A stretch of DNA of 64,000 bases. It comes from Labrys wisconsinensis (lineage in GTDB: Bacteria > Pseudomonadota > Alphaproteobacteria > Rhizobiales > Labraceae). Location: NCBI RefSeq assembly GCF_030814995.1, contig NZ_JAUSVX010000029.1:1-64000 (forward strand). The letters are read 5' to 3'. Numbering within the stretch: position 1 is the first letter of the stretch; each line of letters opens with the position of its first letter. A program made the translations under genes and the position numbers. Shown here piece after piece: positions 1 through 64,000 of this stretch. The notes beneath the pieces are model-generated. The model made no database searches. It saw nothing but the letters and a program-made list of their open reading frames with translations, and was not told the DNA's origin.

Positions 1-1
1 T

Positions 2-130
2 TGCGCCACCGTCTGGGATACCTACGACGATATCCTCGACGCCTGTCAGACCGCCTGGCGATTCCTCCTCAACGATCCAGACCGAATCCGATCCACCGGC
101 GCCCGCAAATGGGCCTGTGTCACTCCCTGA
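2..130 (+). pseudogene. 3' fragment of an IS630-family transposase
   Basis: The frame starting at base 2 reads 42 residues to a TGA at 128-130. It contains WDTYDDILDACQTAW and ends RKWACVTP, which is the usual C-terminus of IS630-type DDE transposases (a Trp-rich helix, then a W-A-x-V tail). Everything upstream lies outside the window, so it could be the end of a complete element or a scrap. It directly abuts the IS701-type remnant at 131 with no spacer, which favours a scrap in a composite IS graveyard. Confidence 0.6.
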
Positions 131-942
131 GTGGGCTGGTATGAGACGGCGTTGGAGGCGAGCGTGCCGTGCGCCTATGTCTTGGGCGATGCGGCGTATG
201 GCGCCGACAGCAGTCTGTGCCGCATGCTGTAAACGCGCCATCAGCCCTATGTCCTGGCGGTCCGCGGAGCACACTCGATGCGCCGCGGCGGCGCGCGTGG
301 GTTCGAGGCGACCTGCCCGGAGGAGTTCGCTGATGAGCTGACGCCGGGCGACTGGGCCTGCCACGCCGCTGGCGAAGGCGCCAAGGGCCCCAGGCTCTAC
401 GACTGGGCTCGCATTCGCCGCCCGTGGACGTCGGAGCAGGGCTTCGAGCATTGGTTGCTCGTCCGCCGCAAACGCTCCAAATCCGCCGAGAAGGCCTACT
501 ACCTGGTCTTCGCTCCGCCGGGGTCGACGCTGGCCGACTTGGCGGCTGTCGCAGGGCTGCGCTGGGCGGCGGAGTAGTGCTTCGAGCGCGCCAAGGACGA
601 CTTGGGCCTGGACCACTGCGAAGCTCGCTCCTGGCACGGATGGCATCGGCACATGAGCCTGTGCATGGCCGCCTTAGCCTTTCTCGCCAAGCTGTCGGCC
701 GATCTTCGCCGCAGCTCATGGAGCAAACCGAATGAAACGAGTCCAGGCGCGACAATCGCCGCCTGATCCGCATGGGCGCTCTCGTGCCGAGCGTGCCGGA
801 AATCCGCTGTCTCATCGCCCGGCTGTTCATCGCGCCGCCAACGCGAGCGCCCTTCGTCATGGCATGGTCGTTATGGCGAAGACGTCATCAGGCCGCCGCA
901 ACGACCAGACACTATAAACGCAAAAAGTATGCACAACCGTAG
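131..942 (+). pseudogene. decayed IS701-type transposase
   Basis: Read in one frame this stretch matches the C-terminal two thirds of IS701 (DDE_5) transposases. Family-like segments include ASVPCAYVLGDAAYG, EGAKGPRLYDWARI, AAVAGLRWAAE and then DDLGLDHCEARSWHGWHRH, the block that carries the last acidic residue. The frame is broken by a TAA near 230, a TAG at 575-577, and a further shift near 760, after which a typical WSLWRRRHQAAATTRHYKR tail ends at 940-942. The N-terminus is missing. The gene cannot make an active transposase. It shows that this edge is a long-standing insertion hot spot next to the prophage tail genes. Confidence 0.75.
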
Positions 943-1610
943 TACTAGAGCCTGATCCGAGTTTTTGAATCGGACTGGGATTCACAAGCTGAGCGAATTG
1001 TGATTCAGATTCTCTGCCGGGCGGAGGCCGGCAGAGATGCCGACAGCGCTTTCGCTTGATCTTCGTGTCCGGGTTCTTGCCGCAGTGGCATCGGGTCTGA
1101 GCCACCGGCAGGCCGCAGAGCGCTTCGGGGTCAGTGCTGCAAGCGTCAGCCGCTGGCGGCGCTGGAGCGTGAACAGGGCATCGCCCGTCCCCGACCGGTG
1201 GGCGGGGATCAGCGTTCGCGGCATATTGAGGCGCACGGCGAGTTGATCATGTCGCTCTACGAGGCGACCCCGGACATGACTCTGCAGGAACTGCGCATAG
1301 CCCTGGCCGAGGGGGGGCACGGTCGGGTATAGAAGCCTGTGGCGCTTCTTCGATCGTCACGGCATCACCGTGAAAAAAGACGGCGCATGCGGCCGAACAG
1401 GAGCGTCCCGACGTCTTGAGGCGGCGCCAGGCCTGGTTCGAGGGCCAACTCGATCTGGACCCGGAGCGGCTGGTCTTCATCGACGAACCGAAGGTCCGCG
1501 CGGAGCAGCGAGACGTGGGCCTCGACCAACATGGCTCGCCTGCGCGGTCGGGCACCCCGCGGTCAGCGCCTGCGGGCCTCCATCCCGCACGGGCATGTGT
1601 GGACGCCCCC

Positions 1611-1856
1611 TTGGGCGCAAGTGAAATCTTGGGACAGGCGCGGCGCGTGATCGGGTGCTGCCATGTGTCCGACCTCTGATGCGGCTGGTTCATGTGCCGC
1701 GGGCCCGTATGGGAGTACGAGGGGCGGGACCACATCACTGGAACGCGCTCGAAGCGCTCACCATGCGCCTGGTTCTCCCGACCCCGCCTCACCGACGTTG
1801 CGCCATACCTATCCTTCAACCTCCTCACGCCTTCCGACAGCCTCGCGTCCGCTCGC
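1611..1856 (-). ncRNA. candidate bridge/seeker RNA region of the IS110-type element
   Basis: This 246-nt stretch lies between the transposase stop and the inner edge of the left inverted repeat and has no supported reading frame. IS1111-group elements carry their guide RNA downstream of the transposase gene, so this is the expected place. I did not fold it or identify target- and donor-binding loops. The assignment rests on position and element type only. Confidence 0.35.
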
Positions 1857-2882
1857 CTACGCGGAGACGGCCGGAGTTCGGTAGATTCCACCCTTCGTCA
1901 GCAATGCCCAGGCGATGCGCGCGTTCTTGTTGGCCAGCGCCACAATCACCAGCATCGGCGGCTTGCGCGCCAACATCCGGCCGAGCCACGAGCCGACCGG
2001 CACGCCTTTGCGTTTGGCCCAGCGCACAACTGCGCTCGAGGCGATGATGAGAAGCCGTCGTAATGTGCGTTCTCCCATGCGCGAGGTGCGGCCGAGACGC
2101 TCCTTGCCGCCGGTCGAACGCTGCACCGGCGTCAGGCCGACCCAGGCAGCAAAGTCACGGCCAGAGCGGAACGTCTCCACCGGCGGCGCCAGCGCCTCGA
2201 TGGCGGTGGCGATCAATGGACCGATCCCGGGCACCGTCATGAGCCGGCGAGCAACGTCATCGGTCTTCGCCCGTGCAGCAATCTCCGCATCAAGCGCGGC
2301 AGTCTGTTCCTGCAGGTGGCGCAGCGCGCCGACAAGCACGGCGAGGCAGGTGCGGGCGGCCGGCGGCAGGCCCGAGCCGGAATCCTCGATCTGCGCGATC
2401 AGCCGCCCGACGTGGAAGGGACCTTGTGGCGCAATCAACCCATACTCAGAAAGGTGACCGCGGATCGCGCTGATGAGCTGTGTGCGCTGGCCAACCAGCA
2501 CATCACGAGTCCGAAAGATCATGGCAGAGGCCTGTTTGGTCTCGCTCTTCACGGCTACGAAACGCATGGTCGGGCGCTGCGCGGCCTCGCAGATTGCCTC
2601 GGCATCGGCCGCGTCGTTCTTTTGGCGCTTGACGAAAGGCTTCACGTAGGCCGGCGCAATCAGCTTCACCTCGTGGCCGAGCTTACCGATCTCGCGGCCC
2701 CAATAATGGGCGCCGGGGCAGGCTTCCATGGCGACTACACGGAGAGGATGGCCAGCGAAGAAGGCCAGCACCTGATCGCGCCGCAGCTTCCTGCGGAAAG
2801 CCGGAGTGCCGTTGGCATTCGCGCCATGCGCCTGGAAGACGTTCTTGGCCAGATCCAGGCCGACGGTGCTAACCTCTGTCAT
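1857..2882 (-). CDS. IS110-family transposase
   Basis: This 341-residue DEDD recombinase appears intact. The N-terminal RuvC-like domain shows VGLDLAKNVFQAHG (Asp), RVVAMEACPGAHYWGRE (Glu) and KRQKNDAADAEAI (paired Asp). The C-terminal transposase_20 domain shows VPGIGPLIATAIEAL and GLTPVQRSTGGKERLGR, which carries the nucleophilic serine of the family. The start at 2882 (MTEVSTVGLDL) is chosen over an upstream ATG at 2936 because GGGAGGT sits seven bases before it and it matches family N-termini. IS110 enzymes act with an element-encoded guide RNA. It is the only transposase here that still looks functional. Confidence 0.9.
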   Translation of the reverse strand: MTEVSTVGLDLAKNVFQAHGANANGTPAFRRKLRRDQVLAFFAGHPLRVVAMEACPGAHYWGREIGKLGHEVKLIAPAYVKPFVKRQKNDAADAEAICEAAQRPTMRFVAVKSETKQASAMIFRTRDVLVGQRTQLISAIRGHLSEYGLIAPQGPFHVGRLIAQIEDSGSGLPPAARTCLAVLVGALRHLQEQTAALDAEIAARAKTDDVARRLMTVPGIGPLIATAIEALAPPVETFRSGRDFAAWVGLTPVQRSTGGKERLGRTSRMGERTLRRLLIIASSAVVRWAKRKGVPVGSWLGRMLARKPPMLVIVALANKNARIAWALLTKGGIYRTPAVSA

Positions 2883-3447
2883 GGACACCTCCCTTGGTGG
2901 CTCTGAAACGCCACCACCTTGGCACGTCGATGGCATCGGGGGGGCGTCTACCCCATCACCGGAAGACCACCACCTTCGTCGCGGGGTTGACGACGCGCGG
3001 TATGATCGCCCCCTTCGTGCTCGCCGGTCCGATCCACCGGCGCGCCTTCGAGACCTATGTCGAAAAGGTCCTCGTCCCCGAACTCAGGTCCGGCGACATC
3101 GTCATCATGGACAACCTGTCCAGCCACAAGGGGCCGCGAGTGTACCACCTCATCCAGGCGGCCGGCGCCACCCTCCGATACCTGCCGCCCTACTCGCCCG
3201 ACTTCAACCCGATCGAGAACGCCTTTGCCAAGCTCAAAGCGCTCCTGCGAAAGGCCGCCGAGCGCACCGTCGACGGCCTGTGGCAGGCAATCGGCCGCTT
3301 CGTCGATCTCTTCAAACCAGACGAGTGTGCCAACTACTTCTCCGCTGCCGGATACGATGCAACGTGACCGGATTTTGCTCTAGCATCTGGCGGAGGAGAT
3401 GGGCCAAGCTCATCGGGCTGACAGTCATGGACACGGCTTTCTCCTGC

Positions 3448-4326
3448 TCAGATGAGGGTGATGCTGTATTTCGCGGCGATATAGTTTTCGACGAGCGCGA
3501 TTTGATCTGCAGTCAGGATGGCGCTGAAGACGATGAAGACCTGCGTTTGTCCGTAGAGTGGCAGGCTCAAAGCGCCAGTGACGGAATTGAACAAACAAGC
3601 GATCGTCGGGCTCTGGATGCCGTCATAGGCGAGGTCGAGGGAGGCTGCCGCTCCGGTTTGAGTCCCGACGGAGCGCCCGCGATCGGTGTTGAGCGCGATC
3701 GTCCCGGCCGAACCGTCGTAGGCGCAGCGGTGTAGATGAATGGCGCTGTCCCGCAAGTCCAGGGCCGGCACGGGATTGGAGATGAGAACGCCCGCTGCAG
3801 CGAAGTTCGCCCGCCCGGTGGAACTCGAAAGGGTGAGCTTAGGCGTGTTGTTGCTGGCTGGGCCGACCGCCCCCCACGCAACGCCGCCGACAGTTCCGCC
3901 GGATGGGATACCTGGCTCCGAACCGTTGTTTTTGGGAACCCTGACGACAGAGAACGTCGTGAAAGCCGTCGCGCCGAGCAGCTTGACGGCTCGATCGGTG
4001 CGCAACCCGCCGCGTTCTGTCGTCGCGTAGATCTCCGCATGCGTCGGATCGGCAAGTGAATAGGCGCCATAGCCGGTGTAGATTGCCGGATGGCCATTCG
4101 CGGCTGTCCGGACTGGCGGCGGGATTAGGTTGTGCACCTGCGCCCAGATGTTACGGTTGCGGGCGCGCCAGCGGAAGCCATTCCTGCGATGCACGCCGTG
4201 TGTCGCCTCGAACCAGGCCGTCAGGCCAGGAATGGCCTCGATTGCGTTCTCGGCATCCGAGTAGGCGATGGACGGCAGGACGCTAGCGACGTCAATTGTG
4301 CGCCGGCTCTTTATCTGTGTCGCCAT
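3448..4326 (-). CDS. phage tail-tip protein with a LamG/ConA-like C-terminal domain
   Basis: This 292-residue protein is the last gene of the phage late operon and starts two bases after the esterase gene upstream. The N-terminal third is unrecognised. The C-terminal part has the pattern of concanavalin/LamG-like lectin folds in phage receptor-binding proteins: alternating short hydrophobic strands ending in ILTADQIALVENYIAAKYSI, a closing motif I associate with that fold. Its position suggests a role in binding surface glycans. It sits only about 65 bp from the IS630 end, so genes that once followed it may have been lost. Confidence 0.6.
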   Translation of the reverse strand: MATQIKSRRTIDVASVLPSIAYSDAENAIEAIPGLTAWFEATHGVHRRNGFRWRARNRNIWAQVHNLIPPPVRTAANGHPAIYTGYGAYSLADPTHAEIYATTERGGLRTDRAVKLLGATAFTTFSVVRVPKNNGSEPGIPSGGTVGGVAWGAVGPASNNTPKLTLSSSTGRANFAAAGVLISNPVPALDLRDSAIHLHRCAYDGSAGTIALNTDRGRSVGTQTGAAASLDLAYDGIQSPTIACLFNSVTGALSLPLYGQTQVFIVFSAILTADQIALVENYIAAKYSITLI

Positions 4327-4328
4327 GC

Positions 4329-6467
4329 TCAGGCCCCCAACGGTGCCATGCCGACCCGCACGACCTGCAGGTTGGCGTAGTGCGGCGGCGAGCTGCTGTC
4401 GCGGATGCAGGTGCGCGCGCCCGTCCTCCGGCCGGAATTCGAGCCGGTCGCCGCGTCCAGGCCGTCGTTGCGCGTCCCGAGATGGATGCGCAGGTCGCCG
4501 TCGGGTCGAACTGCAAACTGGACGGAGAGGATGCGGACAGGCGCACCCACGACATCATTGTCAGGCCGGGGCATCAATGAGGTGATGGCCTTCTGGCTGT
4601 TGGTGCCGTCGAAGCATTGGACGCCGGCGAGCCCCCACGCTGGCGGGATGACGCCACCGTTCTCGATCGTGCCGGTGAGATCGACCACCAGCGGCGCTGT
4701 GAACGTGCGGAAATAGAGATCCAGCCGTGTCGGCGAGTACCAGCGATGCGAGATGACGCGGGTCGAGATCCGACGGCCCTTGCCGAAATAAGCCTCGAAG
4801 ATCGCCCGGCCTTTCTTTCGTCCATAGCCCTTGTACCCCGGGGACCCGAAATGGACGCCAGTGTTGCCGCTGCCCTCGATCCATGAGGTTTCCTGATCGT
4901 AGATCGGCGGCATCAGGAAGAAGTCACGTCCGGCGTCTAACTCGATCGGCGCCAGAATGTGCCCCGGCATCAGGCCGTCGGTGCCGACCGAATTGACCGG
5001 CTGGTGTAGCAGAATGATTGGGTCACGCTTCTGGCCGGTGATGGCGCGCACGTCCTCGAAGACGCGCCGGGCCATGTTCTGGCGATGCTCGACAGAGACC
5101 TCGCCACGGATGCCGACATTGCGATCGGTCTCACCCTGGCCGTAGTCGATGGCGATGACCTCGATCGACTTCCGGATCTTGCGGGCGGCTTCGACGCAGT
5201 TGGCCAAGCCCTTGCGAAACACCGAATGCACAAAGTTTCCAGGGCCGATCTGATCCCAGGTGCGGCCGCCGCGGGAGGCGATGAAAGCCGCGACCTGCGG
5301 CTTGACGCCGATATGGGCCAGGCACTGACTGGTAATCTCGCCGAGGCACGAGGAGACCCACGTCTCTTTGTTCGTGTCATAGCCAGTGCCTGGATACTCG
5401 TAGACATCGCGGAATGCGTCGAACGCCTGACCATCGGGTTTTTTCCCGACCGCTGGTTCCAGCGCATAGCCCGGATCGATCGGATCGGGAGTTAGAATGA
5501 CGTCGTCAGGGTTGTCATTCGCAGAGCCTTCCAGTGATTGTCCGAGACCAACAATGAGGAAGACCTTGTCCTCGTAGTCGTCCGGCAGCGAATAGATCGA
5601 CGCGACCGTCACCACGCTGTTGTAAGGTTCAATCGATTCTAGGTCGTTCGGCCAGCCGCCGGCGCCGAGCGGACTGGGATCTGGCAGCGGCAGTAGCCCA
5701 GCAGGACCAGGCACATAGACGCGACCGTCCGTCCCGGCCGCCAGCACTACTTTGTTGCCGGCGTCCGTCATCTCGTGCGCGTAGGGGCCGGAGCCGTAGA
5801 GCGTCGCAGTGCTTTGGCTTGAGACCGGACCGAGCCACTTCCAGCCGATTGGTGCTGCCGCATGGAAGGCATAGCTACCGGCGTTCGATACAGTCGCGCT
5901 AGTCACGGGATCAACATGCGTGCCGAGGTCGTTCTCTGGAACTTGCGCGCCTTGATTGTTCGGCAGCGTCGTGATCGCTGCCAGGTCGGCATAGGTCGCC
6001 AGGATGATGAGGCCTGCGGTTCGGGCATCTTCGAGATTGTTCAAGCGCTCGCTCAAGCCCGAGTTAACGGCCGCTTGCGCCGTCGAGATCGGCTTGTCGC
6101 TGTCCCGGGTGTTGTCGACCAAGGAGATGTCAAGCAGCGATCGAGCCTCAGGCTTGGCCGGTGCAGTCACGAGGGCGCGAGAAAAGCTGGAAGTATCAGC
6201 GATGTCCGCGGAGCCGATTGTGTCCCAACGTGGCACCAATGATGTCGGTACTTTCAGCACATGTCCGGTATCGCCCGGCACCGGTGGCGGCATGTTGCCG
6301 GCAGCCGCGACGACGTCTTGGACTTGCTGGACCGTGGCCAAATCCGTCGCAGCGTGGCCGGGCGCCGCGTTGACACCCCGATGCCCCCCAAACTCCAAGT
6401 CCCGCCACAGCGGGAACAGCAGCGGGTCCGGTCCGGTCAGGACGAAGGTGATCTCGGCCTCTTGCAT
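4329..6467 (-). CDS. phage tail protein with SGNH (sialate O-acetylesterase-like) hydrolase domain
   Basis: This 712-residue protein opens with a tail-collar-like segment (MQEAEITFVLTGPD, then a Thr/Ala-rich region). A hydrolase domain begins near FLIVGLGQSLEGSAN, whose GQS motif resembles the nucleophile block of the sialate O-acetylesterase group. IAIDYGQGETDRN matches the QGE block, and a histidine in TGVHFGSPGYKGYG is a candidate for the final catalytic block. The C-terminal 150 residues look like a beta-rich carbohydrate-binding tail. It probably trims acetyl groups from capsule or LPS during adsorption. The start at 6467 has a GGAG ribosome site and lies two bases after the previous stop. 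Confidence 0.7.
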   Translation of the reverse strand: MQEAEITFVLTGPDPLLFPLWRDLEFGGHRGVNAAPGHAATDLATVQQVQDVVAAAGNMPPPVPGDTGHVLKVPTSLVPRWDTIGSADIADTSSFSRALVTAPAKPEARSLLDISLVDNTRDSDKPISTAQAAVNSGLSERLNNLEDARTAGLIILATYADLAAITTLPNNQGAQVPENDLGTHVDPVTSATVSNAGSYAFHAAAPIGWKWLGPVSSQSTATLYGSGPYAHEMTDAGNKVVLAAGTDGRVYVPGPAGLLPLPDPSPLGAGGWPNDLESIEPYNSVVTVASIYSLPDDYEDKVFLIVGLGQSLEGSANDNPDDVILTPDPIDPGYALEPAVGKKPDGQAFDAFRDVYEYPGTGYDTNKETWVSSCLGEITSQCLAHIGVKPQVAAFIASRGGRTWDQIGPGNFVHSVFRKGLANCVEAARKIRKSIEVIAIDYGQGETDRNVGIRGEVSVEHRQNMARRVFEDVRAITGQKRDPIILLHQPVNSVGTDGLMPGHILAPIELDAGRDFFLMPPIYDQETSWIEGSGNTGVHFGSPGYKGYGRKKGRAIFEAYFGKGRRISTRVISHRWYSPTRLDLYFRTFTAPLVVDLTGTIENGGVIPPAWGLAGVQCFDGTNSQKAITSLMPRPDNDVVGAPVRILSVQFAVRPDGDLRIHLGTRNDGLDAATGSNSGRRTGARTCIRDSSSPPHYANLQVVRVGMAPLGA

Positions 6468-6469
6468 GG

Positions 6470-6820
6470 TCACTCCGTCACGTCGATGAGGACTTCGCCG
6501 ACGCGCTGGACAGTCGACGGGGTTTCGAGGAAGCACTCGATCGAGAAGCGGCGGCCTGGCTCTTCGGCCCAGAACGCGCGCGGGATGGTAAGGCGGCACA
6601 GCCCGTTCGTGACGATGACGAGGGTGCAGGCGCTGGCCGGCGTGGTGGTGGTGATGTCGAGCACTGGCGTGCCTGTGTCGGGATAGGCGCGCATCTTGAG
6701 GCGCACCCGGACGCCTGTCAGGTCGGCGTCGGCGATCCGGGCAGCCTGCTTGGCTTGGATGCTGATGTTGATCGTCGCGTCGTCCGAGCGGAACAGTGTG
6801 ATCGTGGATGGACCAGCCAT
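6470..6820 (-). CDS. small phage tail/baseplate-type protein
   Basis: This 116-residue protein begins MAGPSTITLFRSDDATI and includes DLTGVRVRLKMRAYPDT, a beta-sandwich pattern similar to N-terminal domains of phage baseplate upper proteins (weak resemblance, from memory). I prefer the start at 6820. An upstream ATG at 6931 overlaps the preceding stop as ATGA and would give 153 residues, but the codons between the two lose the G/C third-position bias seen elsewhere. The stop is two bases before the esterase start, so the genes are co-translated. It may link fibre proteins to the tail tip. Confidence 0.5.
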   Translation of the reverse strand: MAGPSTITLFRSDDATINISIQAKQAARIADADLTGVRVRLKMRAYPDTGTPVLDITTTTPASACTLVIVTNGLCRLTIPRAFWAEEPGRRFSIECFLETPSTVQRVGEVLIDVTE

Positions 6821-6927
6821 GGCGGCTCCCAAAGAAAAGGCTGCGGAGGCGGCTTGCGGAGGTGAGAGAAGAAGGTCAGCGATCCACGAGTCGCCGGAAC
6901 CGCACCGCACGGTCACGCGGTCCCACT

Positions 6928-7200
6928 TCATCGGCCGCCGTGGCTCGCAGTGGCGTGCCGGTCCTCGTGCAGCAGGATTGCGCCGGCACGCGATTGGCAG
7001 TGGCCCCGGTGGTCGGCGCGGTGGATCTCGACTGGCTGGCCCGGATCGGCTTCAACCCGGGCCCTTGCCTTCGGGCCCGCCGTCAGGTCGTCTACGGGGA
7101 TGGGCCGACAGGTTCTTTGCGGGTCGATGTCGACGAAGCGGGTGTGCTCGCTGCAGCCGGACAACGGGACGGCGCGCTCGACGGATTGATCGGCGATCAT
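6928..7200 (-). CDS. hypothetical 90-residue protein in the phage tail operon
   Basis: Start ATG at 7200, stop at 6928-6930, in ATGA overlap with the alternative start of the next gene. Its codons carry strong G/C bias in third positions (about four fifths), unlike the reading frames on the other strand, which is the main reason to call it. I do not recognise the sequence. It is Arg, His and Asp rich, with no membrane segment and two Cys near the middle and end. It could be a decayed second baseplate protein. Confidence 0.4.
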   Translation of the reverse strand: MIADQSVERAVPLSGCSEHTRFVDIDPQRTCRPIPVDDLTAGPKARARVEADPGQPVEIHRADHRGHCQSRAGAILLHEDRHATASHGGR

Positions 7201-7300
7201 GTTTGAACAGTCCGGTCCCGCGGATGGGGCGGTGCTGGACGTCGATGAGGATCTCGCGGAGGCGCCGGAGAGGCCGTGCCGTCGTCGGGGCCTGCTGACG

Positions 7301-10099
7301 TTATTTCGAAGCCTTCTCGTAGTCTTTCTGTGCTCCCTTCACGCGATAGTCCCGGTTCGTCATCGGACGTGCCGGCTCGCCCTCTCGCGCGGGGTCGGAG
7401 ACAGCCCCCTCCGCCAGCGCGTAGGCGGTCTCGAGCGGGACGATCAGGGGCGTTCCGCCCTCCCCGGGGACAAACCGGCTGTGGTCGGGATCGTAGAGGG
7501 AAAGCCCGTCGCCGTTGTTGCGCCAAATGCCGCGCTCACGCAGGCGCTGGAGCTCTTCCGGTACCAGTCCGCGGCGGCCGGCTTGTTTCAGCAGGATGTC
7601 CTTCTCCATGTCCAGGCCGTCGACGAGCCGCATCGGGTCGGTGGATTCTGGCACGGCGGCATTGATGTGATCGGATTTGATTGCAGTCAAGCTGCCGTAG
7701 AGCGATCGGATGGCTTTGTCGGTAGCGCTCAGTAGAGCAACCCCGCCGCGGGAAAGCAGAATCTTGGTCGCATTCCGTAGCAGCACTCGATCGGACGCAT
7801 AGGGGGCGATATCGTACCTCCGCGGATCGTCGGGGTCGTTGTAGGTTCGGCCGTACAGCGTGCTTGCTATGTCCCAGGAGACCGACAGCCGGGATTGGAT
7901 GGCTTGATCGATGGCGCCATCCGAGACTGGTTGTTCCGTGTATCTGTCGCCACTGAGTGTATTGCTTCCGGCGAAGACAAATTCGGTCATCGCCGGCAGC
8001 TGCCCCGGGTCCAGCGTCGCCGCGGCGAGCAGGAGCGTCGCGCCGTCGCGATCGCCTCGCCCGAGCGCGTCGAGGGCGCGCCCCGCAATCCGCGGCATGC
8101 CGGCCTCGGTGAGCTGGCGCAGGATCGCTTGCTGCTGCTCCTTGGCCGGCATGGCCTGGACGAGCCGTGCCATCGCCTCCAGCCGCTGCGCCGGCGGCAG
8201 CGTGCCGTCCTTGATCTGCGTCGCGGCGGCGCGGGCCATGTCGAGGGGCAGCAGCCTCTGCTTGTCCGGCGCGATGCCGAGCTGGGCCTGGGCCAGAGCG
8301 CTGGCCCAGAGCGCCGCCGTATAGGCCTCGGGCGATTGTTGCGCCGCTTCCCAGGCCAGACGCACATAGGGGAAGACTTGCCGGGCATAGCCGGCGGGGT
8401 CGGCGGCCCGCGCCGAAAGCGTCTCAGTCGCTGCGGCAGTGAGGGTCTCGTAGCGGGCCTGGGCTTGACTGGTGCTCTTGCCTGCCGGCGGTTTCGCGGC
8501 CTCCAGCTGGGCTCTGAGCTCCGCCTCGCTCTGGGTCCGGAAGCGATGGATGGCGCGGCCGGTGTCCACGGCGCTGACGAAGCCGTCGTACCGGCGCTGT
8601 CCCTCCTGTGAGCCGAAGGCCCCGAGGAAATCCTCGCGGCTCGGCATCGGGCCGGCATAGCTGCCGTCGCTCCGAATGCTCGCGGTCGCATCCTGGATCG
8701 TCTGCTCGAGCGAGGCGCGCTTCTCCTGGCTGTTGCGGTCGTTGGCCGCGACAAGCGTTGCCGCAAGGCTCTGCTGGGCGTGAGGCGGCAGGTCGGGCCA
8801 TTGCTGTGCGACGAACCGCTTCGCTGTCGTGTTGGCGTCGGACGCTGCGGCAGGGGCGTCGGTCTGCCCGAGCCGCCGGGCGAGCGGCGGCTTGGCTCCG
8901 TCGGGCGCCATGTCGGCGCCGTCCGCGCCGGTGACCACCGTCTCGGCCCTTCGGTCCGCCACCGGCTCTGGAGGCAGGTCGTTGGCGACCGCCGTGACGA
9001 CTTGGCTCACCAGGGGGACGGCGCCGGGTGTCTGCCCGTCGCGCACCTTGTCCAGATAGGCGCGCGTCTCGGCTGGCAGCACGCGCGGATCCTTGCCGGC
9101 ATTCAGCCACGCCGCCGCCCGCGAGGGGCCGCCATTATAGGCGACGACCGCGGCATCGACATCGCCGAACCGGTCCATCATCCTGTCGAAATAGGCACGG
9201 CCGATGCGCAGGTTGACCTGCGTGCCTTCGGGCGTGGCGAAGAACCTGTGCAGCTCCGCGTCGGACATGGCCGCGACGTCCGCCAGGCCCATGTCCCGTG
9301 CCACCTCTCGGGCAGTGGCCGGCTCGACCTGGGCAAGGCCGAGCGCGCCGGCCCGTGACCGCGCTGCCGGGTCGCGGGATGCGTTCTCGGCCGCGAGCAT
9401 CCTCTGCCAGACCCGGTCTGCCGGCCTGGGCGGAGCAAAGATCGCGTCGACGAGGGTCCGGTTGCCGGCGATCGCGCCGAGATGCGACGAGGCCCATGTG
9501 CCGGGCAGATCGGCGAGGAGAGCGTCCTTCTGGATCGGCGTCAGGCGGCGATCGTTCGCGATCAGCGTCCGCTCCTGCTCATAGCTTCTCCTCCAGGCGG
9601 CGGCGTCGTCGGGAGTCTGCGCCAGTCTCCCAAGGACGTTGTCGGCGCGTTGACGGGCCAGCGCGCCGGCATGGCGCTGGCTCTCAATGGCCTCGGCTGC
9701 TCCGAGCTGTCCCGTCAATTCGCCGTCCAGGGCATAGTAGGCGCTGCGATAGTGCGGCTTGAGGGGGGCGGGCACGGTCTGGTCGAAGGTGTTGACCGCA
9801 GCGCGATATCGGTTGCGCAAGTCGGCCGTGGCGCCGCCTCCGCCCGGCTGCATTCCGTCCTGCGCTTGACGCGCCTGCTCCCGCCAGCCGTTTTGGAACT
9901 GCTCCCAGGCGGTGGCCGTGTCGAGGGCCTGCTCGGTCCGGCGCTGCTGTGCCAGGTCGCCGGCGAACTCGGTGACGGCGGTGCCGAGCTTGCGCACGGC
10001 CGGCCCGACAGCGTCGGCCGGACCGGGCGCGATCGGGCGCCCGCTGAGATAGCTCTGTGCTGCCGGGCCGAGATCGGTGGAGTCGGGCAGGCGGGGCAT
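7301..10099 (-). CDS. internal virion protein with lytic transglycosylase domain
   Basis: This 932-residue protein has a soluble lytic transglycosylase-like domain near residues 230-350. AAENASRDPAARSRAGALGL carries the probable catalytic Glu and the family's GxxGLxQ block, followed by LRIGRAYFDRMMDRF and VVAYNGGPSRAAAWL. The rest is long, helical and Ala/Gln rich. This is the layout of T7 gp16-like ejection proteins, which open the peptidoglycan locally as DNA enters. No separate gp15-like gene is seen, so this one may combine both roles. Its ATG overlaps the preceding stop as TGATG, so it is translationally coupled to the gp14-like gene. Confidence 0.75.
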   Translation of the reverse strand: MPRLPDSTDLGPAAQSYLSGRPIAPGPADAVGPAVRKLGTAVTEFAGDLAQQRRTEQALDTATAWEQFQNGWREQARQAQDGMQPGGGGATADLRNRYRAAVNTFDQTVPAPLKPHYRSAYYALDGELTGQLGAAEAIESQRHAGALARQRADNVLGRLAQTPDDAAAWRRSYEQERTLIANDRRLTPIQKDALLADLPGTWASSHLGAIAGNRTLVDAIFAPPRPADRVWQRMLAAENASRDPAARSRAGALGLAQVEPATAREVARDMGLADVAAMSDAELHRFFATPEGTQVNLRIGRAYFDRMMDRFGDVDAAVVAYNGGPSRAAAWLNAGKDPRVLPAETRAYLDKVRDGQTPGAVPLVSQVVTAVANDLPPEPVADRRAETVVTGADGADMAPDGAKPPLARRLGQTDAPAAASDANTTAKRFVAQQWPDLPPHAQQSLAATLVAANDRNSQEKRASLEQTIQDATASIRSDGSYAGPMPSREDFLGAFGSQEGQRRYDGFVSAVDTGRAIHRFRTQSEAELRAQLEAAKPPAGKSTSQAQARYETLTAAATETLSARAADPAGYARQVFPYVRLAWEAAQQSPEAYTAALWASALAQAQLGIAPDKQRLLPLDMARAAATQIKDGTLPPAQRLEAMARLVQAMPAKEQQQAILRQLTEAGMPRIAGRALDALGRGDRDGATLLLAAATLDPGQLPAMTEFVFAGSNTLSGDRYTEQPVSDGAIDQAIQSRLSVSWDIASTLYGRTYNDPDDPRRYDIAPYASDRVLLRNATKILLSRGGVALLSATDKAIRSLYGSLTAIKSDHINAAVPESTDPMRLVDGLDMEKDILLKQAGRRGLVPEELQRLRERGIWRNNGDGLSLYDPDHSRFVPGEGGTPLIVPLETAYALAEGAVSDPAREGEPARPMTNRDYRVKGAQKDYEKASK

Positions 10100-10692
10100 C
10101 AGAGGGACCTCCGCCTGCGGGCATCGCGCATGGTCAATTCGTCCTCCCCATAGGGCGACTTGGACGCGGACGGTATCGCCGAGCCATAGGCCTTGTAGGC
10201 TGCCATCGGGGCCGAGAGCAGGCTGGAGCCCGCATCGATGAAGCCCGCCATCCTGGCGTTGCGCGCGTTCAGGCGCTGCACGGCAGCGGCGTCCTCGTAG
10301 CCGCGGGCGCGGTTCTCGCCGAGGCCGACCGTCGTGCCGCGCTGGACGTAGCCCTGCGCCGCGGTATCGCCCATCAGGTCGAGGATGCTCGGGTCGGTGG
10401 CCGAGCCGCCGCCCGCCGCCGCGAGCGCCTGCTGGCGCGAGGTCACCAGCGTCTGCTTCCTGGCCTGGTCGGCGGCCTCGCGCGAGGCGGCGGCGCGCTC
10501 CTCTGTCGCCTTCATGTTGAGCTGCTGGGCCTGGAACTTGGCGTTCTCGGCCTGGGCGTTGCCAGAGAGGATCGAGCCGCCGGCGGAGACCAGGCTGCCC
10601 GCCACGCTCAGGGCGGCGAAGATGCCGGGATCGAACACCGCGCCCCTGCCGGCCAGCGAATAGGGTGCATCGTAACCTGCCAGTGCGTGCAT
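10099..10692 (-). CDS. T7 gp14-like internal virion protein
   Basis: This 197-residue protein starts MHALAGYDAPYSL, with a Gly/Ala/Ser-rich hydrophobic segment near residues 25-45 (AALSVAGSLVSAGGSILSG) and then a long Ala/Gln/Arg helix (QAENAKFQAQQLNMKA, ERAAASREAADQARKQ). That pattern is characteristic of podoviral internal core protein B (gp14), which forms the outer-membrane channel during ejection. The start at 10692 overlaps the preceding stop as TGATG. Its place between a gp13-like and a gp16-like gene supports the call. The sequence match itself is a family resemblance judged by eye. Confidence 0.65.
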   Translation of the reverse strand: MHALAGYDAPYSLAGRGAVFDPGIFAALSVAGSLVSAGGSILSGNAQAENAKFQAQQLNMKATEERAAASREAADQARKQTLVTSRQQALAAAGGGSATDPSILDLMGDTAAQGYVQRGTTVGLGENRARGYEDAAAVQRLNARNARMAGFIDAGSSLLSAPMAAYKAYGSAIPSASKSPYGEDELTMRDARRRRSL

Positions 10693-11084
10693 CAGAACAG
10701 CCTCTTCACATGGACCTGCTTGCCGTCGGGCGCGATCTCGTCCGTCGGCTGGAAGCCGAGGCGCGCCATCCATTCGGCGGCGCGCGGCACGTCCTCGCTC
10801 ACTGTGGCGTACAGCGCCGCCACCCTGTTCCGCTTCAACCCCGCCAGGAAGCGCAGTGCCTTGCGGTGCAGCCCGCGGCCGAGCGCATCATGATAGTCGG
10901 GCGCCCGCAGCACGAATCCCCAGTGGCGCCCGTCGTCGAGCGTCTTCGCCACGCCGCCCATGCCGACGCAGCGCCGCCCGGCCCAGGCCGTGAGCCCGTA
11001 GAAGCGCAGCGGCGCCGTCGCCTTCACCGGCCCGAACCGGTAGATGTCGGTCTGCCGGCTGAGCCGGAGCTCAACGGGAATCAT
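10692..11084 (-). CDS. GNAT-fold protein resembling T7 gp13
   Basis: This 130-residue protein has the strand-helix layout of a small N-acetyltransferase: GRRCVGMGGVAKTLDDGRHWG, then an acyl-CoA-binding-like turn (DYHDALGRGLHRKALRF) and ALYATVSEDVPRAAEWMARL before the final LGFQP. T7 gp13 (DUF2833) belongs to this fold, and the position before gp14 and gp16 equivalents fits. It overlaps the tail tubular B gene by 14 bases. Whether it acetylates anything is unknown; gp13 is needed for virion assembly. Alternative: a phage-carried acetyltransferase modifying host or virion proteins. Confidence 0.55.
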   Translation of the reverse strand: MIPVELRLSRQTDIYRFGPVKATAPLRFYGLTAWAGRRCVGMGGVAKTLDDGRHWGFVLRAPDYHDALGRGLHRKALRFLAGLKRNRVAALYATVSEDVPRAAEWMARLGFQPTDEIAPDGKQVHVKRLF

Positions 11085-13782
11085 GTGTTGCCACGCCGAT
11101 CACCGCGGCCTTGACGGTACAGGGCCAGGGTGCCTGCGCCTCCAGGGCGAAGCGGCTGTCGGTCGACCAGCTGCCGTCGAAGGACACGGCGGCGTCGTCG
11201 ATCTCGCCCTCGACGGAGGCCGGGTCGACCTCCCGGCCCCGCACCATCAGCGGCAGCGGGTCGAGCCTGTCGAGCGCGGGCCCGAAGCGCAGCCCGGCTC
11301 GCGCCGTGTTGCCGAGCAGCAGGCCGAGGTGGTCGACCCGCTTCCTCTGCAGCAGGGCCGTGCCGGCGTCCGCGGCGTAGGCGAGCTTGGTGGAGAGGAA
11401 GGTCGCCGTGTAGGGCAGGCCGTACCAGACCGTCGTCGCGGCCACCGGCAGGGTGAAGCTGCCGCCGGCGACGGCAAGGTCCTGATAGCCCTTGCCGTCG
11501 GCCCAGGCGACGATGCCGCGGCCGTTGAAGGCGTCGGCGCCTGATATCGTCGCGGCGGGGCTGGGGTTGACCACGAGCCGGCCGCAGTCGGCCAGGCGAT
11601 TCACGGCGCCGCCGCGGGTGTCGCTCTCGGAGCTCTGGCGTTCGATGCAGCGCGTCGGCGTGCCGTTCAGCGTGCGCAGCACGCAGAGATACACGTCATC
11701 CTGCGTCGTGCCCGGCAGAGCCTCGCCATCCTCGATCGCCCCGTCGGTCTGATAGAGCGCGAAGGCGATCACCTTCTCGTCGCGGTTATAGGTGGCCACC
11801 AGCATCGTGCCGTCGGCGAGCACGGCATGGATGCGCTGGTCCGGCCGGCGCTGCACGAAGATCTTGGCGATGCCGGCCTCGGCGATGTCGGGCACCATGC
11901 GCATCAGGGTCTGGGCGGCATAGTCGCCGTTATCGCCGAGGGCGATCTCGAACAGGTCGACGCCGCTGCGCCCGACATAGACCCCGCGTGGCCCGATCGC
12001 GACCGGCGCGACCTCGGCGCCGCCGACCTGCTCGAACTCGCGGGCCGAGAAGGCGGTCGGGGTGATCGGCTCGTCGATGGCCGAGGAGCGGATCACGTTG
12101 AGCGCAACGGCCGAGCCGACCACGAGGTTGAACAGGCGCAGGATCCAGAGATTGCCATCGGCCGGGCCGGTTGCGATCGAGCGGATCACCGGCGCGGCAT
12201 CGCCCGTCGTGCCGTCGTCGTAATTGTCGAAGGCGTCCGATACCGAGCCGTAGAGGTAGTTCGAGCCGAGCCACCAGAGCCGGCCGTCCTGGAAGGCGAC
12301 GTCGCGCGGGAAGCCGCGGAAGGCGGACCAGATGCCTTCGCGCCAGTTCGAGGTGGCCACGGTGTCGCCGAGCGGCGAGACGACCTCGGCGCCGACATGC
12401 GCATTGTCGGTGTAGCCGGTGACGCGCACCACGCCGACGGTCGAGCCGTTGGGATATTGCAGCTCCACCGTGGCCGAGCCGCTGGTGTATTCGCCGGCGG
12501 CGACGCCGATGCGGTAGTAGACGATGGCATTGTCGTTGGTGTCGGTGATCTCGGCGCCGTTGGTGACTGTCGTGACGGCGTTGCCGGCGATGGAATAGTT
12601 GAACCAGCCCTCCGGGTTGCCGAAGGCGCGCTGGATGCGGATCGTTCCGACGAATCCGGCATTGTTGAACAGCACCTTGAAGGTGCGCTGCCCATTGCCT
12701 TTGGAATTGTCATCCGCAGCGACCCCGCGGGCCCCGGAGACACGGATCGGATCAGTCCACTGGTCGTCGCCGGAGACGGTCGCCGCCACGTCCTGGCCGG
12801 TATGGATGAGTTCCCAGATGGCGCCGACATGGCCGGGCTTGAACAGGGCGCGACTGGCGGTGAGCGTGATGCCGCCGGTCTTGCCCGAGGGCCGGATCGT
12901 CGCCGGATTGGCCGGCTGCGTCAGGAACGGGCCCTTGATCGAGCGATAGTCGGCCACCGACCAGGAGCGGCGGCCGCGGCTCTCGATGCGCTGCTGGGGG
13001 TAGCCGCGGCAGGCGGCGAACAGCACGTCGCCCTGCTGGGACAGGCGCACCTTCCGGATATCGGCCGCCGCCCAGGGCGCCGGCAGCTCCACCACGCCGA
13101 CGGCATCGAACGAGACCGGCCCGACCTCGCGGCGGTAGATGTCCGGCGCGGCGAACTGCAGGTACACCGTGCCCGTGAGCGTCACGGCGAGCTTGTGGCT
13201 GCCGGTGCCGAGCGAGGTCTCGGTGACCAGGTCGTCGTCGCCGGCCGAGGTGCCGATGCGCATGAGCACCGGCCCATAGGGCACGACGATGGTCAGGCCG
13301 TGCTCGGTGCCGGCGGAGGCGGGCGGCACGGTGATGGCCTGGGTCAGGGTCGAGCGCGAGATGCCGTTGCCGGCGATGCGCGCGGTGCCGGAGCCGGAGG
13401 CGGTGACCGAGCCGCCCGAAACCGCGCCGGCGGTCCAGCCGGTCAGGCCGGCGAAGCTGCCGTTGGCGATGGTGGTGTCGACCGCGCTGCGCATGACCAG
13501 GGCGCCGTCGTTCCAGATGCGGATCGTGCGGTCGGTGAGCTCGAGCAGCGAGCACTGCGCCGCGGTACCGACGAACGGGATCAGCCGGGCGGCGAGGTTG
13601 TTCCGGGTCGTGCCGAGATAGTCCGTGCCCGGCCGCAGGCCCATCCAGCCGAGGGTGGAAAGCAGCCAGTTGCGCACCGTCTCGCCGCAGACGGCAAGGC
13701 GCGGCAGGTCGATGCGGCCGAGCGCCAGCGGCGAGACCTGGCCGCCGTTGAAGCTGTAGACGGGGAAGTTGCCGCGGCTCAC
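11071..13782 (-). CDS. tail tubular protein B (podoviral nozzle-type protein)
   Basis: This 903-residue protein starts MSRGNFPVYSFNGGQVSP and continues LGRIDLPRLAVCGETVRNWL and GWMGLRPGTDYLG, a signature shared by large podoviral tail nozzle proteins (FNGGxxSPxxxGRxDLxxY, then xxRPGTxxL). The remainder is beta-rich with repeated Gly/Thr strands, as expected for stacked propeller-like domains. It overlaps the tail tubular A gene as ATGA and the gp13-like gene by 14 bases. It would form the distal tail tube through which DNA passes. Length is close to that of T7 gp12-type proteins. Confidence 0.75.
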   Translation of the reverse strand: MSRGNFPVYSFNGGQVSPLALGRIDLPRLAVCGETVRNWLLSTLGWMGLRPGTDYLGTTRNNLAARLIPFVGTAAQCSLLELTDRTIRIWNDGALVMRSAVDTTIANGSFAGLTGWTAGAVSGGSVTASGSGTARIAGNGISRSTLTQAITVPPASAGTEHGLTIVVPYGPVLMRIGTSAGDDDLVTETSLGTGSHKLAVTLTGTVYLQFAAPDIYRREVGPVSFDAVGVVELPAPWAAADIRKVRLSQQGDVLFAACRGYPQQRIESRGRRSWSVADYRSIKGPFLTQPANPATIRPSGKTGGITLTASRALFKPGHVGAIWELIHTGQDVAATVSGDDQWTDPIRVSGARGVAADDNSKGNGQRTFKVLFNNAGFVGTIRIQRAFGNPEGWFNYSIAGNAVTTVTNGAEITDTNDNAIVYYRIGVAAGEYTSGSATVELQYPNGSTVGVVRVTGYTDNAHVGAEVVSPLGDTVATSNWREGIWSAFRGFPRDVAFQDGRLWWLGSNYLYGSVSDAFDNYDDGTTGDAAPVIRSIATGPADGNLWILRLFNLVVGSAVALNVIRSSAIDEPITPTAFSAREFEQVGGAEVAPVAIGPRGVYVGRSGVDLFEIALGDNGDYAAQTLMRMVPDIAEAGIAKIFVQRRPDQRIHAVLADGTMLVATYNRDEKVIAFALYQTDGAIEDGEALPGTTQDDVYLCVLRTLNGTPTRCIERQSSESDTRGGAVNRLADCGRLVVNPSPAATISGADAFNGRGIVAWADGKGYQDLAVAGGSFTLPVAATTVWYGLPYTATFLSTKLAYAADAGTALLQRKRVDHLGLLLGNTARAGLRFGPALDRLDPLPLMVRGREVDPASVEGEIDDAAVSFDGSWSTDSRFALEAQAPWPCTVKAAVIGVATHDSR

Positions 13783-14417
13783 CAGCGTCCTCCGTTCTCG
13801 CGGGAAAAGCCCTGGCGGGCGCGCACCAGCCGGCCCGGAGCGTGCCAGGCGAAGGGTGTCTCGCTCGCGTCGGCGGTGCGGGCCTGGTCGAGCGCCACAT
13901 CGAAGGAGAGCCGCAGCTCGTTGCTGTCGGCCGCCGGACGCAGACGCGGTCCGCGCTGCCTGGCGAGATGGGCGGCGACGAGCCGGGCGAAAAGCGGCGG
14001 CCAGGTCTCGGGCGGGCGGTACTGGTGCGAGACATAGGAGACGACCAGCATCTCGCTGTTGCTGTGCCAGAACCCGTCCTGCAGCAGGAAGTCGATCGGC
14101 AGCGCGGACGGGTCCGGCCGGTCGCGCAGCCAGTTGGTGCGCAGGTGGTCGGCGGGAATCGCATAGGCGCGCGAGAAGCCCGGCGCCGCATAGGCGGCCG
14201 GGTCGTCGTCGGGCAGCGAGCCGAGACAGGTCAGGCTCGCCAGCCGGGAGGCGAAGCGCCAGGGCGCCAGGCTGAGGCAGGTGTCGACCGCGGCCGGCCA
14301 GGCGCTCGCCATGACGCGTGCCGGCTCGGTCAGGCCGCCGGAGAGCTCGGCGGCCGTGATCTCGCGCTCGGCGATCAGCGCCAGCGCATCGTTGATGACG
14401 AGCACCTGGTCCGGCAT
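13779..14417 (-). CDS. tail tubular protein A (gp11-like adaptor)
   Basis: This 212-residue protein begins MPDQVLVINDALALIAER. It contains VDTCLSLAPWRFASRLASL and YAIPADHLRT, the helix-strand pattern of podoviral tail tubular protein A, which joins the portal to the nozzle. The C-terminal half has the expected HLARQRGPRLR and SFDVALDQARTADA segments. Its start overlaps the previous stop as TGATG and its stop overlaps the nozzle gene start as ATGA, so the three genes are translationally coupled. Size matches T7 gp11 (about 200 residues). Confidence 0.7.
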   Translation of the reverse strand: MPDQVLVINDALALIAEREITAAELSGGLTEPARVMASAWPAAVDTCLSLAPWRFASRLASLTCLGSLPDDDPAAYAAPGFSRAYAIPADHLRTNWLRDRPDPSALPIDFLLQDGFWHSNSEMLVVSYVSHQYRPPETWPPLFARLVAAHLARQRGPRLRPAADSNELRLSFDVALDQARTADASETPFAWHAPGRLVRARQGFSRENGGRW

Positions 14418-14866
14418 CAGGCGGCGTCCCGGATCTCGCCGTCGAGATAGCGGCGCAGCCAGTCCTGGGCCTCGGCCTTGTCGGCCAGGCCGATCTTCAG
14501 CACCCTGCCGCCGGGCGAGAGCACGCGGAACTTGTGGGCCGGCCCGTTCCAGGCGATCCGATACTCGCCCTGCGGCGACGGCTCGGCCTCGGTAGCCGCA
14601 TCGCGGCACCAGCGGAACAGCTCGCGGAAATGCACCTCGCCCTCGCCCTTGCGGACGACGCGGCCGTGCCATTCGAAGGAGCCGTCGTCGGCGATGATCT
14701 CGAGCACGTCGCGGATGCGGAAGGGCTTGGCGCACTGCACCCAGAAGCCGGGCTGCAGCACGGTCTCCAGGTCCTCGCCCTCGTCGGTCCTGGCGAGATA
14801 GACGCGCGTGACATAGGCGTGCTCGCGCAGCTGCACGTCGCCCGGCAGGGCGTAGCGTTCGGTCAT
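14417..14866 (-). CDS. phage-linked protein of unknown function (149 residues)
   Basis: The protein begins MTERYALPGDVQLREHAYVT and has alternating strands (TVLQPGFWVQCAKPFRIRDV, SFEWHGRVVRKGEGEVHFRE) suggesting a small beta-barrel. I do not recognise a family. It lies just after the capsid block and its terminator-like hairpin, and just before the tail tubular A gene, so a head-tail joining or head-completion role is plausible. Start at 14866 is chosen for the GAAGGA ribosome site; an earlier in-frame ATG at 14920 lies in the hairpin region. Confidence 0.55.
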   Translation of the reverse strand: MTERYALPGDVQLREHAYVTRVYLARTDEGEDLETVLQPGFWVQCAKPFRIRDVLEIIADDGSFEWHGRVVRKGEGEVHFRELFRWCRDAATEAEPSPQGEYRIAWNGPAHKFRVLSPGGRVLKIGLADKAEAQDWLRRYLDGEIRDAA

Positions 14867-14907
14867 CGTCTGATCCTTCGGGTGATGCGGCGCGAAGCCG
14901 CCTTGGG

Positions 14908-14934
14908 GGCGAGCCGGCACCGTGCCGGCTCGCC
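14908..14934 (-). terminator. hairpin terminator after the capsid genes
   Basis: A perfect 12-bp stem (GGCGAGCCGGCA / TGCCGGCTCGCC) with a 3-nt loop lies between the small head gene and the 149-residue gene. There is no U-tract, so termination may be partial. T7 also has its main late terminator right after the capsid gene, where it lowers expression of downstream genes relative to capsid. Confidence 0.55.
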
Positions 14935-14961
14935 GGAGGCGGGCTGCGGGCCCGCCATGCG

Positions 14962-15249
14962 TCAGTCGCTGTTGGTCGCCGTGACGGCGAGGCCGTCGGA
15001 AAGGTCGGCCGAGCCGTTGGCGTTGATCGCCGAGACGATCATCAGCTGCGTCGCGATCGGGGTGGCGTCGGTCTTGGTGTACTCGACGAGGTCGCCCTTC
15101 TTCATGCCGAGAGCCACGGCATTGCTGACATAGCCGCTGAGGCGCACGGCGGTGACGGCGTCGGAGCCCCGGAGCGTCCAGCGGGCCGGGCCCTGGTTCC
15201 CGATGTCGTGCCAGACCAGGGAGGGCGGGGCGGAAACGGAATAGGCCAT
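14962..15249 (-). CDS. small phage head protein, possible capsid-cementing protein
   Basis: This 95-residue protein starts MAYSVSAPPSLVWHDIGNQG and is beta-rich (AVRLSGYVSNAVALGMKKGD, ATQLMIVSAINANGSADL). It follows the capsid gene by 12 bases. In BPP-1-like podoviruses a small cementing protein gene follows the capsid gene, so this is a reasonable guess from position. No sequence signature confirms it. Confidence 0.5.
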   Translation of the reverse strand: MAYSVSAPPSLVWHDIGNQGPARWTLRGSDAVTAVRLSGYVSNAVALGMKKGDLVEYTKTDATPIATQLMIVSAINANGSADLSDGLAVTATNSD

Positions 15250-15262
15250 GCTCGGTCCTCCC

Positions 15263-16084
15263 TCAGTTCAGGCCGGTGTCGTCGTGCACGATCTTCACCG
15301 CGCCGGGGCCCTGGATCAGGGCGGCGCCGTGGTAATAGGTGGTGCGCGCCCAGGAATAGTCGTTCTCCTCGTCGTAGCCGGAGAACACCTGCATGCCCTT
15401 GGCGTCGATGGCGTGGCCGACGGCCGACTTGTGCCAGAGGAAGCAGGAGGCCGAGGCCGTGCCCACCCCGGGCAGTTCCGGGCTCATCATCCAGGTGACG
15501 TTGAGCCAGCGGCGCTTCTCCGGGCCGACGACCAGCGGCTGGTCGCCGACGAAGTCCTTGGAGGAGAAGCCGACCACGTCGGAGAGATAGAGCCACGCCG
15601 CCGGAGTCAGCAGGCCGAACACCTGGCCGTCGTTCGGGATCTTCGCCTTCCACAGGGCATTGAGGCCCTTGTTGATCAGCGTCTTCGACATCGCCGCCGC
15701 CGCGCCCGTCGTCACCGCGGTGCCGGCGAGCGTGGAGAGGATGGTCAGGTCGATGTCGCGGTTGATCACGCCGATGGATTCCATCTGCATGATGCGCCGC
15801 TGGTCCGATTGGCCGGCAAAGATGTTGAAGTTGGTCTTCTGCGGCTTGTCGTGCCGCTCCTGCAGCGTGACCTGCACCTGGGTGAGGTCTTCCACGGCGG
15901 AGGGGATCAGGCCGTTGGCGCCACGCGTCACCGCGGTGCGATTGGGCTTGGTGACGAGGAAATAGGTGGAACCACCTTTCGTCATGGTCTCGGTGGTGAC
16001 GGTCTCGCGAAGAATCGACTGCCGGGTTTCGAAGCCGGCAATGTATTCGTCACGGTACATCGTCTGCTGGGCGATCGTCGCCAT
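15263..16084 (-). CDS. major capsid protein
   Basis: This 273-residue protein starts MATIAQQTMYRDEYIAGFET, with an AAAGGA ribosome site. The sequence shows the HK97-fold pattern: an N-terminal arm, the spine-like helix region near GANGLIPSAVEDLTQVQVTL, QSDQRRIMQMESIGVINRDI, and A-domain strands such as GQVFGLLTPAAWLYLSDVVG and RWLNVTWMMSPELPG. It follows the scaffold gene as expected and precedes a possible cementing gene. At 273 residues it is somewhat short for a capsid protein but complete in frame. It would form the shell of any particle made. Confidence 0.7.
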   Translation of the reverse strand: MATIAQQTMYRDEYIAGFETRQSILRETVTTETMTKGGSTYFLVTKPNRTAVTRGANGLIPSAVEDLTQVQVTLQERHDKPQKTNFNIFAGQSDQRRIMQMESIGVINRDIDLTILSTLAGTAVTTGAAAAMSKTLINKGLNALWKAKIPNDGQVFGLLTPAAWLYLSDVVGFSSKDFVGDQPLVVGPEKRRWLNVTWMMSPELPGVGTASASCFLWHKSAVGHAIDAKGMQVFSGYDEENDYSWARTTYYHGAALIQGPGAVKIVHDDTGLN

Positions 16085-16272
16085 GTGCGATGTCCTTTGA
16101 AGGTCGTGGGAGGGGCGATCCGCCGGCCGGTGGGCCGACCGCGGCCGTTGCCCGAGTGCTCGGGGCCGGTGCCGTGGTCGGAGCGTCCTGCGGTTCGGGT
16201 GCGTGGTCCGTCGCGGTGGATCGGACCGGTCGCCGAGTGCTCGGCGGGAAAGGGTGCCCGACGAGGCGCGAG

Positions 16273-17238
16273 TCAGCCGCCGCGGGGGCCGCGCTCGGCC
16301 ACCCGGGCCTGGCGCTCGTAGACGGCGCCGATCCTGCGCTCGTAGTCGGGGTCGGCGAGCCGCACCTTGGCGGCGCGGTCGCCGCTGTTGGCCTTGGCCA
16401 CCAGCTCGCGGTGGGCGGCCTTCGCCTCGGCGTCGCCGACGCCGCCGGTGACGGTGCCCTGGTCGTAAGGCGGGCTGTCGGCCTGCTCCAGCGCCGGGCC
16501 GAGGATCAGGTTGATGAAGCCGGGCTGGTCGCCGAGATAGGTGCCGTCCTGCATGCGGGCATGCACCAGCGCCTCCCAGGCCTCGCCGCCGAGCTGACGG
16601 CTGCCGAAGGCCCGCGCCAGCTCCAGGGTGCGGCCATAGTCGCGGCCATGGGCCGCCCGCAGCTCCTTCTCCGTCTGGGCCGCGAAGGTCCGCGCCGCCA
16701 CGGCCTGGTCCTGCGTCCGGGCGATCTGGTCGTCCATGTACCACTGGGCCAGGTCCTTCACCTGGTCCTGCGACCAGTGCTTGGCATGGGCGAAGGTGGT
16801 GAAGGCCTCGAGATAGGCCTTGTCCGCCTCCGTCCAGTCCAGGCCCACCGGCGGGGCGATGTCATAGGCCTGCGGCGTATCGGGCACGCCGCGGGCCCGG
16901 CGCCACGCCGCCTTCTCCTCTTCGCCCGCATCCTCGGGGAGCGGCGCCCCGACGCCCCGGGAGAGCTGCGCCCGTGTCTCCTTCAGGGCACGGGCCACGG
17001 CCTTGACGCTGCCGAAGCGCTTCATCAGCCGGGCGAGGTCCTCGTCGCCCTCGGCCACCCGCTCGCGCCAGTCTTCGGGAAAGTCCGGTGCCGTCCGTTC
17101 GCCTTCGCCGGCGGGTGCGGCAGGCTGGTCCGGGATGCCGGCACCGTCGGCCGGCGGCGTGCCGGCGGCCAGCACGGGGCGTGCGGGGTCCGCTGCGTCC
17201 TGCGGATCGGTGGAGAGGGGCGCGGTGTCGTCAGCCAT
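16273..17238 (-). CDS. capsid scaffolding protein
   Basis: This 321-residue acidic protein has an Asp/Pro/Ala-rich N-terminus (MADDTAPLSTDPQDAADPA) and a long helical middle rich in Glu, Arg and Ala (ARTQDQAVAARTFAAQTEKE). The C-terminal half includes ALVHARMQDGTYLGDQPGF and DPDYERRIGAVYERQARVAE. Charged, helical, low-complexity proteins between portal and capsid are scaffolds, and DFPEDWRERVAEGDEDLA is a pattern common in podoviral scaffolds. Start 17238 overlaps the end of the 91-residue gene by 8 bases. A 190-bp gap with GC-rich hairpins separates it from the capsid gene. Confidence 0.7.
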   Translation of the reverse strand: MADDTAPLSTDPQDAADPARPVLAAGTPPADGAGIPDQPAAPAGEGERTAPDFPEDWRERVAEGDEDLARLMKRFGSVKAVARALKETRAQLSRGVGAPLPEDAGEEEKAAWRRARGVPDTPQAYDIAPPVGLDWTEADKAYLEAFTTFAHAKHWSQDQVKDLAQWYMDDQIARTQDQAVAARTFAAQTEKELRAAHGRDYGRTLELARAFGSRQLGGEAWEALVHARMQDGTYLGDQPGFINLILGPALEQADSPPYDQGTVTGGVGDAEAKAAHRELVAKANSGDRAAKVRLADPDYERRIGAVYERQARVAERGPRGG

Positions 17239-17506
17239 GGTCGACCTCTGGGAATTGCTCGATGGGCAGGCGGATGGCGCGGCGGATCTGCATGCCGACG
17301 AAGCGCCGTCCCTCGGCGAAGACCGTGGCGCGTTCGGCATCCGGCCCGCCGGGCACGTAGGAAATCTCGTCGATCAGGCACGCCTTCTGGCCGATCGCCG
17401 CGACGGCGAGGCGCTGCTGCTCGGGTGTGGCGGTGCCGGCGGCGACTGCGCGGATGGCAGCAGCCTCCGGCCGGGCGAACGCCGCGGCCGCGTGGGGATT
17501 GCTCAT
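17231..17506 (-). CDS. small portal-adjacent phage protein (Bbp19-like position)
   Basis: This 91-residue protein starts MSNPHAAAAFARPEAAAIRA and ends with a conserved-looking EGRRFVGMQIRRAIRLPIEQ. Short proteins with an R-x-F-V/I-x-x-Q/R-I segment sit between portal and scaffold in BPP-1-like podoviruses; I use that position as the main evidence. It is the first gene of the capsid-tail block, which is preceded by the promoter-like repeat at 17.84-17.90 kb. Its function is not known. Confidence 0.5.
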   Translation of the reverse strand: MSNPHAAAAFARPEAAAIRAVAAGTATPEQQRLAVAAIGQKACLIDEISYVPGGPDAERATVFAEGRRFVGMQIRRAIRLPIEQFPEVDHG

Positions 17507-17521
17507 GCAGGACCTTCTTTG

Positions 17522-17725
17522 ATGTGTTTCGTCCGCGACGGACCGGCGCTTGCCACTGGAAATCGCGCGGGCTTGGCCGTGGCGGCCAACGGCAGACGGC
17601 TCGTGGCGTTCGAGCCGGCCTGGATCGTCGCCTGCACCGCCGACATGGCGGTCTTCTACCGCGACGTGCCCGGCCTGCCGCCGTTCATCGAGGACGACGT
17701 CCAACGGTCCGGGTGGGGCTGGTGA
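17522..17725 (+). CDS. hypothetical 67-residue protein on the opposite strand to the phage genes
   Basis: The ATG at 17522 opens a frame with good G/C third-position bias from about codon 16 onward (LVAFEPAWIVACTADMAVFY, FIEDDVQRSGWGW at the end). I do not recognise it. It is divergent from the 91-residue phage gene and lies between that gene and the minus-strand promoter-like repeat, so transcripts from that promoter would run antisense through it. It may be a host gene remnant brought in with the neighbouring FlgC-like gene. Confidence 0.35.
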   Translation: MCFVRDGPALATGNRAGLAVAANGRRLVAFEPAWIVACTADMAVFYRDVPGLPPFIEDDVQRSGWGW

Positions 17726-17837
17726 AGCGCGGCATCGTCATGGGCGAGGCGCCGGCCGGATCGCCGTCTGCAACGGCCGCCATTCGGATGGCAACGTCTT
17801 GCCGATCTCGATCCGCCTCTGAGAAGCGGCGTCTCAG

Positions 17838-17900
17838 GCGCAACACCGCACAGTCAGATTTTGCCAACGGAGCCCGCCGGCGTCAACGAGGGGGGCGTTT
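17838..17900 (-). promoter_or_regulatory. promoter-like repeat, copy B, upstream of the capsid-tail block
   Basis: On the minus strand this shows TTGACG (complement of 17881-17886), a 17-bp spacer and CAAAAT (complement of 17858-17863). It matches copy A at 35947-36009 at 50 of 63 positions without gaps. The -35 flank, the -10 region and the segment after the probable start are conserved, while the 12-bp centre of the spacer varies. That conservation pattern is what a promoter with flanking binding sites would give. The first minus-strand phage gene begins about 330 bases downstream. Confidence 0.6.
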
Positions 17901-18020
17901 TTTCGCTTGGCGCGGCCGGGCTCGCCCTGGGCGCCGATCGTGAAAATCCGAGTGATTTTCGCAACGGCGCCGCAGGGATGCGGTGCGATCCTGTGGGTTG
18001 GACCTGTCAGCCGAGCCCGC

Positions 18021-18203
18021 ATGGCCGTCGCCCCCACCAGTTCCGCGTCCTCCACGTCCTTCGCCGCGGCCGATCGCCGGGTGATGAAGCAGCTGCGTGA
18101 AGATCGGCCATTGCCCGAGAAGGCGGCCAGGACCTATGCCGAGGCCGAGCGGCGGCCGGCTCCGGCGCCGGGCACCGGCCTCCTCGTCGACAAGCTCGTG
18201 TGA
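18021..18203 (+). CDS. hypothetical 60-residue protein upstream of the FlgC-like gene
   Basis: ATG at 18021, stop at 18203, seven bases before the GTG of the FlgC-like gene, so the two form an operon. The sequence (MAVAPTSSASSTSFAAADRR, then KQLREDRPLPEKAARTYAEA) is helical, charged and Ala/Pro rich, with no membrane segment. I do not recognise a family. It could be a small host protein co-expressed with the rod-like protein. Confidence 0.45.
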   Translation: MAVAPTSSASSTSFAAADRRVMKQLREDRPLPEKAARTYAEAERRPAPAPGTGLLVDKLV

Positions 18204-18210
18204 GGCCGCC

Positions 18211-18603
18211 GTGATATCAGCGCTTTCGATCGCCACCTCCGGCATGCTCGCGGCCGACGACCGGCTGCAGGCCTCGGCGAGCAATGTCGCCAACATGCTC
18301 GATGCGGGACCCCTGGATGACGGAACGGGGGCGTCGGGCACCTATCGGCCGCTGCGGGTCGAGCAGAGCGAAGCGCCGGGCGGCGGCGTCGCGGTCCGAG
18401 TCCAGGCCCGCGAAAGCTCTCTTGCAGCCGATGCGCCGGACGATCCGGCGACGAATGCCGAGGGGCTGGTGGCTTTCCCTGATGTCGACCTCGTTCGGGA
18501 GAGCGTCGACCAGGCCGGCGCACGCCTCGAATTCGCCGCCAATCTCGCCGTCGTCCAGGCCGGGTCGCAACTGGCGACCAAGCTGCTGGATGCCGTCGCC
18601 TAA
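18211..18603 (+). CDS. FlgC-like flagellar basal-body rod family protein, stand-alone
   Basis: This 130-residue protein has the two ends of the flagellar rod family. The N-terminus is ISALSIATSGMLAADDRLQA followed by SASNVANM, the conserved rod helix with the SN-x-AN motif. The C-terminus contains GLVAFPDVDLVRESVDQAGA and ends NLAVVQAGSQLATKLLDAVA. The middle has APGGGVAVRV, as in FlgC. It starts with GTG at 18211. True FlgC lies in a flagellar cluster, but none is near, and Hyphomicrobiales often have lone FlgC-like genes. It is on the plus strand between phage portal and scaffold blocks, an odd place for it. Its function outside the flagellum is unknown. Confidence 0.75.
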   Translation: MISALSIATSGMLAADDRLQASASNVANMLDAGPLDDGTGASGTYRPLRVEQSEAPGGGVAVRVQARESSLAADAPDDPATNAEGLVAFPDVDLVRESVDQAGARLEFAANLAVVQAGSQLATKLLDAVA

Positions 18604-18675
18604 GCAGCTCCTCGCAGTTTCAGCCGCGACTTGATCTTGCATCTTCCTTGCAGAATCAATGCTGCTCGGACTGCT

Positions 18676-18778
18676 AAAGCGTTTTGCGATTTGGCAGACT
18701 CGCCAAGCATCGCAAAGACGCGTCGAAACAAAGAGTTAGAGCAAAGAAGCGTTTCCGTCCAAACGCGCTTTGCTCGAG
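18676..18778. repeat. palindromic intergenic repeat, copy 1
   Basis: Two imperfect hairpins lie in tandem, separated by AACAAAGAGTTAGAG. The second pairs GAGCAAAGAAGCGTTT with AAACGCGCTTTGCTC (18739-18775). The same AACAA(A/G)GAG(T/A)TAGAG spacer followed by a hairpin recurs at 36937-36985. Such elements are common between genes in Hyphomicrobiales. The TTA that ends the portal frame (18736-18738) lies inside this repeat. Confidence 0.55.
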
Positions 18779-20478
18779 GTGTAAGCAGGTTCGGGAGAAC
18801 CTGCTTGGTCGGTCGGGCCCTCCGCCCCGAAGGCACCCTGCAGCGCCTCCGCGGCCCTGGCGGTGGAGCTGGCGGCATCCGCCACCTGCTTGACGCCGCC
18901 GGCGGCCGCGACCACCTGCGAGAGCTGGTCGGCCATGTCGGGCTGTGTCGCGACGTCGTCGGCGGCGTCGTCGGGGTCGTTCCACCAGCTCGCCGGCGTC
19001 GTCGCCATGCCGGCGTCGCGGAACATCTCGATCACGTTGATCTGCCGGCCGGACTGGAGCTGCTGGGCCTGCTCCATCTGCGCCGCCACGCCGAGCAGCG
19101 CGCCGAGTCCTTGCATCTTCGTCGCCTTCTGTGCCTCGATCGCCTCCTGCAGCGGGTTGGAGAACTGGAACTCGACGTCGGCGCCGCGCAGCTCCTCCGG
19201 GACGTCGTCCGGCGGACCGAAGGCGCCGAGCGCCATCAGCTCGGCGAAGGAGGCGTCGAGCACCGGCTGGGTGTATTCGGTCTCCAGCGGCTCGAACAGC
19301 GGGATGGCGGCGCGGATATATTCCTCCACCAGCCGGGCCGTCTCGTAGGCCGTCTTGCCGGTCTGCGGCAGGGTGAGCTTGTTGAGGTAGAAGGCATCGG
19401 CGATGGCGCTGCGCACATTGGCGAGCATCGCCTCGCCGAAGCCGGGATCGCCGCCGAGGTCGAGCGTGCGCAGTGCCGGGCCGAGCCGCTCGTCATAGAC
19501 CTTGTCGACCCAGGTGGTGCCGCCGGCGAAGATGTTGACGTCGGAGAGCACGGCGCCCTTGGTGGCGATGGTCGGCGGATCGATACGCTTCTCGCCAGCC
19601 TCCATCAGGATCATCGCCAGCTTCTGGATCATGCGTGCGTCGGGCAGCGCCACGATCGTCGCCGGGCTCAGGGCATAGGGCGAACCCGACAGCGTCTGCC
19701 AGCGCGGGATGACGTAGCGCTTCGAGCGCACGCCCTCGACCCGCAGCAGTCCCTCCGGCTCCTTCAGCACATAGGCCGAGGCCCAGGGCTGGCGCAGCTT
19801 GCGGTCGGAATAGTTCTGCCATTGCTCGCTCGGCATGACGACGTGGAGCACGTCGAATTCGGTGTCCTCCCGGTCGGCGTCCTCGGCGCAGTCGCGCACC
19901 CGCTGCGGCAGCTCGTTGCCGGGATGCCGGGCGAGCTGGCGGGCTGTCATCCGGTCCTTGCGCACGACCGGTGAGGGGAAGCCGTGCTCGTCCTCGCTCC
20001 AGGCCACGTTGGCCAGATGCCAGTTGCGGTAGATCAGCGAGTCCCGGTCGTGCGTCGGCTCGCAGGTGAGCACGCCGTTGCCGAAGGCCGCGTAGTCGTG
20101 ATCGGTTTCCTTCATGGCGCGCACGAAGCGGGTGCGGGCGTCGTAGAAGACGCGGCGCATCACGCCGGCACTGCCCTCGAGCCAGGTCCGGCCATGGGCC
20201 GAGAGGTGGTCGACCCCGACCGCCCGGATGGAGAACCAGTCCTGGCCGCGCGGCCGCAGCATGGCCGAGAAGGCATTGCCGAGGTCGCGCCGAGCCCGCA
20301 CCGTGTAGCTGTCGAACAGATGCGCCGCCAGGTCCTCGCCGATGCAGTGCTGGCGGGTGAAGGTGGCGCGCTCGGGAAAGAACAGGTCGGCGATGTCCTG
20401 GTTGAGGCGGTCGAACGCGGCTTTCTGCGCGAACAGCCGGTCGGACAGCTTCAGCAGCGCCTTGACGGTCTGGGACAA
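18736..20478 (-). CDS. phage portal (head-to-tail connecting) protein
   Basis: This 580-residue protein matches the podoviral head-tail connector family. The N-terminus is LSQTVKALLKLSDRLFAQKA with DLFFPERATFT. The middle has FGNGVLTCEP, WHLANVAWSEDEHGFPS and EFDVLHVVMPS, and the stem/wing part has YVIPRWQTLSGSPYALSPAT, a family hallmark, followed by VEEYIRAAIPLFEPLETEYT. The start is taken as TTG at 20478, with GGAG eight bases upstream, since no ATG fits the family N-terminus. About 24 C-terminal codons fall in intergenic repeats and a hairpin, so the natural 3' end was probably replaced. It is isolated from both the terminase and scaffold genes by non-phage DNA. Confidence 0.85.
   Translation of the reverse strand: MSQTVKALLKLSDRLFAQKAAFDRLNQDIADLFFPERATFTRQHCIGEDLAAHLFDSYTVRARRDLGNAFSAMLRPRGQDWFSIRAVGVDHLSAHGRTWLEGSAGVMRRVFYDARTRFVRAMKETDHDYAAFGNGVLTCEPTHDRDSLIYRNWHLANVAWSEDEHGFPSPVVRKDRMTARQLARHPGNELPQRVRDCAEDADREDTEFDVLHVVMPSEQWQNYSDRKLRQPWASAYVLKEPEGLLRVEGVRSKRYVIPRWQTLSGSPYALSPATIVALPDARMIQKLAMILMEAGEKRIDPPTIATKGAVLSDVNIFAGGTTWVDKVYDERLGPALRTLDLGGDPGFGEAMLANVRSAIADAFYLNKLTLPQTGKTAYETARLVEEYIRAAIPLFEPLETEYTQPVLDASFAELMALGAFGPPDDVPEELRGADVEFQFSNPLQEAIEAQKATKMQGLGALLGVAAQMEQAQQLQSGRQINVIEMFRDAGMATTPASWWNDPDDAADDVATQPDMADQLSQVVAAAGGVKQVADAASSTARAAEALQGAFGAEGPTDQAGSPEPAYTSSKARLDGNASLL
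18783..18806. terminator. 10-bp stem-loop, copy 1
   Basis: AAGCAGGTTC and GAACCTGCTT pair perfectly around a GGGA loop. It lies inside the last codons of the portal frame. The same palindrome, with the complementary loop, occurs at 50459-50481 between convergent genes. It probably acts as a terminator at the end of the FlgC-like gene and portal transcripts. Confidence 0.5.
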
Positions 20479-20550
20479 GTCTCGATCTCCGATGTGAGGG
20501 GGAAGGGCCGGCTTCGCGGCCCGGACACGGCCTTGTGATCGGACGTGAAG

Positions 20551-20574
20551 GCGGCCCGGCTTAGCCCGGGCCGC
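20551..20574. terminator. 9-bp stem-loop upstream of the portal gene
   Basis: GCGGCCCGG pairs perfectly with CCGGGCCGC around a 6-nt loop. It lies between the portal start and the divergent hydrolase gene. A minus-strand transcript coming from the 13-kb host block would meet it before the portal, so portal expression may be insulated from upstream transcription. Confidence 0.4.
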
Positions 20575-20656
20575 GGCAGTCGCTAGGGTCGCGGCCTCAT
20601 CCGGGGGCGGCCGGCGGGCGGTCGCATCGTCCGGTGCCATGCTCCGGGACCACGCC

Positions 20657-21430
20657 ATGCCGACACGCCGCGACGCCCTCCTGACCCTGTCCGGATTCGC
20701 CGCCTGCACCCTGCTTCCGGGATTTGCGATGCCCGATGCCCTGGCCGCGACCGCCGCGCTCCGGGGGGACACGATCCCCACCGCGGCTGGCGACGTCGTC
20801 ATCCACCCCGTCAACCATGCCAGCCTGTTCCTCGGCTTCAAGGACCAGGTGATCGCGATCGATCCCGTCGGCGGCGGCGCGCGCTATGCCGGGCTGCCGA
20901 AGCCGACGGCGATCCTGCTCACCCACGCCCATCCCGATCATTTCGACCTGCCGACGCTGGAGGCCCTCGGCGTGGCCGAGCTCGGCCTCACCGGCCCCAA
21001 GGTGGTGCTCGACGGGCTGCCGGACGGGCTGAGGGCCAAGGCGCGGCTCGCGGCCAACGGCGACAGCGGCGAGATCGCCGGCGTGGCGTTCACGGCCGTC
21101 CCGGCCTACAACACCACGCCGGATCGCCTGAAATATCACCCCAAGGGCGTCGGCAACGGCTATGTCATCAGCTTCGGCGACAAGAAGATCTATATCGCCG
21201 GCGACACCGAGGACATTCCGGAGATGCGGGCGCTCACGGGCATCGAGGTCGCCTTCCTGCCGATGAACCTGCCCTACACCATGACCGAGGAGCAGGCCGC
21301 GAGCGCGGTCGAGGCGTTCCGGCCGCGCATCGTCTACCCCTATCACTACAAGGGCAGCGATCCGAAGAAGTTCGCGGCGCTGGTCGGCGACGCCGCGCAG
21401 GTCCGCCTGCTCGACTGGTACGCCTCCTGA
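20657..21430 (+). CDS. exported metallo-beta-lactamase-fold hydrolase
   Basis: This 257-residue protein has a twin-arginine-type leader (TRRDALLTLSGF) with likely cleavage after ALA near residue 30. The metal site motif THAHPDHFD (H90, H92, D94, H95) is intact, and IYIAGDTED supplies the bridging Asp. The fold resembles the UlaG-like, L-ascorbate-6-phosphate lactonase type of MBL enzymes common as Tat substrates; the substrate is unknown. An ATG at 20639 is possible but would add residues before the Tat motif. It is followed after 11 bases by the phosphatase gene, so the two are co-transcribed. It begins the host block between portal and terminase. Confidence 0.75.
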   Translation: MPTRRDALLTLSGFAACTLLPGFAMPDALAATAALRGDTIPTAAGDVVIHPVNHASLFLGFKDQVIAIDPVGGGARYAGLPKPTAILLTHAHPDHFDLPTLEALGVAELGLTGPKVVLDGLPDGLRAKARLAANGDSGEIAGVAFTAVPAYNTTPDRLKYHPKGVGNGYVISFGDKKIYIAGDTEDIPEMRALTGIEVAFLPMNLPYTMTEEQAASAVEAFRPRIVYPYHYKGSDPKKFAALVGDAAQVRLLDWYAS

Positions 21431-21441
21431 GGCCGGGGACG

Positions 21442-21768
21442 GTGAAGCGCGTCCTGTTCGTCTGCAGCCAGAACCGGCTGCGCAGTCCGACCGCCGAGCA
21501 GATCTTCTCGCAGCGGCCGGATCTGGAGGTGGAGTCGGCGGGGACGAACCACGATGCCGACACGCCGCTCACGGCGGAGCTGGTGGCGTGGGCCGACCTG
21601 ATCTTCGTCATGGAAAGGGCGCATCGCGACAAGCTGCAGCGGCGGTTCCAGCGCTCGCTGAAAGGCAAGCGCGTGATCTGCCTGGATATCCCCGACGACT
21701 ACGAGTTCATGGATCCCGGCCTGGTCCGCCTGCTCGAGGCGAAGGTGTCGCGCCATCTGCCGGGATAG
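21442..21768 (+). CDS. low-molecular-weight protein-tyrosine-phosphatase-like protein
   Basis: This 108-residue protein starts with GTG at 21442, 11 bases after the hydrolase stop. It has the phosphate loop CSQNRLRS (C8, R14) followed by PTAE, in the C-x5-R form of LMW phosphatases and arsenate-reductase-like proteins. A candidate general acid is in DIPDDYEFMDP. It is shorter than classic LMW-PTPs (about 150), matching the compact subfamily often annotated as protein tyrosine phosphatase. Substrate unknown. Confidence 0.75.
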   Translation: MKRVLFVCSQNRLRSPTAEQIFSQRPDLEVESAGTNHDADTPLTAELVAWADLIFVMERAHRDKLQRRFQRSLKGKRVICLDIPDDYEFMDPGLVRLLEAKVSRHLPG

Positions 21769-21853
21769 ATGCGGTCTTCGGAAAGCCTTTCTCTCCGAAG
21801 GGGGCCACGGGGCCGGGACGGCGATCACCGCTTCCGCTCCGGCCGCTGCCCCA

Positions 21854-22228
21854 TCAGGCCGAAGGCCCCGGCGCCAGCGCCACCTCGATCCGGTCGCCGA
21901 TGCGCCGGATGCGCAGCACCGGCTGTGCTTCGCCCGCCGCGAACGGCACCGAGATCAGCTGCGACTGTCCGGGCGCCAGCACGGCGGCGAAGCGCACCAC
22001 CAGTCGCTGCTGCACCGCGTCCCCGGGTCCGGCATCGACCGTCGTCACCACGTGCCAGCCGTCCGGAGCGCTCACCCAATAGGTGATCGCCCTGGCGCCG
22101 GCGCCGAGCTCGGTGGTCACCCCCTGGCCTTCGCGCAGAGGGACGGAGGGGTCGGCGGCCCGGACCGGGGCCGCGATCAGCAGCGCGGCCAGACCGGCGG
22201 CGAGGCTGCTCTTCAGCATCGTGCTCAT
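21854..22228 (-). CDS. secreted hypothetical protein
   Basis: This 124-residue protein has a clear signal peptide (MLKSSLAAGLAALLIAAPVRA, cut before ADPSVPL). The mature part is a compact beta-rich domain of about 100 residues (ELGAGARAITYWVSAPDGWH, RLVVRFAAVLAPGQSQLISV), without cysteines. The style is that of small exported Hyphomicrobiales proteins of unknown function. It is the second gene after the SDR gene on the minus strand; the stop of the SDR and the start here are a base apart, so they form an operon. Confidence 0.6.
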   Translation of the reverse strand: MSTMLKSSLAAGLAALLIAAPVRAADPSVPLREGQGVTTELGAGARAITYWVSAPDGWHVVTTVDAGPGDAVQQRLVVRFAAVLAPGQSQLISVPFAAGEAQPVLRIRRIGDRIEVALAPGPSA

Positions 22229-22229
22229 C

Positions 22230-23051
22230 TCAATCTCCTGTGGTCACGAGCCGTCCGACCCCGTAGCGCGCGGCCGGCTTGGCATTCGAGAGACGGCCGG
22301 CCATGGTGCGGCGGGCCGCCTCGTACACATCCCACTCCGTCTTGTCGGGCAGGGAGGGGATGGTGACGATCTCGCCCTGATCGAGGCCCGCCAGCGCCGC
22401 ATCGACCAGATCCTCGGCCGACATGACGATTTCCGCCGGCAGGTTGTGCACCGGCAGGCCGGCCACGTCCCAGAACTCCGTCGCGGTGGCGCCGGGCAGC
22501 ACCGCCTGGATGCGCACGCCCTTGCCGGCGAGCTCGTGGTGCAGGGACTGGCTGAAAGCCAGCACGAAGGCCTTGCTGGCGCCGTAGACGCCGTTCAGCG
22601 TCTCGGGGGAGATCGCCACGATCGAGGCGATGTTGATGATCGTGCCGGCTCCCCGCGCCGCAAAGCCCGGCGCCGCCGCATAGGTCAGCCGCGTCAGCGC
22701 GCCGACATTGAGGCGGATCAGCGCGTCCATCGCCTCCACGTCCGACCCGAGGAGCGGCGCCGTCGCGCCGACGCCGGCATTGTTCACCAGCACGGTGATG
22801 CCCGCATCCCCGCGCAGCCGTTCCTCGATCGTGGCGAGGTCGGCCTTGTCGTCGAGGTCGGCTGCGATGGTCTCGATGCTCCGGTCCGTCGCGGCGCGGA
22901 GGCGCTGGGCCAGGGCCGCGAGCCGGTCGCGGCGGCGCGCGACCAGCACCAGGTCGTGGCCGCGCCGGGCCAGGCGGTCGGCATAGACGGCGCCGATGCC
23001 GGAGGAGGCGCCGGTGATCAGGGCTCTGCCCTTGTTTTGTGGAGTGCTCAT
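22230..23051 (-). CDS. short-chain dehydrogenase/reductase
   Basis: This 273-residue classical SDR has the cofactor motif TGASSGIG near residue 14, VLVNNAGVG, the catalytic serine region INIASIVAIS and the YGASK catalytic pair near residue 155. ARRRDRL after strand 2 suggests NADP(H) preference. The C-terminal extension of about 40 residues is longer than in minimal SDRs. It is divergent from a GlxA-type regulator 118 bases away, which probably controls it. Substrate not predictable. Confidence 0.85.
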   Translation of the reverse strand: MSTPQNKGRALITGASSGIGAVYADRLARRGHDLVLVARRRDRLAALAQRLRAATDRSIETIAADLDDKADLATIEERLRGDAGITVLVNNAGVGATAPLLGSDVEAMDALIRLNVGALTRLTYAAAPGFAARGAGTIINIASIVAISPETLNGVYGASKAFVLAFSQSLHHELAGKGVRIQAVLPGATATEFWDVAGLPVHNLPAEIVMSAEDLVDAALAGLDQGEIVTIPSLPDKTEWDVYEAARRTMAGRLSNAKPAARYGVGRLVTTGD

Positions 23052-23168
23052 CTCTCGTCTCTTCGTGATGCCGGCGGGTTGGCCGTCTCATGCACGAGAT
23101 GTAGGCTTGCAAGTCGATGTCTCAAATGACATATATCCGGCGTTTTAGGACATCTTGCGGAGGCGACC

Positions 23169-24113
23169 ATGCGGCGCATCGGGTTCGTCGCGTTCCCGGG
23201 CTATCAGGTGATGAGCTTTGCCGTCATCACGGTCTTCGAATATGCCAACTTGGCTGCCGGCGAGCCGGTCTACGACGTCCGTCTCCTGTCCGAGACGGGC
23301 GAGTCGGTGCGGACGTCGATCGGCATCCGCGTGGACACCGCGCCGCTCGACGACTCGGAATACGACACGCTGATCGTCGGCGGCGGCGCCGAGATCGAGC
23401 CCTCGACGCCGGGGCTCCTCACCTTTCTGCGCCGTGCGCCGGAGCGCTGCCGGCGGGTGGCGGCCACATGTACCGGGGCTTTCATTCTCGCCGAGGCTGG
23501 TCTCCTGGATGGCCGCCGCGCCACGACCCATTGGGCACATGCGCGCGCGCTGCAGGCGCGCTTCCCGAAGGTGAAGGTGGACGAGGATCGCATCTTCATC
23601 GCCGATGGTCCGGTGTGGACCTCGGCCGGGATGACCGCCGGCATCGACCTGGCGCTGGCCATGGTCGAGCAGGACCTTGGCATCGAGACCGCCCGGGCGG
23701 TGGCGCGCAAGCTGGTGGTCTATCACCGCCGCGCCGGCGGCCAGTCGCAGTTCTCGGCGTTGCTGGAGCTTGAGCCGAAATCGGACCGGATCCAGACGGC
23801 CCTGGCCTATGCCAGGCGCCATCTCGACACGCCGCTGACGGTCAATGCGCTCGCCGAGGCAGCGCATCTCAGCCCGCGCCAGTTCAGTCGGGCCTTCCAT
23901 GCCGAGACCGGCCAGTCTCCCGCCAAGGCGGTGGAGCATCTGCGTGTCGAGGCGGCCCGGCTGATGATGGAGGAGGGCCGCCATCCCATCGACGACGTCG
24001 CCCGCCAGACCGGCTTCGCCGACCCCGACCGCATGCGCCGCGCCTTCCTGCGCGCCTTCGGCCAGCCACCCCAGGTGATCCGCCGCAACGCCCGCGCCGA
24101 GGCCAGGGTGTGA
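23169..24113 (+). CDS. GlxA-family transcriptional regulator (DJ-1/PfpI plus AraC HTH)
   Basis: This 314-residue protein joins an N-terminal class-I glutaminase-like domain (IGFVAFPGYQVMSFAVI, RVAATCTGAFILAEAGLLDG, TTHWAHARALQARFP) to a C-terminal AraC DNA-binding domain (ALAEAAHLSPRQFSRAFHAE, DVARQTGFADPDRMRRAFLR). The Cys in ATCTGAF is the usual nucleophile-elbow position. Such regulators often activate a neighbouring oxidoreductase; the SDR gene is divergent at 118 bp and is the likely target. The ligand is unknown. Confidence 0.85.
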   Translation: MRRIGFVAFPGYQVMSFAVITVFEYANLAAGEPVYDVRLLSETGESVRTSIGIRVDTAPLDDSEYDTLIVGGGAEIEPSTPGLLTFLRRAPERCRRVAATCTGAFILAEAGLLDGRRATTHWAHARALQARFPKVKVDEDRIFIADGPVWTSAGMTAGIDLALAMVEQDLGIETARAVARKLVVYHRRAGGQSQFSALLELEPKSDRIQTALAYARRHLDTPLTVNALAEAAHLSPRQFSRAFHAETGQSPAKAVEHLRVEAARLMMEEGRHPIDDVARQTGFADPDRMRRAFLRAFGQPPQVIRRNARAEARV

Positions 24114-24274
24114 GGCGGGCTGAGACAGCAGGCGAAGAAGGTGGGGTAGCAGGCGGCTTGGGCGGTGCCTGGTGAATATCGCCTGGCGACGTTCGGTTGC
24201 AATTTATTAGCCTGCACTTATCGGTCGCGCGTACCTCTCGTCACGCTGCGGCCTGTGCGCTATCGATGCTCACT

Positions 24275-24886
24275 ATGGCGCAACGCGAAAGCCCTTCCCG
24301 AGGCACTCAGGTCTCACGGCGCGATGCGAAGACCATCGCCCGGATCGTCCGGGTCAATCATGCCGGGGAATTCGGCGCGATCCGGATCTATTCCGCGCAG
24401 ATTCTGGTGTCTGGCTGGTTCTGGCCCGATTGCCTTCCTTTGCTCGCGGAGATGCTGGCGGACGAGCGGAGACACTGCGCCCAGTTTCGGGACGCGATGC
24501 CGGCCCGCAACTCGCGGCCGTGCCGTGTGATGCGGTTCTGGAGTCTTGGCGGCTGGCTGCTCGGGTTCTTCACGGCCCTGCTCGGCCGCCAGGGCATATG
24601 GGCGTGCACCGCGGCGGTGGAAGCCACGGTGCATCGCCATCTCGACGACCAGCTCCACTTCCTTGGGGATCGCGACGCCGCTCTGCACGCGGTTATCCTG
24701 TCGATCCGCGAAGAGGAGCTTGCGCATCTCCATCATGCCGAAGCCAGGCTTCACGCTCCCGGCATGGTCCTCCGGTCCCTGCGCCGTATCATCTCGGCGG
24801 TGACGGACGGCCTGATCTGGCTGTCCACCTGGGGCGATTCATCGAGGATGGCGGATGCGCTTTTGGCCGATCGCGGCATTCGCTGA
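24275..24886 (+). CDS. COQ7-like demethoxyubiquinone hydroxylase
   Basis: This 203-residue di-iron protein keeps the full COQ7 ligand set: E32 in RVNHAGEFGAIRIY, E64 and H67 in ADERRHC, E116 in TAAVEATVHRHLDD, and E148 and H151 in REEELAHLHHAEA. COQ7 carries out the C6 (5-demethoxy) hydroxylation step in ubiquinone synthesis and sits at the inner membrane; the hydrophobic stretch WSLGGWLLGFFTALLG fits that. ATG 24275 is chosen since upstream residues do not look coding. No other ubiquinone genes are near, so this could be the only copy or a duplicate. Confidence 0.85.
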   Translation: MAQRESPSRGTQVSRRDAKTIARIVRVNHAGEFGAIRIYSAQILVSGWFWPDCLPLLAEMLADERRHCAQFRDAMPARNSRPCRVMRFWSLGGWLLGFFTALLGRQGIWACTAAVEATVHRHLDDQLHFLGDRDAALHAVILSIREEELAHLHHAEARLHAPGMVLRSLRRIISAVTDGLIWLSTWGDSSRMADALLADRGIR

Positions 24887-24926
24887 GACAGCGCCGAGCG
24901 GGTGCGCTACGGCCCCGGCCCCATCC

Positions 24927-25841
24927 CTACACGACCTGCGAGAACGGCAGCCCCGCCGCGTTCGACAATCCTCGCAGCCGCGCCGCGTCGCGGGCCGGCG
25001 GCGAGCCGAACAGGCGGGCATATTCGCGGCTGAACTGCGAGGGGCTGTCATAGCCGACGCTGAAGCCGATATGGGCGGCGTCGGCGCGCTGGGCGAGCAG
25101 CAGGCGCCGCGCCTCCTGCAGCCGCACCTGCTTCTGGTATTGCAGCGGGCTCATGGTCGTCACCGCCTTGAAATGGCGGTGCAGCGAGGAGAGGCTCATG
25201 CCGGCGATGTCGGCCACCACCTCCATGTGAAAGGGCTGGGCGTAGTTGCCGCGGATCCAGGCGATCGCCCGGCTCACCCGCGACAGGCGGCTGTCGGCGA
25301 GGGCGATCTGGCGCAGCAGCGCGCCCTGCTCGCCCGTCAGCAGGCGGTAGAGCATCTCCCGCTCGATGAGCGGCGCCAGCATCGCGATGTCTCGCGGCCG
25401 GTCGAGCAGGCGCACGAGGCGCACCGCCGGGTCGAGCAGGTCGGCCGTCACCGCCGTCACCGCGATGCCGGGGGTGAGCTCGGGCTCGCCGTGCTCCTCC
25501 GCCATGTCGATCAGCATCGCCGCCAGGGCGGCCGGGTCGAGAGCGAGGCTCAGTGCGAGATAGGGCTCCTCGGCGCTCGCCTCGCAGACGCCGCCGGTCA
25601 CCGGCAGGTCCACAGAGACGATCAGATATTTGGCGGCGTCATATTCGTACAGGCTCTCGCCCAGCATCAGGCGCTTGCGGCCCTGGGCGATGATGCACAG
25701 CACCGGCTGGTGGATCGTGGCCATCGGCAGCGTCGGCGCGTCGGAGCGCAGCAGCGTCAGCCGCGGGACCGCCGTGGCGCAACGCGCGCCCCGGCAATGG
25801 CGCGCGATCGCATCGCGCAGGTCGCTGATCGATTGGTCCAT
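24927..25841 (-). CDS. AraC-family transcriptional regulator
   Basis: This 304-residue protein has an AraC_N (PF06719-type) N-terminal domain (LPMATIHQPVLCIIAQGRKR, YLIVSVDLPVTGGV) and two C-terminal helix-turn-helix units (VADIAGMSLSSLHRHFKAVT and AAHIGFSVGYDSPSQFSREY). This subfamily is typically divergent from oxidoreductases that it induces in response to aldehydes or alcohols. Here it is divergent (170 bp) from an SDR-aldo/keto reductase pair, which is its probable target. Confidence 0.85.
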   Translation of the reverse strand: MDQSISDLRDAIARHCRGARCATAVPRLTLLRSDAPTLPMATIHQPVLCIIAQGRKRLMLGESLYEYDAAKYLIVSVDLPVTGGVCEASAEEPYLALSLALDPAALAAMLIDMAEEHGEPELTPGIAVTAVTADLLDPAVRLVRLLDRPRDIAMLAPLIEREMLYRLLTGEQGALLRQIALADSRLSRVSRAIAWIRGNYAQPFHMEVVADIAGMSLSSLHRHFKAVTTMSPLQYQKQVRLQEARRLLLAQRADAAHIGFSVGYDSPSQFSREYARLFGSPPARDAARLRGLSNAAGLPFSQVV

Positions 25842-26011
25842 CGTCCTGTCTCCGCTGCGATCCTGTCGGCCCGGTCGCGCCGCCGCAAGGCTCGACGGGC
25901 TTCGCATCGTGGGTTTGACAGGATCGTGCAAGAATCGGGCAGCATCCCCCCATGCCCGGAGCGGCTCGGGGTGCCATCTCTACCGCCAATGATCAGCCAA
26001 CGGATATCGAC

Positions 26012-26839
26012 ATGAGCAAGACATGGTTCGTCACCGGCGCCGCGCGCGGCATCGGCGCCAGCATCGTCCGGGCGGCGCTCGCCGCCGGCGACCGGGTGGT
26101 GGCGACGGGGCGCGATCCCGGCGCCATCGCCGACGGCTTCGGCGAGGCCGTGCTGGCGCTGCGCCTCGACGTCGCCGACCGGCAGGAGGTGGAGGCGGCG
26201 GTCGCCGCGGCGCTCGATCGGTTCGGGCGCATCGACGTGCTGGTCAACAATGCCGGCTACGGCCATTTCGGCGTGTTCGAGGAGAGCACGCCTGAGGAGG
26301 CGGAGCGGCAATTCGCCACCAACGTCTTCGGCCTGTTCGACGTCACCCGCGCCGTTCTTCCCGCCATGCGCCGCCAGCGTGCCGGGCACGTCATCAACAT
26401 CTCGTCGGTCGCCGGCATCCGCGGTGGGCCCGGCGGCTCGCTCTACTGCGCCAGCAAGCATGCGGTCGAGGGCTTTTCCGAATCGCTCGCCCACGAGGTC
26501 GCCCCCTTCGGCATTGGAATCACCCTCGTCGAGCCGGGCTTCTTCCGCACCGATTTCCTCGACTCGAGCTCGGTGCGCTACGGCGCCGACGCCATCGCCG
26601 ACTATGCCGGGCAGTCGGCGACGATCCGCGCCCGCTATGCCGAGCGCAATCACAGGCAGGCCGGCGATCCCGACAAGCTCGCCGCTGTGATCGTCGATCT
26701 CGCCGGACGCGACGCGCCGCCCTTCCGCTTCGCCGCCGGCACCGACGCGGTGGCGATCGTCGAGGCCAAGATCCAGCGTCTCCAGGGCGACCTCGACGCC
26801 TGGCGTGCGCTCTCCATCACCACGGACGGCGCCGATTGA
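26012..26839 (+). CDS. short-chain dehydrogenase/reductase
   Basis: This 275-residue SDR has the motif TGAARGIG near residue 8, DVLVNNAGYG, the catalytic Ser in HVINISSVAGIRG, and YCASK. TGRDPG after strand 2 leaves cofactor preference open. It belongs to the oxidoreductase type often induced with AraC_N regulators. The aldo/keto reductase gene starts 46 bases downstream with its own ribosome site, so the two likely form an operon. An upstream ATG at 25952 exists, but 26012 matches the family N-terminus. Confidence 0.85.
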   Translation: MSKTWFVTGAARGIGASIVRAALAAGDRVVATGRDPGAIADGFGEAVLALRLDVADRQEVEAAVAAALDRFGRIDVLVNNAGYGHFGVFEESTPEEAERQFATNVFGLFDVTRAVLPAMRRQRAGHVINISSVAGIRGGPGGSLYCASKHAVEGFSESLAHEVAPFGIGITLVEPGFFRTDFLDSSSVRYGADAIADYAGQSATIRARYAERNHRQAGDPDKLAAVIVDLAGRDAPPFRFAAGTDAVAIVEAKIQRLQGDLDAWRALSITTDGAD

Positions 26840-26885
26840 GCCGTCCTCCCCCGAACCATTCCGTCCTTCGCGAAAGGTGTTCGTC

Positions 26886-27908
26886 ATGCGCTACAGACCA
26901 CTCGGCCAGTCCGGCCTCTACGTCTCCGAGCTCTGCCTCGGCACCATGACCTTCGGCGGCGGCGAAGGCTTCTGGCGCCAGATCGGCACGCTGCAGCAGC
27001 AGGAGGCCGATGAGCTCGTGCGCACCGCGCTCGATGCCGGCATCAATTTCATCGACACCGCCAATGTCTATGCCGAGGGCCTCTCCGAAGAGATCACCGG
27101 CCGTGCCCTGCGCAATCTCGGCATCGCCCGCGACCAGGTGGTGGTCGCCACCAAGGGCTTCGGCCGGATGGCGCCGGGGCCCAACGGCGTCGGCGCCTCG
27201 CGCGGCCATCTCCTCGACCAGGCCAAGGCCAGCCTGCGCCGCCTGCAGCTCGACCATATCGACCTCTACCAGATCCACGGCTTCGACGCGTTCACGCCGA
27301 TGGAGGAGACGCTGGAGGCGCTCGACACGCTCGTGCGCCAGGGGCTGGTGCGCTATGTCGGCGTGTCGAACTGGGCCGCCTGGCATGTCGCCAAGGGCCT
27401 CGGCATCGCCGCCCGCCGGGGCTTCACGCCGATCCGCTCGCTCCAGGCCTACTACACCCTGGCCGGCCGCGACCTCGAGCGCGAGATCGCGCCCATGCTC
27501 GCCTCCGAAAGCGTCGGGCTGATGGTGTGGAGCCCGCTGGCGGGCGGCCTGCTCAGCGGCAAGTACGACCGCAGCAACTCTGCCGGCGGCGACGGGCGCC
27601 GCGCCACCTTCGATTTCCCGCCCGTCGATCGCGACCGGGCCTTCGCGGTGATCGACGCCATGCGCCCGATCGCCGAGGCCCGGGGCTGCACCGTGGCGCA
27701 GGTGGCGCTCGCCTGGCTGTTGCATCAGCCCGTCGTGACCAGCGTCATCGTCGGTGCGAAGCGCACGGCGCAGCTCGCCGAGAACATCGGCGCCACCGAG
27801 GTGGTTCTCTCGCCCGAGGACCTGCAGGCGCTCGACACGGCCAGTGCCCTGCCGCGCGAATATCCCGGCTGGATGCTGGAGCGGCAGGGGGCCACCTCGA
27901 AACGTTGA
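26886..27908 (+). CDS. aldo/keto reductase
   Basis: This 340-residue (alpha/beta)8 reductase has the family tetrad: Asp and Tyr in NFIDTANVYAEG, Lys in VVVATKGFG and His in YQIHGFDAFT. It is NADPH-dependent by family. The C-terminal VTSVIVGAKRTAQLAENIGA is the cofactor-phosphate binding loop. It sits in the AraC-regulated operon after the SDR and probably detoxifies carbonyls together with it. A strong hairpin follows the stop. Confidence 0.85.
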   Translation: MRYRPLGQSGLYVSELCLGTMTFGGGEGFWRQIGTLQQQEADELVRTALDAGINFIDTANVYAEGLSEEITGRALRNLGIARDQVVVATKGFGRMAPGPNGVGASRGHLLDQAKASLRRLQLDHIDLYQIHGFDAFTPMEETLEALDTLVRQGLVRYVGVSNWAAWHVAKGLGIAARRGFTPIRSLQAYYTLAGRDLEREIAPMLASESVGLMVWSPLAGGLLSGKYDRSNSAGGDGRRATFDFPPVDRDRAFAVIDAMRPIAEARGCTVAQVALAWLLHQPVVTSVIVGAKRTAQLAENIGATEVVLSPEDLQALDTASALPREYPGWMLERQGATSKR

Positions 27909-27914
27909 ACCGGA

Positions 27915-27947
27915 TGTCCGAGCTGCGCCCGTGGGCGGGCTCGGACA
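27915..27947. terminator. stem-loop between convergent reductase and LysR genes
   Basis: TGTCCGAG pairs with CTCGGACA, and an inner GCCC/GGGC pair extends the structure. It begins 7 bases after the aldo/keto reductase stop and precedes the LysR stop on the other strand, so it can serve both directions. Confidence 0.6.
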
Positions 27948-27983
27948 TTCGTCACATGCCGAGACAACAGCGCCACGGCCGGT

Positions 27984-28901
27984 TCAGGCTGCGGGCGGCT
28001 CATGCCCGCCCGTCCGTCCTGCCGCATAGGCGCCGAGTGCTTCGACCAGGTGATCGAAGACGATGCGCACGCGCGGCACCGTGCGCAGGTCCTCGTGCAT
28101 CACCAGCCAGGTGGGCAGGGGAAAGCGCAGGGCCGGCAGCACGGGGGTGAGACCGCTGCGCCGCGCCAGCGCCGTCTGGCAGATGCCGATGCCGACGCCG
28201 GCGCGGATGGCGGCGAGCTGGGCGAGATTGCTGTCGCAGCGATAGGCGAAGTGCAATCGCACGCCGGCGAGGCCGACGGCCGCCAAACCCCGCGCGATCA
28301 CGCCGGAGCGGTCGTCGCCGATCAGCACGTGGTCGGCGAGGTCGGCGAACCCGTGCGGCTCCGGCCGGTCGGCGAGATAGGCCGGGGCGGCGTAGAAGCC
28401 GACCTGGATGGCGCCGACGCTGCGGGCCACCAGCGCCGCCTGCGTCGGCTGGGTCATGCGCACGGCGATATCGGCGTCGCGGCGCAGCAGGTCCTCGGTG
28501 CGGTCGGTCGGCACCAGCTCGATGTCGAGGCCGGGATGGCGGGCGAGAAGGGCGGCGAGGATCGGTGGCAGCACCTCGATGCCGACCACCTCGCTGCAGG
28601 TGAGCCGCACCGTGCCGGTTCCAGCACCGCCCGGTCCGTCGAGCGAACGGACGAAGGCCTCGGCGGTCGCGGCCATCTCCTGCGCGTAGGGGAGCGTGCG
28701 CCGCGCCGTCTCGGTCGGCACCAGGCCGGTCGGCGAGCGGGTGAACAGCACCGCGCCGAGGGCGTGCTCCAGCGTCTCGACCTGCCGGCGCACCGTCGGT
28801 TGCGCCGTGCCGAGGGCGCGCGCCGCCGCCGAGAGGCTGCCCTCGCGCATCACCGCGAGGAAGGTGCCGAAGAGGTCCCAGGACGGCGTCGACCGGCTCA
28901 T
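27984..28901 (-). CDS. LysR-family transcriptional regulator
   Basis: This 305-residue protein has a winged HTH at the N-terminus (TFLAVMREGSLSAAARALGT, QPTVRRQVETLEHALGAVLF) and the two-lobed effector domain (VRLTCSEVVGIEVLPPILAA, RRDADIAVRMTQPTQAALVA). It is divergent from the DUF4260 gene with 90 bp between starts, so the membrane protein is its likely target. The start at 28901 fits the family better than the upstream ATG at 28976. Confidence 0.85.
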   Translation of the reverse strand: MSRSTPSWDLFGTFLAVMREGSLSAAARALGTAQPTVRRQVETLEHALGAVLFTRSPTGLVPTETARRTLPYAQEMAATAEAFVRSLDGPGGAGTGTVRLTCSEVVGIEVLPPILAALLARHPGLDIELVPTDRTEDLLRRDADIAVRMTQPTQAALVARSVGAIQVGFYAAPAYLADRPEPHGFADLADHVLIGDDRSGVIARGLAAVGLAGVRLHFAYRCDSNLAQLAAIRAGVGIGICQTALARRSGLTPVLPALRFPLPTWLVMHEDLRTVPRVRIVFDHLVEALGAYAAGRTGGHEPPAA

Positions 28902-28990
28902 CCCGCTCTTATGAGCGGTTGGACTCTTTTCGGCAATCGCCGCCGAGCGCGAGCCCGGGCAAAGTGCCGGCGTCACCTGGAGAGACCGCC

Positions 28991-29398
28991 ATGAGCCCGA
29001 TCCCGCAAGTCCCGCCCGCTTCCGGCGCCGTCGTTGGCGCGCCGCGGCTGCTGCTGCGCCTTGAAGGCGTCGCCGCGCTCGCCGCCGCCGTGCTCGCCTA
29101 TGCCGCCGGCGGCCATGACTGGACGGTCTTCGCGCTGCTGTTCCTGGCGCCGGACCTGACGATGCTCGGCTATGTCGGCGGCCCCGGGATCGGGGCCGCT
29201 CTCTACAATCTCGGCCACACCTACGTGGTGCCGGCCGGGCTGGGCGCCCTGGGCTGGGTCGCCGGCCAGCCCTGGCTCCTGGCGTCGGCCCTGGTCTGGA
29301 TCGCCCATATCGGCTTCGACCGGGCGCTCGGCTACGGGCTCAAATATGACGACGCCTTCGGCCACACGCACCTGGGCCGGTCGGGGCGAAGCGCTTGA
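28991..29398 (+). CDS. DUF4260 membrane protein
   Basis: This 135-residue protein has four hydrophobic segments and the DUF4260 pattern: RLEGVAALAAAVLAYA, FLAPDLTMLGYVGGPGIGA, NLGHTYVVPAGLGALGW, WIAHIGFDRALGYGLKYDDA and FGHTHLG. It is an inner-membrane protein of unknown role. It is expressed divergently from the LysR gene. Start 28991 has GGAGA upstream. Confidence 0.8.
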   Translation: MSPIPQVPPASGAVVGAPRLLLRLEGVAALAAAVLAYAAGGHDWTVFALLFLAPDLTMLGYVGGPGIGAALYNLGHTYVVPAGLGALGWVAGQPWLLASALVWIAHIGFDRALGYGLKYDDAFGHTHLGRSGRSA

Positions 29399-29419
29399 AT
29401 CCTCGGCCCCGCTCTCGCT

Positions 29420-29680
29420 TCAATGCGGCCGATCGCCGTCCTCCATCTGCCGCAGCATCGTCATGCGCGCAAAGGCGAGGCCATTGAGCGCTGTCGCCAC
29501 TTCGAGACGCGACCACCCCGCCATCTCGGCCCGCTCGGCGAGATCGGTGAAGGCGGGCTCCACCTCAAGCAGACACTCATAGAGGCGGTCAGGATCCGTG
29601 ACCGGCTCTTTCGATGAGGGACTATCCACTGGATGGGTCCATTGTTCGTATTGCTCAACCCCGATAGCAGAAAACAACAC
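29420..29680 (-). CDS. hypothetical 86-residue protein
   Basis: The frame starts with GTG at 29680 and reads VEPAFTDLAERAEMAGWSRL and EVATALNGLAFARMTMLRQM near the end, which looks like a small helical domain. It resembles the short helical proteins seen next to plasmid- or phage-type regulators, but I cannot name a family. The 5' third has AT-rich codons unlike the rest of the window, so the start may lie further in. Confidence 0.5.
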   Translation of the reverse strand: MLFSAIGVEQYEQWTHPVDSPSSKEPVTDPDRLYECLLEVEPAFTDLAERAEMAGWSRLEVATALNGLAFARMTMLRQMEDGDRPH

Positions 29681-30090
29681 GAAATTTTATGAGAAATCAA
29701 GTCAGTTTGGGGCGAAGACTGTGACATCATGCCCGGTTGGTGATGGACGTTGCATAACCTATAGCGAATAAGCCCGCGGCGTGACTTGCCGTCTTCGCGG
29801 CTCGCTGGGGATGCTGTTTGCAGTGCTCCAGCATCCGCGTCGAAGTTCGCTTCACTCCAGGGGATAAAATTTGCTTGCGGCCAATAGAAATTTTAATTTC
29901 GAATTGCGGACGGCTGCATGATACCGCCTGCACATATGATTCCCGAGTTGAACGAAATTTCATATCTGTGAGGAGACCAGATTGGCGCGCGAACCGACAA
30001 GTGTCGACACCATCCATTATGTCGTATTTGTTTGCAAAATTCAGTCTTTGGTGTAATTCTAAGCTAGATGCTGGCGACTTGAAGCAGACC
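29681..30090. other. low-GC non-coding stretch
   Basis: About 410 bases with much lower GC than the surroundings. A 121-codon frame on the minus strand here lacks codon bias and any family resemblance, so I do not call it. The region separates the 86-residue gene from a degenerate recombinase and may be the promoter region of both or a scar of foreign DNA. Confidence 0.5.
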
Positions 30091-30513
30091 ATGCACAGGG
30101 CGGTTGCCTATATTCGCGCCACGACTGGGCGGAAAGACCAGTTCGTCGATATTGCGGCACAGCGTACCGCGATTCAGAGGATTGCCGCAGCGGAAGAGCT
30201 CGATGTCGTTGCGGAGCACGTCGAGACCGCGCCGTGCGAAGGCCTGGGCGCGCTGCGGCATCGGCCGCGTCTGCTCGCGGCTCTCGCCCTGGCCCGGACG
30301 GCCGGATGTCCCATCCTGGTGGCGCGGCTGGACTGCCTCTCCGGCGATGCGGCGGTGATCGCCCGCCTGATGGCCGGCGACGTGCGTTTCCTCGTCGCCG
30401 AGTTCGGCACCGAGGTCGAGCCGTTCATGGCCCGCCTGCACCAGGAGCTGCCGGAGCGAATGCAGGAGCTGATCCACGATCTCACCCGGGCCGCCCTGGT
30501 GCCGCGGGACTGA
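30091..30513 (+). CDS. degenerate serine-recombinase (resolvase N-terminal) domain protein
   Basis: This 140-residue protein matches the resolvase catalytic domain over its whole length: AVAYIRATTGRKDQF, AAQRTAIQRIAAAEELDVVA, CPILVARLDCLSGD, RFLVAEFGTEVEPFMARLHQ and ELPERMQELIHDLTRAAL. The catalytic Ser of YxRxST is replaced by Thr (IRATT), and two Arg of the LDRLSRD active-site block are Cys and Gly. No DNA-binding domain follows. It is unlikely to recombine DNA. It could be a relic or a repurposed regulator. The C-terminal end overlaps the GGDEF-EAL gene by 32 bases on the other strand. Confidence 0.65.
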   Translation: MHRAVAYIRATTGRKDQFVDIAAQRTAIQRIAAAEELDVVAEHVETAPCEGLGALRHRPRLLAALALARTAGCPILVARLDCLSGDAAVIARLMAGDVRFLVAEFGTEVEPFMARLHQELPERMQELIHDLTRAALVPRD

Positions 30514-33088
30514 GGCGGCCGGTTCGCCTGGGCTGATCGCGCCGGGTCCGGCCGGCCGGCTGCCGCGCCGGGGGCAGATGCGCGCGCGATGCCGCGGGCG
30601 TCGGCAAGTCTCCGGGCAGCGAGCGGAAATCCAGATTGCGGTGTGGCACCGGGCTGCTGAACAGGAAGCCCTGGCCGAGATTGCATCCCGCCGCCGCGAC
30701 CAGCATCGCCTGCGCCTCGGTCTCGATGCCTTCGGCCGTGGTCTCGATGTCGAGGCTGCGGGCGAGATTGGCGACGGCGCAGACGACCGCGGCCGCCTGC
30801 GTGTCCGTGCCGATGGGACCGATGAAGGACCTGTCGATCTTGATCTTGTCGAAGGGCAGGCGCCGCAGATATCCCAGGGCGGAATAGCCCGTCCCGAAAT
30901 CGTCGAGCGCCAGGCGCACGCCGTGTCCGTGCAGACGGCGCAGGTCCGAGAGCAGCGCCTCGTCGTCCCTCAGGAAGATGGTTTCCGTGACCTCCAGCTC
31001 CAGCCGGCGTGCGGGCAGGCCGGAGGTCTTCAGATTCTCCATGACCACGGCGAAGAGGTCGCCCCGGTCGAGCTGCGCCGTGGAGACGTTGACGGAGACG
31101 GGAATGTCGACCGGCCAGGACGCCGCATCCCGGCAGGCCCGGGCGATGGCCCAGGCCCCGATCGGCACGATCAGGCCGCTTTCTTCGGCGATCGGGATGA
31201 ACAGGTCCGGCGAGACGAAGCCCCGCCGGGGATGGCGCCAGCGCAACAGCGCCTCTGCGCCGGCGACGCGGCGATCGGTGAGGGAGGCGATGGTCTGGTA
31301 GTGCAGTTCGAGCTGGTTGCGGGCGATCGCCTCGCGCAGATCCGCCTCCAGCTCACGCCGCTCCTGGGATTCGGCTTCGAGCGCCGCGTCGAAGATCCGG
31401 AACGCGTTCTTGCCTTCCGCCTTGACCTTGTAGAGGGCCGTGTCCGCGTTGCGGATCAACGTGTCGGCGTCGGCGCCGTGTACCGGAGCCACTGCGATGC
31501 CGATGCTGACGCCGACATGCAGCATCCGCCCGTCGATCGGATAGGGGCGGCCGATCGTCTCGAGGAGCCGCCCGGCCAGCGTCTCCGGAGCCGAGCCTTC
31601 GCCGGCCGATTCCAGCAGGATGGCGAACTCGTCGCCGCCGAGCCGCGCCACCATGCCGGCCTCGCCGAGCGTGCTCAGGATCCGGTCGGCGACCGACGTC
31701 AGCACCGCGTCGCCGGTCGCATGGCCGAACGTATCGTTGATCGCCTTGAACCGATCGAGATCGAGCACCAGCACGGCGAAGGCCTCGCCCGAGACGGCGC
31801 ATCGCTCGAAGGCCGCGCCCAGGCGCCGCTTCATCTCCGAGCGATTGGCCAGGCCCGTCAGCACGTCGTGACGAGCCGCATGGGCGATCATTTCGGCGGC
31901 TGCCTTGCGTTCCTCGATGTCGATATAGACGCCGCTGACGCGCTCGGCCGTGCCGTCCGCAGCCCGATGGGTCACGCGGCCGATCGAGACGATCCAGCGC
32001 CATCCCCCCGTGCCGTCGCGATGGCGGAACTCGTTGATCAGCTGCGCCTTGCGTTCGGCGAAGAAGGCCTTCCGATTGGCTTGGACGCCCGGCAGGTCGT
32101 CGGGGTGGATGACCTGGTCGGCCAGGTCGTCGCAGATCGCTTCCTGCGGCGCGGCGAAGCCGAGATAGGTCCACCATTGCGGACTGGTCCAGAACCGGTC
32201 CCCGAGGACGCTCCAGTCCCAAAGGCCGATATGAGCGCTCTCCGTGGCCAGGGCCAGGCGCTCGGTGGTGGCGGTCACGTCCTCGCGCGCGGCCACCGCC
32301 TCGGTCACGTCCTGGATGGTGCCGACGATGCGATCGACCGTCCCGCCGTCCCCGGCCGGCGCCCCGATCATGCGGATCCAGCGAGCCGTGCCGGCCGCCG
32401 TCGTGAAGGGGATCTCGATGTCCCACGGCTTGCCGTCCGCGGCCGCCGCCGCCAGGCAGGCGCAGATCCGCTCCCGTGCCGCGGGGGGATGGAAGGCCAG
32501 CATCGCGTCCCATGTCGGGTGGAATCCGGCATCGACCGCATGGATGCGGCGCACCTCGTCCGACCAGGTTGCCGAGCCGCTCGCCAGGTCGAGCGACCAG
32601 GATCCCAGGCGGGTCAGGCGCGACATCTGCTCCAGGTCCTCGTTCTGCCGCCTGAGCTCGGCTGCCATGGTCTTGAGGGCGGTGATCTCGCTGGCGACCG
32701 CGATCACGCCCCGGCTTCCGTCCTCCCTGGGCAGCGGCCGGACCGTGATGTCGAGCCAGCGCGGACCGCCGTCCCGCGCGCGGCCGCAGATCTCGCGGCG
32801 GATCGGGCGACCGCCGCGGATCGCGGCGATGAGCTCCACGGCGGCGGGGGCCGCGCCCTCGAGGGCGAGCAGCGCCTCGGGCACGCGCCCGATCGCCTGC
32901 GCCGACAGCCAGCCGGTGACACGCTCGAAACCCGGATTGACCCATGCGATCCGTCCATCCGCATCCGTGACGAACACGGCATCGGACGTCAGGCCGGCGA
33001 TCATCGAGAGCTGCCCTGGCGTGGGCGAGGAGGCGCTGCGTGCGGACGCGCGCTCCTCCCTGCCTCGGCTCAACAACCGCGCCATCAT
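30482..33088 (-). CDS. PAS-GGDEF-EAL cyclic-di-GMP signalling protein
   Basis: This protein of about 868 residues has several PAS domains in its first half (SDAVFVTDADGRIAWVN, GSWSLDLASGSATWSDEVRR, IGLWDWSVLGDRFWTSPQWW), then a GGDEF cyclase domain with an intact RLGGDEF, and a C-terminal EAL phosphodiesterase domain with GAEALLRWRHP, LDDFGTGYSALGYL and KIDRSFI. Both active sites look complete, so it could make or break c-di-GMP. No membrane segment is evident, so it senses cytosolic signals through PAS. Start is uncertain: ATG at 33088, 33085 or 33004. It is the last host gene before the phage terminase end. Confidence 0.85.
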   Translation of the reverse strand: MMARLLSRGREERASARSASSPTPGQLSMIAGLTSDAVFVTDADGRIAWVNPGFERVTGWLSAQAIGRVPEALLALEGAAPAAVELIAAIRGGRPIRREICGRARDGGPRWLDITVRPLPREDGSRGVIAVASEITALKTMAAELRRQNEDLEQMSRLTRLGSWSLDLASGSATWSDEVRRIHAVDAGFHPTWDAMLAFHPPAARERICACLAAAAADGKPWDIEIPFTTAAGTARWIRMIGAPAGDGGTVDRIVGTIQDVTEAVAAREDVTATTERLALATESAHIGLWDWSVLGDRFWTSPQWWTYLGFAAPQEAICDDLADQVIHPDDLPGVQANRKAFFAERKAQLINEFRHRDGTGGWRWIVSIGRVTHRAADGTAERVSGVYIDIEERKAAAEMIAHAARHDVLTGLANRSEMKRRLGAAFERCAVSGEAFAVLVLDLDRFKAINDTFGHATGDAVLTSVADRILSTLGEAGMVARLGGDEFAILLESAGEGSAPETLAGRLLETIGRPYPIDGRMLHVGVSIGIAVAPVHGADADTLIRNADTALYKVKAEGKNAFRIFDAALEAESQERRELEADLREAIARNQLELHYQTIASLTDRRVAGAEALLRWRHPRRGFVSPDLFIPIAEESGLIVPIGAWAIARACRDAASWPVDIPVSVNVSTAQLDRGDLFAVVMENLKTSGLPARRLELEVTETIFLRDDEALLSDLRRLHGHGVRLALDDFGTGYSALGYLRRLPFDKIKIDRSFIGPIGTDTQAAAVVCAVANLARSLDIETTAEGIETEAQAMLVAAAGCNLGQGFLFSSPVPHRNLDFRSLPGDLPTPAASRAHLPPARQPAGRTRRDQPRRTGRLSPAAPGRPG

Positions 33089-33486
33089 GGCCAGGCCGGC
33101 CGGGCAGCGAGGACGAGGGGCGGGTGAGGAGCCGGCAGGCCCGTCGGCGCTCGGGTCGGCCCGCGCCGCGAACCATCGGGACCGACGGGCGATCCGTCCG
33201 GCGGGCACGGGGCGGCGGCGGCAAGGCGAGGGCCTGCTGCCGCCGGCCGGGCGGTCCGCGATGCGAACCCCGATCGTCGAACGCGCCCGGCAGCGAGGGA
33301 CAAGCCAAGCATCTCGATCCACCCGACATCGTCTATGCCGTGGATGATAGGCGCGTCGTCTTAAGAGACCGTGTGGAAATCCGATGATGGCGAGCCGGCT
33401 TGGGATCCTCGGGCCGCGCCCGGGGGCGTGCTTTCGCCTCCGGGCGGGATGCGGCCGCCCTCTCGGCGCCGGAATGCAGGGCAGCC
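33089..33486. other. junction region between host block and terminase genes
   Basis: About 400 bases without a supported gene. The open extension of the GGDEF-EAL frame up to 33322 is Arg/Pro rich and does not look coding. The region contains the right-hand border between the host genes and the phage small protein gene. I saw no direct repeat shared with the left-hand border near 20.5-20.65 kb. Confidence 0.5.
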
Positions 33487-33690
33487 CTATTTCAGCCCGC
33501 CCGGCGTGTCGCCGAGGGCATCGCCGGCGCCGGGCCGGTTCAGGATGGTGCTGTCGCGGCCCGAGCGGCCTTGCGCCGACAGGATCGACATGCGCTTGGC
33601 CCTCAGCACTGCCGGATCATTGTCGTCCGGCAGCGGCGCGACCGGCTGGGGCTTCGGGGCTTTCGGCTTGGAGAACAGGCCCATGATCAT
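33487..33690 (-). CDS. small phage protein downstream of the terminase
   Basis: This 67-residue protein (MIMGLFSKPKAPKPQPVAPL, then RAKRMSILSAQGRSGRDSTI) ends in the R-x-S-T-I-L type motif found in short proteins near podoviral portals and terminases. It overlaps the terminase stop as ATGA, so it is translationally coupled. In an uninterrupted phage the portal gene would be expected next, but here host DNA begins. Function unknown. Confidence 0.6.
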   Translation of the reverse strand: MIMGLFSKPKAPKPQPVAPLPDDNDPAVLRAKRMSILSAQGRSGRDSTILNRPGAGDALGDTPGGLK

Positions 33691-35126
33691 CTCCTGGTAA
33701 CGGCGCGGCCGGGCAGGCCGCTCTTGTGGGCGGCATAGCCGCGGTTGGCGCGGTCCGGCATCGGCCGCGGCGGGGCGTCGACTTCGGCGAAGCGCAGCAT
33801 CATCAGCCCATAGCGGGTCGCGCTCATCAGGTCGTCGCGCTCCTTCACCACCATGCCGTCCTTGCGGTGGTAGAGGCGGAACTCCTCCCACCAGTCGGCG
33901 AGGTGGCGCGCCACCTTCAGACGTCCGGTCTGCAGGCGGTCGAGCATGTCCATCAGCCCGGCCTCGACGCCGGCCGAGCCGTCGGGGTACTGCGCGCGCT
34001 GGGGCAGCATGGCGAGGCCCTGCGCCCGGTACTGCTCGGCCAGCGGCTCGCCCGAGTCCTTGGAATGCTGCAGCCCGTCATGCGGCCAGGCCCAGGGCAG
34101 CCTTTCGCCCCAGGGCCGGAGCGCCGCGGCGTGCAGGGCCGGCGTCTGCTCGCGCACGCGATGGGCTCTGACCACGAAGACCACGTCGTCGTCGCGGTTC
34201 CAGGCGAGCTCGACCGCGGCGAAGGGATGGTCCCAGCCGAAATCCATGGCGCCGAGCCGCGGCCAATGCGCCGGCGGCGCGAAGGCCTCGACCGCGATGT
34301 CCTCCAGCGGCACCGGGAAGATGCGGCCGGAGCCGAGGATCGGCACGCCCCGGGCCCGCGCCTCGCGCTCGTGCGCTGGGAAGGAGGCGATGATGCGGGC
34401 CCGCTCCTCGGCCGGGATGTGCTCGGCATCGTCGATGGTCATGTTGGTGTCGTGGCGGTCGGGCGAGGTGCCGGAGAGGAAGCGATGCACCACGTCCGAC
34501 ATGCCCTCCAGCGGCGTGAAGGTCATGAAGGCCATGCCGCCGGTGGCGATGGTGCGGGCGAGGCCCTCGTCGTAGATGTCGGCCGGCGGTTCTTCGTCGA
34601 ACCAGACCAGGTCCACCGGCGGCCCCTGCCATTTGCGCCGGCCCTGCTCGTAATGCTTGAAGCGCAGCACCGAGGGTGCACCGGAGGCATGCGCGATCTT
34701 CACTGTGTCGATCAGGTCGGCCGCGCCGCGCGCCGGGGCGGTGTCGAGCACCGCCCCGGCCGGCAGGGTGCCGGAGCCCCATTCGCCCGGCATGCCCATC
34801 AGCACGCGCTGCGGGTTGTCGCGGGTGGTCTCGGCGGTGATGCCGCTGGCCCAGGCGACGATCGGCCGGTCCCAGCGCCGGCCGGGCCACCAGCGGGGAT
34901 AGCTGCCGGTGAGGTGATAGGCCATCTCGGCCCCCCCGCAATAGGTCTTGCCGTTCTGGTTGCCGGCGCGCAGCAGCCGTTCCCGGTGATGCATCCCGGC
35001 CGCATGGAAGGCGAGTTGCGGCGGGTAGGGGCGGTAGAGCGCCAGCCGGCTCAGCCTCAGCGCATCGAGCTGGCGCAGCAGCGCATCGAGCTCATCCCTC
35101 GGCAGGGCCGAGACGGTCGAGGCCAA
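33687..35126 (-). CDS. terminase large subunit
   Basis: This protein of about 479 residues has the packaging ATPase motifs: LLRAGNQNGKTYCGGAE (Walker A variant), PPVDLVWFDEEPPADIYDEG (Walker B with the catalytic Glu) and AFMTFTPLEGMSD (coupling motif). The nuclease domain has GAMDFGWDHPFAAVELAWN (acidic residue) and later acidic residues near VEAGLMDMLDR. All key residues seem present. The start is uncertain: TTG at 35126 gives 35 bases of overlap with the small subunit and fits the family N-terminus (DELDALLRQLDALRL). It would cut and pump DNA into the procapsid. Confidence 0.85.
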   Translation of the reverse strand: MASTVSALPRDELDALLRQLDALRLSRLALYRPYPPQLAFHAAGMHHRERLLRAGNQNGKTYCGGAEMAYHLTGSYPRWWPGRRWDRPIVAWASGITAETTRDNPQRVLMGMPGEWGSGTLPAGAVLDTAPARGAADLIDTVKIAHASGAPSVLRFKHYEQGRRKWQGPPVDLVWFDEEPPADIYDEGLARTIATGGMAFMTFTPLEGMSDVVHRFLSGTSPDRHDTNMTIDDAEHIPAEERARIIASFPAHEREARARGVPILGSGRIFPVPLEDIAVEAFAPPAHWPRLGAMDFGWDHPFAAVELAWNRDDDVVFVVRAHRVREQTPALHAAALRPWGERLPWAWPHDGLQHSKDSGEPLAEQYRAQGLAMLPQRAQYPDGSAGVEAGLMDMLDRLQTGRLKVARHLADWWEEFRLYHRKDGMVVKERDDLMSATRYGLMMLRFAEVDAPPRPMPDRANRGYAAHKSGLPGRAVTRR

Positions 35127-35700
35127 GCTGTCTTGCCAGGGCAATGGCGCGCTCCCGCTTCTGTTCGAGGCCGAGCTCGGCGAAGTCGCCCGGCTTGCCC
35201 AGCTCCGTCCGGTCGGTGAACAGGCCGAGATGCCGGGCGATGTCGACCAGCGCGGCGCGCTTGTCGTGCATCTTGACCTTGAGGCCCGTGGTGGTCTGCG
35301 AGACCTCGGCGATCGCCGCCGCCGTGTCCGCGTCGAGGGCGTCGCTGTCGACGAGGCGCAGGCTGGCGCCGGCCTTCTTCGATCGCGGGCCGTCCGGCGC
35401 CTCCGCCTCCGGCGCCTCGCGCCAGGCCAGGACCTTGCGGATGTCGGCAAAGCCGATACGAGCAAGCTCGGCCAGCACCCTGTCCGCGGTGATGGCGCAG
35501 CGCTCGGCCCGCTGGGCCTGCGCCTGGCGCACCGCCTCGAACAGATGCGGCTTGACGGAGGCACCGGCGACCCAGGAATAAGCCTCGTTTCTCGCGGTTG
35601 CGAGGCTGTAGCCGGCCGCCAGCGCCGCGCGGCGCGGGGCGAGGTCGATCAGATATTCCTCGACGAACCGGCGCTCGCGGGCATTGAGCTGGCGAGCCAC
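35092..35700 (-). CDS. terminase small subunit
   Basis: This 202-residue protein begins with GTG at 35700 and has the terminase_2 N-terminal HTH: MARQLNARERRFVEEYLIDL then RRAALAAGYSLATARNEAYS. The middle has ADRVLAELARIGFADIRKVL and the C-terminal part KMHDKRAALVDIARHLGLFT, both typical of this family. It recognises DNA for packaging and loads the large subunit, with which it overlaps. The preceding membrane-peptide stop is three bases before its start. Confidence 0.85.
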   Translation of the reverse strand: MARQLNARERRFVEEYLIDLAPRRAALAAGYSLATARNEAYSWVAGASVKPHLFEAVRQAQAQRAERCAITADRVLAELARIGFADIRKVLAWREAPEAEAPDGPRSKKAGASLRLVDSDALDADTAAAIAEVSQTTTGLKVKMHDKRAALVDIARHLGLFTDRTELGKPGDFAELGLEQKRERAIALARQLGLDRLGPAEG

Positions 35701-35703
35701 CAG

Positions 35704-35799
35704 TCAGCCGAGCTGCTGGGCGGCCGCCGAGAGCAGCGCGAACAGCGTGATGCCGGCGCAGAGCAGAGCGGCGAGGATGCTGACGGGGTGGATGAGCAT
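35704..35799 (-). CDS. single-span membrane peptide at the head of the terminase operon
   Basis: A 31-residue peptide (MLIHPVSILAALLCAGITLF, then ALLSAAAQQLG) with one hydrophobic helix. A GGAG ribosome site lies before the ATG at 35799. It is the first gene after promoter-like copy A. A holin-like role is possible given its place, but at 31 residues with few charged ends it could equally be a leader peptide. It is too short for confident assignment. Confidence 0.5.
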   Translation of the reverse strand: MLIHPVSILAALLCAGITLFALLSAAAQQLG

Positions 35800-35946
35800 G
35801 GTTGTCTCCGAATAGGGCGGAACCGTCCCGTTCCGGGCCGGATCGCAGGCGTCGCAGACTTGCCGCCGGTGCGGGGCACGAAACGTGCCGGGCATCGTTC
35901 GGGGACGATGGGGCGGAGGAGGGGAAGGGCGAGGGGCCCGGTCCGG

Positions 35947-36009
35947 GCGCAACACCTCACCATCGGATTTTGCCAACGCCTTCGATCCGGGTCAACGAGG
36001 GGGGCGTTT
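35947..36009 (-). promoter_or_regulatory. promoter-like repeat, copy A, upstream of the terminase operon
   Basis: On the minus strand it shows TTGACC (complement of 35990-35995), a 17-bp spacer, and CAAAAT (complement of 35967-35972). It matches copy B at 17838-17900 at 50 of 63 positions with no gap. The upstream block AAACGCCCCCCTC and the downstream block GGTGTTGCGC are identical in both copies and may bind a regulator. The membrane-peptide gene starts about 150 bases further on. Confidence 0.6.
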
Positions 36010-36106
36010 GCGCTGCTTCTCGAACCATGGCGCCGTGTCCTTGATCGCGTCGGCTCGACGGCCTAGAGGCTGATGCCATGCGCGTGCCGCGGCAGGAGAG
36101 GCGAGG

Positions 36107-36697
36107 ATGCAGCCGGTGACCGGGGACATGGCGGCCGGCGGGCCGCTGCTGACGTCGCGCTTCGACGCGGCTTTCGCCATGGCGAGCGCCCTGCACCGGA
36201 CGCAGCTGCGAAAGGGGCCGAAGCCGATCGCCTATCTCGCGCACCTCATGGCCGTCTCGGCCCTGGTGATCGAGAACGGCGGCTCGGAGGACCAGGCGAT
36301 CGCGGCGTTGCTGCACGACGCGGCCGAGGATCAGGGGGGCGAGGTGACCCTGGCGCGGATCGAGGCGGCGTTCGGCCCGGCGGTGGCGGGCATCGTCGCC
36401 GACTGCACCGACGCCTGGGTCGAGCCGAAGCCGCCCTGGCAGGCCCGCAAGCAGGCCTATCTCGAACGCTTGCCCGGCAAGCCGGCGGTATCGCTGCTGG
36501 TCTCGCTTGCCGACAAGGTCCATAACGCCCGCGCCATCCTCGAGGATCGCGCCGAGGTGGGCGAGGCGGTCTGGGAGCGCTTCACCGGCGGCAAGGAGGG
36601 GACGATCTGGTATTATCGCACCCTATCGGACATCTTTCTCCAGCACATGCCGGGTCGGCTCTCCCGCGAGCTGGCGCGCATCGTCGCGGCGTTCTGA
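36107..36697 (+). CDS. HD-domain hydrolase (RelA/SpoT hydrolase-like)
   Basis: This 196-residue protein has the HD metal motifs of (p)ppGpp-hydrolase-type domains: PIAYLAHLMAVSALVIENGG (first His), IAALLHDAAEDQGGE (HD) and VSLADKVHNARAI (late Asp). There is no synthetase or TGS domain, so it would be a stand-alone small hydrolase. Hydrolysis of alarmones or a related nucleotide is a family-based guess. It is divergent from the terminase operon. It starts at ATG 36107. Confidence 0.75.
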   Translation: MQPVTGDMAAGGPLLTSRFDAAFAMASALHRTQLRKGPKPIAYLAHLMAVSALVIENGGSEDQAIAALLHDAAEDQGGEVTLARIEAAFGPAVAGIVADCTDAWVEPKPPWQARKQAYLERLPGKPAVSLLVSLADKVHNARAILEDRAEVGEAVWERFTGGKEGTIWYYRTLSDIFLQHMPGRLSRELARIVAAF

Positions 36698-37017
36698 GGG
36701 AGCCGCGGACGGGCCATGCCGGCGCGGGCACTGGACGGAGGACGGGCTGGACCCGGTCTGAAGCTCTGGCAGCGTCCCGATCGCCCCCTGCCGAGATGGG
36801 CACGAACCTGTCCATACTAGGCCCGTAGCGAGCGGTCCGCGCGCGATCTCCCCGACGCGGCAGCGGAAGAGACCGCCGGCCTGCCGGAGCATCTTCAGCG
36901 AACCGGCACTCGGTTCGCGTGAAGACAATGCGTAAGAACAAGGAGATAGAGAGTGTGATCGACTCGACTTGAAGCGACCACACTCCCAGGGACCGGCGGT
37001 CGACGTGTCGGCCGAGG
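36698..37017. other. intergenic region with palindromic repeat copy 2
   Basis: No gene is supported between the HD hydrolase and pyrophosphatase stops. At 36937-36985 it carries AACAAGGAGATAGAG followed by an imperfect hairpin (GAGTGTGATCG / CGACCACACTC), the same element type as at 18676-18778, preceded by a small hairpin GAACCG...CGGTTC (36900-36915). It may end transcription of the convergent flanking genes. Confidence 0.5.
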
Positions 37018-37623
37018 CTACTTGGCGTAGCGCTCCATCGCGTCCTTGATCAGCCCCTTGGCGACCTCGGCCGTCTCGAAGCCGTTGACCTCGACGGCCT
37101 TGCGGCCGGCGGGCAGCTGCTTGTAGACGCGGAAGAACGAGGTCAGGCGCTCCTGCTCGATTGCCGGCAGGTCGGAGACCTCCTTGATGGCGTCATAGGT
37201 CGGATCGAGCTTGGAGGTCGGCACGGCGACGATCTTGTCGTCGACCTCACCGCCGTCGATCATCTTCATCACGCCGATCGGGCGGACCTTCATCAGGGCA
37301 CCGGGGGCGACGGCCTCGCGGGTGTAGACGATCACGTCCAGCGGGTCGCCGTCATCGGCCTTCGTCCGCGTCACCGAGCCGTAATTGGCGGGATAGGCGA
37401 CCGGCATCGACTGGAAGCGGTCGACGAAGATGAAGCCGGTCTTGGTGTCGGTCTCGTACTTGATCATGCTCCCGGCCGGGATCTCCACCACCATGTTGAT
37501 CTCGTCGGGCGCCTTGTCCGGCTGCGGGAAGGCCAGGATGTTCCCCTCGGCCCAGGCCGGGCTCATGGTGGTCAGCGCAATGGCGCAGGCCGCGATCGCG
37601 CCTGCGAAGAAATGTCTCGTCAT
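37018..37623 (-). CDS. exported inorganic pyrophosphatase
   Basis: This 201-residue family I pyrophosphatase has the signature DDGDPLDVIVYT (three metal-binding Asp) and other conserved blocks: EIPAGSMIKYETDTKTGFIF, FVDRFQSMPVAYPANYGSV, IDGGEVDDKIVAVP and FRVYKQL. The N-terminus is a signal peptide (HFFAGAIAACAIALTTMSPA, cut after AWA), so the enzyme should be periplasmic, unlike the usual cytosolic form. There it would hydrolyse extracytoplasmic pyrophosphate. GAAGGGG ribosome site before ATG 37623. Confidence 0.85.
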   Translation of the reverse strand: MTRHFFAGAIAACAIALTTMSPAWAEGNILAFPQPDKAPDEINMVVEIPAGSMIKYETDTKTGFIFVDRFQSMPVAYPANYGSVTRTKADDGDPLDVIVYTREAVAPGALMKVRPIGVMKMIDGGEVDDKIVAVPTSKLDPTYDAIKEVSDLPAIEQERLTSFFRVYKQLPAGRKAVEVNGFETAEVAKGLIKDAMERYAK

Positions 37624-38263
37624 GTTTTGCCCCTTCAGCAACAGGAGCGTCCCTAGCGGGGCGGCATGACGGTTTCGTGAAGATTACCAGAATGTAATGA
37701 CACCATCTGCCCGCCGACATATCGGATCTCTGAGAAAGCGATTCTCAAATCCTGCGACGTCAGGTCAAAAGCAGGTGCGGCCGTTCTCATTTGTCGGGAA
37801 AGCCGGAATCGACCGGAGATCTTGTTCACTCTTCGTGAACAGTTCGCGGAATGATTGATGATGAACTTCCGCACGGCGTAGGGGATCGGGCGGGGCCCGG
37901 CTTGGATGCCGCGCCGGGTGTCGGATCAAGGGACGACGCAGGCACGATTCGGCCTTCAACCTCGATGGAACCTTCCGCGCATTCGCGCGTTGCCCGGGCA
38001 GCCCTTCGAGATTTCCGATCTCGATCCGGGCAGGAGCCGGGCGTGATACCCCGATCGCGACCCGGCTCCGTCTTTCCTGCTCTCCGCACGCCCCGTCGCG
38101 GCTCGCGCCGCCGACGAGCAGCTTGGCGCCGAAGCACGGCGCGGCCAGGATACAGGCTGCGGCCGCAACGCGCCGCGACCACCGATCGCCCGGTGTGTGC
38201 CGGACGATGCCGGCCGGCGAGGCGCGGCGACGGGGGCGAGCCCCCGCGCCCCCGAGCATGGGC
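37624..38263. other. 640-bp intergenic region
   Basis: No gene is supported here; the open frames lack codon bias and family resemblance. A perfect inverted repeat TGTTCAC-TCTTC-GTGAACA lies at 37823-37841, about 200 bases upstream of the pyrophosphatase start, and could be an operator. The remainder may include a decayed gene downstream of the export lipoprotein. Confidence 0.45.
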
Positions 38264-39439
38264 TCAGAAGTTGTTCACCCGCTGCGCTGCCGTGGTGATG
38301 CTCTGCACCGGCTGCGTCGCCGTGGCGATCAGCCCGGCAAACTTGCTGACAGCCGTCGAGGCGGAGTTGGCGACGTAGAGGATGTCCTTGTCCTGCACCT
38401 CGAAGTCGCGCGCCAGGAGATAGGCGCGCGGATCGCGCATGTCGAGCTTGTAGATCACCGGCACCGTGTCGCCGATCAGGGCCGGGAGGGGCCCACGCGT
38501 GAGCTGGTGCGCGAAGCCGATCGGCTCGTTGCGGAAGAGGTACACGCCTTCCGGATCCGCCCGCATATCGAGCAGGCCGCCGGACTTGGCGACGGCGCCC
38601 TCCAGCGTCAGCTTGGTGGTCTGGAACTCGATCGAAGCGTTCTGCCCGGTGGCACCGAAGGCGGTGAAGGTCTTGGGCTGGCGCACGACCGTGACGATGT
38701 CCTGCGGCTGGACGTAGATGTTCTCGCGCGGATTGCTCAGGAGGTTGGCGAAGGGCACCGACAGGGTCTTGCCACGCCGCGTCAGCCGGATCCACGAATC
38801 ATAGGTGTTGTTCTTCAGGCCGCCGACCGTGGCGATGACGTCGAGGAGGCGGTCGCCACGCTCGCTGATCGGCACCCGGGCACCCGCCGTGCCTTCGCCG
38901 GTCACGGTGACGTTGTTGCTGACGCTGGTCGGCAGCGTCACCAGCACCTGCGGCTCGATGGCGCGTCCGGCGAGCTTGTTGGTAATGGCGCGCTCCACCT
39001 CGGCCGGGGTCATGCCCACCACCCGGATGCGACCGGCGAAGGGCACGTTGATGGTGCCGTCGCGGCCGACCTGCTGCTGGGGGATATTCGTGCTGGGCGC
39101 GCCGGTGGAGACCACGCCCAATTGCGGGCTGAACAGGCCGCCCGCCGCCGCCTCCCAGATCGTCACCGCCACCGTGTCGCCGGTGCCGATGCGCACGTCG
39201 GGGGCGCCGCGCCGGTCCCCGAAGCAGTCATACATCGAATCGATCGGCCGGCGCTTGAGGACGGCGATGGTGGTGTCCACCACGGGAACGATCAGGAATC
39301 GCTCCAGCCCCCTGTCGTCCTGCGGCTTGCTCGCCGCATAGATTTCGCTTGTGTCGGGACCGGCGGCAGGGAGGGAGGAGCATGCCGACAGCACGAGCAG
39401 GGCAGGGAGGGCCCTGGCGAGGGGGGAGAGAGCAACCAC
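38264..39439 (-). CDS. Wza-like polysaccharide export lipoprotein
   Basis: This 391-residue protein has a lipobox (LVLSAC, Cys about residue 20) and the outer-membrane polysaccharide export domains. The Poly_export domain includes VRIGTGDTVAVTIWEAA, GRDGTINVPFAGRIRVVGMT and EVERAITNKLAG. Two SLBB-like domains follow (RLLDVIATVGGLKNNTYDSW, LEGAVAKSGGLLDM). It would form the outer-membrane channel for exopolysaccharide or capsule. No glycosyltransferases or Wzc partner are adjacent, so it acts with genes elsewhere. Start is GTG at 39439. Confidence 0.85.
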   Translation of the reverse strand: MVALSPLARALPALLVLSACSSLPAAGPDTSEIYAASKPQDDRGLERFLIVPVVDTTIAVLKRRPIDSMYDCFGDRRGAPDVRIGTGDTVAVTIWEAAAGGLFSPQLGVVSTGAPSTNIPQQQVGRDGTINVPFAGRIRVVGMTPAEVERAITNKLAGRAIEPQVLVTLPTSVSNNVTVTGEGTAGARVPISERGDRLLDVIATVGGLKNNTYDSWIRLTRRGKTLSVPFANLLSNPRENIYVQPQDIVTVVRQPKTFTAFGATGQNASIEFQTTKLTLEGAVAKSGGLLDMRADPEGVYLFRNEPIGFAHQLTRGPLPALIGDTVPVIYKLDMRDPRAYLLARDFEVQDKDILYVANSASTAVSKFAGLIATATQPVQSITTAAQRVNNF

Positions 39440-39941
39440 TACGACCTCATACGCGGCAGGAACGCAAACTCCTGACGGGGTATCAGCTTGGCTGGGGCGA
39501 AAACATGTCTCATCGGCGGGTTAACCATGTTTTGGCGCCGCCGTGGCGATGAAGCCACACACCGCGAGGCCGTCTTGTCTCCGGGAAGTCGCGGCCCATC
39601 GGGCCTCGTCCGGCGGTGAAGGCACACCGGCGCGGGGTCTTTGTCCAGAGGACGGGGGCCGCGCCGACGACATATCCCCAGCCTGTGGCACCCGGGCCAC
39701 GCCGGGCCCGGCAGGGGAGCGCGGCAGGCGCCCCGGCGGGCTTCCCGAGCGGCATCGGCGGGGCGCCGGCGCGTCCGTCACCGCCGCGGGAACGCTCGCG
39801 TCGACCGGCGCCGCTGTCCGGGTGATTCGGTCTGCGGGCGTACGCCGTGCCCGACGGGCGTTCCCGCCGGCACAGACAGACGCGCGCAGTTGTGCCAGGA
39901 TGCGATGTCCGGGCGCATTCACGCTGAAGCTGGAGAGTCCC
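39440..39941. other. 500-bp intergenic region
   Basis: The region lies between the divergent export lipoprotein and the tyrosine-rich protein gene and must hold both promoters. The stretch next to the lipoprotein is relatively AT rich (39490-39535). The open frame upstream of the tyrosine-rich gene does not look coding. I see no other feature. Confidence 0.4.
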
Positions 39942-40238
39942 ATGCGCCAGACTGTGATGATTGCCGCGGCGGCGGCGATCGGCCTTAGCGTCCTCCCCGC
40001 CGCATCAGCCGCGGCCATGCCCGTGCCGACGGCGATTCCGGTCGCCGGCGCGGCGCCGGCGGTCGAGACCGTCGGCTATTATGGCTACGGCTACGGCTAC
40101 CGCCGCTATTACCGGCCCTACTATTACTATGGCGGGCCGAGCTACGGCTATTACTACAACGCGCCGCGTTACTACGCGCCTCGGTACTATTACCGGCCCT
40201 GGTGGGGGTACGGTTACGGCCGGCGGTGGGGTTACTGA
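39942..40238 (+). CDS. secreted tyrosine/glycine-rich small protein
   Basis: This 98-residue protein has a signal peptide (MIAAAAAIGLSVLPAASAAA), a short Pro/Val linker and a C-terminal half of Tyr, Gly, Arg and Pro repeats (GYYGYGYGYRRYYRP, YYNAPRYYAPRYYYRP, ending YGYGRRWGY). Such proteins are common in Hyphomicrobiales and are presumed cell-surface or matrix proteins. GGAG ribosome site before ATG 39942. Confidence 0.7.
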   Translation: MRQTVMIAAAAAIGLSVLPAASAAAMPVPTAIPVAGAAPAVETVGYYGYGYGYRRYYRPYYYYGGPSYGYYYNAPRYYAPRYYYRPWWGYGYGRRWGY

Positions 40239-40402
40239 GCCGGCAGGCCTCGCTGTGGTGCGGGCGGCGGGCGGCCGGGGCGCGCGGCCGCCCGAAACGC
40301 CCGGCCCGGCGACCCCGCCGCGCGCGGGGCTTGGCCGGGCCGGGCGTCAGGGGCTAGGTTCGCCACCGGCCGCACCGCGGCCGTCAAGGCCGGATCATCC
40401 CT

Positions 40403-42367
40403 TTGAACACGCTCGCCGCCGCCCTCCCGCATCTGTTCTCGCCCTTCACCATCCGCCGCACGCGGATCCGCAACCGGATCATGTCGACCGGGCACGACAC
40501 GACGTTGCCCACCGCCTTCGTGCCGAACGATGCGCTGATCGCCTATCAGCAGGCCCGGGCGGAAGGCGGCGTCGGCCTGATCGTGGTCCAGGTCGCCGGC
40601 GTGCACGAGACGGCGCGCTACACCTCCCACCTCCTGATGGCGACGGACGATGCGTGCATCCCCGGCTATCGCCGGCTCGCCGAGGCCTGCCACGCCGCCG
40701 GCGCCACGGTGTTCGGCCAGCTCTTCCACCCCGGCCGCGAGATCCTGGAGACCGCCGAGGGCACCAGCCCGGTCGCCTACGCGCCCTCGGCCGTGCCCAA
40801 CCAGCGCTTCCACATCATGCCGCGTCCGCTCTCGCCGGCGATGATCGGCGAGATCGTCGAGGGCTACGGCGCGGCGGCGCGGCGGCTCGAGAGCGCCGGC
40901 CTCGACGGGGTCGAGATCGTCGGCAGCCACGGCTACCTGCCCGCGCAGTTCGTCAACCCGCGCGTCAACCGCCGCGAGGACGGCTATGGCGGCTCGCTGG
41001 AGAACCGCCTGCGCTTCCTGCGCGAGGCGGTCGCTGCCGTGCGCGCCCGGACCGGCCCGGACTTCGTCGTCGGCCTGCGCTTCAGCGTCGAGGACCGCGA
41101 CCTCGACGGCCTGACCGCGGCCGAGGCGGGCGAGGCGCTGGCCGCGCTCGACGGCACCTTCGACTATTTCAACCTGACGGTCGGTTCCTCCGCCACCTTC
41201 GGCGGCGCCACCCATATCGCGCCCGCCATGGCCTATGCTCCGGCCTATGGCGCGCCTGCCGCGGCGGCGATCAAGCGGCGGGTGAACACGCCGGTATTCT
41301 ACACCGGCCGCGTCAACCAGCCCCAGGACGCCGAGCGCCTGGTCGCGGCCGGGGAAGCCGACATGGTCGGCATGACCCGGGCCCTGATCTGCGACCCCAC
41401 GATGCCGGCCAAGGCGCAGGAGGGCCGGTTCGACGATATCCGCGCCTGCATCGCCTGCAACCAGGCCTGCATCGGCCATTTCCAGCTCGGCGTGCCGATT
41501 TCCTGCATCCAGCATCCCGAGACCGGCCGCGAGCTCAGCTATGGTCGCCCGTCCCCGGCGGCGGTCGTCAAGACCGTGCTGGTCGCGGGCGGCGGCCCGG
41601 CCGGGCTCAAGGCCGCCGCCGTCGCCGCCGCCCGCGGCCATCGCGTCACGCTCTACGAGGCGTCGGAGCGGCTCGGCGGCCAGGCGCTGCTGGCCCAGCT
41701 GCTGCCGCGGCGCCTGGAGTTCGGCGGCATCGTCACCAACCTCACGCGCGAGGCCGAGCTCGCCGGCGTCGCCGTGGTCCGGCGCACCCGGGTCGACCGC
41801 GCCCTCGTCGAGCGCGAGCGCCCCGACGTGGTGATCGCCGCCACCGGAGCGACGCCGCGCCGGCCCGACCTGCCTGGGGCCGAGACGGCGCATGTCGTCA
41901 CCGCCTGGCAGGTGCTGCGCGAGGAGGTCAATGTCGGCGCTTCCGTGCTGGTGGCGGACTGGCGCTGCGACTGGATCGGCATGGGCGTGGCGGAGAAGCT
42001 GGCGCGCGCCGGCTGCAAGGTGCGCCTCGCCGTCAACGGCTACATGCCCGGCCAGCGCATCCAGGCCTATGTCCGCGACCAATGGGCCGGCGTGCTCCAC
42101 GATCTCGGCGTCGAGGTCACCCCCTATGCCGATCTCTACGGCGTCGACGGCCAGACCGTCTATCTCGCCCATGTCACTGGCAAGGAGCCGATCATCGTCG
42201 AGGGCGTCGACACGCTGGTGACCTCGCTCGGGCATGACGCCGCGCGGGGCCTGGAGGAGGAGCTCGCAGGCTTCGGCGGCGAGCTCCATGTCATCGGCGA
42301 CTGCCTGACCCCGCGCACTGCCGAGGAGGCGGTGCTGGAAGGCCTGCGCGCCGGCTGGGCGATCTGA
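40403..42367 (+). CDS. OYE-like FMN/4Fe-4S/FAD oxidoreductase (dienoyl-CoA reductase or amine dehydrogenase type)
   Basis: This 654-residue protein joins an N-terminal old-yellow-enzyme barrel (GLIVVQVAGVHETARYTSHL, GQLFHPGRE, DGVEIVGSHGYLPAQFVNPR), a 4Fe-4S motif CIACNQACIGHF followed 11 residues later by another Cys, and C-terminal FAD/NAD domains (VLVAGGGPAGLKAAAVAAAR). This architecture is that of 2,4-dienoyl-CoA reductases, trimethylamine dehydrogenase and histamine dehydrogenase. The active-site details do not separate these. The start is likely TTG at 40403 with GGAT upstream. Confidence 0.85.
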   Translation: MNTLAAALPHLFSPFTIRRTRIRNRIMSTGHDTTLPTAFVPNDALIAYQQARAEGGVGLIVVQVAGVHETARYTSHLLMATDDACIPGYRRLAEACHAAGATVFGQLFHPGREILETAEGTSPVAYAPSAVPNQRFHIMPRPLSPAMIGEIVEGYGAAARRLESAGLDGVEIVGSHGYLPAQFVNPRVNRREDGYGGSLENRLRFLREAVAAVRARTGPDFVVGLRFSVEDRDLDGLTAAEAGEALAALDGTFDYFNLTVGSSATFGGATHIAPAMAYAPAYGAPAAAAIKRRVNTPVFYTGRVNQPQDAERLVAAGEADMVGMTRALICDPTMPAKAQEGRFDDIRACIACNQACIGHFQLGVPISCIQHPETGRELSYGRPSPAAVVKTVLVAGGGPAGLKAAAVAAARGHRVTLYEASERLGGQALLAQLLPRRLEFGGIVTNLTREAELAGVAVVRRTRVDRALVERERPDVVIAATGATPRRPDLPGAETAHVVTAWQVLREEVNVGASVLVADWRCDWIGMGVAEKLARAGCKVRLAVNGYMPGQRIQAYVRDQWAGVLHDLGVEVTPYADLYGVDGQTVYLAHVTGKEPIIVEGVDTLVTSLGHDAARGLEEELAGFGGELHVIGDCLTPRTAEEAVLEGLRAGWAI

Positions 42368-42380
42368 CCGGCCGGCGCGG

Positions 42381-43253
42381 CTACGGGCTTCCCGCCGTCC
42401 GGGCAGTGCCGAGGACGGCGACGGCGATGGCCAGGATTCCGGTCCACTGCACCGGGGTGAGCGTCTCGCCGAGCAGGGCCTGGCCGAGCAGGGCTCCGAT
42501 CACCGGCTCCATGCTGGTCAGCGTGCCGTAGGTCCTGGCCGGCAGGCGCGTGAGCGCCACCATCTCCAGCGAAAAGGGGAGAGCGCTGGAGAAGACGCCG
42601 ACGGCGAGCGCGCTGGCGAGGATCGAGGGCTCGAGGAGGCCGGGCCCCGCCTCGCGAAAGCCGAGCGGCAGCACCAGGGCGGTGGCAACCAGCATGCCGA
42701 TCGCAGTCGCCTGGACGCCGAGCTCCCGGCCGACGCGCCGGCCGAGCACGATGTAGAAAGCCCAGGCCGCACCGGCGCCGAGCGCCAGGAGCACGCCCCG
42801 AGGATCGAGCGGCGCTGCGCTGCGGAGCGGCGACAGCAGCACCAGGCCGAGGCCGGCGGCGGCGATCCACGCCAGGTCGACCCATCGCCGCGAGGACAGC
42901 GTGGCGAGGGCGAGCGGCCCGGCGAACTGCAGCGCCGAGGCGGCCCCGAGCGGGATCGAGTCGAGCGCCATGTAGAAGAGCAGGTTCATCGCGGCGAGCG
43001 AGGCGCCGTAGCCGATCAGCGCCGGCAGGCATCGCTGGCTCGGCCGCGCCCGCCAGGCCCGCATGAGGATGCCGAGCAGCACGGCGCCGACGGCAAGGCG
43101 CAGCACCGTCGTGCCTTCCGGGCCGCAGGTCGCGAACAGGCCCTTGGCCAGGGTCGCGCCGTACTGGATCGACACCATGGCGCCGACCAGCGCTCCCACT
43201 GCCCCGAGCGGCGCGGCGCCGCGCCCGGCGAGGTCATGGTCTCGTGAAGTCAT
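42381..43253 (-). CDS. EamA-family (RhtA-like) exporter
   Basis: This 290-residue inner-membrane protein has ten predicted helices in two EamA repeats (GATLAKGLFATCGPEGTTVL, FYMALDSIPLGAASALQFAG; then WAFYIVLGRRVGRELG, MEPVIGALLGQALLGE). RhtA-type members export threonine, homoserine and related compounds. It is divergent from the ArgP-like LysR gene, with 104 bp between starts; ArgP-type regulators control amino-acid exporters such as ArgO, so it is the likely target. Confidence 0.8.
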   Translation of the reverse strand: MTSRDHDLAGRGAAPLGAVGALVGAMVSIQYGATLAKGLFATCGPEGTTVLRLAVGAVLLGILMRAWRARPSQRCLPALIGYGASLAAMNLLFYMALDSIPLGAASALQFAGPLALATLSSRRWVDLAWIAAAGLGLVLLSPLRSAAPLDPRGVLLALGAGAAWAFYIVLGRRVGRELGVQATAIGMLVATALVLPLGFREAGPGLLEPSILASALAVGVFSSALPFSLEMVALTRLPARTYGTLTSMEPVIGALLGQALLGETLTPVQWTGILAIAVAVLGTARTAGSP

Positions 43254-43357
43254 GTCCCGCCCGTCCGTTCTGCCGCGAGGCCTGCGGAACCTCTATTGAC
43301 TCGGGCGGCCCGACGTCCAACTTAAAACCCTAACTCGGATTAAGCTGCGCTAAATCA

Positions 43358-44262
43358 ATGCTCGATTACGCCGCCCTGGCCGCAGTCGCGGCCGTCATCC
43401 GCGAAGGCAGCTTCGAGCGTGCCGCCGGCGCCCTCGGCGTCACCACCTCGGCGATATCCCAACGGGTCCGGGCGCTGGAGGAGCGCCTGGGCTCCGTCCT
43501 CGTCGTGCGCGGCCAGCCCTGCACGCCGACCGAAGTCGGCGCGCGGATCTGCGCCCATATCGAGCGGGTGCGCCTGCTCGAAGGCGAGATGGCGCGGGAC
43601 CTGCCGGCGCTCGCCGGTGGCGGCGTCGACACGGGCCCGGCCAGCATTCGCGTGGCGGTGAACCGGGACAGCCTCGGCACCTGGTTCATGCCGGCGATGG
43701 CGCGTTTCGCCGAGCGCACGGGCGCGCTGCTCGATCTGGTGCTCGACCGGGAGGAATACACGATCGACCGGCTGCGCAGCGGCGAGGTCCTGGCCGCGGT
43801 GACGGCCGACGGCTCCCCGGTCCAAGGCTGCCGGACGATGCCGCTCGGCAGCCTGCGCTATGTCGCGTCCGCCGCGCCGGACTTCGTTCGGCGCTGGTTT
43901 CCCCACGGGGTCGATGCGCGGGCGCTGGCCGGCGCCCCCGTGCTGGTGTTCGACCGCAGGGACCACCTGCAGGCGAGATGGGCCCGCGAGGTCGCCGGCG
44001 TCACGCTCGCGGCGCCGGCCCATTGGATTCCGGCCACCCAGGCCTTCTTCGAGGCGACGCTCGAAGGCCTCGGCTGGGGGATGAACCCGCTTCTCCTCGT
44101 CGAGCCCGCCAGAGCGCAGGGACGCCTCGTCGACCTGTCGCCGGGCCGGCAGATCGACGTCCCGCTGCACTGGCAATGTGCGCGCATCGGCGCACGTCTG
44201 CTCGATCTCCTGACGCAGGAGGTGGTCCGCGCGCGCGCAGCGGCCTGGTCCCGGCTGCCTGA
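43358..44262 (+). CDS. ArgP-like LysR-family regulator, frame shifted near the 3' end
   Basis: The N-terminus is a LysR HTH (MLDYAALAAVAAVIREGSFE, TTSAISQRVRALEERLG) and the effector domain matches ArgP (IRVAVNRDSLGTWFMPAMAR, HWIPATQAFFEATLEGLGWG, LDVPLHW-like end IDVPLHWQCARIG). About 295 codons give the normal length, but the frame has no stop there: as written it stays open to 45178, antisense through clpP. A shift by one GC unit in the CG run at about 44226-44238 would end the protein at 44260-44262. I therefore give 44262 as the natural end. It probably regulates the divergent EamA exporter. Confidence 0.75.
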
Positions 44263-44278
44263 AGCGCCCTCGTCCCCG

Positions 44279-44890
44279 TCAGGCCTGCGCCGCCTCCTCG
44301 CGCCGGGCGATCACCGCGTCGACGATGCCCCAGTCGCGGGCTTCCGCGGCGGTCATGAAGTGATCGCGGTCGAGGGTGCGCTCCACCTCCTCGAGGCTGC
44401 GGCCGCAATGGGCGGCATAGAGGTCGTTCAGGCGGCGCTTGGTCCGGACGACGTCGGCGGCGTGACGCTCGATGTCGGAGACCTTGCCCTGGAAGCCGCC
44501 GGAGGGCTGGTGGACCATGATGCTGGCATTCGGCAGGGCGAAGCGCTGGCCTGCCGCGCCGGCCATCAGCAGGAAGGAGCCCATCGAGTAGGCCGAGCCC
44601 ATGCACAGCGTCTGCACCGGGCAGCGCAGGAATTGCATGGTGTCGTAGATCGCCAGGCCGCTCGTCACCGCGCCGCCGGGCGAGTTGACGTACATGGCGA
44701 TCGGCTTGCGCGGATCCTCCGATTCGAGGAACAGCAGCTGGGCGCAGATCAGCGCCGCCATCTCGTCCTCCACCGGTCCGTTGACGAAGACGATGCGTTC
44801 GCGCAGCAGACGCGAATAGATGTCGAAGGCGCGTTCTCCGCGGCTGGACTGTTCGACGACCATCGGGACGAGCTGCATCATGTCGCGCAT
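44279..44890 (-). CDS. clpP: ATP-dependent Clp protease proteolytic subunit (ClpP paralogue)
   Basis: This 203-residue protease has the ClpP catalytic triad: S102 in [12 protein letters not shown]127 in [10 protein letters not shown] and D176 in [10 protein letters not shown]. Other landmarks are [17 protein letters not shown] and [22 protein letters not shown] deviates from the common GMAASMGA, and no clpX lies downstream, so this is likely a second ClpP copy, which is usual in this order. It forms barrels with ClpX or ClpA. It is convergent with the ArgP-like gene. Confidence 0.85.
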
Positions 44891-45005
44891 GGGCGAGCCT
44901 TTCGGTCAGTGTGTCGATCGGGCATGGACGTCCGTTCCCGCGTCGAGGCGGGCTCGGCAGTCCGGCGGAGGTCGGCGCTGTCCCGGCCGCGTCGGGCCGG
45001 GCGTT

Positions 45006-45455
45006 TCAGGCGGCGAGAGCGCGCATCGGCCCGTTGGCGTTGGCGGCTGTCATGCCGAACGGCGCGCGGGCTGCGGGGAGCGGCCGATGAACGATGCGGA
45101 ACGTCGTCCCGCCTGCCGCGTTCGGGGCGATGTGGAACGTCACCAGGCTGTCGGGCAGGCCGGCCTCGTCCTCGCTGAGGCGATAGCGCACGAAGCGCTC
45201 CGCCTCCGCGTCCAGGAGCTGCAAGCCGGCCGCCCGTCTCGCGCGCGGTGGCCGCGCGTCTTGCGAAGGCTCGCGCGGCGGCCGCGCGTCTTGCGAAGGC
45301 TCGCGTGGCGGCGCATTGGCCGCCGGCGGGGGCGCCAGCAGCCATCGCTCCAGGAAGTCGCGGACCGTCAGCGCCCGCCACACCTTGGCCGGCGGCGCAT
45401 CCAGCTCGACTTCCAGGCTCAGGGCGTCTTCGTCCTCGTCGCCGTGCATCCTCAT
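45006..45455 (-). CDS. SRPBCC/AHSA1-type protein with an internal tandem repeat
   Basis: This 149-residue protein matches the AHSA1 (activator of Hsp90-like) fold: SLEVELDAPPAKVWRALTVR, DFLERWLLAPP, VRYRLSEDE and LVTFHIAPNAAGGTTFRIVH. A Pro/Arg-rich insert in the middle (PPREPSQDARPPREPSQDAR) is made by a tandem DNA repeat at 45240-45312 with a unit of about 30 bp. Its start overlaps the ArsR stop as ATGA, the common ArsR-SRPBCC operon. The ligand is unknown. Confidence 0.75.
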   Translation of the reverse strand: MRMHGDEDEDALSLEVELDAPPAKVWRALTVRDFLERWLLAPPPAANAPPREPSQDARPPREPSQDARPPRARRAAGLQLLDAEAERFVRYRLSEDEAGLPDSLVTFHIAPNAAGGTTFRIVHRPLPAARAPFGMTAANANGPMRALAA

Positions 45456-45766
45456 TGGTCCATGTCCTTCAGGAGCTCTCTGAGGGCGTCGACACGTGCC
45501 GGCCAGAACGCCCGGTACCGATCGAGCCACCGCGCCATCTGCACGAGGCCGGCGGGATCGACCCTGTAGTTGACGTAGCGGCCGTCACGGTGCTCGCTCA
45601 CCAGCCCGGCCGATCTGAGGACGCCGAGATGCTGCGACATGGCGGGCTGCGAGATGGCGAAGCCCGTCCGCAGCTGCGTCGCGTTCATCGCGCCGTCCGC
45701 CAGGCGCTCGAAGATCGCGCGGCGGGTCGGGTCGGCGAGCGCCCTGAAGATGTCCTCTGCGGCCAT
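45452..45766 (-). CDS. ArsR-family transcriptional regulator
   Basis: This 104-residue winged-helix protein has LADPTRRAIFERLADGAMNA, SQPAMSQHLGVLRSAGLVSE and RDGRYVNYRVDP. It lacks the Cys metal site (ELCVC) of metal-sensing ArsR proteins, and belongs to the type coupled to SRPBCC proteins. It overlaps that gene by four bases. A perfect palindrome only seven bases before its start is the probable self-operator. Confidence 0.85.
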   Translation of the reverse strand: MAAEDIFRALADPTRRAIFERLADGAMNATQLRTGFAISQPAMSQHLGVLRSAGLVSEHRDGRYVNYRVDPAGLVQMARWLDRYRAFWPARVDALRELLKDMDQ

Positions 45767-45772
45767 GCCAAT

Positions 45773-45792
45773 ACATAAGCATGTACTTATGT
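45773..45792. promoter_or_regulatory. putative ArsR operator
   Basis: ACATAAG-CATGTA-CTTATGT is a perfect 7-6-7 inverted repeat located seven bases upstream of the arsR start. Its size, symmetry and place fit an autoregulatory ArsR-type operator; binding would block translation-proximal transcription of the pair. Confidence 0.65.
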
Positions 45793-46154
45793 GATTCGCA
45801 AGCGGCAAATGCGCGAGGTGGCCGTGCCCTGGGGCCCGTCGGCCCGGGCGGCCGGACGCCGGGGCGTGTGATCCGGTAGTGAGGATGGTCGGCTCGGGGT
45901 TGGGCAAGCCTCTCCGCGCCTGCCGCGCGACGGCTGCCAAAGGTATGCCGGCAAAATACATAGAATTAGTCGAAAGTTGCAGATCGGCAACAGACTTGGG
46001 AAAAGCCCTGTGGCAAACCTGCCCACGCTGGCCGGGCGCGTTTTGTCACGAAAGTGAAACAGGGCGCTGTCAGGTCTGCGAGACTGCTGGGGGGCAGCCT
46101 GTCAGGACTTGCATCAACGCGTCGGACGTGTCCGACCTGGGGGATCCCTCTGCC
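45793..46154. other. intergenic region between arsR and the outer-membrane protein gene
   Basis: About 360 bases between divergent genes; it must hold both promoters. I see no gene in it, and the frame open upstream of the outer-membrane protein start lacks codon bias. Confidence 0.4.
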
Positions 46155-46928
46155 ATGAAATTGACGACCGCGCTTTTCGCGGCGACCGTGTTCGCCGCCA
46201 CGCCCGCCTTCGCGGCGGATCTCACGACCACCCCCGAGCCCGAGGCTCCCGCCCCGGCCCCGGCGCCGCAATGGTCCCTCGGCATCGAGGCCAGCCCGGA
46301 ATTCTTCGCCATCGACCAGGACCCGCATGACGCGGCCACGGCCCATTCGAAGAAGCCCGCGGGCAAGCTGACCGACTACTACGGCAAGATCAGCCTGAGC
46401 TACAGCTTCGCCGGCGGCTGGTTTGTCGGCGGATCGTTCCAGGCGCAGGTCAAGAAGAATCGCAATACGAGCGGCGATCTGGTCAAGGATACTTATCAGT
46501 ATTACGGCGAAGGGAACATCGGCTACAAGTACAAGTGGGGTGCCTTCTCGCTGACGCCGTCCGTTGGTATTGGGTACACCTGGGGCTTCACCGGCATCAA
46601 CGGTGACGTCAGCAGCTCCAAGGACAATGACGACGCCTACTACGCCATCTATCTCGCCGGCGACTGGAAGCTGAACGACCAGTGGACCTGGAACGTCTTC
46701 AACCTGCGCTATCGCGACGCCTTCAGCTATACCTGGATCACCCCGAAGGCCGCCACCGGCGTGACCTACAACATCGACAGCACCAACGCGATCTATGTCA
46801 ACGCCGGCTATGCCTGGAAGGAGCTGGACAAGTCCGGCCAGGCGAGCTCGCGGCCGTTCAACCCGAACTATGGCGATATTGATTCCGACAAGTGGAACAT
46901 CGCCATCGGCTACAAGCACGCCTTCTGA
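46155..46928 (+). CDS. outer-membrane beta-barrel protein
   Basis: This 257-residue protein has a signal peptide (MKLTTALFAATVFAATPAFA, cut before ADLTTTP), a Pro/Glu/Ala linker, and a barrel of alternating aromatic strands (YYGKISLSYSFAGGWFVGGS, YGEGNIGYKYKWGAFSLTPS, YVNAGYAWKELD). It ends IAIGYKHAF with the C-terminal Phe typical of barrel proteins recognised by the Bam complex. It resembles small porin- or OmpW-like proteins of Hyphomicrobiales; no specific family name is certain. Confidence 0.75.
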   Translation: MKLTTALFAATVFAATPAFAADLTTTPEPEAPAPAPAPQWSLGIEASPEFFAIDQDPHDAATAHSKKPAGKLTDYYGKISLSYSFAGGWFVGGSFQAQVKKNRNTSGDLVKDTYQYYGEGNIGYKYKWGAFSLTPSVGIGYTWGFTGINGDVSSSKDNDDAYYAIYLAGDWKLNDQWTWNVFNLRYRDAFSYTWITPKAATGVTYNIDSTNAIYVNAGYAWKELDKSGQASSRPFNPNYGDIDSDKWNIAIGYKHAF

Positions 46929-46954
46929 TCGCCCTCTGGGGTGAGGCCGAACAT

Positions 46955-46980
46955 CGGCGCCGGGAGTGATCCCGGCGCCG
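46955..46980. terminator. bidirectional hairpin terminator
   Basis: CGGCGCCGGGA and TCCCGGCGCCG pair perfectly (11 bp) around GTGA, between the convergent outer-membrane protein and DUF6600 genes. No U-tract is seen, as often in GC-rich genomes. Confidence 0.7.
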
Positions 46981-46997
46981 GCCGTCCAGGGGGATGC

Positions 46998-48254
46998 TTA
47001 CGGCGTTCCCTCGGGCTTCTTCTCCCGCCGGGGCTTCTGGCCTTCGCCGCCCTCCGGCTTGTCAGGCTTCGGCCGTTGCGCCTCCTCGGCCGGCCGTTGC
47101 GCCTCGGGCCGGGGCCGCTGCGCTTCCTCCGCCGGCCGCTTCGCCTCCTCTGCCGGCCGCGGCGTCTCGCCGACCTTCGGTTCCTCCGGCTTGATCTTCT
47201 GCCGCTCCACGGGCGTGGCGGTCTCGGGCTTTGTCAGGAGGTCCGGCTTCGGCGGCCTGTCGCCCCCTGGCGGCACGACGTCCGGCTTCGGCTTCGGCAG
47301 CTCATGGTTCGCCTCGTCCACCGGCGCCGGTGCGCCGGCCTTGTCCGGGCCAGGCCTGCCGGCATTGGCGGGCTGGGCCTGGTCGAGGACGGTCGGCTGC
47401 AGCTTCCGGCTCGCCTGGATCTGTCGGACCTGCTGGATGGGAACGAGCTTCGCCGGCCGGGCGGCGGCATCGGGCCGGACGTCGCCGTGGAACACGGCAA
47501 TGCTGCTGGCGTCCGTGCGGCCTGCCTCCTCCGGACGGGCCGCATCGCGGACGTCGACCACCGCCACCTTGCGCCGCGTCGCCTGCTCGATGACGTCGAC
47601 GTTGATCGCCGTGTTGACCACCACGTTGTTGCGGACCGTCACCTCGATCGGTGGGGCGGCGGTCTCGATGATCTGCCGGCGCAGCCGCTCGTCACGGATC
47701 TCGACCACCGACAGGTCCGGCGCCAGGAAGGCGCGGGTCGGCACGGCGATCCAGAAGAAGTCGGGCGTCTGCGGCGGGTAGACGACGTCGATCGCCACGA
47801 TGTCGTCCGCACCGCGCACCGGCGCCAGCGGCGCCCAGACGATGTTGTCGCCGGCACGGCGCCAGCTCACCCAGGCCGGCGCCCAGCGCGTGCCGGGCAC
47901 CCAGTACCAGCCGATATCGTCGGCATAGGCCCAGCGCCCATAGTGATAGGTCGCCCAGCCGAAGGGCTCGTCGGAGACCCAGAGCCAGGCATATTGCCGG
48001 GTATAGACCCAATGGCCCCGCGTGTAGGGACGCCAGCCGTCCTGGAGGCCGGTCGGCAGGAACACGTTCGCCCCGTGATAGGACGTCCAGGAGCCGTAGG
48101 GGGTGAGGCGGTCGTAGAACGTGCCGATCGAGAAGGACAGGGCGGTGTCGGCCCGCGCCGGCGTCGCCGGGAACGGGGAGGGCGCACCGAGCGAGCCTGC
48201 GGCGAGCGCCAGCAGGCCCGCGGCGGCGCCGAGCAGCATGGTCTTCAATCTCAT
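46998..48254 (-). CDS. exported DUF6600 protein with a Pro/Glu-rich tail
   Basis: This 418-residue protein has a signal peptide (cleaved near RADTALS), followed by the DUF6600 domain, with the repeated Trp/Tyr/Gly motifs FYDRLTPYGSWTSYHG, GWRPYTRGHWVYT, WVSDEPFGWATYHYGRWA and GWYWVPGTRWAPAWVSWR. The C-terminal 150 residues are low complexity, rich in Pro, Glu and Lys, with PAEEAQRPRPEAQRPAEEA-type repeats. It is probably a periplasmic or envelope protein of unknown role. Confidence 0.8.
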   Translation of the reverse strand: MRLKTMLLGAAAGLLALAAGSLGAPSPFPATPARADTALSFSIGTFYDRLTPYGSWTSYHGANVFLPTGLQDGWRPYTRGHWVYTRQYAWLWVSDEPFGWATYHYGRWAYADDIGWYWVPGTRWAPAWVSWRRAGDNIVWAPLAPVRGADDIVAIDVVYPPQTPDFFWIAVPTRAFLAPDLSVVEIRDERLRRQIIETAAPPIEVTVRNNVVVNTAINVDVIEQATRRKVAVVDVRDAARPEEAGRTDASSIAVFHGDVRPDAAARPAKLVPIQQVRQIQASRKLQPTVLDQAQPANAGRPGPDKAGAPAPVDEANHELPKPKPDVVPPGGDRPPKPDLLTKPETATPVERQKIKPEEPKVGETPRPAEEAKRPAEEAQRPRPEAQRPAEEAQRPKPDKPEGGEGQKPRREKKPEGTP

Positions 48255-48496
48255 CGTCTTCTCCAGAGCGACAGGCCCAGGATGGGCGTATCAGGTGAAG
48301 ACAGGCGCGGCCGTCGCGGCCGGCCCCCCGCGCGTGCCGTCCGCTCCTAGATCAGGCGATTCGCCTTTTTTGGTGTCGAAAGATCGGCGAGACGCGGGGG
48401 ATCATGGCTACGTTGCGGCAGCCCTGCGTCCGGCGAAGGCACTTTTCGCGCATCGGCCTTTGCCCTACCTTCGCGTCGATCCACCGGCGGACGGGC

Positions 48497-49375
48497 ATGA
48501 CCTACAAGATCTTTACCGAGGATTTCGATCGTACGCTCGCGGCCCGGGCCGTTCCGGTCATCGAGTCTACCGGGGATTACGATCCTCTTTCGGACCGCGT
48601 CTGGCGGGATGCAGCCGTCTATCTCGACAGGAACTTCGCCGTCCGGCCGGACTGGGTCGAGGCGCTCGGCGCCGGCATCGCGGCAGCCCTCGACCGCGAC
48701 GGCCTGGACGGGCGGGATGTCGCGGTCTGCCTGCTGATGGAGAACTCGGCGCGCCTGCGCGGCGGGCTCGGCCTGGAGATCATGCAGGTCGCCGACCTGG
48801 TGGCGCAGGCGCTCGAGGCTTCGGGCATCGTCCTCGACATGCTCGGCTACACCACCGGCCGGCGCGCGCCGGGCCTGTCCCACGCCCAATGGGTCGGGCA
48901 GGGCCAGCCCGACGAGCCCGGCCGCATCGGCGACGTCCTGCACATCGAGTACAAGACGCCCGGCCAGCCCTGGCGCGCGGCGCGCGACAGCCTGCCGATG
49001 ATGGCGCGCGAGGACGTCAAGATGGGCAATGTCGACGGCGAGGCCATTCGCTGGGCCGCCGCGCGCCTGGCCCGGCGGCCGGAGCGTCGGCGGGTCATGG
49101 TCGTGGTCAACCACGGCAGCCCCAGGAGCGACGACGCCGGCCCCTATGCCCGCCGGCTGCTGTTCGAGGACTACCGGCGCGCGGTCGCCGAGGCCAGGGC
49201 CGCCGGCCTCGCCGTCGGCCAGCTCAAGCTCGGCACCGGCGGCATGGACGCCCATTTCGCGGCCCGCCTGTCGCTGCCGCGCTCGCAGGATCGCCGGCAC
49301 GTGCTCGACGCCGTCCATCGCGATGTCTTGACGCGCGATCTCGTCGGCCTCCTCCTCCCCGTCGCGCAGGCCTGA
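48497..49375 (+). CDS. CobT-like VWA-domain protein, stand-alone
   Basis: This 292-residue protein matches the C-terminal part of cobaltochelatase subunit CobT: TEDFDRTLAARAVPVIE, VCLLMENSARLRGGLGL, EASGIVLDMLGYTTGRRAPG, GRIGDVLHIEYKTPGQPWRA and DGEAIRWAAARL. In CobT the first motif is LLIDNSGSMRG, the metal (MIDAS) site; here the Asp is Glu and the serines are altered (ENSAR), so metal binding is doubtful. It lacks CobT's acidic middle and is not next to cobS or cobN. Function may have shifted. Start 48497 (MTYKIFTEDF) fits better than 48404. Confidence 0.75.
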   Translation: MTYKIFTEDFDRTLAARAVPVIESTGDYDPLSDRVWRDAAVYLDRNFAVRPDWVEALGAGIAAALDRDGLDGRDVAVCLLMENSARLRGGLGLEIMQVADLVAQALEASGIVLDMLGYTTGRRAPGLSHAQWVGQGQPDEPGRIGDVLHIEYKTPGQPWRAARDSLPMMAREDVKMGNVDGEAIRWAAARLARRPERRRVMVVVNHGSPRSDDAGPYARRLLFEDYRRAVAEARAAGLAVGQLKLGTGGMDAHFAARLSLPRSQDRRHVLDAVHRDVLTRDLVGLLLPVAQA

Positions 49376-49669
49376 GCGCTCGGCCGGCGCCGTCGTATCG
49401 GGATATCGTTGCGGCCGCTTCAAGATCTTTTGGCGAAATCATGGCCGCTTGCGCGGATTTCGTCCGCCATGTTCGGGAAGAATGTGCGAGGCGTGATTTA
49501 TTCCTGCGTAGAGATGCAGAGGTTCCAGCGGTGCGGGTTTCATGGAACCCTGATGTTTGAGTATGTATTCGAAACATTACAAATAATACATGAAATAGTA
49601 TCTTGACGTTTCTGGGTGCGACCGTGCTTATCTGGAGCGGTCACGATCACGCATCGCCTCGGAGACAGC
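49376..49669. other. intergenic region with AT-rich core
   Basis: About 295 bases; 49540-49610 is AT rich, unlike the rest of the window, and probably holds the promoter of the TerB-like gene. No gene is supported. Confidence 0.4.
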
Positions 49670-50440
49670 ATGCTCGACCTCAACAACCTGCTCGGACGCG
49701 TCCTGAACGCGGGCGGGCAGATCCTCGACACGCCCGGCAAGAAGATGGCGGCCGGCGGTGCCGCGGCGGGGCTGCTGTTCACCGAGACCGGGCGGGACCT
49801 GGCGGGCGAGGCCCTGAAATATGGCGGCATCGCCGCCCTCGGCGGCCTGGCTCTCCACGCCTGGCAGCGCCACCAGTCCCAGTTGGCCGGGGGGCCAGTC
49901 CCGGCGTCGGCGAGCGGGACCAGCTTCCTGCCCGCCGGCGCCGGGGCGAATGGGGGCGGCTTCCTGTCCGGATTGCTCGGCGGCCCGGATGCGGCCGCGC
50001 CGCAGTCGGCAACTGCCTCGCCGCCGCAGGCGGTCGCTGCCTCGCCGCCGCAGGCGGTCGCTGCCTCGCCGCCGCAGGCGGTCGAGCCGCAGCCGCGCGC
50101 CCGCCTGCTGATCGCGGCCATGGTCAATGCGGCCAAGGCGGACGGCGCCGTTGACGGCGAGGAGCAGACCGCCATCCTCGGCCAGGCCGACAGCCTCTCG
50201 CTCAGCGACGAGGAGCGCAGCTTCCTATTCGCCGAGTTCGGCAAGCCCTTCGACATGGAGCCGATCGTCCGCACCGCCACCACGCCGGACCTCGCGGCCG
50301 AGGTCTATGCCGCCTCGGCGGTCGCGGTCGGCACGCCCTCTCCGGCGGAGACCGCCTATCTCAAGGCGCTGGCCTCGCGCCTGCAGTTGCCCGAGGGCGT
50401 GACCGCCGAGATCCAGCGCGCCATCGCCGCCCGCGCCTGA
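49670..50440 (+). CDS. TerB/DUF533-like protein
   Basis: This 256-residue protein has the DUF533 (tellurite-resistance TerB-like) C-terminal domain: RLLIAAMVNAAKADGAVDGE, LGQADSLSLSDEERSFLFAE, DLAAEVYAASAVAVGTPSPA and ETAYLKALASRLQLP. The N-terminal part has Gly/Ala-rich segments (ALKYGGIAALGGLALHAWQR) as in family members. A 24-bp unit is repeated three times near 50015-50085, giving SPPQAVAA repeats in the linker. Ribosome site CGGAGA. Role unknown; envelope stress is sometimes suggested for the family. Confidence 0.75.
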   Translation: MLDLNNLLGRVLNAGGQILDTPGKKMAAGGAAAGLLFTETGRDLAGEALKYGGIAALGGLALHAWQRHQSQLAGGPVPASASGTSFLPAGAGANGGGFLSGLLGGPDAAAPQSATASPPQAVAASPPQAVAASPPQAVEPQPRARLLIAAMVNAAKADGAVDGEEQTAILGQADSLSLSDEERSFLFAEFGKPFDMEPIVRTATTPDLAAEVYAASAVAVGTPSPAETAYLKALASRLQLPEGVTAEIQRAIAARA

Positions 50441-50458
50441 CGGCGCCGATCTGGCGCC

Positions 50459-50481
50459 AAGCAGGTTCTCCCGAACCTGCT
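50459..50481. terminator. stem-loop, copy 2, between convergent genes
   Basis: AAGCAGGTTC pairs with GAACCTGCT around TCCC. It is the same palindrome as at 18783-18806, with the loop complementary, so it lies in the opposite orientation. It separates the convergent TerB-like and TadG-like genes. Confidence 0.6.
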
Positions 50482-51794
50482 CAGCTCGAGATGCGCAGCT
50501 GCGACAGCGCCGTGCCGATCTGGGTGAAGACCGACAGGATCTGGCTCGACGAGGTGAGCAGGAAGAACTTGCTGCTGTCGGTGGCGCAGGCCGGCAGCAT
50601 GGTCGAGGTCGGATCGCCGCCCGTATCGACCTGGATGGTGTAGATGACGATGCCCGCCTGCTTGGCGTTGGTGCAGGCGGCGAGGGTGCGGGTGTCGATG
50701 GTCGACTGGTCGGTGCTCCAGCGGTTCTGGGTGTTGAGGCCGTCGGTCAGAAGCACGATCACCTGCGTGTAGTTGTAGTTCGGGTCCAGCGCCGGCACGG
50801 CGAGCGGATTGCCCGCCACCAGCGACTGGAGGCCCCATTGCAGGCCGATCGTCTGGTTGGTGTTGCCGTTCGGCGTCATGGCGTCGACCTTGTTCGAGAG
50901 GGCCGTCCAGTCGTTGGAAAGGCCCATCAGCGACACCGGGCAGTAGGCATATTGCTCGGCCGGGAACAGGGTGGCGGTCGAGCCCGTCACCGGCACGTCG
51001 GCGGTCGTGTCGTCGTTCTGGTCGCGATCGGTCAGGCAGCCGTTCCAGGTCGAGTGGCTCGCCGGCGTCCACTTGCCGCCCGCCGCCACGCAGGTCGCCT
51101 GCGGCGTGTATCGAGACTTGCTGCATGTGCCGTTGGCCGCATCCCACAGGTCCCAGCGCACCCAGGACTGGGCATAGTTGGTGCTGCCGGCGTTCACGTC
51201 CTTGCCGAACGGAATGATCGAGGTATAGACGTCGGCGCTCGTGCCGGCCGCGCCCTGGAGCTGGCCGAGCAGGCTGTGCGTGGCAGCCTTGAGGGCGGTG
51301 ATCTTGCCGCTGTCGGCCATCGATCCGGTGTTGTCGAGGACGAGAGCCACCCGCAGGCGGTTGTTGCCCCAGGTCGCGGTGCTCGTGGTGCCGATCGTCA
51401 TGGTCTTGATGCCGAACAGCCAGGCGAAATCCGATTGCAGCGTGCCGCTGGCGGTCATGGCCACTTGCGAGCCGCCGGTGGTCGAATAGGTCGCGGTGAC
51501 CTTGACGCCGCTGACCTCGGGCTGCGTGAACATCGCATTGAAGTCCTTGGTGGCGCTGGCGGTGAGCTGGGCGGCGGTCTGGCTCGCGGCCTGCTGCGCC
51601 ACCATCAGGACCGTGGTGTCGAGCGCCGCCTGCATGTCGGTGCGGGACTTGCTGGCGCGGCCGTAGTCGACCGCGGCCCCGGCGAGGCCGAGCACCGGCA
51701 GCAGCGCGAAGCCGAACAGCATCAGGGCGTTGCCGCCGCTGTCCGCGCCGAACCGGCGTGCGGCGCGCGCGATCTTGTCTCGAAGGCTGGTCAC
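50481..51794 (-). CDS. TadG-like VWA protein (Flp pilus assembly type)
   Basis: This 437-residue protein starts with GTG at 51794 (GAGAGGAG upstream). The N-terminus has a TadE/TadG-like segment: RRFGADSGGNALMLFGFALL, PVLGLAGAAVDYGRASKSRT. It is followed by a long extracytoplasmic VWA domain with MIDAS-type VALVLDNTGSMADSGKITAL and YTQVIVLLTDGLNTQNRW. The segment between is Thr/Ala/Ser rich. TadG is a pseudopilin-like component of Flp pili; other tad genes are not adjacent, so this may be an orphan. Confidence 0.8.
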   Translation of the reverse strand: MTSLRDKIARAARRFGADSGGNALMLFGFALLPVLGLAGAAVDYGRASKSRTDMQAALDTTVLMVAQQAASQTAAQLTASATKDFNAMFTQPEVSGVKVTATYSTTGGSQVAMTASGTLQSDFAWLFGIKTMTIGTTSTATWGNNRLRVALVLDNTGSMADSGKITALKAATHSLLGQLQGAAGTSADVYTSIIPFGKDVNAGSTNYAQSWVRWDLWDAANGTCSKSRYTPQATCVAAGGKWTPASHSTWNGCLTDRDQNDDTTADVPVTGSTATLFPAEQYAYCPVSLMGLSNDWTALSNKVDAMTPNGNTNQTIGLQWGLQSLVAGNPLAVPALDPNYNYTQVIVLLTDGLNTQNRWSTDQSTIDTRTLAACTNAKQAGIVIYTIQVDTGGDPTSTMLPACATDSSKFFLLTSSSQILSVFTQIGTALSQLRISS

Positions 51795-52235
51795 GGGGGC
51801 TCCTCTCGGGTCCAGGGTCGCAGGCCCGGCCACATCCGCACGGCCGGCTGGTCGCTCGGCCCCTGGTCGGCGCGGCGCCTGGCGGCGCGGCACTCGGCCC
51901 TGCGATCGGCGCGAGCCTCGCCGACCTCTCATCCCCCCGGATGTCGGTCCAGCGATTAAGTTATAATTCTTGTAAAAATCTCAACTCATTCGTCTAAACA
52001 CGGGGGTTCTGAGTAAAGCGTGAAGAATGCGCGCCGAGATGGTCGTAAAGGTTGAGAAAACGTTGGTTCGACTGCGAAAATGCCTGCGATCCCGGCAAGG
52101 GAATCTTATCCATTTCCGCGCGGCATCGGCGTCGATGGCGCATCGGCGCTTGCGGCCGGCGCCGGCGATCCGCGCTGGTGTCGCGGCCGCCCGTGCCCTA
52201 CATCCCGCAGGGCGCAACGTGGACGGAGGGACGCC
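51795..52235. other. 440-bp intergenic region
   Basis: The region lies between the divergent TadG-like and glutathione-transferase genes. It has an AT-rich stretch (51950-52020) with a TATAAT-like hexamer on each strand. The frame upstream of the transferase start (from 52080) lacks codon bias. No other feature is recognised. Confidence 0.4.
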
Positions 52236-53213
52236 ATGCTGGTCGACGGCAAATGGACGGGCGCCTGGCAGCCGGTGCAGGCGACCGACGCCAAGGGCGG
52301 CTTCGTCCGCCAGGCCTCGCGCTTCCACCATTGGGTCACGCCGGACGGCGCTCCCGGCCCGAGCGGCGAGGGCGGCTTCCCCGCCGAGCCCGGGCGCTAC
52401 CATCTCTACGTCGCACTGACCTGCCCATGGGCCTCGCGCACCTTGATCGCCCGCAAGCTGAAGGGTCTGGACGAGGTGGTTTCCCTCTCCGTCGTCGAAC
52501 CGGAAATGACCGACCAGGGCTGGCGCTTCGGCGCCGGCGGCGACGGCGTCAACGCCAAGACCTACCTGCACGAGATCTACACGGCCGCCGACCCGGCCTG
52601 TAGCGGGCGGGCCACCGTGCCCGTCCTCTGGGACAGGCAGCGCCGCACCATCGTCAACAACGAGTCCGCCGACATCCTGCGCATGTTCAATGCCGGCTTC
52701 GGCGCCTGGGCGAGGGGCGCGATCGATCTCTACCCCGAGGATCTCAGCGGCGCCATCGACGCCCTCGGCGACGAGCTCTATCTCAGGCTCAACAACGGCG
52801 TCTACCGGGCGGGCTTCGCCACCACGCAAGGCGCCTACGAGGAGGCGTTCACCGATGTCTTCGCCATGCTGGACTGGCTGGAGAGGCGGCTCGCCGGGCA
52901 GGGGCCGTTCCTGTTCGGCGGCCGGCTGACGGAGGCGGACATCCGTCTCTTCGTCACCCTGGTGCGCTTCGACGCCGCCTATCACGGCCTGTTCAAGTGC
53001 AACCTGCGGCGCCTGGTCGACTATGGCCAGCTCTCGGCCTATGTCGAGCGCATGCTCGCCGTGCCGGGCGTGTCCGAGACCGTCGACCTCGACCACATCA
53101 AGCGCGGCTACCATGCCATCAGGACGCTGAACCCCGGCGGCATCGTGCCGCTCGGCCCCGAGCTGCCCTGGGCCGGGCGGACGGCCCGCGCCGCCGCGCC
53201 GGCCGAGGCCTGA
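52236..53213 (+). CDS. glutathionyl-hydroquinone reductase (Xi-class GST)
   Basis: This 325-residue protein carries the Xi-class signature: ALTCPWASRTLI, with catalytic Cys63, preceded by PGRYHLYVA, and VPVLWDRQRRTIVNNESADI for glutathione binding. The C-terminal part has GPFLFGGRLTEADIRLFVTL and HIKRGYH, a family end. These enzymes reduce glutathionyl-hydroquinones to hydroquinones. ATG 52236 has GGAGGG upstream and is preferred over 52080. Confidence 0.85.
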   Translation: MLVDGKWTGAWQPVQATDAKGGFVRQASRFHHWVTPDGAPGPSGEGGFPAEPGRYHLYVALTCPWASRTLIARKLKGLDEVVSLSVVEPEMTDQGWRFGAGGDGVNAKTYLHEIYTAADPACSGRATVPVLWDRQRRTIVNNESADILRMFNAGFGAWARGAIDLYPEDLSGAIDALGDELYLRLNNGVYRAGFATTQGAYEEAFTDVFAMLDWLERRLAGQGPFLFGGRLTEADIRLFVTLVRFDAAYHGLFKCNLRRLVDYGQLSAYVERMLAVPGVSETVDLDHIKRGYHAIRTLNPGGIVPLGPELPWAGRTARAAAPAEA

Positions 53214-53231
53214 GCCCGGCCTGTCGCCCTC

Positions 53232-53762
53232 TCACAGCGCCTTGTACATCAGCGTCGTCGAATCGAGCTGATCGACGAAGGTGTCGCGGCAATAGCCGGG
53301 GATGACCCCGGCCGTCTCGTAGCCCATCGAGGCATAGAGCGGCTCGGCGTTGTCGCCGGTTCGGGTGTCGAGGGTGATCAGGCTGCGGCCGCGTCGGCGC
53401 GCCAGGCGTTCGAGCTCGGTCATCAGCGCCCGGGCGATGCCCCGGCGCCGGAAATCGGGATGGACCAGAAGCTTGCGCGCCTCGGCCCGGTGCGGCTGGT
53501 TGGCCGGCATGTCCGTGTCGAGCTGCGCCGAGCCGGCGATCCGCCCGCCGCAGCGCGCGACCAGCAGCACCCGTCCGCCACCCGCGACCGCCGGCAGCAC
53601 GGCCCGGGTCCAGAAGGCTTCGCCCTCCGCGATCGAGAAGGGCAGGATGAAGCCGATGCTGGCTCCGGCCTGGACGCAGGCATGGAGGAGCGCGCCGAGC
53701 TCGCGGACATGGCCGGCGAGCGCTTCGGCCGGCATGACGCTGATGTCGACGGGACTGTCCAT
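53232..53762 (-). CDS. GNAT-family acetyltransferase
   Basis: This 176-residue protein has the acetyl-CoA binding block RKLLVHPDFRRRGIARALMT and the C-terminal strand LITLDTRTGDNAEPLYASMG. It is of the small-molecule or protein GNAT type; substrate unknown. The XRE-cupin gene starts upstream on the same strand with six bases between genes, so they form an operon. In such pairs the regulator typically controls the acetyltransferase. Confidence 0.8.
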   Translation of the reverse strand: MDSPVDISVMPAEALAGHVRELGALLHACVQAGASIGFILPFSIAEGEAFWTRAVLPAVAGGGRVLLVARCGGRIAGSAQLDTDMPANQPHRAEARKLLVHPDFRRRGIARALMTELERLARRRGRSLITLDTRTGDNAEPLYASMGYETAGVIPGYCRDTFVDQLDSTTLMYKAL

Positions 53763-53768
53763 CTTCCC

Positions 53769-54338
53769 TCACACCATGAAGACGAAGTAGCGGGCCGGGC
53801 AATGCTCGGGCGTGGTGAAGCTGCTCGGCCCGAAGAGCTGGTAGCGCAGGCAGTCGCCGGCCTCGAGCGCGTGGGTCCGCCCCTCGACGGTGAGGCGCAG
53901 CTGCCCCTCGAGCATCACCAGGTGATGCTCCAGCCCCGGCCGGGGCGGCCCGTCATAGGCGACGTGGGTGCCGGGCTCGAGCGTGCATTCCAGGGCCTCG
54001 CCGGCGAGGTTCTGGGCGGGCGGCGACACCACCCGGCGCCGGAAGCCGATGCCGGCATCGGTCCACACCGCCTGGTCGGCGCGCCGCACCAGCGGCGCGA
54101 AGTCGCCCTCGACGAGGTGCATCAGCCGCGACAGGGTCAGCCCGTAGGCGGTGCACAGCTTGCCCAGCACGGCGGTCGTCGGGCTCACCTCGGCGTTCTC
54201 CAGCCGCGACAGGGTGGCGCGGCTCACGCCGCTGCGCCGCGCCAGCTCGTCCAGCGGCCAGTTGCGCTCGGCCCTGAGTGCCCGCAGGCGCTGCGCGATC
54301 CGCTGGTCGATCGTGTCGTCGGAGGAGGTGTTTTCCAT
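53769..54338 (-). CDS. XRE-family regulator with cupin domain
   Basis: This 189-residue protein has an N-terminal HTH_XRE (RRSGVSRATLSRLENAEVSP) and a C-terminal cupin_2 barrel (AYDGPPRPGLEHHLVMLEGQ, ALEAGDCLRYQLFGP). This is the common small-molecule-sensing repressor architecture. It is upstream of the GNAT gene in an operon. A near-palindromic AT-rich stretch at about 54336-54362, just before and over its start, could be its operator. Confidence 0.85.
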   Translation of the reverse strand: MENTSSDDTIDQRIAQRLRALRAERNWPLDELARRSGVSRATLSRLENAEVSPTTAVLGKLCTAYGLTLSRLMHLVEGDFAPLVRRADQAVWTDAGIGFRRRVVSPPAQNLAGEALECTLEPGTHVAYDGPPRPGLEHHLVMLEGQLRLTVEGRTHALEAGDCLRYQLFGPSSFTTPEHCPARYFVFMV

Positions 54339-54523
54339 ATATGAGAGGATATCTCTGATATGGGATGCTGGTCAAGAGCGCGGCAACGGTGCGGCGGTGC
54401 CGTGCGCCCGTCCAGGACACGACCCGGCACGGCCGAAGGTCACGGCTGCGCGCGTTCCGGCCGGCCCCGTTCGCGCGGAGGGCCGGATCAGGTCGGCCAT
54501 GACGTTGGGGGTCCTGCCGCGCC

Positions 54524-57500
54524 TCAGTGCGCGGCGGGAGCGTCGGCGGGCGTGCGGCTGAAGCGGCGCTTCACGGCTTCGCGCATCGACTGGAAGAAGA
54601 CGTAGAGCATCGGGATCAGGAAGATGCCGACGAAGCTCGCCCCGATCATGCCGGCGAACACCGGCGTGCCGACGTCGCGCCGGCTGATCATCGCCGCACC
54701 GGTGGCGACGACGAGCGGCAGCAGGCCGAGCACGAAGGCGATGGAGGTCATCATCACGGCGCGGAACCGCATCTGCGCCCCCATGATCGCCGCATCGCGG
54801 ATCGAATCGCCGTGCTCGCGCCGCTCCTTGGCGAATTCGACGATCAGGATGCCGTTCTTGGCGGCGAGGGCGATCAGCACCACCAGGCCGATCTGGGCGT
54901 AGATGTCGAGCGACAGCCCGGCGATCTTGACGCCAAGGAAGGCGGCGAGGATGCCGACGGAGACGGAGAGCAGCACCGGGATCGGGATGGTCCAGCTTTC
55001 GTAGAGGCCGACGAGGAACAGGAAGGCGAACAGCACGGCAAGGCCCAGCACCACACCGGTCTGTCCCTGCGCCTCGTGCTCCTGGTAGGCGGTGCCGGTC
55101 CACTCGAAGCCGTAGCCCGGCGGCAGGGTCTTGGCCGAGATGTCGGTCATCAGCTGCAGGGCCGTGCCGGAGGAGACGCCCGGCGCCGGCGAGCCGTTCA
55201 CCGTGATCGAGCGGTAATTGTTGTAGCGGCTGATGGTCTGCGGCCCGAGCTGGGTCGACACCGAGGCGATCGAGCGCAGCGGCACCATCTCGCCGGCGCT
55301 GTTGCGCACATAGATCTTCCAGATCGAATCGACGTCGCTGCGGTCCGCCGCCTCGCCCTCGAGATTGACCTGCCAGGTGCGTCCGTAGAGGTTGAAATCG
55401 TTGATATAGGTGCCGCCGAGCGTGGTCTGCAGCGCGGAGAACACGTCGGCCATCGACAGGCCGAGGGCCTGGGCCTTGTCACGGTCGATGTCGAGATAGA
55501 TCGACGGCGTGGTCGCCGTGAACGTGGAGAACACGCGCTGGAGCTGCGGGTTCTGGTTGGCCGCCGCCACCAGGCCCTGCATGACGCTGCCCATCGCGGC
55601 GGGATCGGCGCCTTCCAGGTTCTCCAGCTGGTATTCGAAGCCGCCCGAGGTCGACAGGCCGATGATCGGCGGCACGTTGAAGGCGAAGACCTGGGCCGAG
55701 GCGATCTGCTGGGTGGCGCCGAACACCTGGCCGATCAGCGCCTGGGCCGAGTTCGCCGCGCCCTGGCGCTCGGCGAAGGGTTTCAGGCGCGCCACCATGA
55801 AGGCGGCGTTGGGCTGGGCGCCGCCGTCGAGGATGGAGAAGCCGACGATGGCGAGCGTGTCCTGGATCTGCGGGATCTGCTTGAGGATGCCCTCCACCCG
55901 TTCCACCACGCCGGTGGTCCGGTTGACGGAGGCGCCGTCCGGCAATTGCACCACGACGAAGAAAGCGCCCTGGTCCTCCTCCGGCACGAAGCCGGTCGGC
56001 GTCGTCTTGGCCATGAAGTAGATGCCGGCGCCCAGCGCCGCCACGGCCACGAGGCTGAGCACCGAGACGCGCACCAGCCGCCGGACCACGGCGGCATAGC
56101 CGCTGCGCACCCCGTCGATGCCGCGCATGACGTAGCCCATCAGGCCGCGCTTCTTGGAGTGCCGCAGGAACACGGCGCACAGCGCCGGCGACAGCGTCAG
56201 CGCGTTCAGCGCCGAGATCACCATCGCCGCCGTCATGGTCACGGCGAACTGGCGGAACAACTCGCCGGTCAGGCCGGGGATGAAGGCGACCGGCACGAAC
56301 ACCGAGAGCAGCACCAGCGAGATGGCGATGACCGGCGCCGTGATCTGGCGCATCGCCTTCTTGGTGGCGTCGGCCGGCGACAGGTCCGGCTCCTCCTCCA
56401 TCACGCGCTCGACGTTCTCGACCACGACGATGGCGTCGTCGACGACGACGCCGATGGCGAGCACCATGGCGAGCAGCGACACCGTGTTGGCGGAATAGCC
56501 GAGCGCCAGCATCACGCCGAAGGCGCCGATCAGGCTCACCGGCACGGCGACCGCCGGGATGATGGTGGCGCGCAGGTTGCCGAGGAACAGGAAGACGACG
56601 ATCACCACCAGAGCGAAGGCTTCCGACACCGTCCGGACCACCTCGGTGATCGTGTCGCTGACGAAGGTGGACGTGTCGTAGACCACGCGCGCCTTCAGGC
56701 CCTCGGGGAAGCTCTTGCTCATCTGGTCGAGGGCGGCGGTGACGCGCGCGGCCGTCTGCACCGCATTGGCGCCCGGCGACAGGTAGATCGCCACCGCCAC
56801 GGCGGGGTGGCCGTTGAGCCGGCTGGTGGTGTCGAGGCTCTGCGCCCCCATCTCGACACGGGCGACGTCGCGCACCCGGAGCGTCGAGCCGTCGGGATTG
56901 GCGCGCACGACGATGTTGGCGAACTGCTCTGGCGTCTGCAGGCGGCCGAGGGTCTGCAGGTTGAGCTGGAACTGCTGGTCCTCGCCCGCCGGCTGGGCAC
57001 CGATCCGGCCGACCGGCGCCTGCACGTTCTGGGCCTCGATGGCGTTGACGATGTCGGAGGGCTGCAGGCCGAGATTGGTCAGCCGCCTGGCGTCGAACCA
57101 GATGCGCATCGAATAGTTCTGGCGGCTGAACAGGCTCGCCTGGCCGACGCCTTCGATGCGCGACAGGCGGTCGAGCACGTTGATCGTCGCGTAATTGGTG
57201 ATGAACAGAGGGTTCTGCTTGCCGTTCTCGGAGTAGAGGAACAGGAACTGCAGGATGGCCGAAGAGCGCTTCTGCACCGTCACGCCCTGCTGCTGCACGG
57301 CGCTCGGCAGCTTGGAGAGGGCGGCCTGGACCCGGTTGTTGACGTTGACGGTGTCGATGTCCGGGTTGGTGCCGAGCTCGAACGAGACGGTCAGGCTGTA
57401 GCTGCCGTCATTGCCGCTGTTCGACTTCATGTAGATCATCTTGTCGACGCCGACCACCTGGGCTTCCAGGGGTTGGGCGACGGACGACTCCACCACGGCG

Positions 57501-57664
57501 GCCGAGGCGCCGGGATAGGTGGTGCTGACCTGGACCTGCGGCGGCACCAGGTTCGGGAACTGCTCCACCGCGATGCGCGTCATCGCCAGCGCGCCGGCGA
57601 TGGTGATGACGATGGCGATGACGATCGCCAGGCGCGGCCGGTCGATGAAGATGGCTGAGAACAT
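54524..57664 (-). CDS. RND efflux pump inner-membrane transporter (HAE1 family)
   Basis: This 1046-residue AcrB-type protein has full length and the usual 12-helix layout. The proton relay is intact: the paired Asp in [16 protein letters not shown] and Lys in [15 protein letters not shown]. The porter domain motifs [19 protein letters not shown] and [14 protein letters not shown] are present. It works with the membrane-fusion protein gene three bases upstream. No outer-membrane channel gene is adjacent, so it must use one encoded elsewhere. It probably exports hydrophobic compounds. Confidence 0.9.
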
Positions 57665-57667
57665 GGC

Positions 57668-58852
57668 TTACTGCCCGGCCTTGGCCGGATCCGCCGGCCC
57701 GGGTGACGCCGGTGCCGCCGAAACCTTGATGCCAGGGCGCACGCGTTGGATGCCGTCGACCACCACGCGCTCGCCCTCGTCCAGCCCGGCCGAGACCATG
57801 GCGATGGCGGGGGTCGACTGGCCGAGCTGGATGCGCCGCTGCGACACCGTCTCGTCCGGCCCGACCACGTAGACGTAGTTGCCCTGCTGGTCGGAGAGCA
57901 CGGCGCCGCGCGGAATGCCGAGGGCCACGATCGGCTCGACGCCTTCGACCAGCACCGTGACGAACTCGCCGTCGACGAGCGTGCGCGCGTTGAGGTCGCC
58001 GGGCTTGGCGTTGGCGGCGAGCGGATTGGGCATCGTGCCGCGCAGGACGATGGTGTCGGTGCTGGAGGCGACGGAGGGGTCGATGAAGTCGAGCTTGCCG
58101 GTCTGGCCGTAGAGCGAGCCGTCGGGCAGCCGCACCCGGATCACCACCGCGTTGAAGCCGCCCTTGCCGGCATAATGCGCGTTGAGATCGAGCACCTGGC
58201 GCGAGGGCACGGGGAAGGTGACGTACATCGGATCCTGGCTGACGATCGTGGTCAGCGTGCCAGAGGTCGGACCGACGATATTGCCGATCGTGACCGCGTT
58301 GCGGGCGATCTTGCCGTCGATCGGCGCGGTGATCGTGGTGTAGTCGAGGTTGATCTGCGAGGTCTTGAGCTGGGCCTGGGCGCCGAGGAGCTGGGCCGCA
58401 TAGGCCTGCTGCTGGGCCAGCGCCGAGTCGACCGCCGACTGCTGGCCGGCGGGCGTCTTCAGGAGCTGCTGGGCGCGCTGCGTCGTCAGCGTGGCGTTGC
58501 GCAGCAGCGCCTCGTACTGGGCGATGTTGGCCTGGCTGCTCTCCACCTGCGCCTCGAAGGGCGGTCGCTCCAGGCGGTAGAGCACGTCGCCCTTCTTCAC
58601 CTCGGAGCCCTCCGTGAACGGCGTCTCCTCCAGCTGCGCCGTGACGCGGGCGACGATGTTGACCCGGTTGACCGCCCCGATGCGGCCGATGAATTCCTGG
58701 ACCTGGGTGACCGGCTGCTTCTTCGCCACGATCACGCCGACGGCCGGCGGGCCGCCCGGCATCTGCGCCAGTGCCGGCGGCGCGGCCGCCGCGAGCGCGG
58801 CGGCGAAGGCGAGGCATCGAAAGGGGCGGTAACGCATCACGGCGAAAGGCAT
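57668..58852 (-). CDS. RND efflux periplasmic adaptor (membrane fusion protein)
   Basis: This 394-residue protein has a signal peptide (CLAFAAALAAAAPPALA), a lipoyl-like domain (VARVTAQLEETPFTEGSEVK), a coiled-coil hairpin (VESSQANIAQYEALLRNATL, QQQAYAAQLLGAQAQLK), and YTTITAPIDGKIARNAVTIG with the beta-barrel following. It is the adaptor for the transporter gene downstream. Start is 58852 or 58837. A perfect palindrome lies about 170 bases upstream. Confidence 0.85.
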   Translation of the reverse strand: MPFAVMRYRPFRCLAFAAALAAAAPPALAQMPGGPPAVGVIVAKKQPVTQVQEFIGRIGAVNRVNIVARVTAQLEETPFTEGSEVKKGDVLYRLERPPFEAQVESSQANIAQYEALLRNATLTTQRAQQLLKTPAGQQSAVDSALAQQQAYAAQLLGAQAQLKTSQINLDYTTITAPIDGKIARNAVTIGNIVGPTSGTLTTIVSQDPMYVTFPVPSRQVLDLNAHYAGKGGFNAVVIRVRLPDGSLYGQTGKLDFIDPSVASSTDTIVLRGTMPNPLAANAKPGDLNARTLVDGEFVTVLVEGVEPIVALGIPRGAVLSDQQGNYVYVVGPDETVSQRRIQLGQSTPAIAMVSAGLDEGERVVVDGIQRVRPGIKVSAAPASPGPADPAKAGQ

Positions 58853-59223
58853 CGGCGGGCGTCCTGTCGCGTGGTCCCGGTGCCCCAAGCCCGGCCGGGA
58901 TCACGCTGGAGAGTGGGAAGGCCGGTACGTGGTCGAAGGCCGGCACTCCCTCTCCCGAGGCGCGCGCAAACTGCCGCGTCGCGCCCGCAATACGAGCCGA
59001 AGACTGACATAATAAGCTCTTGACCCGAGGGTCAATGGCCGCGATGGCGGAAAGCAGACATGCACGTGATCGTGATGAACGAGGGGTTGCGTCGCGGCGA
59101 CCTCTGTGCCTGTCCGTTGCGGCGCTTCCGCCGGCTCGCCGCAGGGGCCTCGCCGGGAGCCCCGCATCGATGCCGCCGCGCCGAGGACCCGCAACGTCGG
59201 CTTCCCGGCAGGCGCCGGCGGCC
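58853..59223. other. upstream region of the efflux operon
   Basis: About 370 bases between the Rieske gene stop and the adaptor start. No gene is supported. It contains the palindrome at 59020-59035 and, on the minus strand, a TTGACC -35-like hexamer that overlaps it. Confidence 0.45.
59020..59035. promoter_or_regulatory. palindromic operator candidate upstream of the RND operon
   Basis: TTGACCC-GA-GGGTCAA is a perfect 7-2-7 inverted repeat. On the minus strand it overlaps TTGACC, which could serve as the -35 box, with TATGTC 18 bases downstream. A repressor or MerR-type activator could act here. No dedicated regulator gene is adjacent. Confidence 0.5.
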
Positions 59224-60333
59224 TCAGCTGCGCCAGCGCAGTTCCCGGGATTCGAGCGGATTGAGGAAGAGGCTGCCGGCGCCGGACGAGCGCAGGAATT
59301 CCCGCTTCAGCCCGAAATACCATTGGCCGGGCAGGTCGCTTTCGCCGAGCAGGATCATGGTCGGCTGGCGATCCAGCCCTCTCTGGGCGATTTCGAGCAC
59401 GTCCCGATCCTGGTTCAGGAACTGCCGCACCAGGGGCCGCACCGCGTAACGGGCGAGGTTGAGCAGGGGCCAGTTCCAGTACATCACATTGGTCAGGATC
59501 GCCTTCCGATCGGCCACCGGCGTGACGAACGTGTAGTTGGCAAAGCGGCGCTTGCCCGCGGCGATCCGCTCCAGCCGCACGCCGGGGAGGCGGAACTCGA
59601 TCTCCACGTCCGGTATTCCGCCGAGCAGCCGGTACATCAGCGCCGCCCGCGCCGCCTGGTGGCTGCGCATCGTGAACCCATGCGGCGACGGCTCGAACTG
59701 CTTGACCTTCTCGCGCGGCGTCCGCGACGTGCGCCACCACCAGGAGGTGTGGACATGGGCGACATGGGCGGGGTCCACCAGGCTCAGGACCGAGAGGTCG
59801 AACGAGGCGTTCACCTCGACCGAGACCGCGAGCGGCGGGCCGGCCGGCTCGAAGTCGATATCGGGAAGGGCCGGGGCTCCGCTCCCACCGCCGGGCTTGA
59901 GCCAGACCATGCCGAGATGGTCGACGACATCGAAGGAGCGGATCCGGATCTTGCCGACATCGACGCTGTCGCTCGCGGACAGCGCCGGAATCGCGGCGCA
60001 GGCTCCGTCGACGGTGAACTGCCATCCGTGGAACGGGCAGGTGATCAGGCCCTCCTTGAAGGTGCCCTTGGAGAGCGCCATCCCGCGGTGCGCGCAGCGG
60101 TCGCGCAGCGCGCGCAGCCCGCCGTCGTCGCGCCGCGCCACGACGATCTGCTCGCCGCAGACCTGCACGCTACGCAATTGCCCGGCCTTGAAAGAACGGG
60201 ATTCTCCGATGCAGTACCACGCCTCGGCGATCGGCTCCGTCAGGGCCGGTCGGTCGCGCCGCTCGTCGCTTGCGGTTGCCTGCGCCATGTCCGAGGCTTG
60301 CCCGGAGAGATCGGCGGCCTTCTGCGATCGCAT
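59224..60333 (-). CDS. Rieske-type aromatic ring-hydroxylating oxygenase
   Basis: This 369-residue protein has a Rieske [2Fe-2S] motif (CAHRGMAL and CPFHGWQF) and the mononuclear iron motif VDPAHVAHVHTSWWW in the catalytic domain. It belongs to the vanillate O-demethylase oxygenase-like group, by size and by the D-x2-H-x4-5-H pattern. It requires a reductase, which is not adjacent. The substrate is likely an aromatic or sterol-like compound; not predictable. Start ATG 60333. Confidence 0.8.
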   Translation of the reverse strand: MRSQKAADLSGQASDMAQATASDERRDRPALTEPIAEAWYCIGESRSFKAGQLRSVQVCGEQIVVARRDDGGLRALRDRCAHRGMALSKGTFKEGLITCPFHGWQFTVDGACAAIPALSASDSVDVGKIRIRSFDVVDHLGMVWLKPGGGSGAPALPDIDFEPAGPPLAVSVEVNASFDLSVLSLVDPAHVAHVHTSWWWRTSRTPREKVKQFEPSPHGFTMRSHQAARAALMYRLLGGIPDVEIEFRLPGVRLERIAAGKRRFANYTFVTPVADRKAILTNVMYWNWPLLNLARYAVRPLVRQFLNQDRDVLEIAQRGLDRQPTMILLGESDLPGQWYFGLKREFLRSSGAGSLFLNPLESRELRWRS

Positions 60334-60626
60334 GTTTCAACCCTTCACGCCCGTCCGCGCATGCGGCGGGGGCGCTGCCTTGCCAATTGTCGGAAGTCCA
60401 CCTGCGGACGGACCGTGGTCCGTGCCGCTCCGGCCGGGTTGCCCGACCAGCGAATGCGATTGCGTAACGTCCGTAACTTACACGGCAATCGTGTCGCACG
60501 ACAGTGCCATCATCCCGGCACGGGCGGCAATTCCGATGGGCGCCGCCGCACTGGGCGCCGAATGCACCGGGTTGCCATGGCCGTCGGCCTGGTCTTCTAT
60601 GGATCGGACCATCGAAGGGGGATCGG

Positions 60627-61025
60627 ATGCCTCGCCTCGTCGTGCTGCTGGCTCTGCTCGCCCTGGCTCCGGCCGCCCGCGCCGACGACTGCGCCGACGC
60701 CGCCGACCAGCGGACGATGGGCGAATGTGTCGGCAAGAGCTACCAGGCCGCCGACGCCGAGCTCAACAGCCTCTACAAGCGCATCCAGCAGCGCCTCAAG
60801 GACGATGCCGACACCGCGAAGCTGCTGGTCGCGGCGCAGCGCAGCTGGGTGGCCTTCCGTGACGCCGAATGCACCTTCTCGTCTTCCGGCTCCGCCGGCG
60901 GCACCATCCATCCGATGGTCTACGCCCAATGCGCCGACGGCCTGACCCGCAAGCGCATCGCGGACCTCAAGGCCTATCTCGCCTGCGGGGAGGGCGATAT
61001 GAGCTGCCCCGTCCCGGCGCAGTGA
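60627..61025 (+). CDS. LprI-like lysozyme-inhibitor-domain protein
   Basis: This 132-residue exported protein has a signal peptide (MPRLVVLLALLALAPAARAD) and the LprI (PF07007) pattern: DDCADAADQRTMGECVGKSY, AADAELNSLYKRIQQRLKDD, VAAQRSWVAFRDAECTF and TRKRIADLKAYLACG with four or more conserved Cys. Family members are secreted small proteins, some inhibiting lysozyme. No partner gene is obvious. Confidence 0.75.
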   Translation: MPRLVVLLALLALAPAARADDCADAADQRTMGECVGKSYQAADAELNSLYKRIQQRLKDDADTAKLLVAAQRSWVAFRDAECTFSSSGSAGGTIHPMVYAQCADGLTRKRIADLKAYLACGEGDMSCPVPAQ

Positions 61026-61234
61026 GCGGGTCGAGGGCCGCCAGGCCTGTCCCCGTGGCTTTTCTTGCGGCGGCGTCCGCACGCACGAAAGCCACGATCC
61101 GGTTCTCGAATGCGCCGGCCGCGGATGGAGCGGGTGGCCTGTCCTGCCGCTGTCATCCGGGCGCGCTATCCCGTCCGTCGGGCGGGCGGGCCGACCGTTC
61201 CCGGACGATGCCGGGGCGCGACATGGAGTGAAAC

Positions 61235-63124
61235 GTGTCGGAAACAGCGTCCGTGCTTCACCGGAGAGCCGCTCCGTCGTCCCCTCTTGCCGTCCTCGGC
61301 CTGTCGGCCCTCGGCATCGTGTTCGGCGACATCGGCACCAGCCCCCTCTACACGCTGAAGACGGTCCTGTCGCTGGCCGGCGACCGGCCGACTGCCGACG
61401 TGACGCTCGGGCTGCTCTCGCTGATCCTCTGGACCCTGATCATCGTCACCTCGCTCAAATACGTGACGGTGGCGATGCGGGTGGACAATGACGGGGAGGG
61501 CGGGATCCTCGCGCTGATGGCCCTGCTCGGCAACAAGCGGCACAAGCGCCCCGCCATCATCGCGCTCGGCCTGTTCGGCGCGGCTTTGATCTACGGCGAC
61601 GGCGCGATCACGCCGGCGATCTCCGTGCTCTCCGCCCTGGAAGGGCTGACCATGGCGACCCCCGCCGTGACGTCCTATGTGCTGCCGGCGGCCGTCGTCA
61701 TCCTGATCGGGCTCTTCGCGATCCAGCCCTTGGGAACGGCGGCGATCGGCCGCGCCTTCGGCCCGATCATGGCGCTCTGGTTCCTCGCCATCGGCCTGCT
61801 GGGCCTGTGGGGCATCGTCCGGCACCCCGGCGTGCTCGTCGCCATCGATCCGCTCTATGGCCTGCGCTACCTCGCCACGGGCGGCCCGGGCGGCTTCCTC
61901 GTGCTCGGCGGCGTGTTCCTGTGCGTCACCGGCGCCGAGGCGCTCTATGCCGACATGGGCCATTTCGGGGCCCGTCCGATCCGGCTGGCCTGGTCGGCGA
62001 TCGTCTTTCCGAGCCTGGTGCTGAACTATGCCGGGCAGGCGGCCATCGTGCTGGAGGGGGCGCCGATCGAGGACAACATCTTCTATCGCCTCTGTCCGGC
62101 GCCGCTGCTGATCCCGCTGGTGGTCCTGGCCACGCTCGCCACCATCATCGCCAGCCAGTCGATCATCACCGGCGCCTTCTCCATGACGCGGCAGGCGATC
62201 CTGCTCGGCTGGCTGCCGCGCCTGCGCATCACCCAGACCTCGGCCGAGGGCTACGGCCAGATCTATGTCGGCGCGGTCAACTGGCTGCTGATGGCGGTGA
62301 CGGTCGGCCTGACGATCGGGTTCGGCAAGTCCGACAACCTGGCTGCCGCCTACGGCATCGCCGTGTCGCTGACCATGCTGATGACCTCGGTGCTGCTGTT
62401 CATCGCCCTGCGGGAGATCTGGCGATGGAGCCTGCTGGCGAGCGGCGCCCTTGCCGGCTTCTTCCTGGTGGTCGATGCGGCCTTCTTCGTCGCCAACGTC
62501 GCCAAGGTCTTCGACGGCGGCTATGTGCCGCTGCTGCTGGCGCTCCTGGTCTACGGGGTGATGTTCACCTGGCACCGGGGCGTGACCGCCGTCTCCGCCA
62601 GCCTGCACGAGGCGCTCGTCCCGGTGGACCGCTTCCTGGCCGAGGTCGAGGCCGCCGGCGTGCCGCGCGTGCCGGGAACCGCCGTCTTCCTCACCAGGAC
62701 ATCATGCGACACGCCGCCGATCATGCGTTGGCATGTGCAGCGCAATCGGGCCCTGCACCGGCGCCTGTTCGTCCTCACCGTGCAGACCCAGCCGGTGCCG
62801 TGGGTGCAGGACGGCGGCCGGCTGACCATGGAGGAGGTGGCGCCGCAGTTCTGGCGGGCGTCGGCGCGCTATGGCTTCATGGAGCGTCCGGACATTCCCG
62901 CCCTGCTGCGCCAGGCGCATGCGCTCGGCTGCGGCGTCGATCTCGACGACGTCACCTACTATATCGGCCACGAGACCGTCGTCCGCCGCGAGGACGGCCG
63001 CGGCCTGCCCGGCCTCCAGGAACGGCTGTTCGCGGCCATGGAGCGCAACGGCACCCACGTCACCGACTTCCTGCACGTGCCGCCCGAAAGCGTCGTCGAG
63101 ATCGGTCGCCAGATCGCGATCTAG
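61235..63124 (+). CDS. kup: Kup potassium uptake protein
   Basis: This 629-residue transporter has the KUP family landmarks: LGIVFGDIGTSPLYTLKTVL, EGGILALMALL, YGDGAITPAISVLSALEG, and a long hydrophobic part with about 12 helices. The C-terminal cytosolic domain includes PGTAVFLTRTSCDTPPIMRW and ADIPALL-like segments typical of the family. It carries K+/H+ symport in the inner membrane. It starts with GTG at 61235. No regulatory subunit is adjacent. Confidence 0.9.
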   Translation: MSETASVLHRRAAPSSPLAVLGLSALGIVFGDIGTSPLYTLKTVLSLAGDRPTADVTLGLLSLILWTLIIVTSLKYVTVAMRVDNDGEGGILALMALLGNKRHKRPAIIALGLFGAALIYGDGAITPAISVLSALEGLTMATPAVTSYVLPAAVVILIGLFAIQPLGTAAIGRAFGPIMALWFLAIGLLGLWGIVRHPGVLVAIDPLYGLRYLATGGPGGFLVLGGVFLCVTGAEALYADMGHFGARPIRLAWSAIVFPSLVLNYAGQAAIVLEGAPIEDNIFYRLCPAPLLIPLVVLATLATIIASQSIITGAFSMTRQAILLGWLPRLRITQTSAEGYGQIYVGAVNWLLMAVTVGLTIGFGKSDNLAAAYGIAVSLTMLMTSVLLFIALREIWRWSLLASGALAGFFLVVDAAFFVANVAKVFDGGYVPLLLALLVYGVMFTWHRGVTAVSASLHEALVPVDRFLAEVEAAGVPRVPGTAVFLTRTSCDTPPIMRWHVQRNRALHRRLFVLTVQTQPVPWVQDGGRLTMEEVAPQFWRASARYGFMERPDIPALLRQAHALGCGVDLDDVTYYIGHETVVRREDGRGLPGLQERLFAAMERNGTHVTDFLHVPPESVVEIGRQIAI

Positions 63125-63519
63125 TGTTCCGGCTCCGACGGTCCGTCCCGAGCCGTCAGCCCGGAACCCCAGCTGGTTCAGGGCATTGTGCTATGCTTCC
63201 GACGCAATGGTCAGGAACCAGGCCTCGGAAGCCAACACGAGCGCCGCGCAGGCGCCTCGCGCCGGCCAGGCAGCGTTTTTTTGATGCCATTGGCCGCCGG
63301 GGCTCGCCGGTGCCTCTCCGCCGTGTTATCACGAAATGGTGATCGCGCTCGCTCCCAACCCGTGCGCTGCCGCGCGGAGCGGCGCCGGAAGGCGGGAGTA
63401 TATCGGGCCGCATCGAACCTGTTCGACGCGGCCAGCCTTTCTCCGTGGCGGAGGCGAAGGGAGACGAGGCCGCGGAGACAGGTGACGTGTACGAGTTGAG
63501 AGGCTGCGGGGGCAGGCTG
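63125..63519. other. 395-bp region between kup and higA-type gene
   Basis: No gene is supported. I looked for a HigB-type toxin upstream of the antitoxin and did not find one; the frames here lack the toxin's pattern. Position 63445 opens an extension of the antitoxin frame that lacks codon bias. Confidence 0.45.
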
Positions 63520-63822
63520 ATGACGCAAGACCGGAAGGAGTGCCGGGTGCACCCGGGCACCATTCTGCATGAGGATTTCCTGGAGCCTCGCAATCTGACG
63601 CCGTACGATCTGGCCAGGGCCATCGGCGTCAGCGCCATGCAGATCGACCGGATCCTGCGCCACAGGAAGCCGATCACGACCGACGTCGCGTTGCGCCTCG
63701 GGCGCTACTTCAACACCGAGCCGTCCTATTGGATGCGCGTCCAGGCGGAGTTCGACATCGCCGTCGAGCATGGCAAGCTCGCCCTCGAATTGCGGCGCAT
63801 CCAGCCGCACGGGACGGCGTGA
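63520..63822 (+). CDS. HigA-family antitoxin-like HTH protein
   Basis: This 100-residue protein matches HigA: HPGTILHEDFLEPRNLTPYD, LARAIGVSAMQIDRILRH, RKPITTDVALRLGRYFNTEP and YWMRVQAEFDIAV. HigA represses its own operon and neutralises HigB. The toxin gene, normally just upstream, is not seen, so it is likely an orphan antitoxin. Start 63520 is chosen to match family N-termini. Confidence 0.8.
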   Translation: MTQDRKECRVHPGTILHEDFLEPRNLTPYDLARAIGVSAMQIDRILRHRKPITTDVALRLGRYFNTEPSYWMRVQAEFDIAVEHGKLALELRRIQPHGTA

Positions 63823-64000
63823 CCCGGTCCGGGGCCGGCGCGGACGGGCGCCGCTGTCATCAGGCCGACAATCCGGCCTTCTAATCCAGCGCTTCCTTTT
63901 GTGGGTGGTGGCGGTGCGGCATCTCGGATCCTGGCCTCTCCTTCGCGTTCTCCTCATCCCGGCGCAGGCCGTCGGCCGGGGCGCGGACGGGCTGGCGGCC
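63823..64000. other. right edge, non-coding as seen
   Basis: No supported gene in the final 178 bases; a gene could begin beyond the window. Confidence 0.3.

Follow-up and report, generated by a model that had tools for sequence, protein, structure and literature searches.

The analysed window, a 64,000-nucleotide stretch of Labrys wisconsinensis DNA, carries near its left end an insertion sequence of the IS1111 type that interrupts the transposase gene of another mobile element, an IS630 insertion sequence. The features of the two nested elements are as follows.

1037–1595, plus strand: 5' portion of the interrupted IS630 transposase gene, with a broken frame (approximate extent, from in-frame stops and the ORF)
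2959–3367, plus strand: 3' portion of the interrupted gene (IS630 transposase, model NF033545)
1596–2958, minus strand: complete IS1111-type insertion sequence, 1363 bp (IS1111 end rule, rejoined IS630 frame and the same ends in relatives)
2952–2958, minus strand: 7 bp left extension TGATGGG, beginning with the core TG
2940–2951, minus strand: left subterminal inverted repeat GTAGACGCCCCC
1857–2936, minus strand: DEDD transposase, intact ORF of 359 aa from the first ATG
1615–1620, minus strand: TTGCGC, candidate −35 box, which would lie 17 bp from CATGAT in a promoter created at the circle junction
1599–1610, minus strand: right subterminal inverted repeat GGGGGCGTCCAC
1596–1598, minus strand: 3 bp right extension ACA
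1594–1595, minus strand: core dinucleotide TG, the target-side copy at the right end of the element

Upstream of the IS630 gene, positions 1–930 contain a frame-broken stretch that by eye resembles a DDE transposase remnant. On the other side, minus-strand genes at 4329–13782 match a phage tail fibre (phrog_4201), a tail protein (phrog_376) and head/endolysin-like families (phrog_37988, phrog_992 and phrog_1044); this predicted prophage or tail-module region adjoins the nested elements.

Element ends, transposase and interrupted gene

The element was placed at 1596–2958 because of the end rule of the IS1111 family, with 7 bp outside the left repeat and 3 bp outside the right (PMC11187229). It displays the traits of that family, namely subterminal repeats in the range 11–13 bp, the 7 and 3 bp extensions and no target duplication; the 12 bp arms reported by the first-pass annotation were confirmed at 1599–1610 and 2940–2951 and are complementary at 11 of 12 positions. 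Joining 1595 to 2959 gives CCG CAC GGG CA^C CGG AAG (^ marks the join), which encodes PHGHRK and restores the motif PHGHRKTTTF. The rejoined flanks read CCGCACGGGCA^CCGGAAG, PHGHRKTTTFVAGL, in a frame shared with the upstream IS630 stretch TNMARLRGRAPRGQRLRASI, and uninterrupted IS630 genes have PHGHWK at a spacing identical to that of the rejoined site. The ORF in the right flank scores 93.3 bits against NF033545, slightly below the 100-bit cut-off. The host gene is broken elsewhere too, because its frame holds stops farther upstream. The ends, the transposase and the rejoined frame thus bear out the earlier view of an IS1111-type element inside an IS630 element, but the bounds then proposed (1597–2956) were off by 1 and 2 nt. 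The AT then read as shared by both junctions is present at both places, but the core consistent with the rejoined site is TG (1594–1595 and 2957–2958 on the minus strand); by our reading, the former boundary would insert one codon there (GHHRK).

The transposase had been described as an intact DEDD enzyme, which agrees with an unbroken ORF that matches NF033542 (IS110-family RNA-guided transposase) with an E value of 1e-97 and also PF01548 and PF02371. It contains the motifs GLDLAKN, AMEAC, KNDAADA and GLTPVQRSTG, which we take to carry the D-E-D-D residues. The start is likely to be at 2882, giving the 341 aa annotated in plasmid relatives; with that length and with GLTPVQRSTG the protein conforms to the IS1111 description (DEDD, ∼330–350 aa, C-terminal GL-P----S(t)G). 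The only solved chains matched by its sequence are the ISCro4 and IS621 transposases. A weak match of the ORF to the TIGR-Tas endonuclease model NF052498 (E value 9.4e-4), below the cut-off, was also observed. The 246 nt non-coding 3' end of the first-pass annotation was confirmed at 1611–1856; it lies downstream of the transposase gene, as in the IS1111 family, and not upstream, where the IS110 group has its long non-coding region.

The genome holds a single full copy of the element, together with a 315 bp stretch (68% identity) and two of ∼50 bp, and a match was found in none of four congeners. The element is not a product of chance, because 120 plasmid records in PLSDB each hold at least 80% of it in one place.

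Probable guide RNA region and its covariation with the flanks

The relatives used for comparison come from a scan of genome contigs, in which the 80 loci L005–L084 are the best 80 of at least 569 confirmed relatives and make 81 elements with the window. A strict filter on the ends allowed the arms at most two mismatches and required a right extension A-x-A and the same core, TG or CG, at each end; 56 of the 81 passed it, the window included (39 TG and 17 CG), and 25 were dropped. Since the filter demanded equal cores, their presence in the 56 adds no independent support; in a looser list, most of the elements whose right end is clear have equal cores. Five plasmid records were added as L090–L094. 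In the transposase tree, the window and L005–L010 form one starred branch of seven rows. The RNA features recognized in the window are the following.

1600–1809, minus strand: conserved non-coding guide (seek/bridge) RNA region, predicted from 35 aligned TG-core elements with compensatory pairs
1776–1785, minus strand: outer stem of the target loop, 5' side, with its 3' side at 1721–1729 (helix 3)
1758–1769, minus strand: right target guide GGCGCAUGGUGA, pairing with the top strand of the right flank
1744–1758, minus strand: hairpin separating the two target guides (helix 5; 98.6% of cells paired, two-sided changes in two of four pairs)
1736–1743, minus strand: left target guide UUCCAGUG, resembling the left flank plus core
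1662–1668, minus strand: putative donor guide ACACAUG, a copy of the right end of the element plus core (5-mer identity in 56 of 56)

The structure was derived from 35 TG-core regions among the 56, the 17 CG-core elements and four near-copies having been left out. RNAalifold recovers the outer stem, the inner hairpin and a third hairpin; in the outer stem 94.3% of cells are paired and seven of eight pairs show two-sided changes. Tested on the alignment from which it was derived, a bias in its favour, the set of 27 named pairs has 96.8% of cells paired and two-sided changes in 13 pairs, each value being reached by none of 500 shuffles; the number of further pair types was reached by 21 of 500, and partners slid by 1–3 columns are 20–40% paired with 0–4 pairs showing two-sided changes. 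Folding of the single sequence, which the first-pass annotation had proposed as a check, does not discriminate and was rejected as proof of a guide RNA, whereas the alignment does discriminate. On the minus strand, the stability of 1611–1856 does not reach significance (z = −1.74, equalled or exceeded in 12 of 200 shuffles) and 1600–1809 gives z = −0.22 (84 of 200); the plus strand of 1611–1856 gives z = +1.42 (184 of 200). Rfam at gathering thresholds has no match in the window. The element, if excised, would bring TTGCGC and CATGAT together at its junction with a spacing of 17 bp, and CTTGC, at the putative −35 box, is invariant in all 35 aligned elements. In 11 elements (L020, L024, L034, L035, L038, L054, L058, L060 and L072–L074) 3 nt are missing before the right repeat and the left extension is TGATGAT (10) or TGATGCT (one), neither peculiarity being seen in the 45 others; together, the two changes could preserve the 17 bp promoter spacing at the circle junction.

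Alignment of all 56 non-coding regions reveals two variable stretches that flank a hairpin within a conserved stem. The one on the 5' side complements the right flank and the one on the 3' side resembles the left flank plus core; in the window the right guide likewise precedes the left on the minus strand, which is the order of IS1111 seekRNAs. The mean fit of the guides to their own flanks is 6.68 and 6.64, compared with 3.99 and 3.80 in 1000 partner shuffles (z = 14.3 and 16.1, with the best register allowed for both and kinship uncorrected); these raw z-scores are inflated, because elements of one clade share targets. Kinship was addressed by comparing closest relatives with unlike flanks, arranged in disjoint pairs. 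The left guide fits its own flank better than that of its relative in 25 of 27 such pairs, with two ties, and the right guide in 23 of 28, with three ties and two opposite results (the window with L005, where the cross fit is higher by 1, and L073 with L054). By column, the left guide carries the flank base in 93% of the 56 elements at LF-3, 89% at LF-2, 88% at LF-1, 86% at LF-5 and 80% at LF-4 (28–36% expected) and matches the first core base in all 56. Columns of the right guide agree in 50–62% (22–27% expected, n = 56), a weaker agreement because the register shifts by 1–2 nt between groups.

Scored along the rejoined loci, the guides put the true insertion point at the top in 39 of 55 cases (26 without ties) and within the top five, ties counted, in 41 of 55; the guide columns had been chosen on the same data, all positions were scored alike and L038, the left flank of which is missing, was omitted. 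Four loci (L061, L032, L047 and L035) have the true site at rank 26 or worse. The true site of the window ranks fourth, with 14 ties, among ∼125 000 positions. Its right guide forms seven Watson–Crick pairs and one wobble pair over 11 positions, with three mismatches, and the left guide matches at seven of nine scored positions. In codons, CGCAUGG of the right guide corresponds to (C)CG CAT GG (P-H-G, first base excepted) and the reverse complement of the left guide to CAC TGG AA (H-W-K). The guide spells TGG (Trp) and the local IS630 gene has CGG (Arg); L005 shows the same difference, with CCAG in the guide and CCGG in the flank. These mismatches are either tolerated or reflect drift of the target after insertion. 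Complementarity to target within the window, another check proposed at the first pass, is therefore present but imperfect, and the search for other copies gave no second full copy in the same genome but did give relatives whose guides for the most part follow their flanks. The window taken alone gave this mixed result; support for the guide RNA comes from the comparison of relatives, in which guides covary with flanks; this upholds the earlier suggestion that such an RNA could spell a coding target in IS630.

A further segment, downstream of the target loop, has the form GGACA[C/G/T]A[T/C]G, with a different second base in five of 56 elements. Its last five bases equal the last three of the element plus the core in 56 of 56, in four states (ACATG in 25, ACACG in 17, AGATG in 13 and ATATG in one); the state has changed at least five times on the transposase tree and the RNA agrees after each change. 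This suggests that the donor end may be recognized by the RNA through its copy of the right end and core. The stretch CCCGAUCA was considered as a guide to the left end: in the window group it is close to the complement of TGATGGG, apart from one bulge. Elsewhere it varies while the left end is constant, and it was rejected. Measured against the two-loop donor arrangement of bridge RNAs, the right-end half is identical in 56 of 56 and the left-end half is unclear, so that covariation supports the right-end half of the predicted donor guide only.

Targets among relatives

The window element, L006–L010 and L090–L093 interrupt IS630 transposase genes at the same codons, and the plasmid element L094 does not. 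L011 has only the left flank of such a site, and the flanks of L005 show no IS630 reading frame. L006, inserted in PFGHWK, has a guide with the sequence GCCGUUCGG (P-F-G), and in L007, where the motif is LQGHYK, the guides contain CAGGGG (Q-G) and UGUAGUG (H-Y). The guide is UUCCAAUG for the flank TTCCAA in L008 and L093, and CGCACGGG for the flank CCCGTGCG in L090 and L091; L092, with UUCCAG against TTCCAA, is a counterexample. For the most part, the guides follow the amino-acid variants of the motif (GHW, GHY and FGHW).

Targets were also sought from the guide. The pattern CCGCAYGGNCACTGGAA, the first base of which was taken from the site and not from the guide, occurs at 16 places in 13 of 199 genomes of the order (reversed control, three), and IS630 transposase genes account for 13 of the 16. 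The pattern CGCAYGGNCACTGGAA is built from bases that the guide supports, Y standing for the wobble, and includes a gap of one base placed according to the register of relatives; it occurs at 12 places in 11 of 289 genomes of the class, nine of the 12 being IS630; because its reversed control gave nine, the evidence is the IS630 share and not the number of matches. Sites were called IS630 after inspection of the translated context and not by a model. Neither pattern matches within the genome of the window element. At one site with PHGHWK (L112), the IS630 frame soon enters unrelated sequence that by eye is IS3-like, perhaps another nested element.

Other relatives have other targets. L013–L016 lie at a second IS630 motif, VMD or IMD^NL[GP][SA]HK, with guide scores of 6.0–8.5; this motif presumably holds a catalytic aspartate. 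L012 and L072 adjoin IS6 transposases, and L054 and L074 adjoin IS5 transposases; we take TGTTGCA to be a terminal repeat of the IS6/IS5 type and GTRAGCG to be the end of an IS66 element. Seven CG-core elements (L046, L063, L066, L068, L079, L082 and L083) have flanks of GTRAG or GCAAG^CG, which we assume to be like IS66-type ends. A scan of the two longest flank ORFs covered 40 of the 41 loci listed (without L083), the window, L005–L010, L012–L016, L054, L072 and L074 (15 in all) having been skipped. Transposase-type matches, several of them below the model cut-off, were found in seven of the 40: IS3 in L034, IS5 in L038 and L046, an IS66 accessory gene in L079, IS21 in L082 and IS110 in L018 and L043. 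Other genes only were matched in 14 and nothing in 19. Some relatives are inserted in ordinary DNA. The idea that the whole clade hunts mobile elements is weakened by the count of just seven in 40.

Proposed mechanism, alternatives and known systems

We read the element as an IS1111-family insertion sequence that probably finds its target by RNA base pairing, with a probability of roughly 0.92 and with activity predicted. Its anatomy and the covariation of guides and structure were established by comparison; from the sequence we infer transcription, complex formation and activity. After excision, a transcript starting at the circle junction would carry the transposase and the RNA downstream of it. 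The two guides in one loop would pair with the top strand to the right of the cut (5' guide) and the bottom strand to its left (3' guide), together with the TG core spelling ∼15 nt of the IS630 codons P-H-G-H-W-K, and the segment repeating the right end and core would probably pair with the donor. By analogy with IS621 and ISEc11, the transposase would exchange strands at the TG core, giving no target duplication.

The likeness of guides and flanks might instead reflect common descent of element and site, the target being recognized by the protein. Members of a clade do share targets, with nine changes of five target labels on the tree compared with a shuffled mean of 28.6, but elements with nearly identical transposases and different flanks have matching guide differences on both sides (L006 and L007, 95% identical; L023 and L078, 93%; L008 and L009, 91%), which makes this explanation very improbable. 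RNA-guided targeting by elements of this kind leaves the state of the window copy to be judged separately. It may be a dead relic whose RNA region is preserved merely through recent insertion, as its single full copy, the imperfect match to its target and the damage elsewhere in the host IS630 would allow; the ORF, ends, stems and donor guide are all intact, however, and we consider a relic unlikely, though a serious possibility, one that bears on activity and not on the kind of element.

The RNA might also choose only the target, as in the seekRNA model, the ends being recognized by protein and ACACAUG having a different function, for instance in RNA processing or in binding a protein. An 82 nt seekRNA suffices for ISEc11 (PMC11187229), and the expected pairing with the left end is not clearly seen here. 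The ACACAUG-type segment is nevertheless identical to right end and core in all four of its states (56 of 56), and donor-binding nucleotides have been predicted for many IS1111 RNAs (PMC11208160); we regard a target-only RNA as rather improbable.

The wider proposal is that an IS1111 clade parasitises another insertion sequence through guides that spell its transposase codons and drift with the variants of the prey, that related groups have been re-aimed at VMD^NLGSHK or at IS6/IS5-type ends, and that the RNA is a bispecific bridge pairing with the donor via right end and core; to this combination we would give even odds. The relatives offer a natural series of retargeted RNA-guided transposases, with near-identical proteins, different guides and known targets. 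An element whose guide spells a conserved protein motif would find landing sites in many genomes and would disable a competitor rather than a host gene. Covariation on the donor side makes it directly testable how IS1111 elements recognize their own ends.

The element belongs to the known seekRNA/bridge-RNA kind; it is aimed at IS630 codons and is part of an unusually clear natural retargeting series. IS1111 elements aimed at IS630 codons were not found among the literature matches listed, a set outside which lie bioRxiv preprints, most subscription journals and ISfinder. With the IS1111 seekRNA elements ISEc11, ISKpn4, ISPst6 and ISPa11 (PMC11187229) it shares the subterminal repeats, the 7 and 3 bp extensions, the downstream non-coding region, the transposase size and GL-P----S/TG motif, the order of a top-strand followed by a bottom-strand guide and natural redirection among relatives. 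It differs from them in that the target is a coding motif of the IS630 transposase, that the guides track codon and amino-acid variants of this motif and that there is an extra conserved donor-like segment. In IS1111 seekRNA systems an RNA of 70–100 nt copurifies with the transposase and is essential, and the family has a circular intermediate with a junction promoter; such an RNA and such a promoter are predicted for the window element. With the bridge RNA of IS621 and the IS110 family (PMC11208160 and PMC11208158) the window RNA shares a target loop with left and right guides that have the core dinucleotide in common and a segment copying a donor end, whereas here the RNA lies downstream of the gene, the guide order is reversed, the subterminal repeats are long and only one donor half is clear. 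IS4321 and IS5075, also of the IS1111 family, similarly insert into other mobile elements at one site; their reported targets are the terminal repeats of Tn21-type transposons, whereas the window element lies in the protein-coding part of an IS630 gene.
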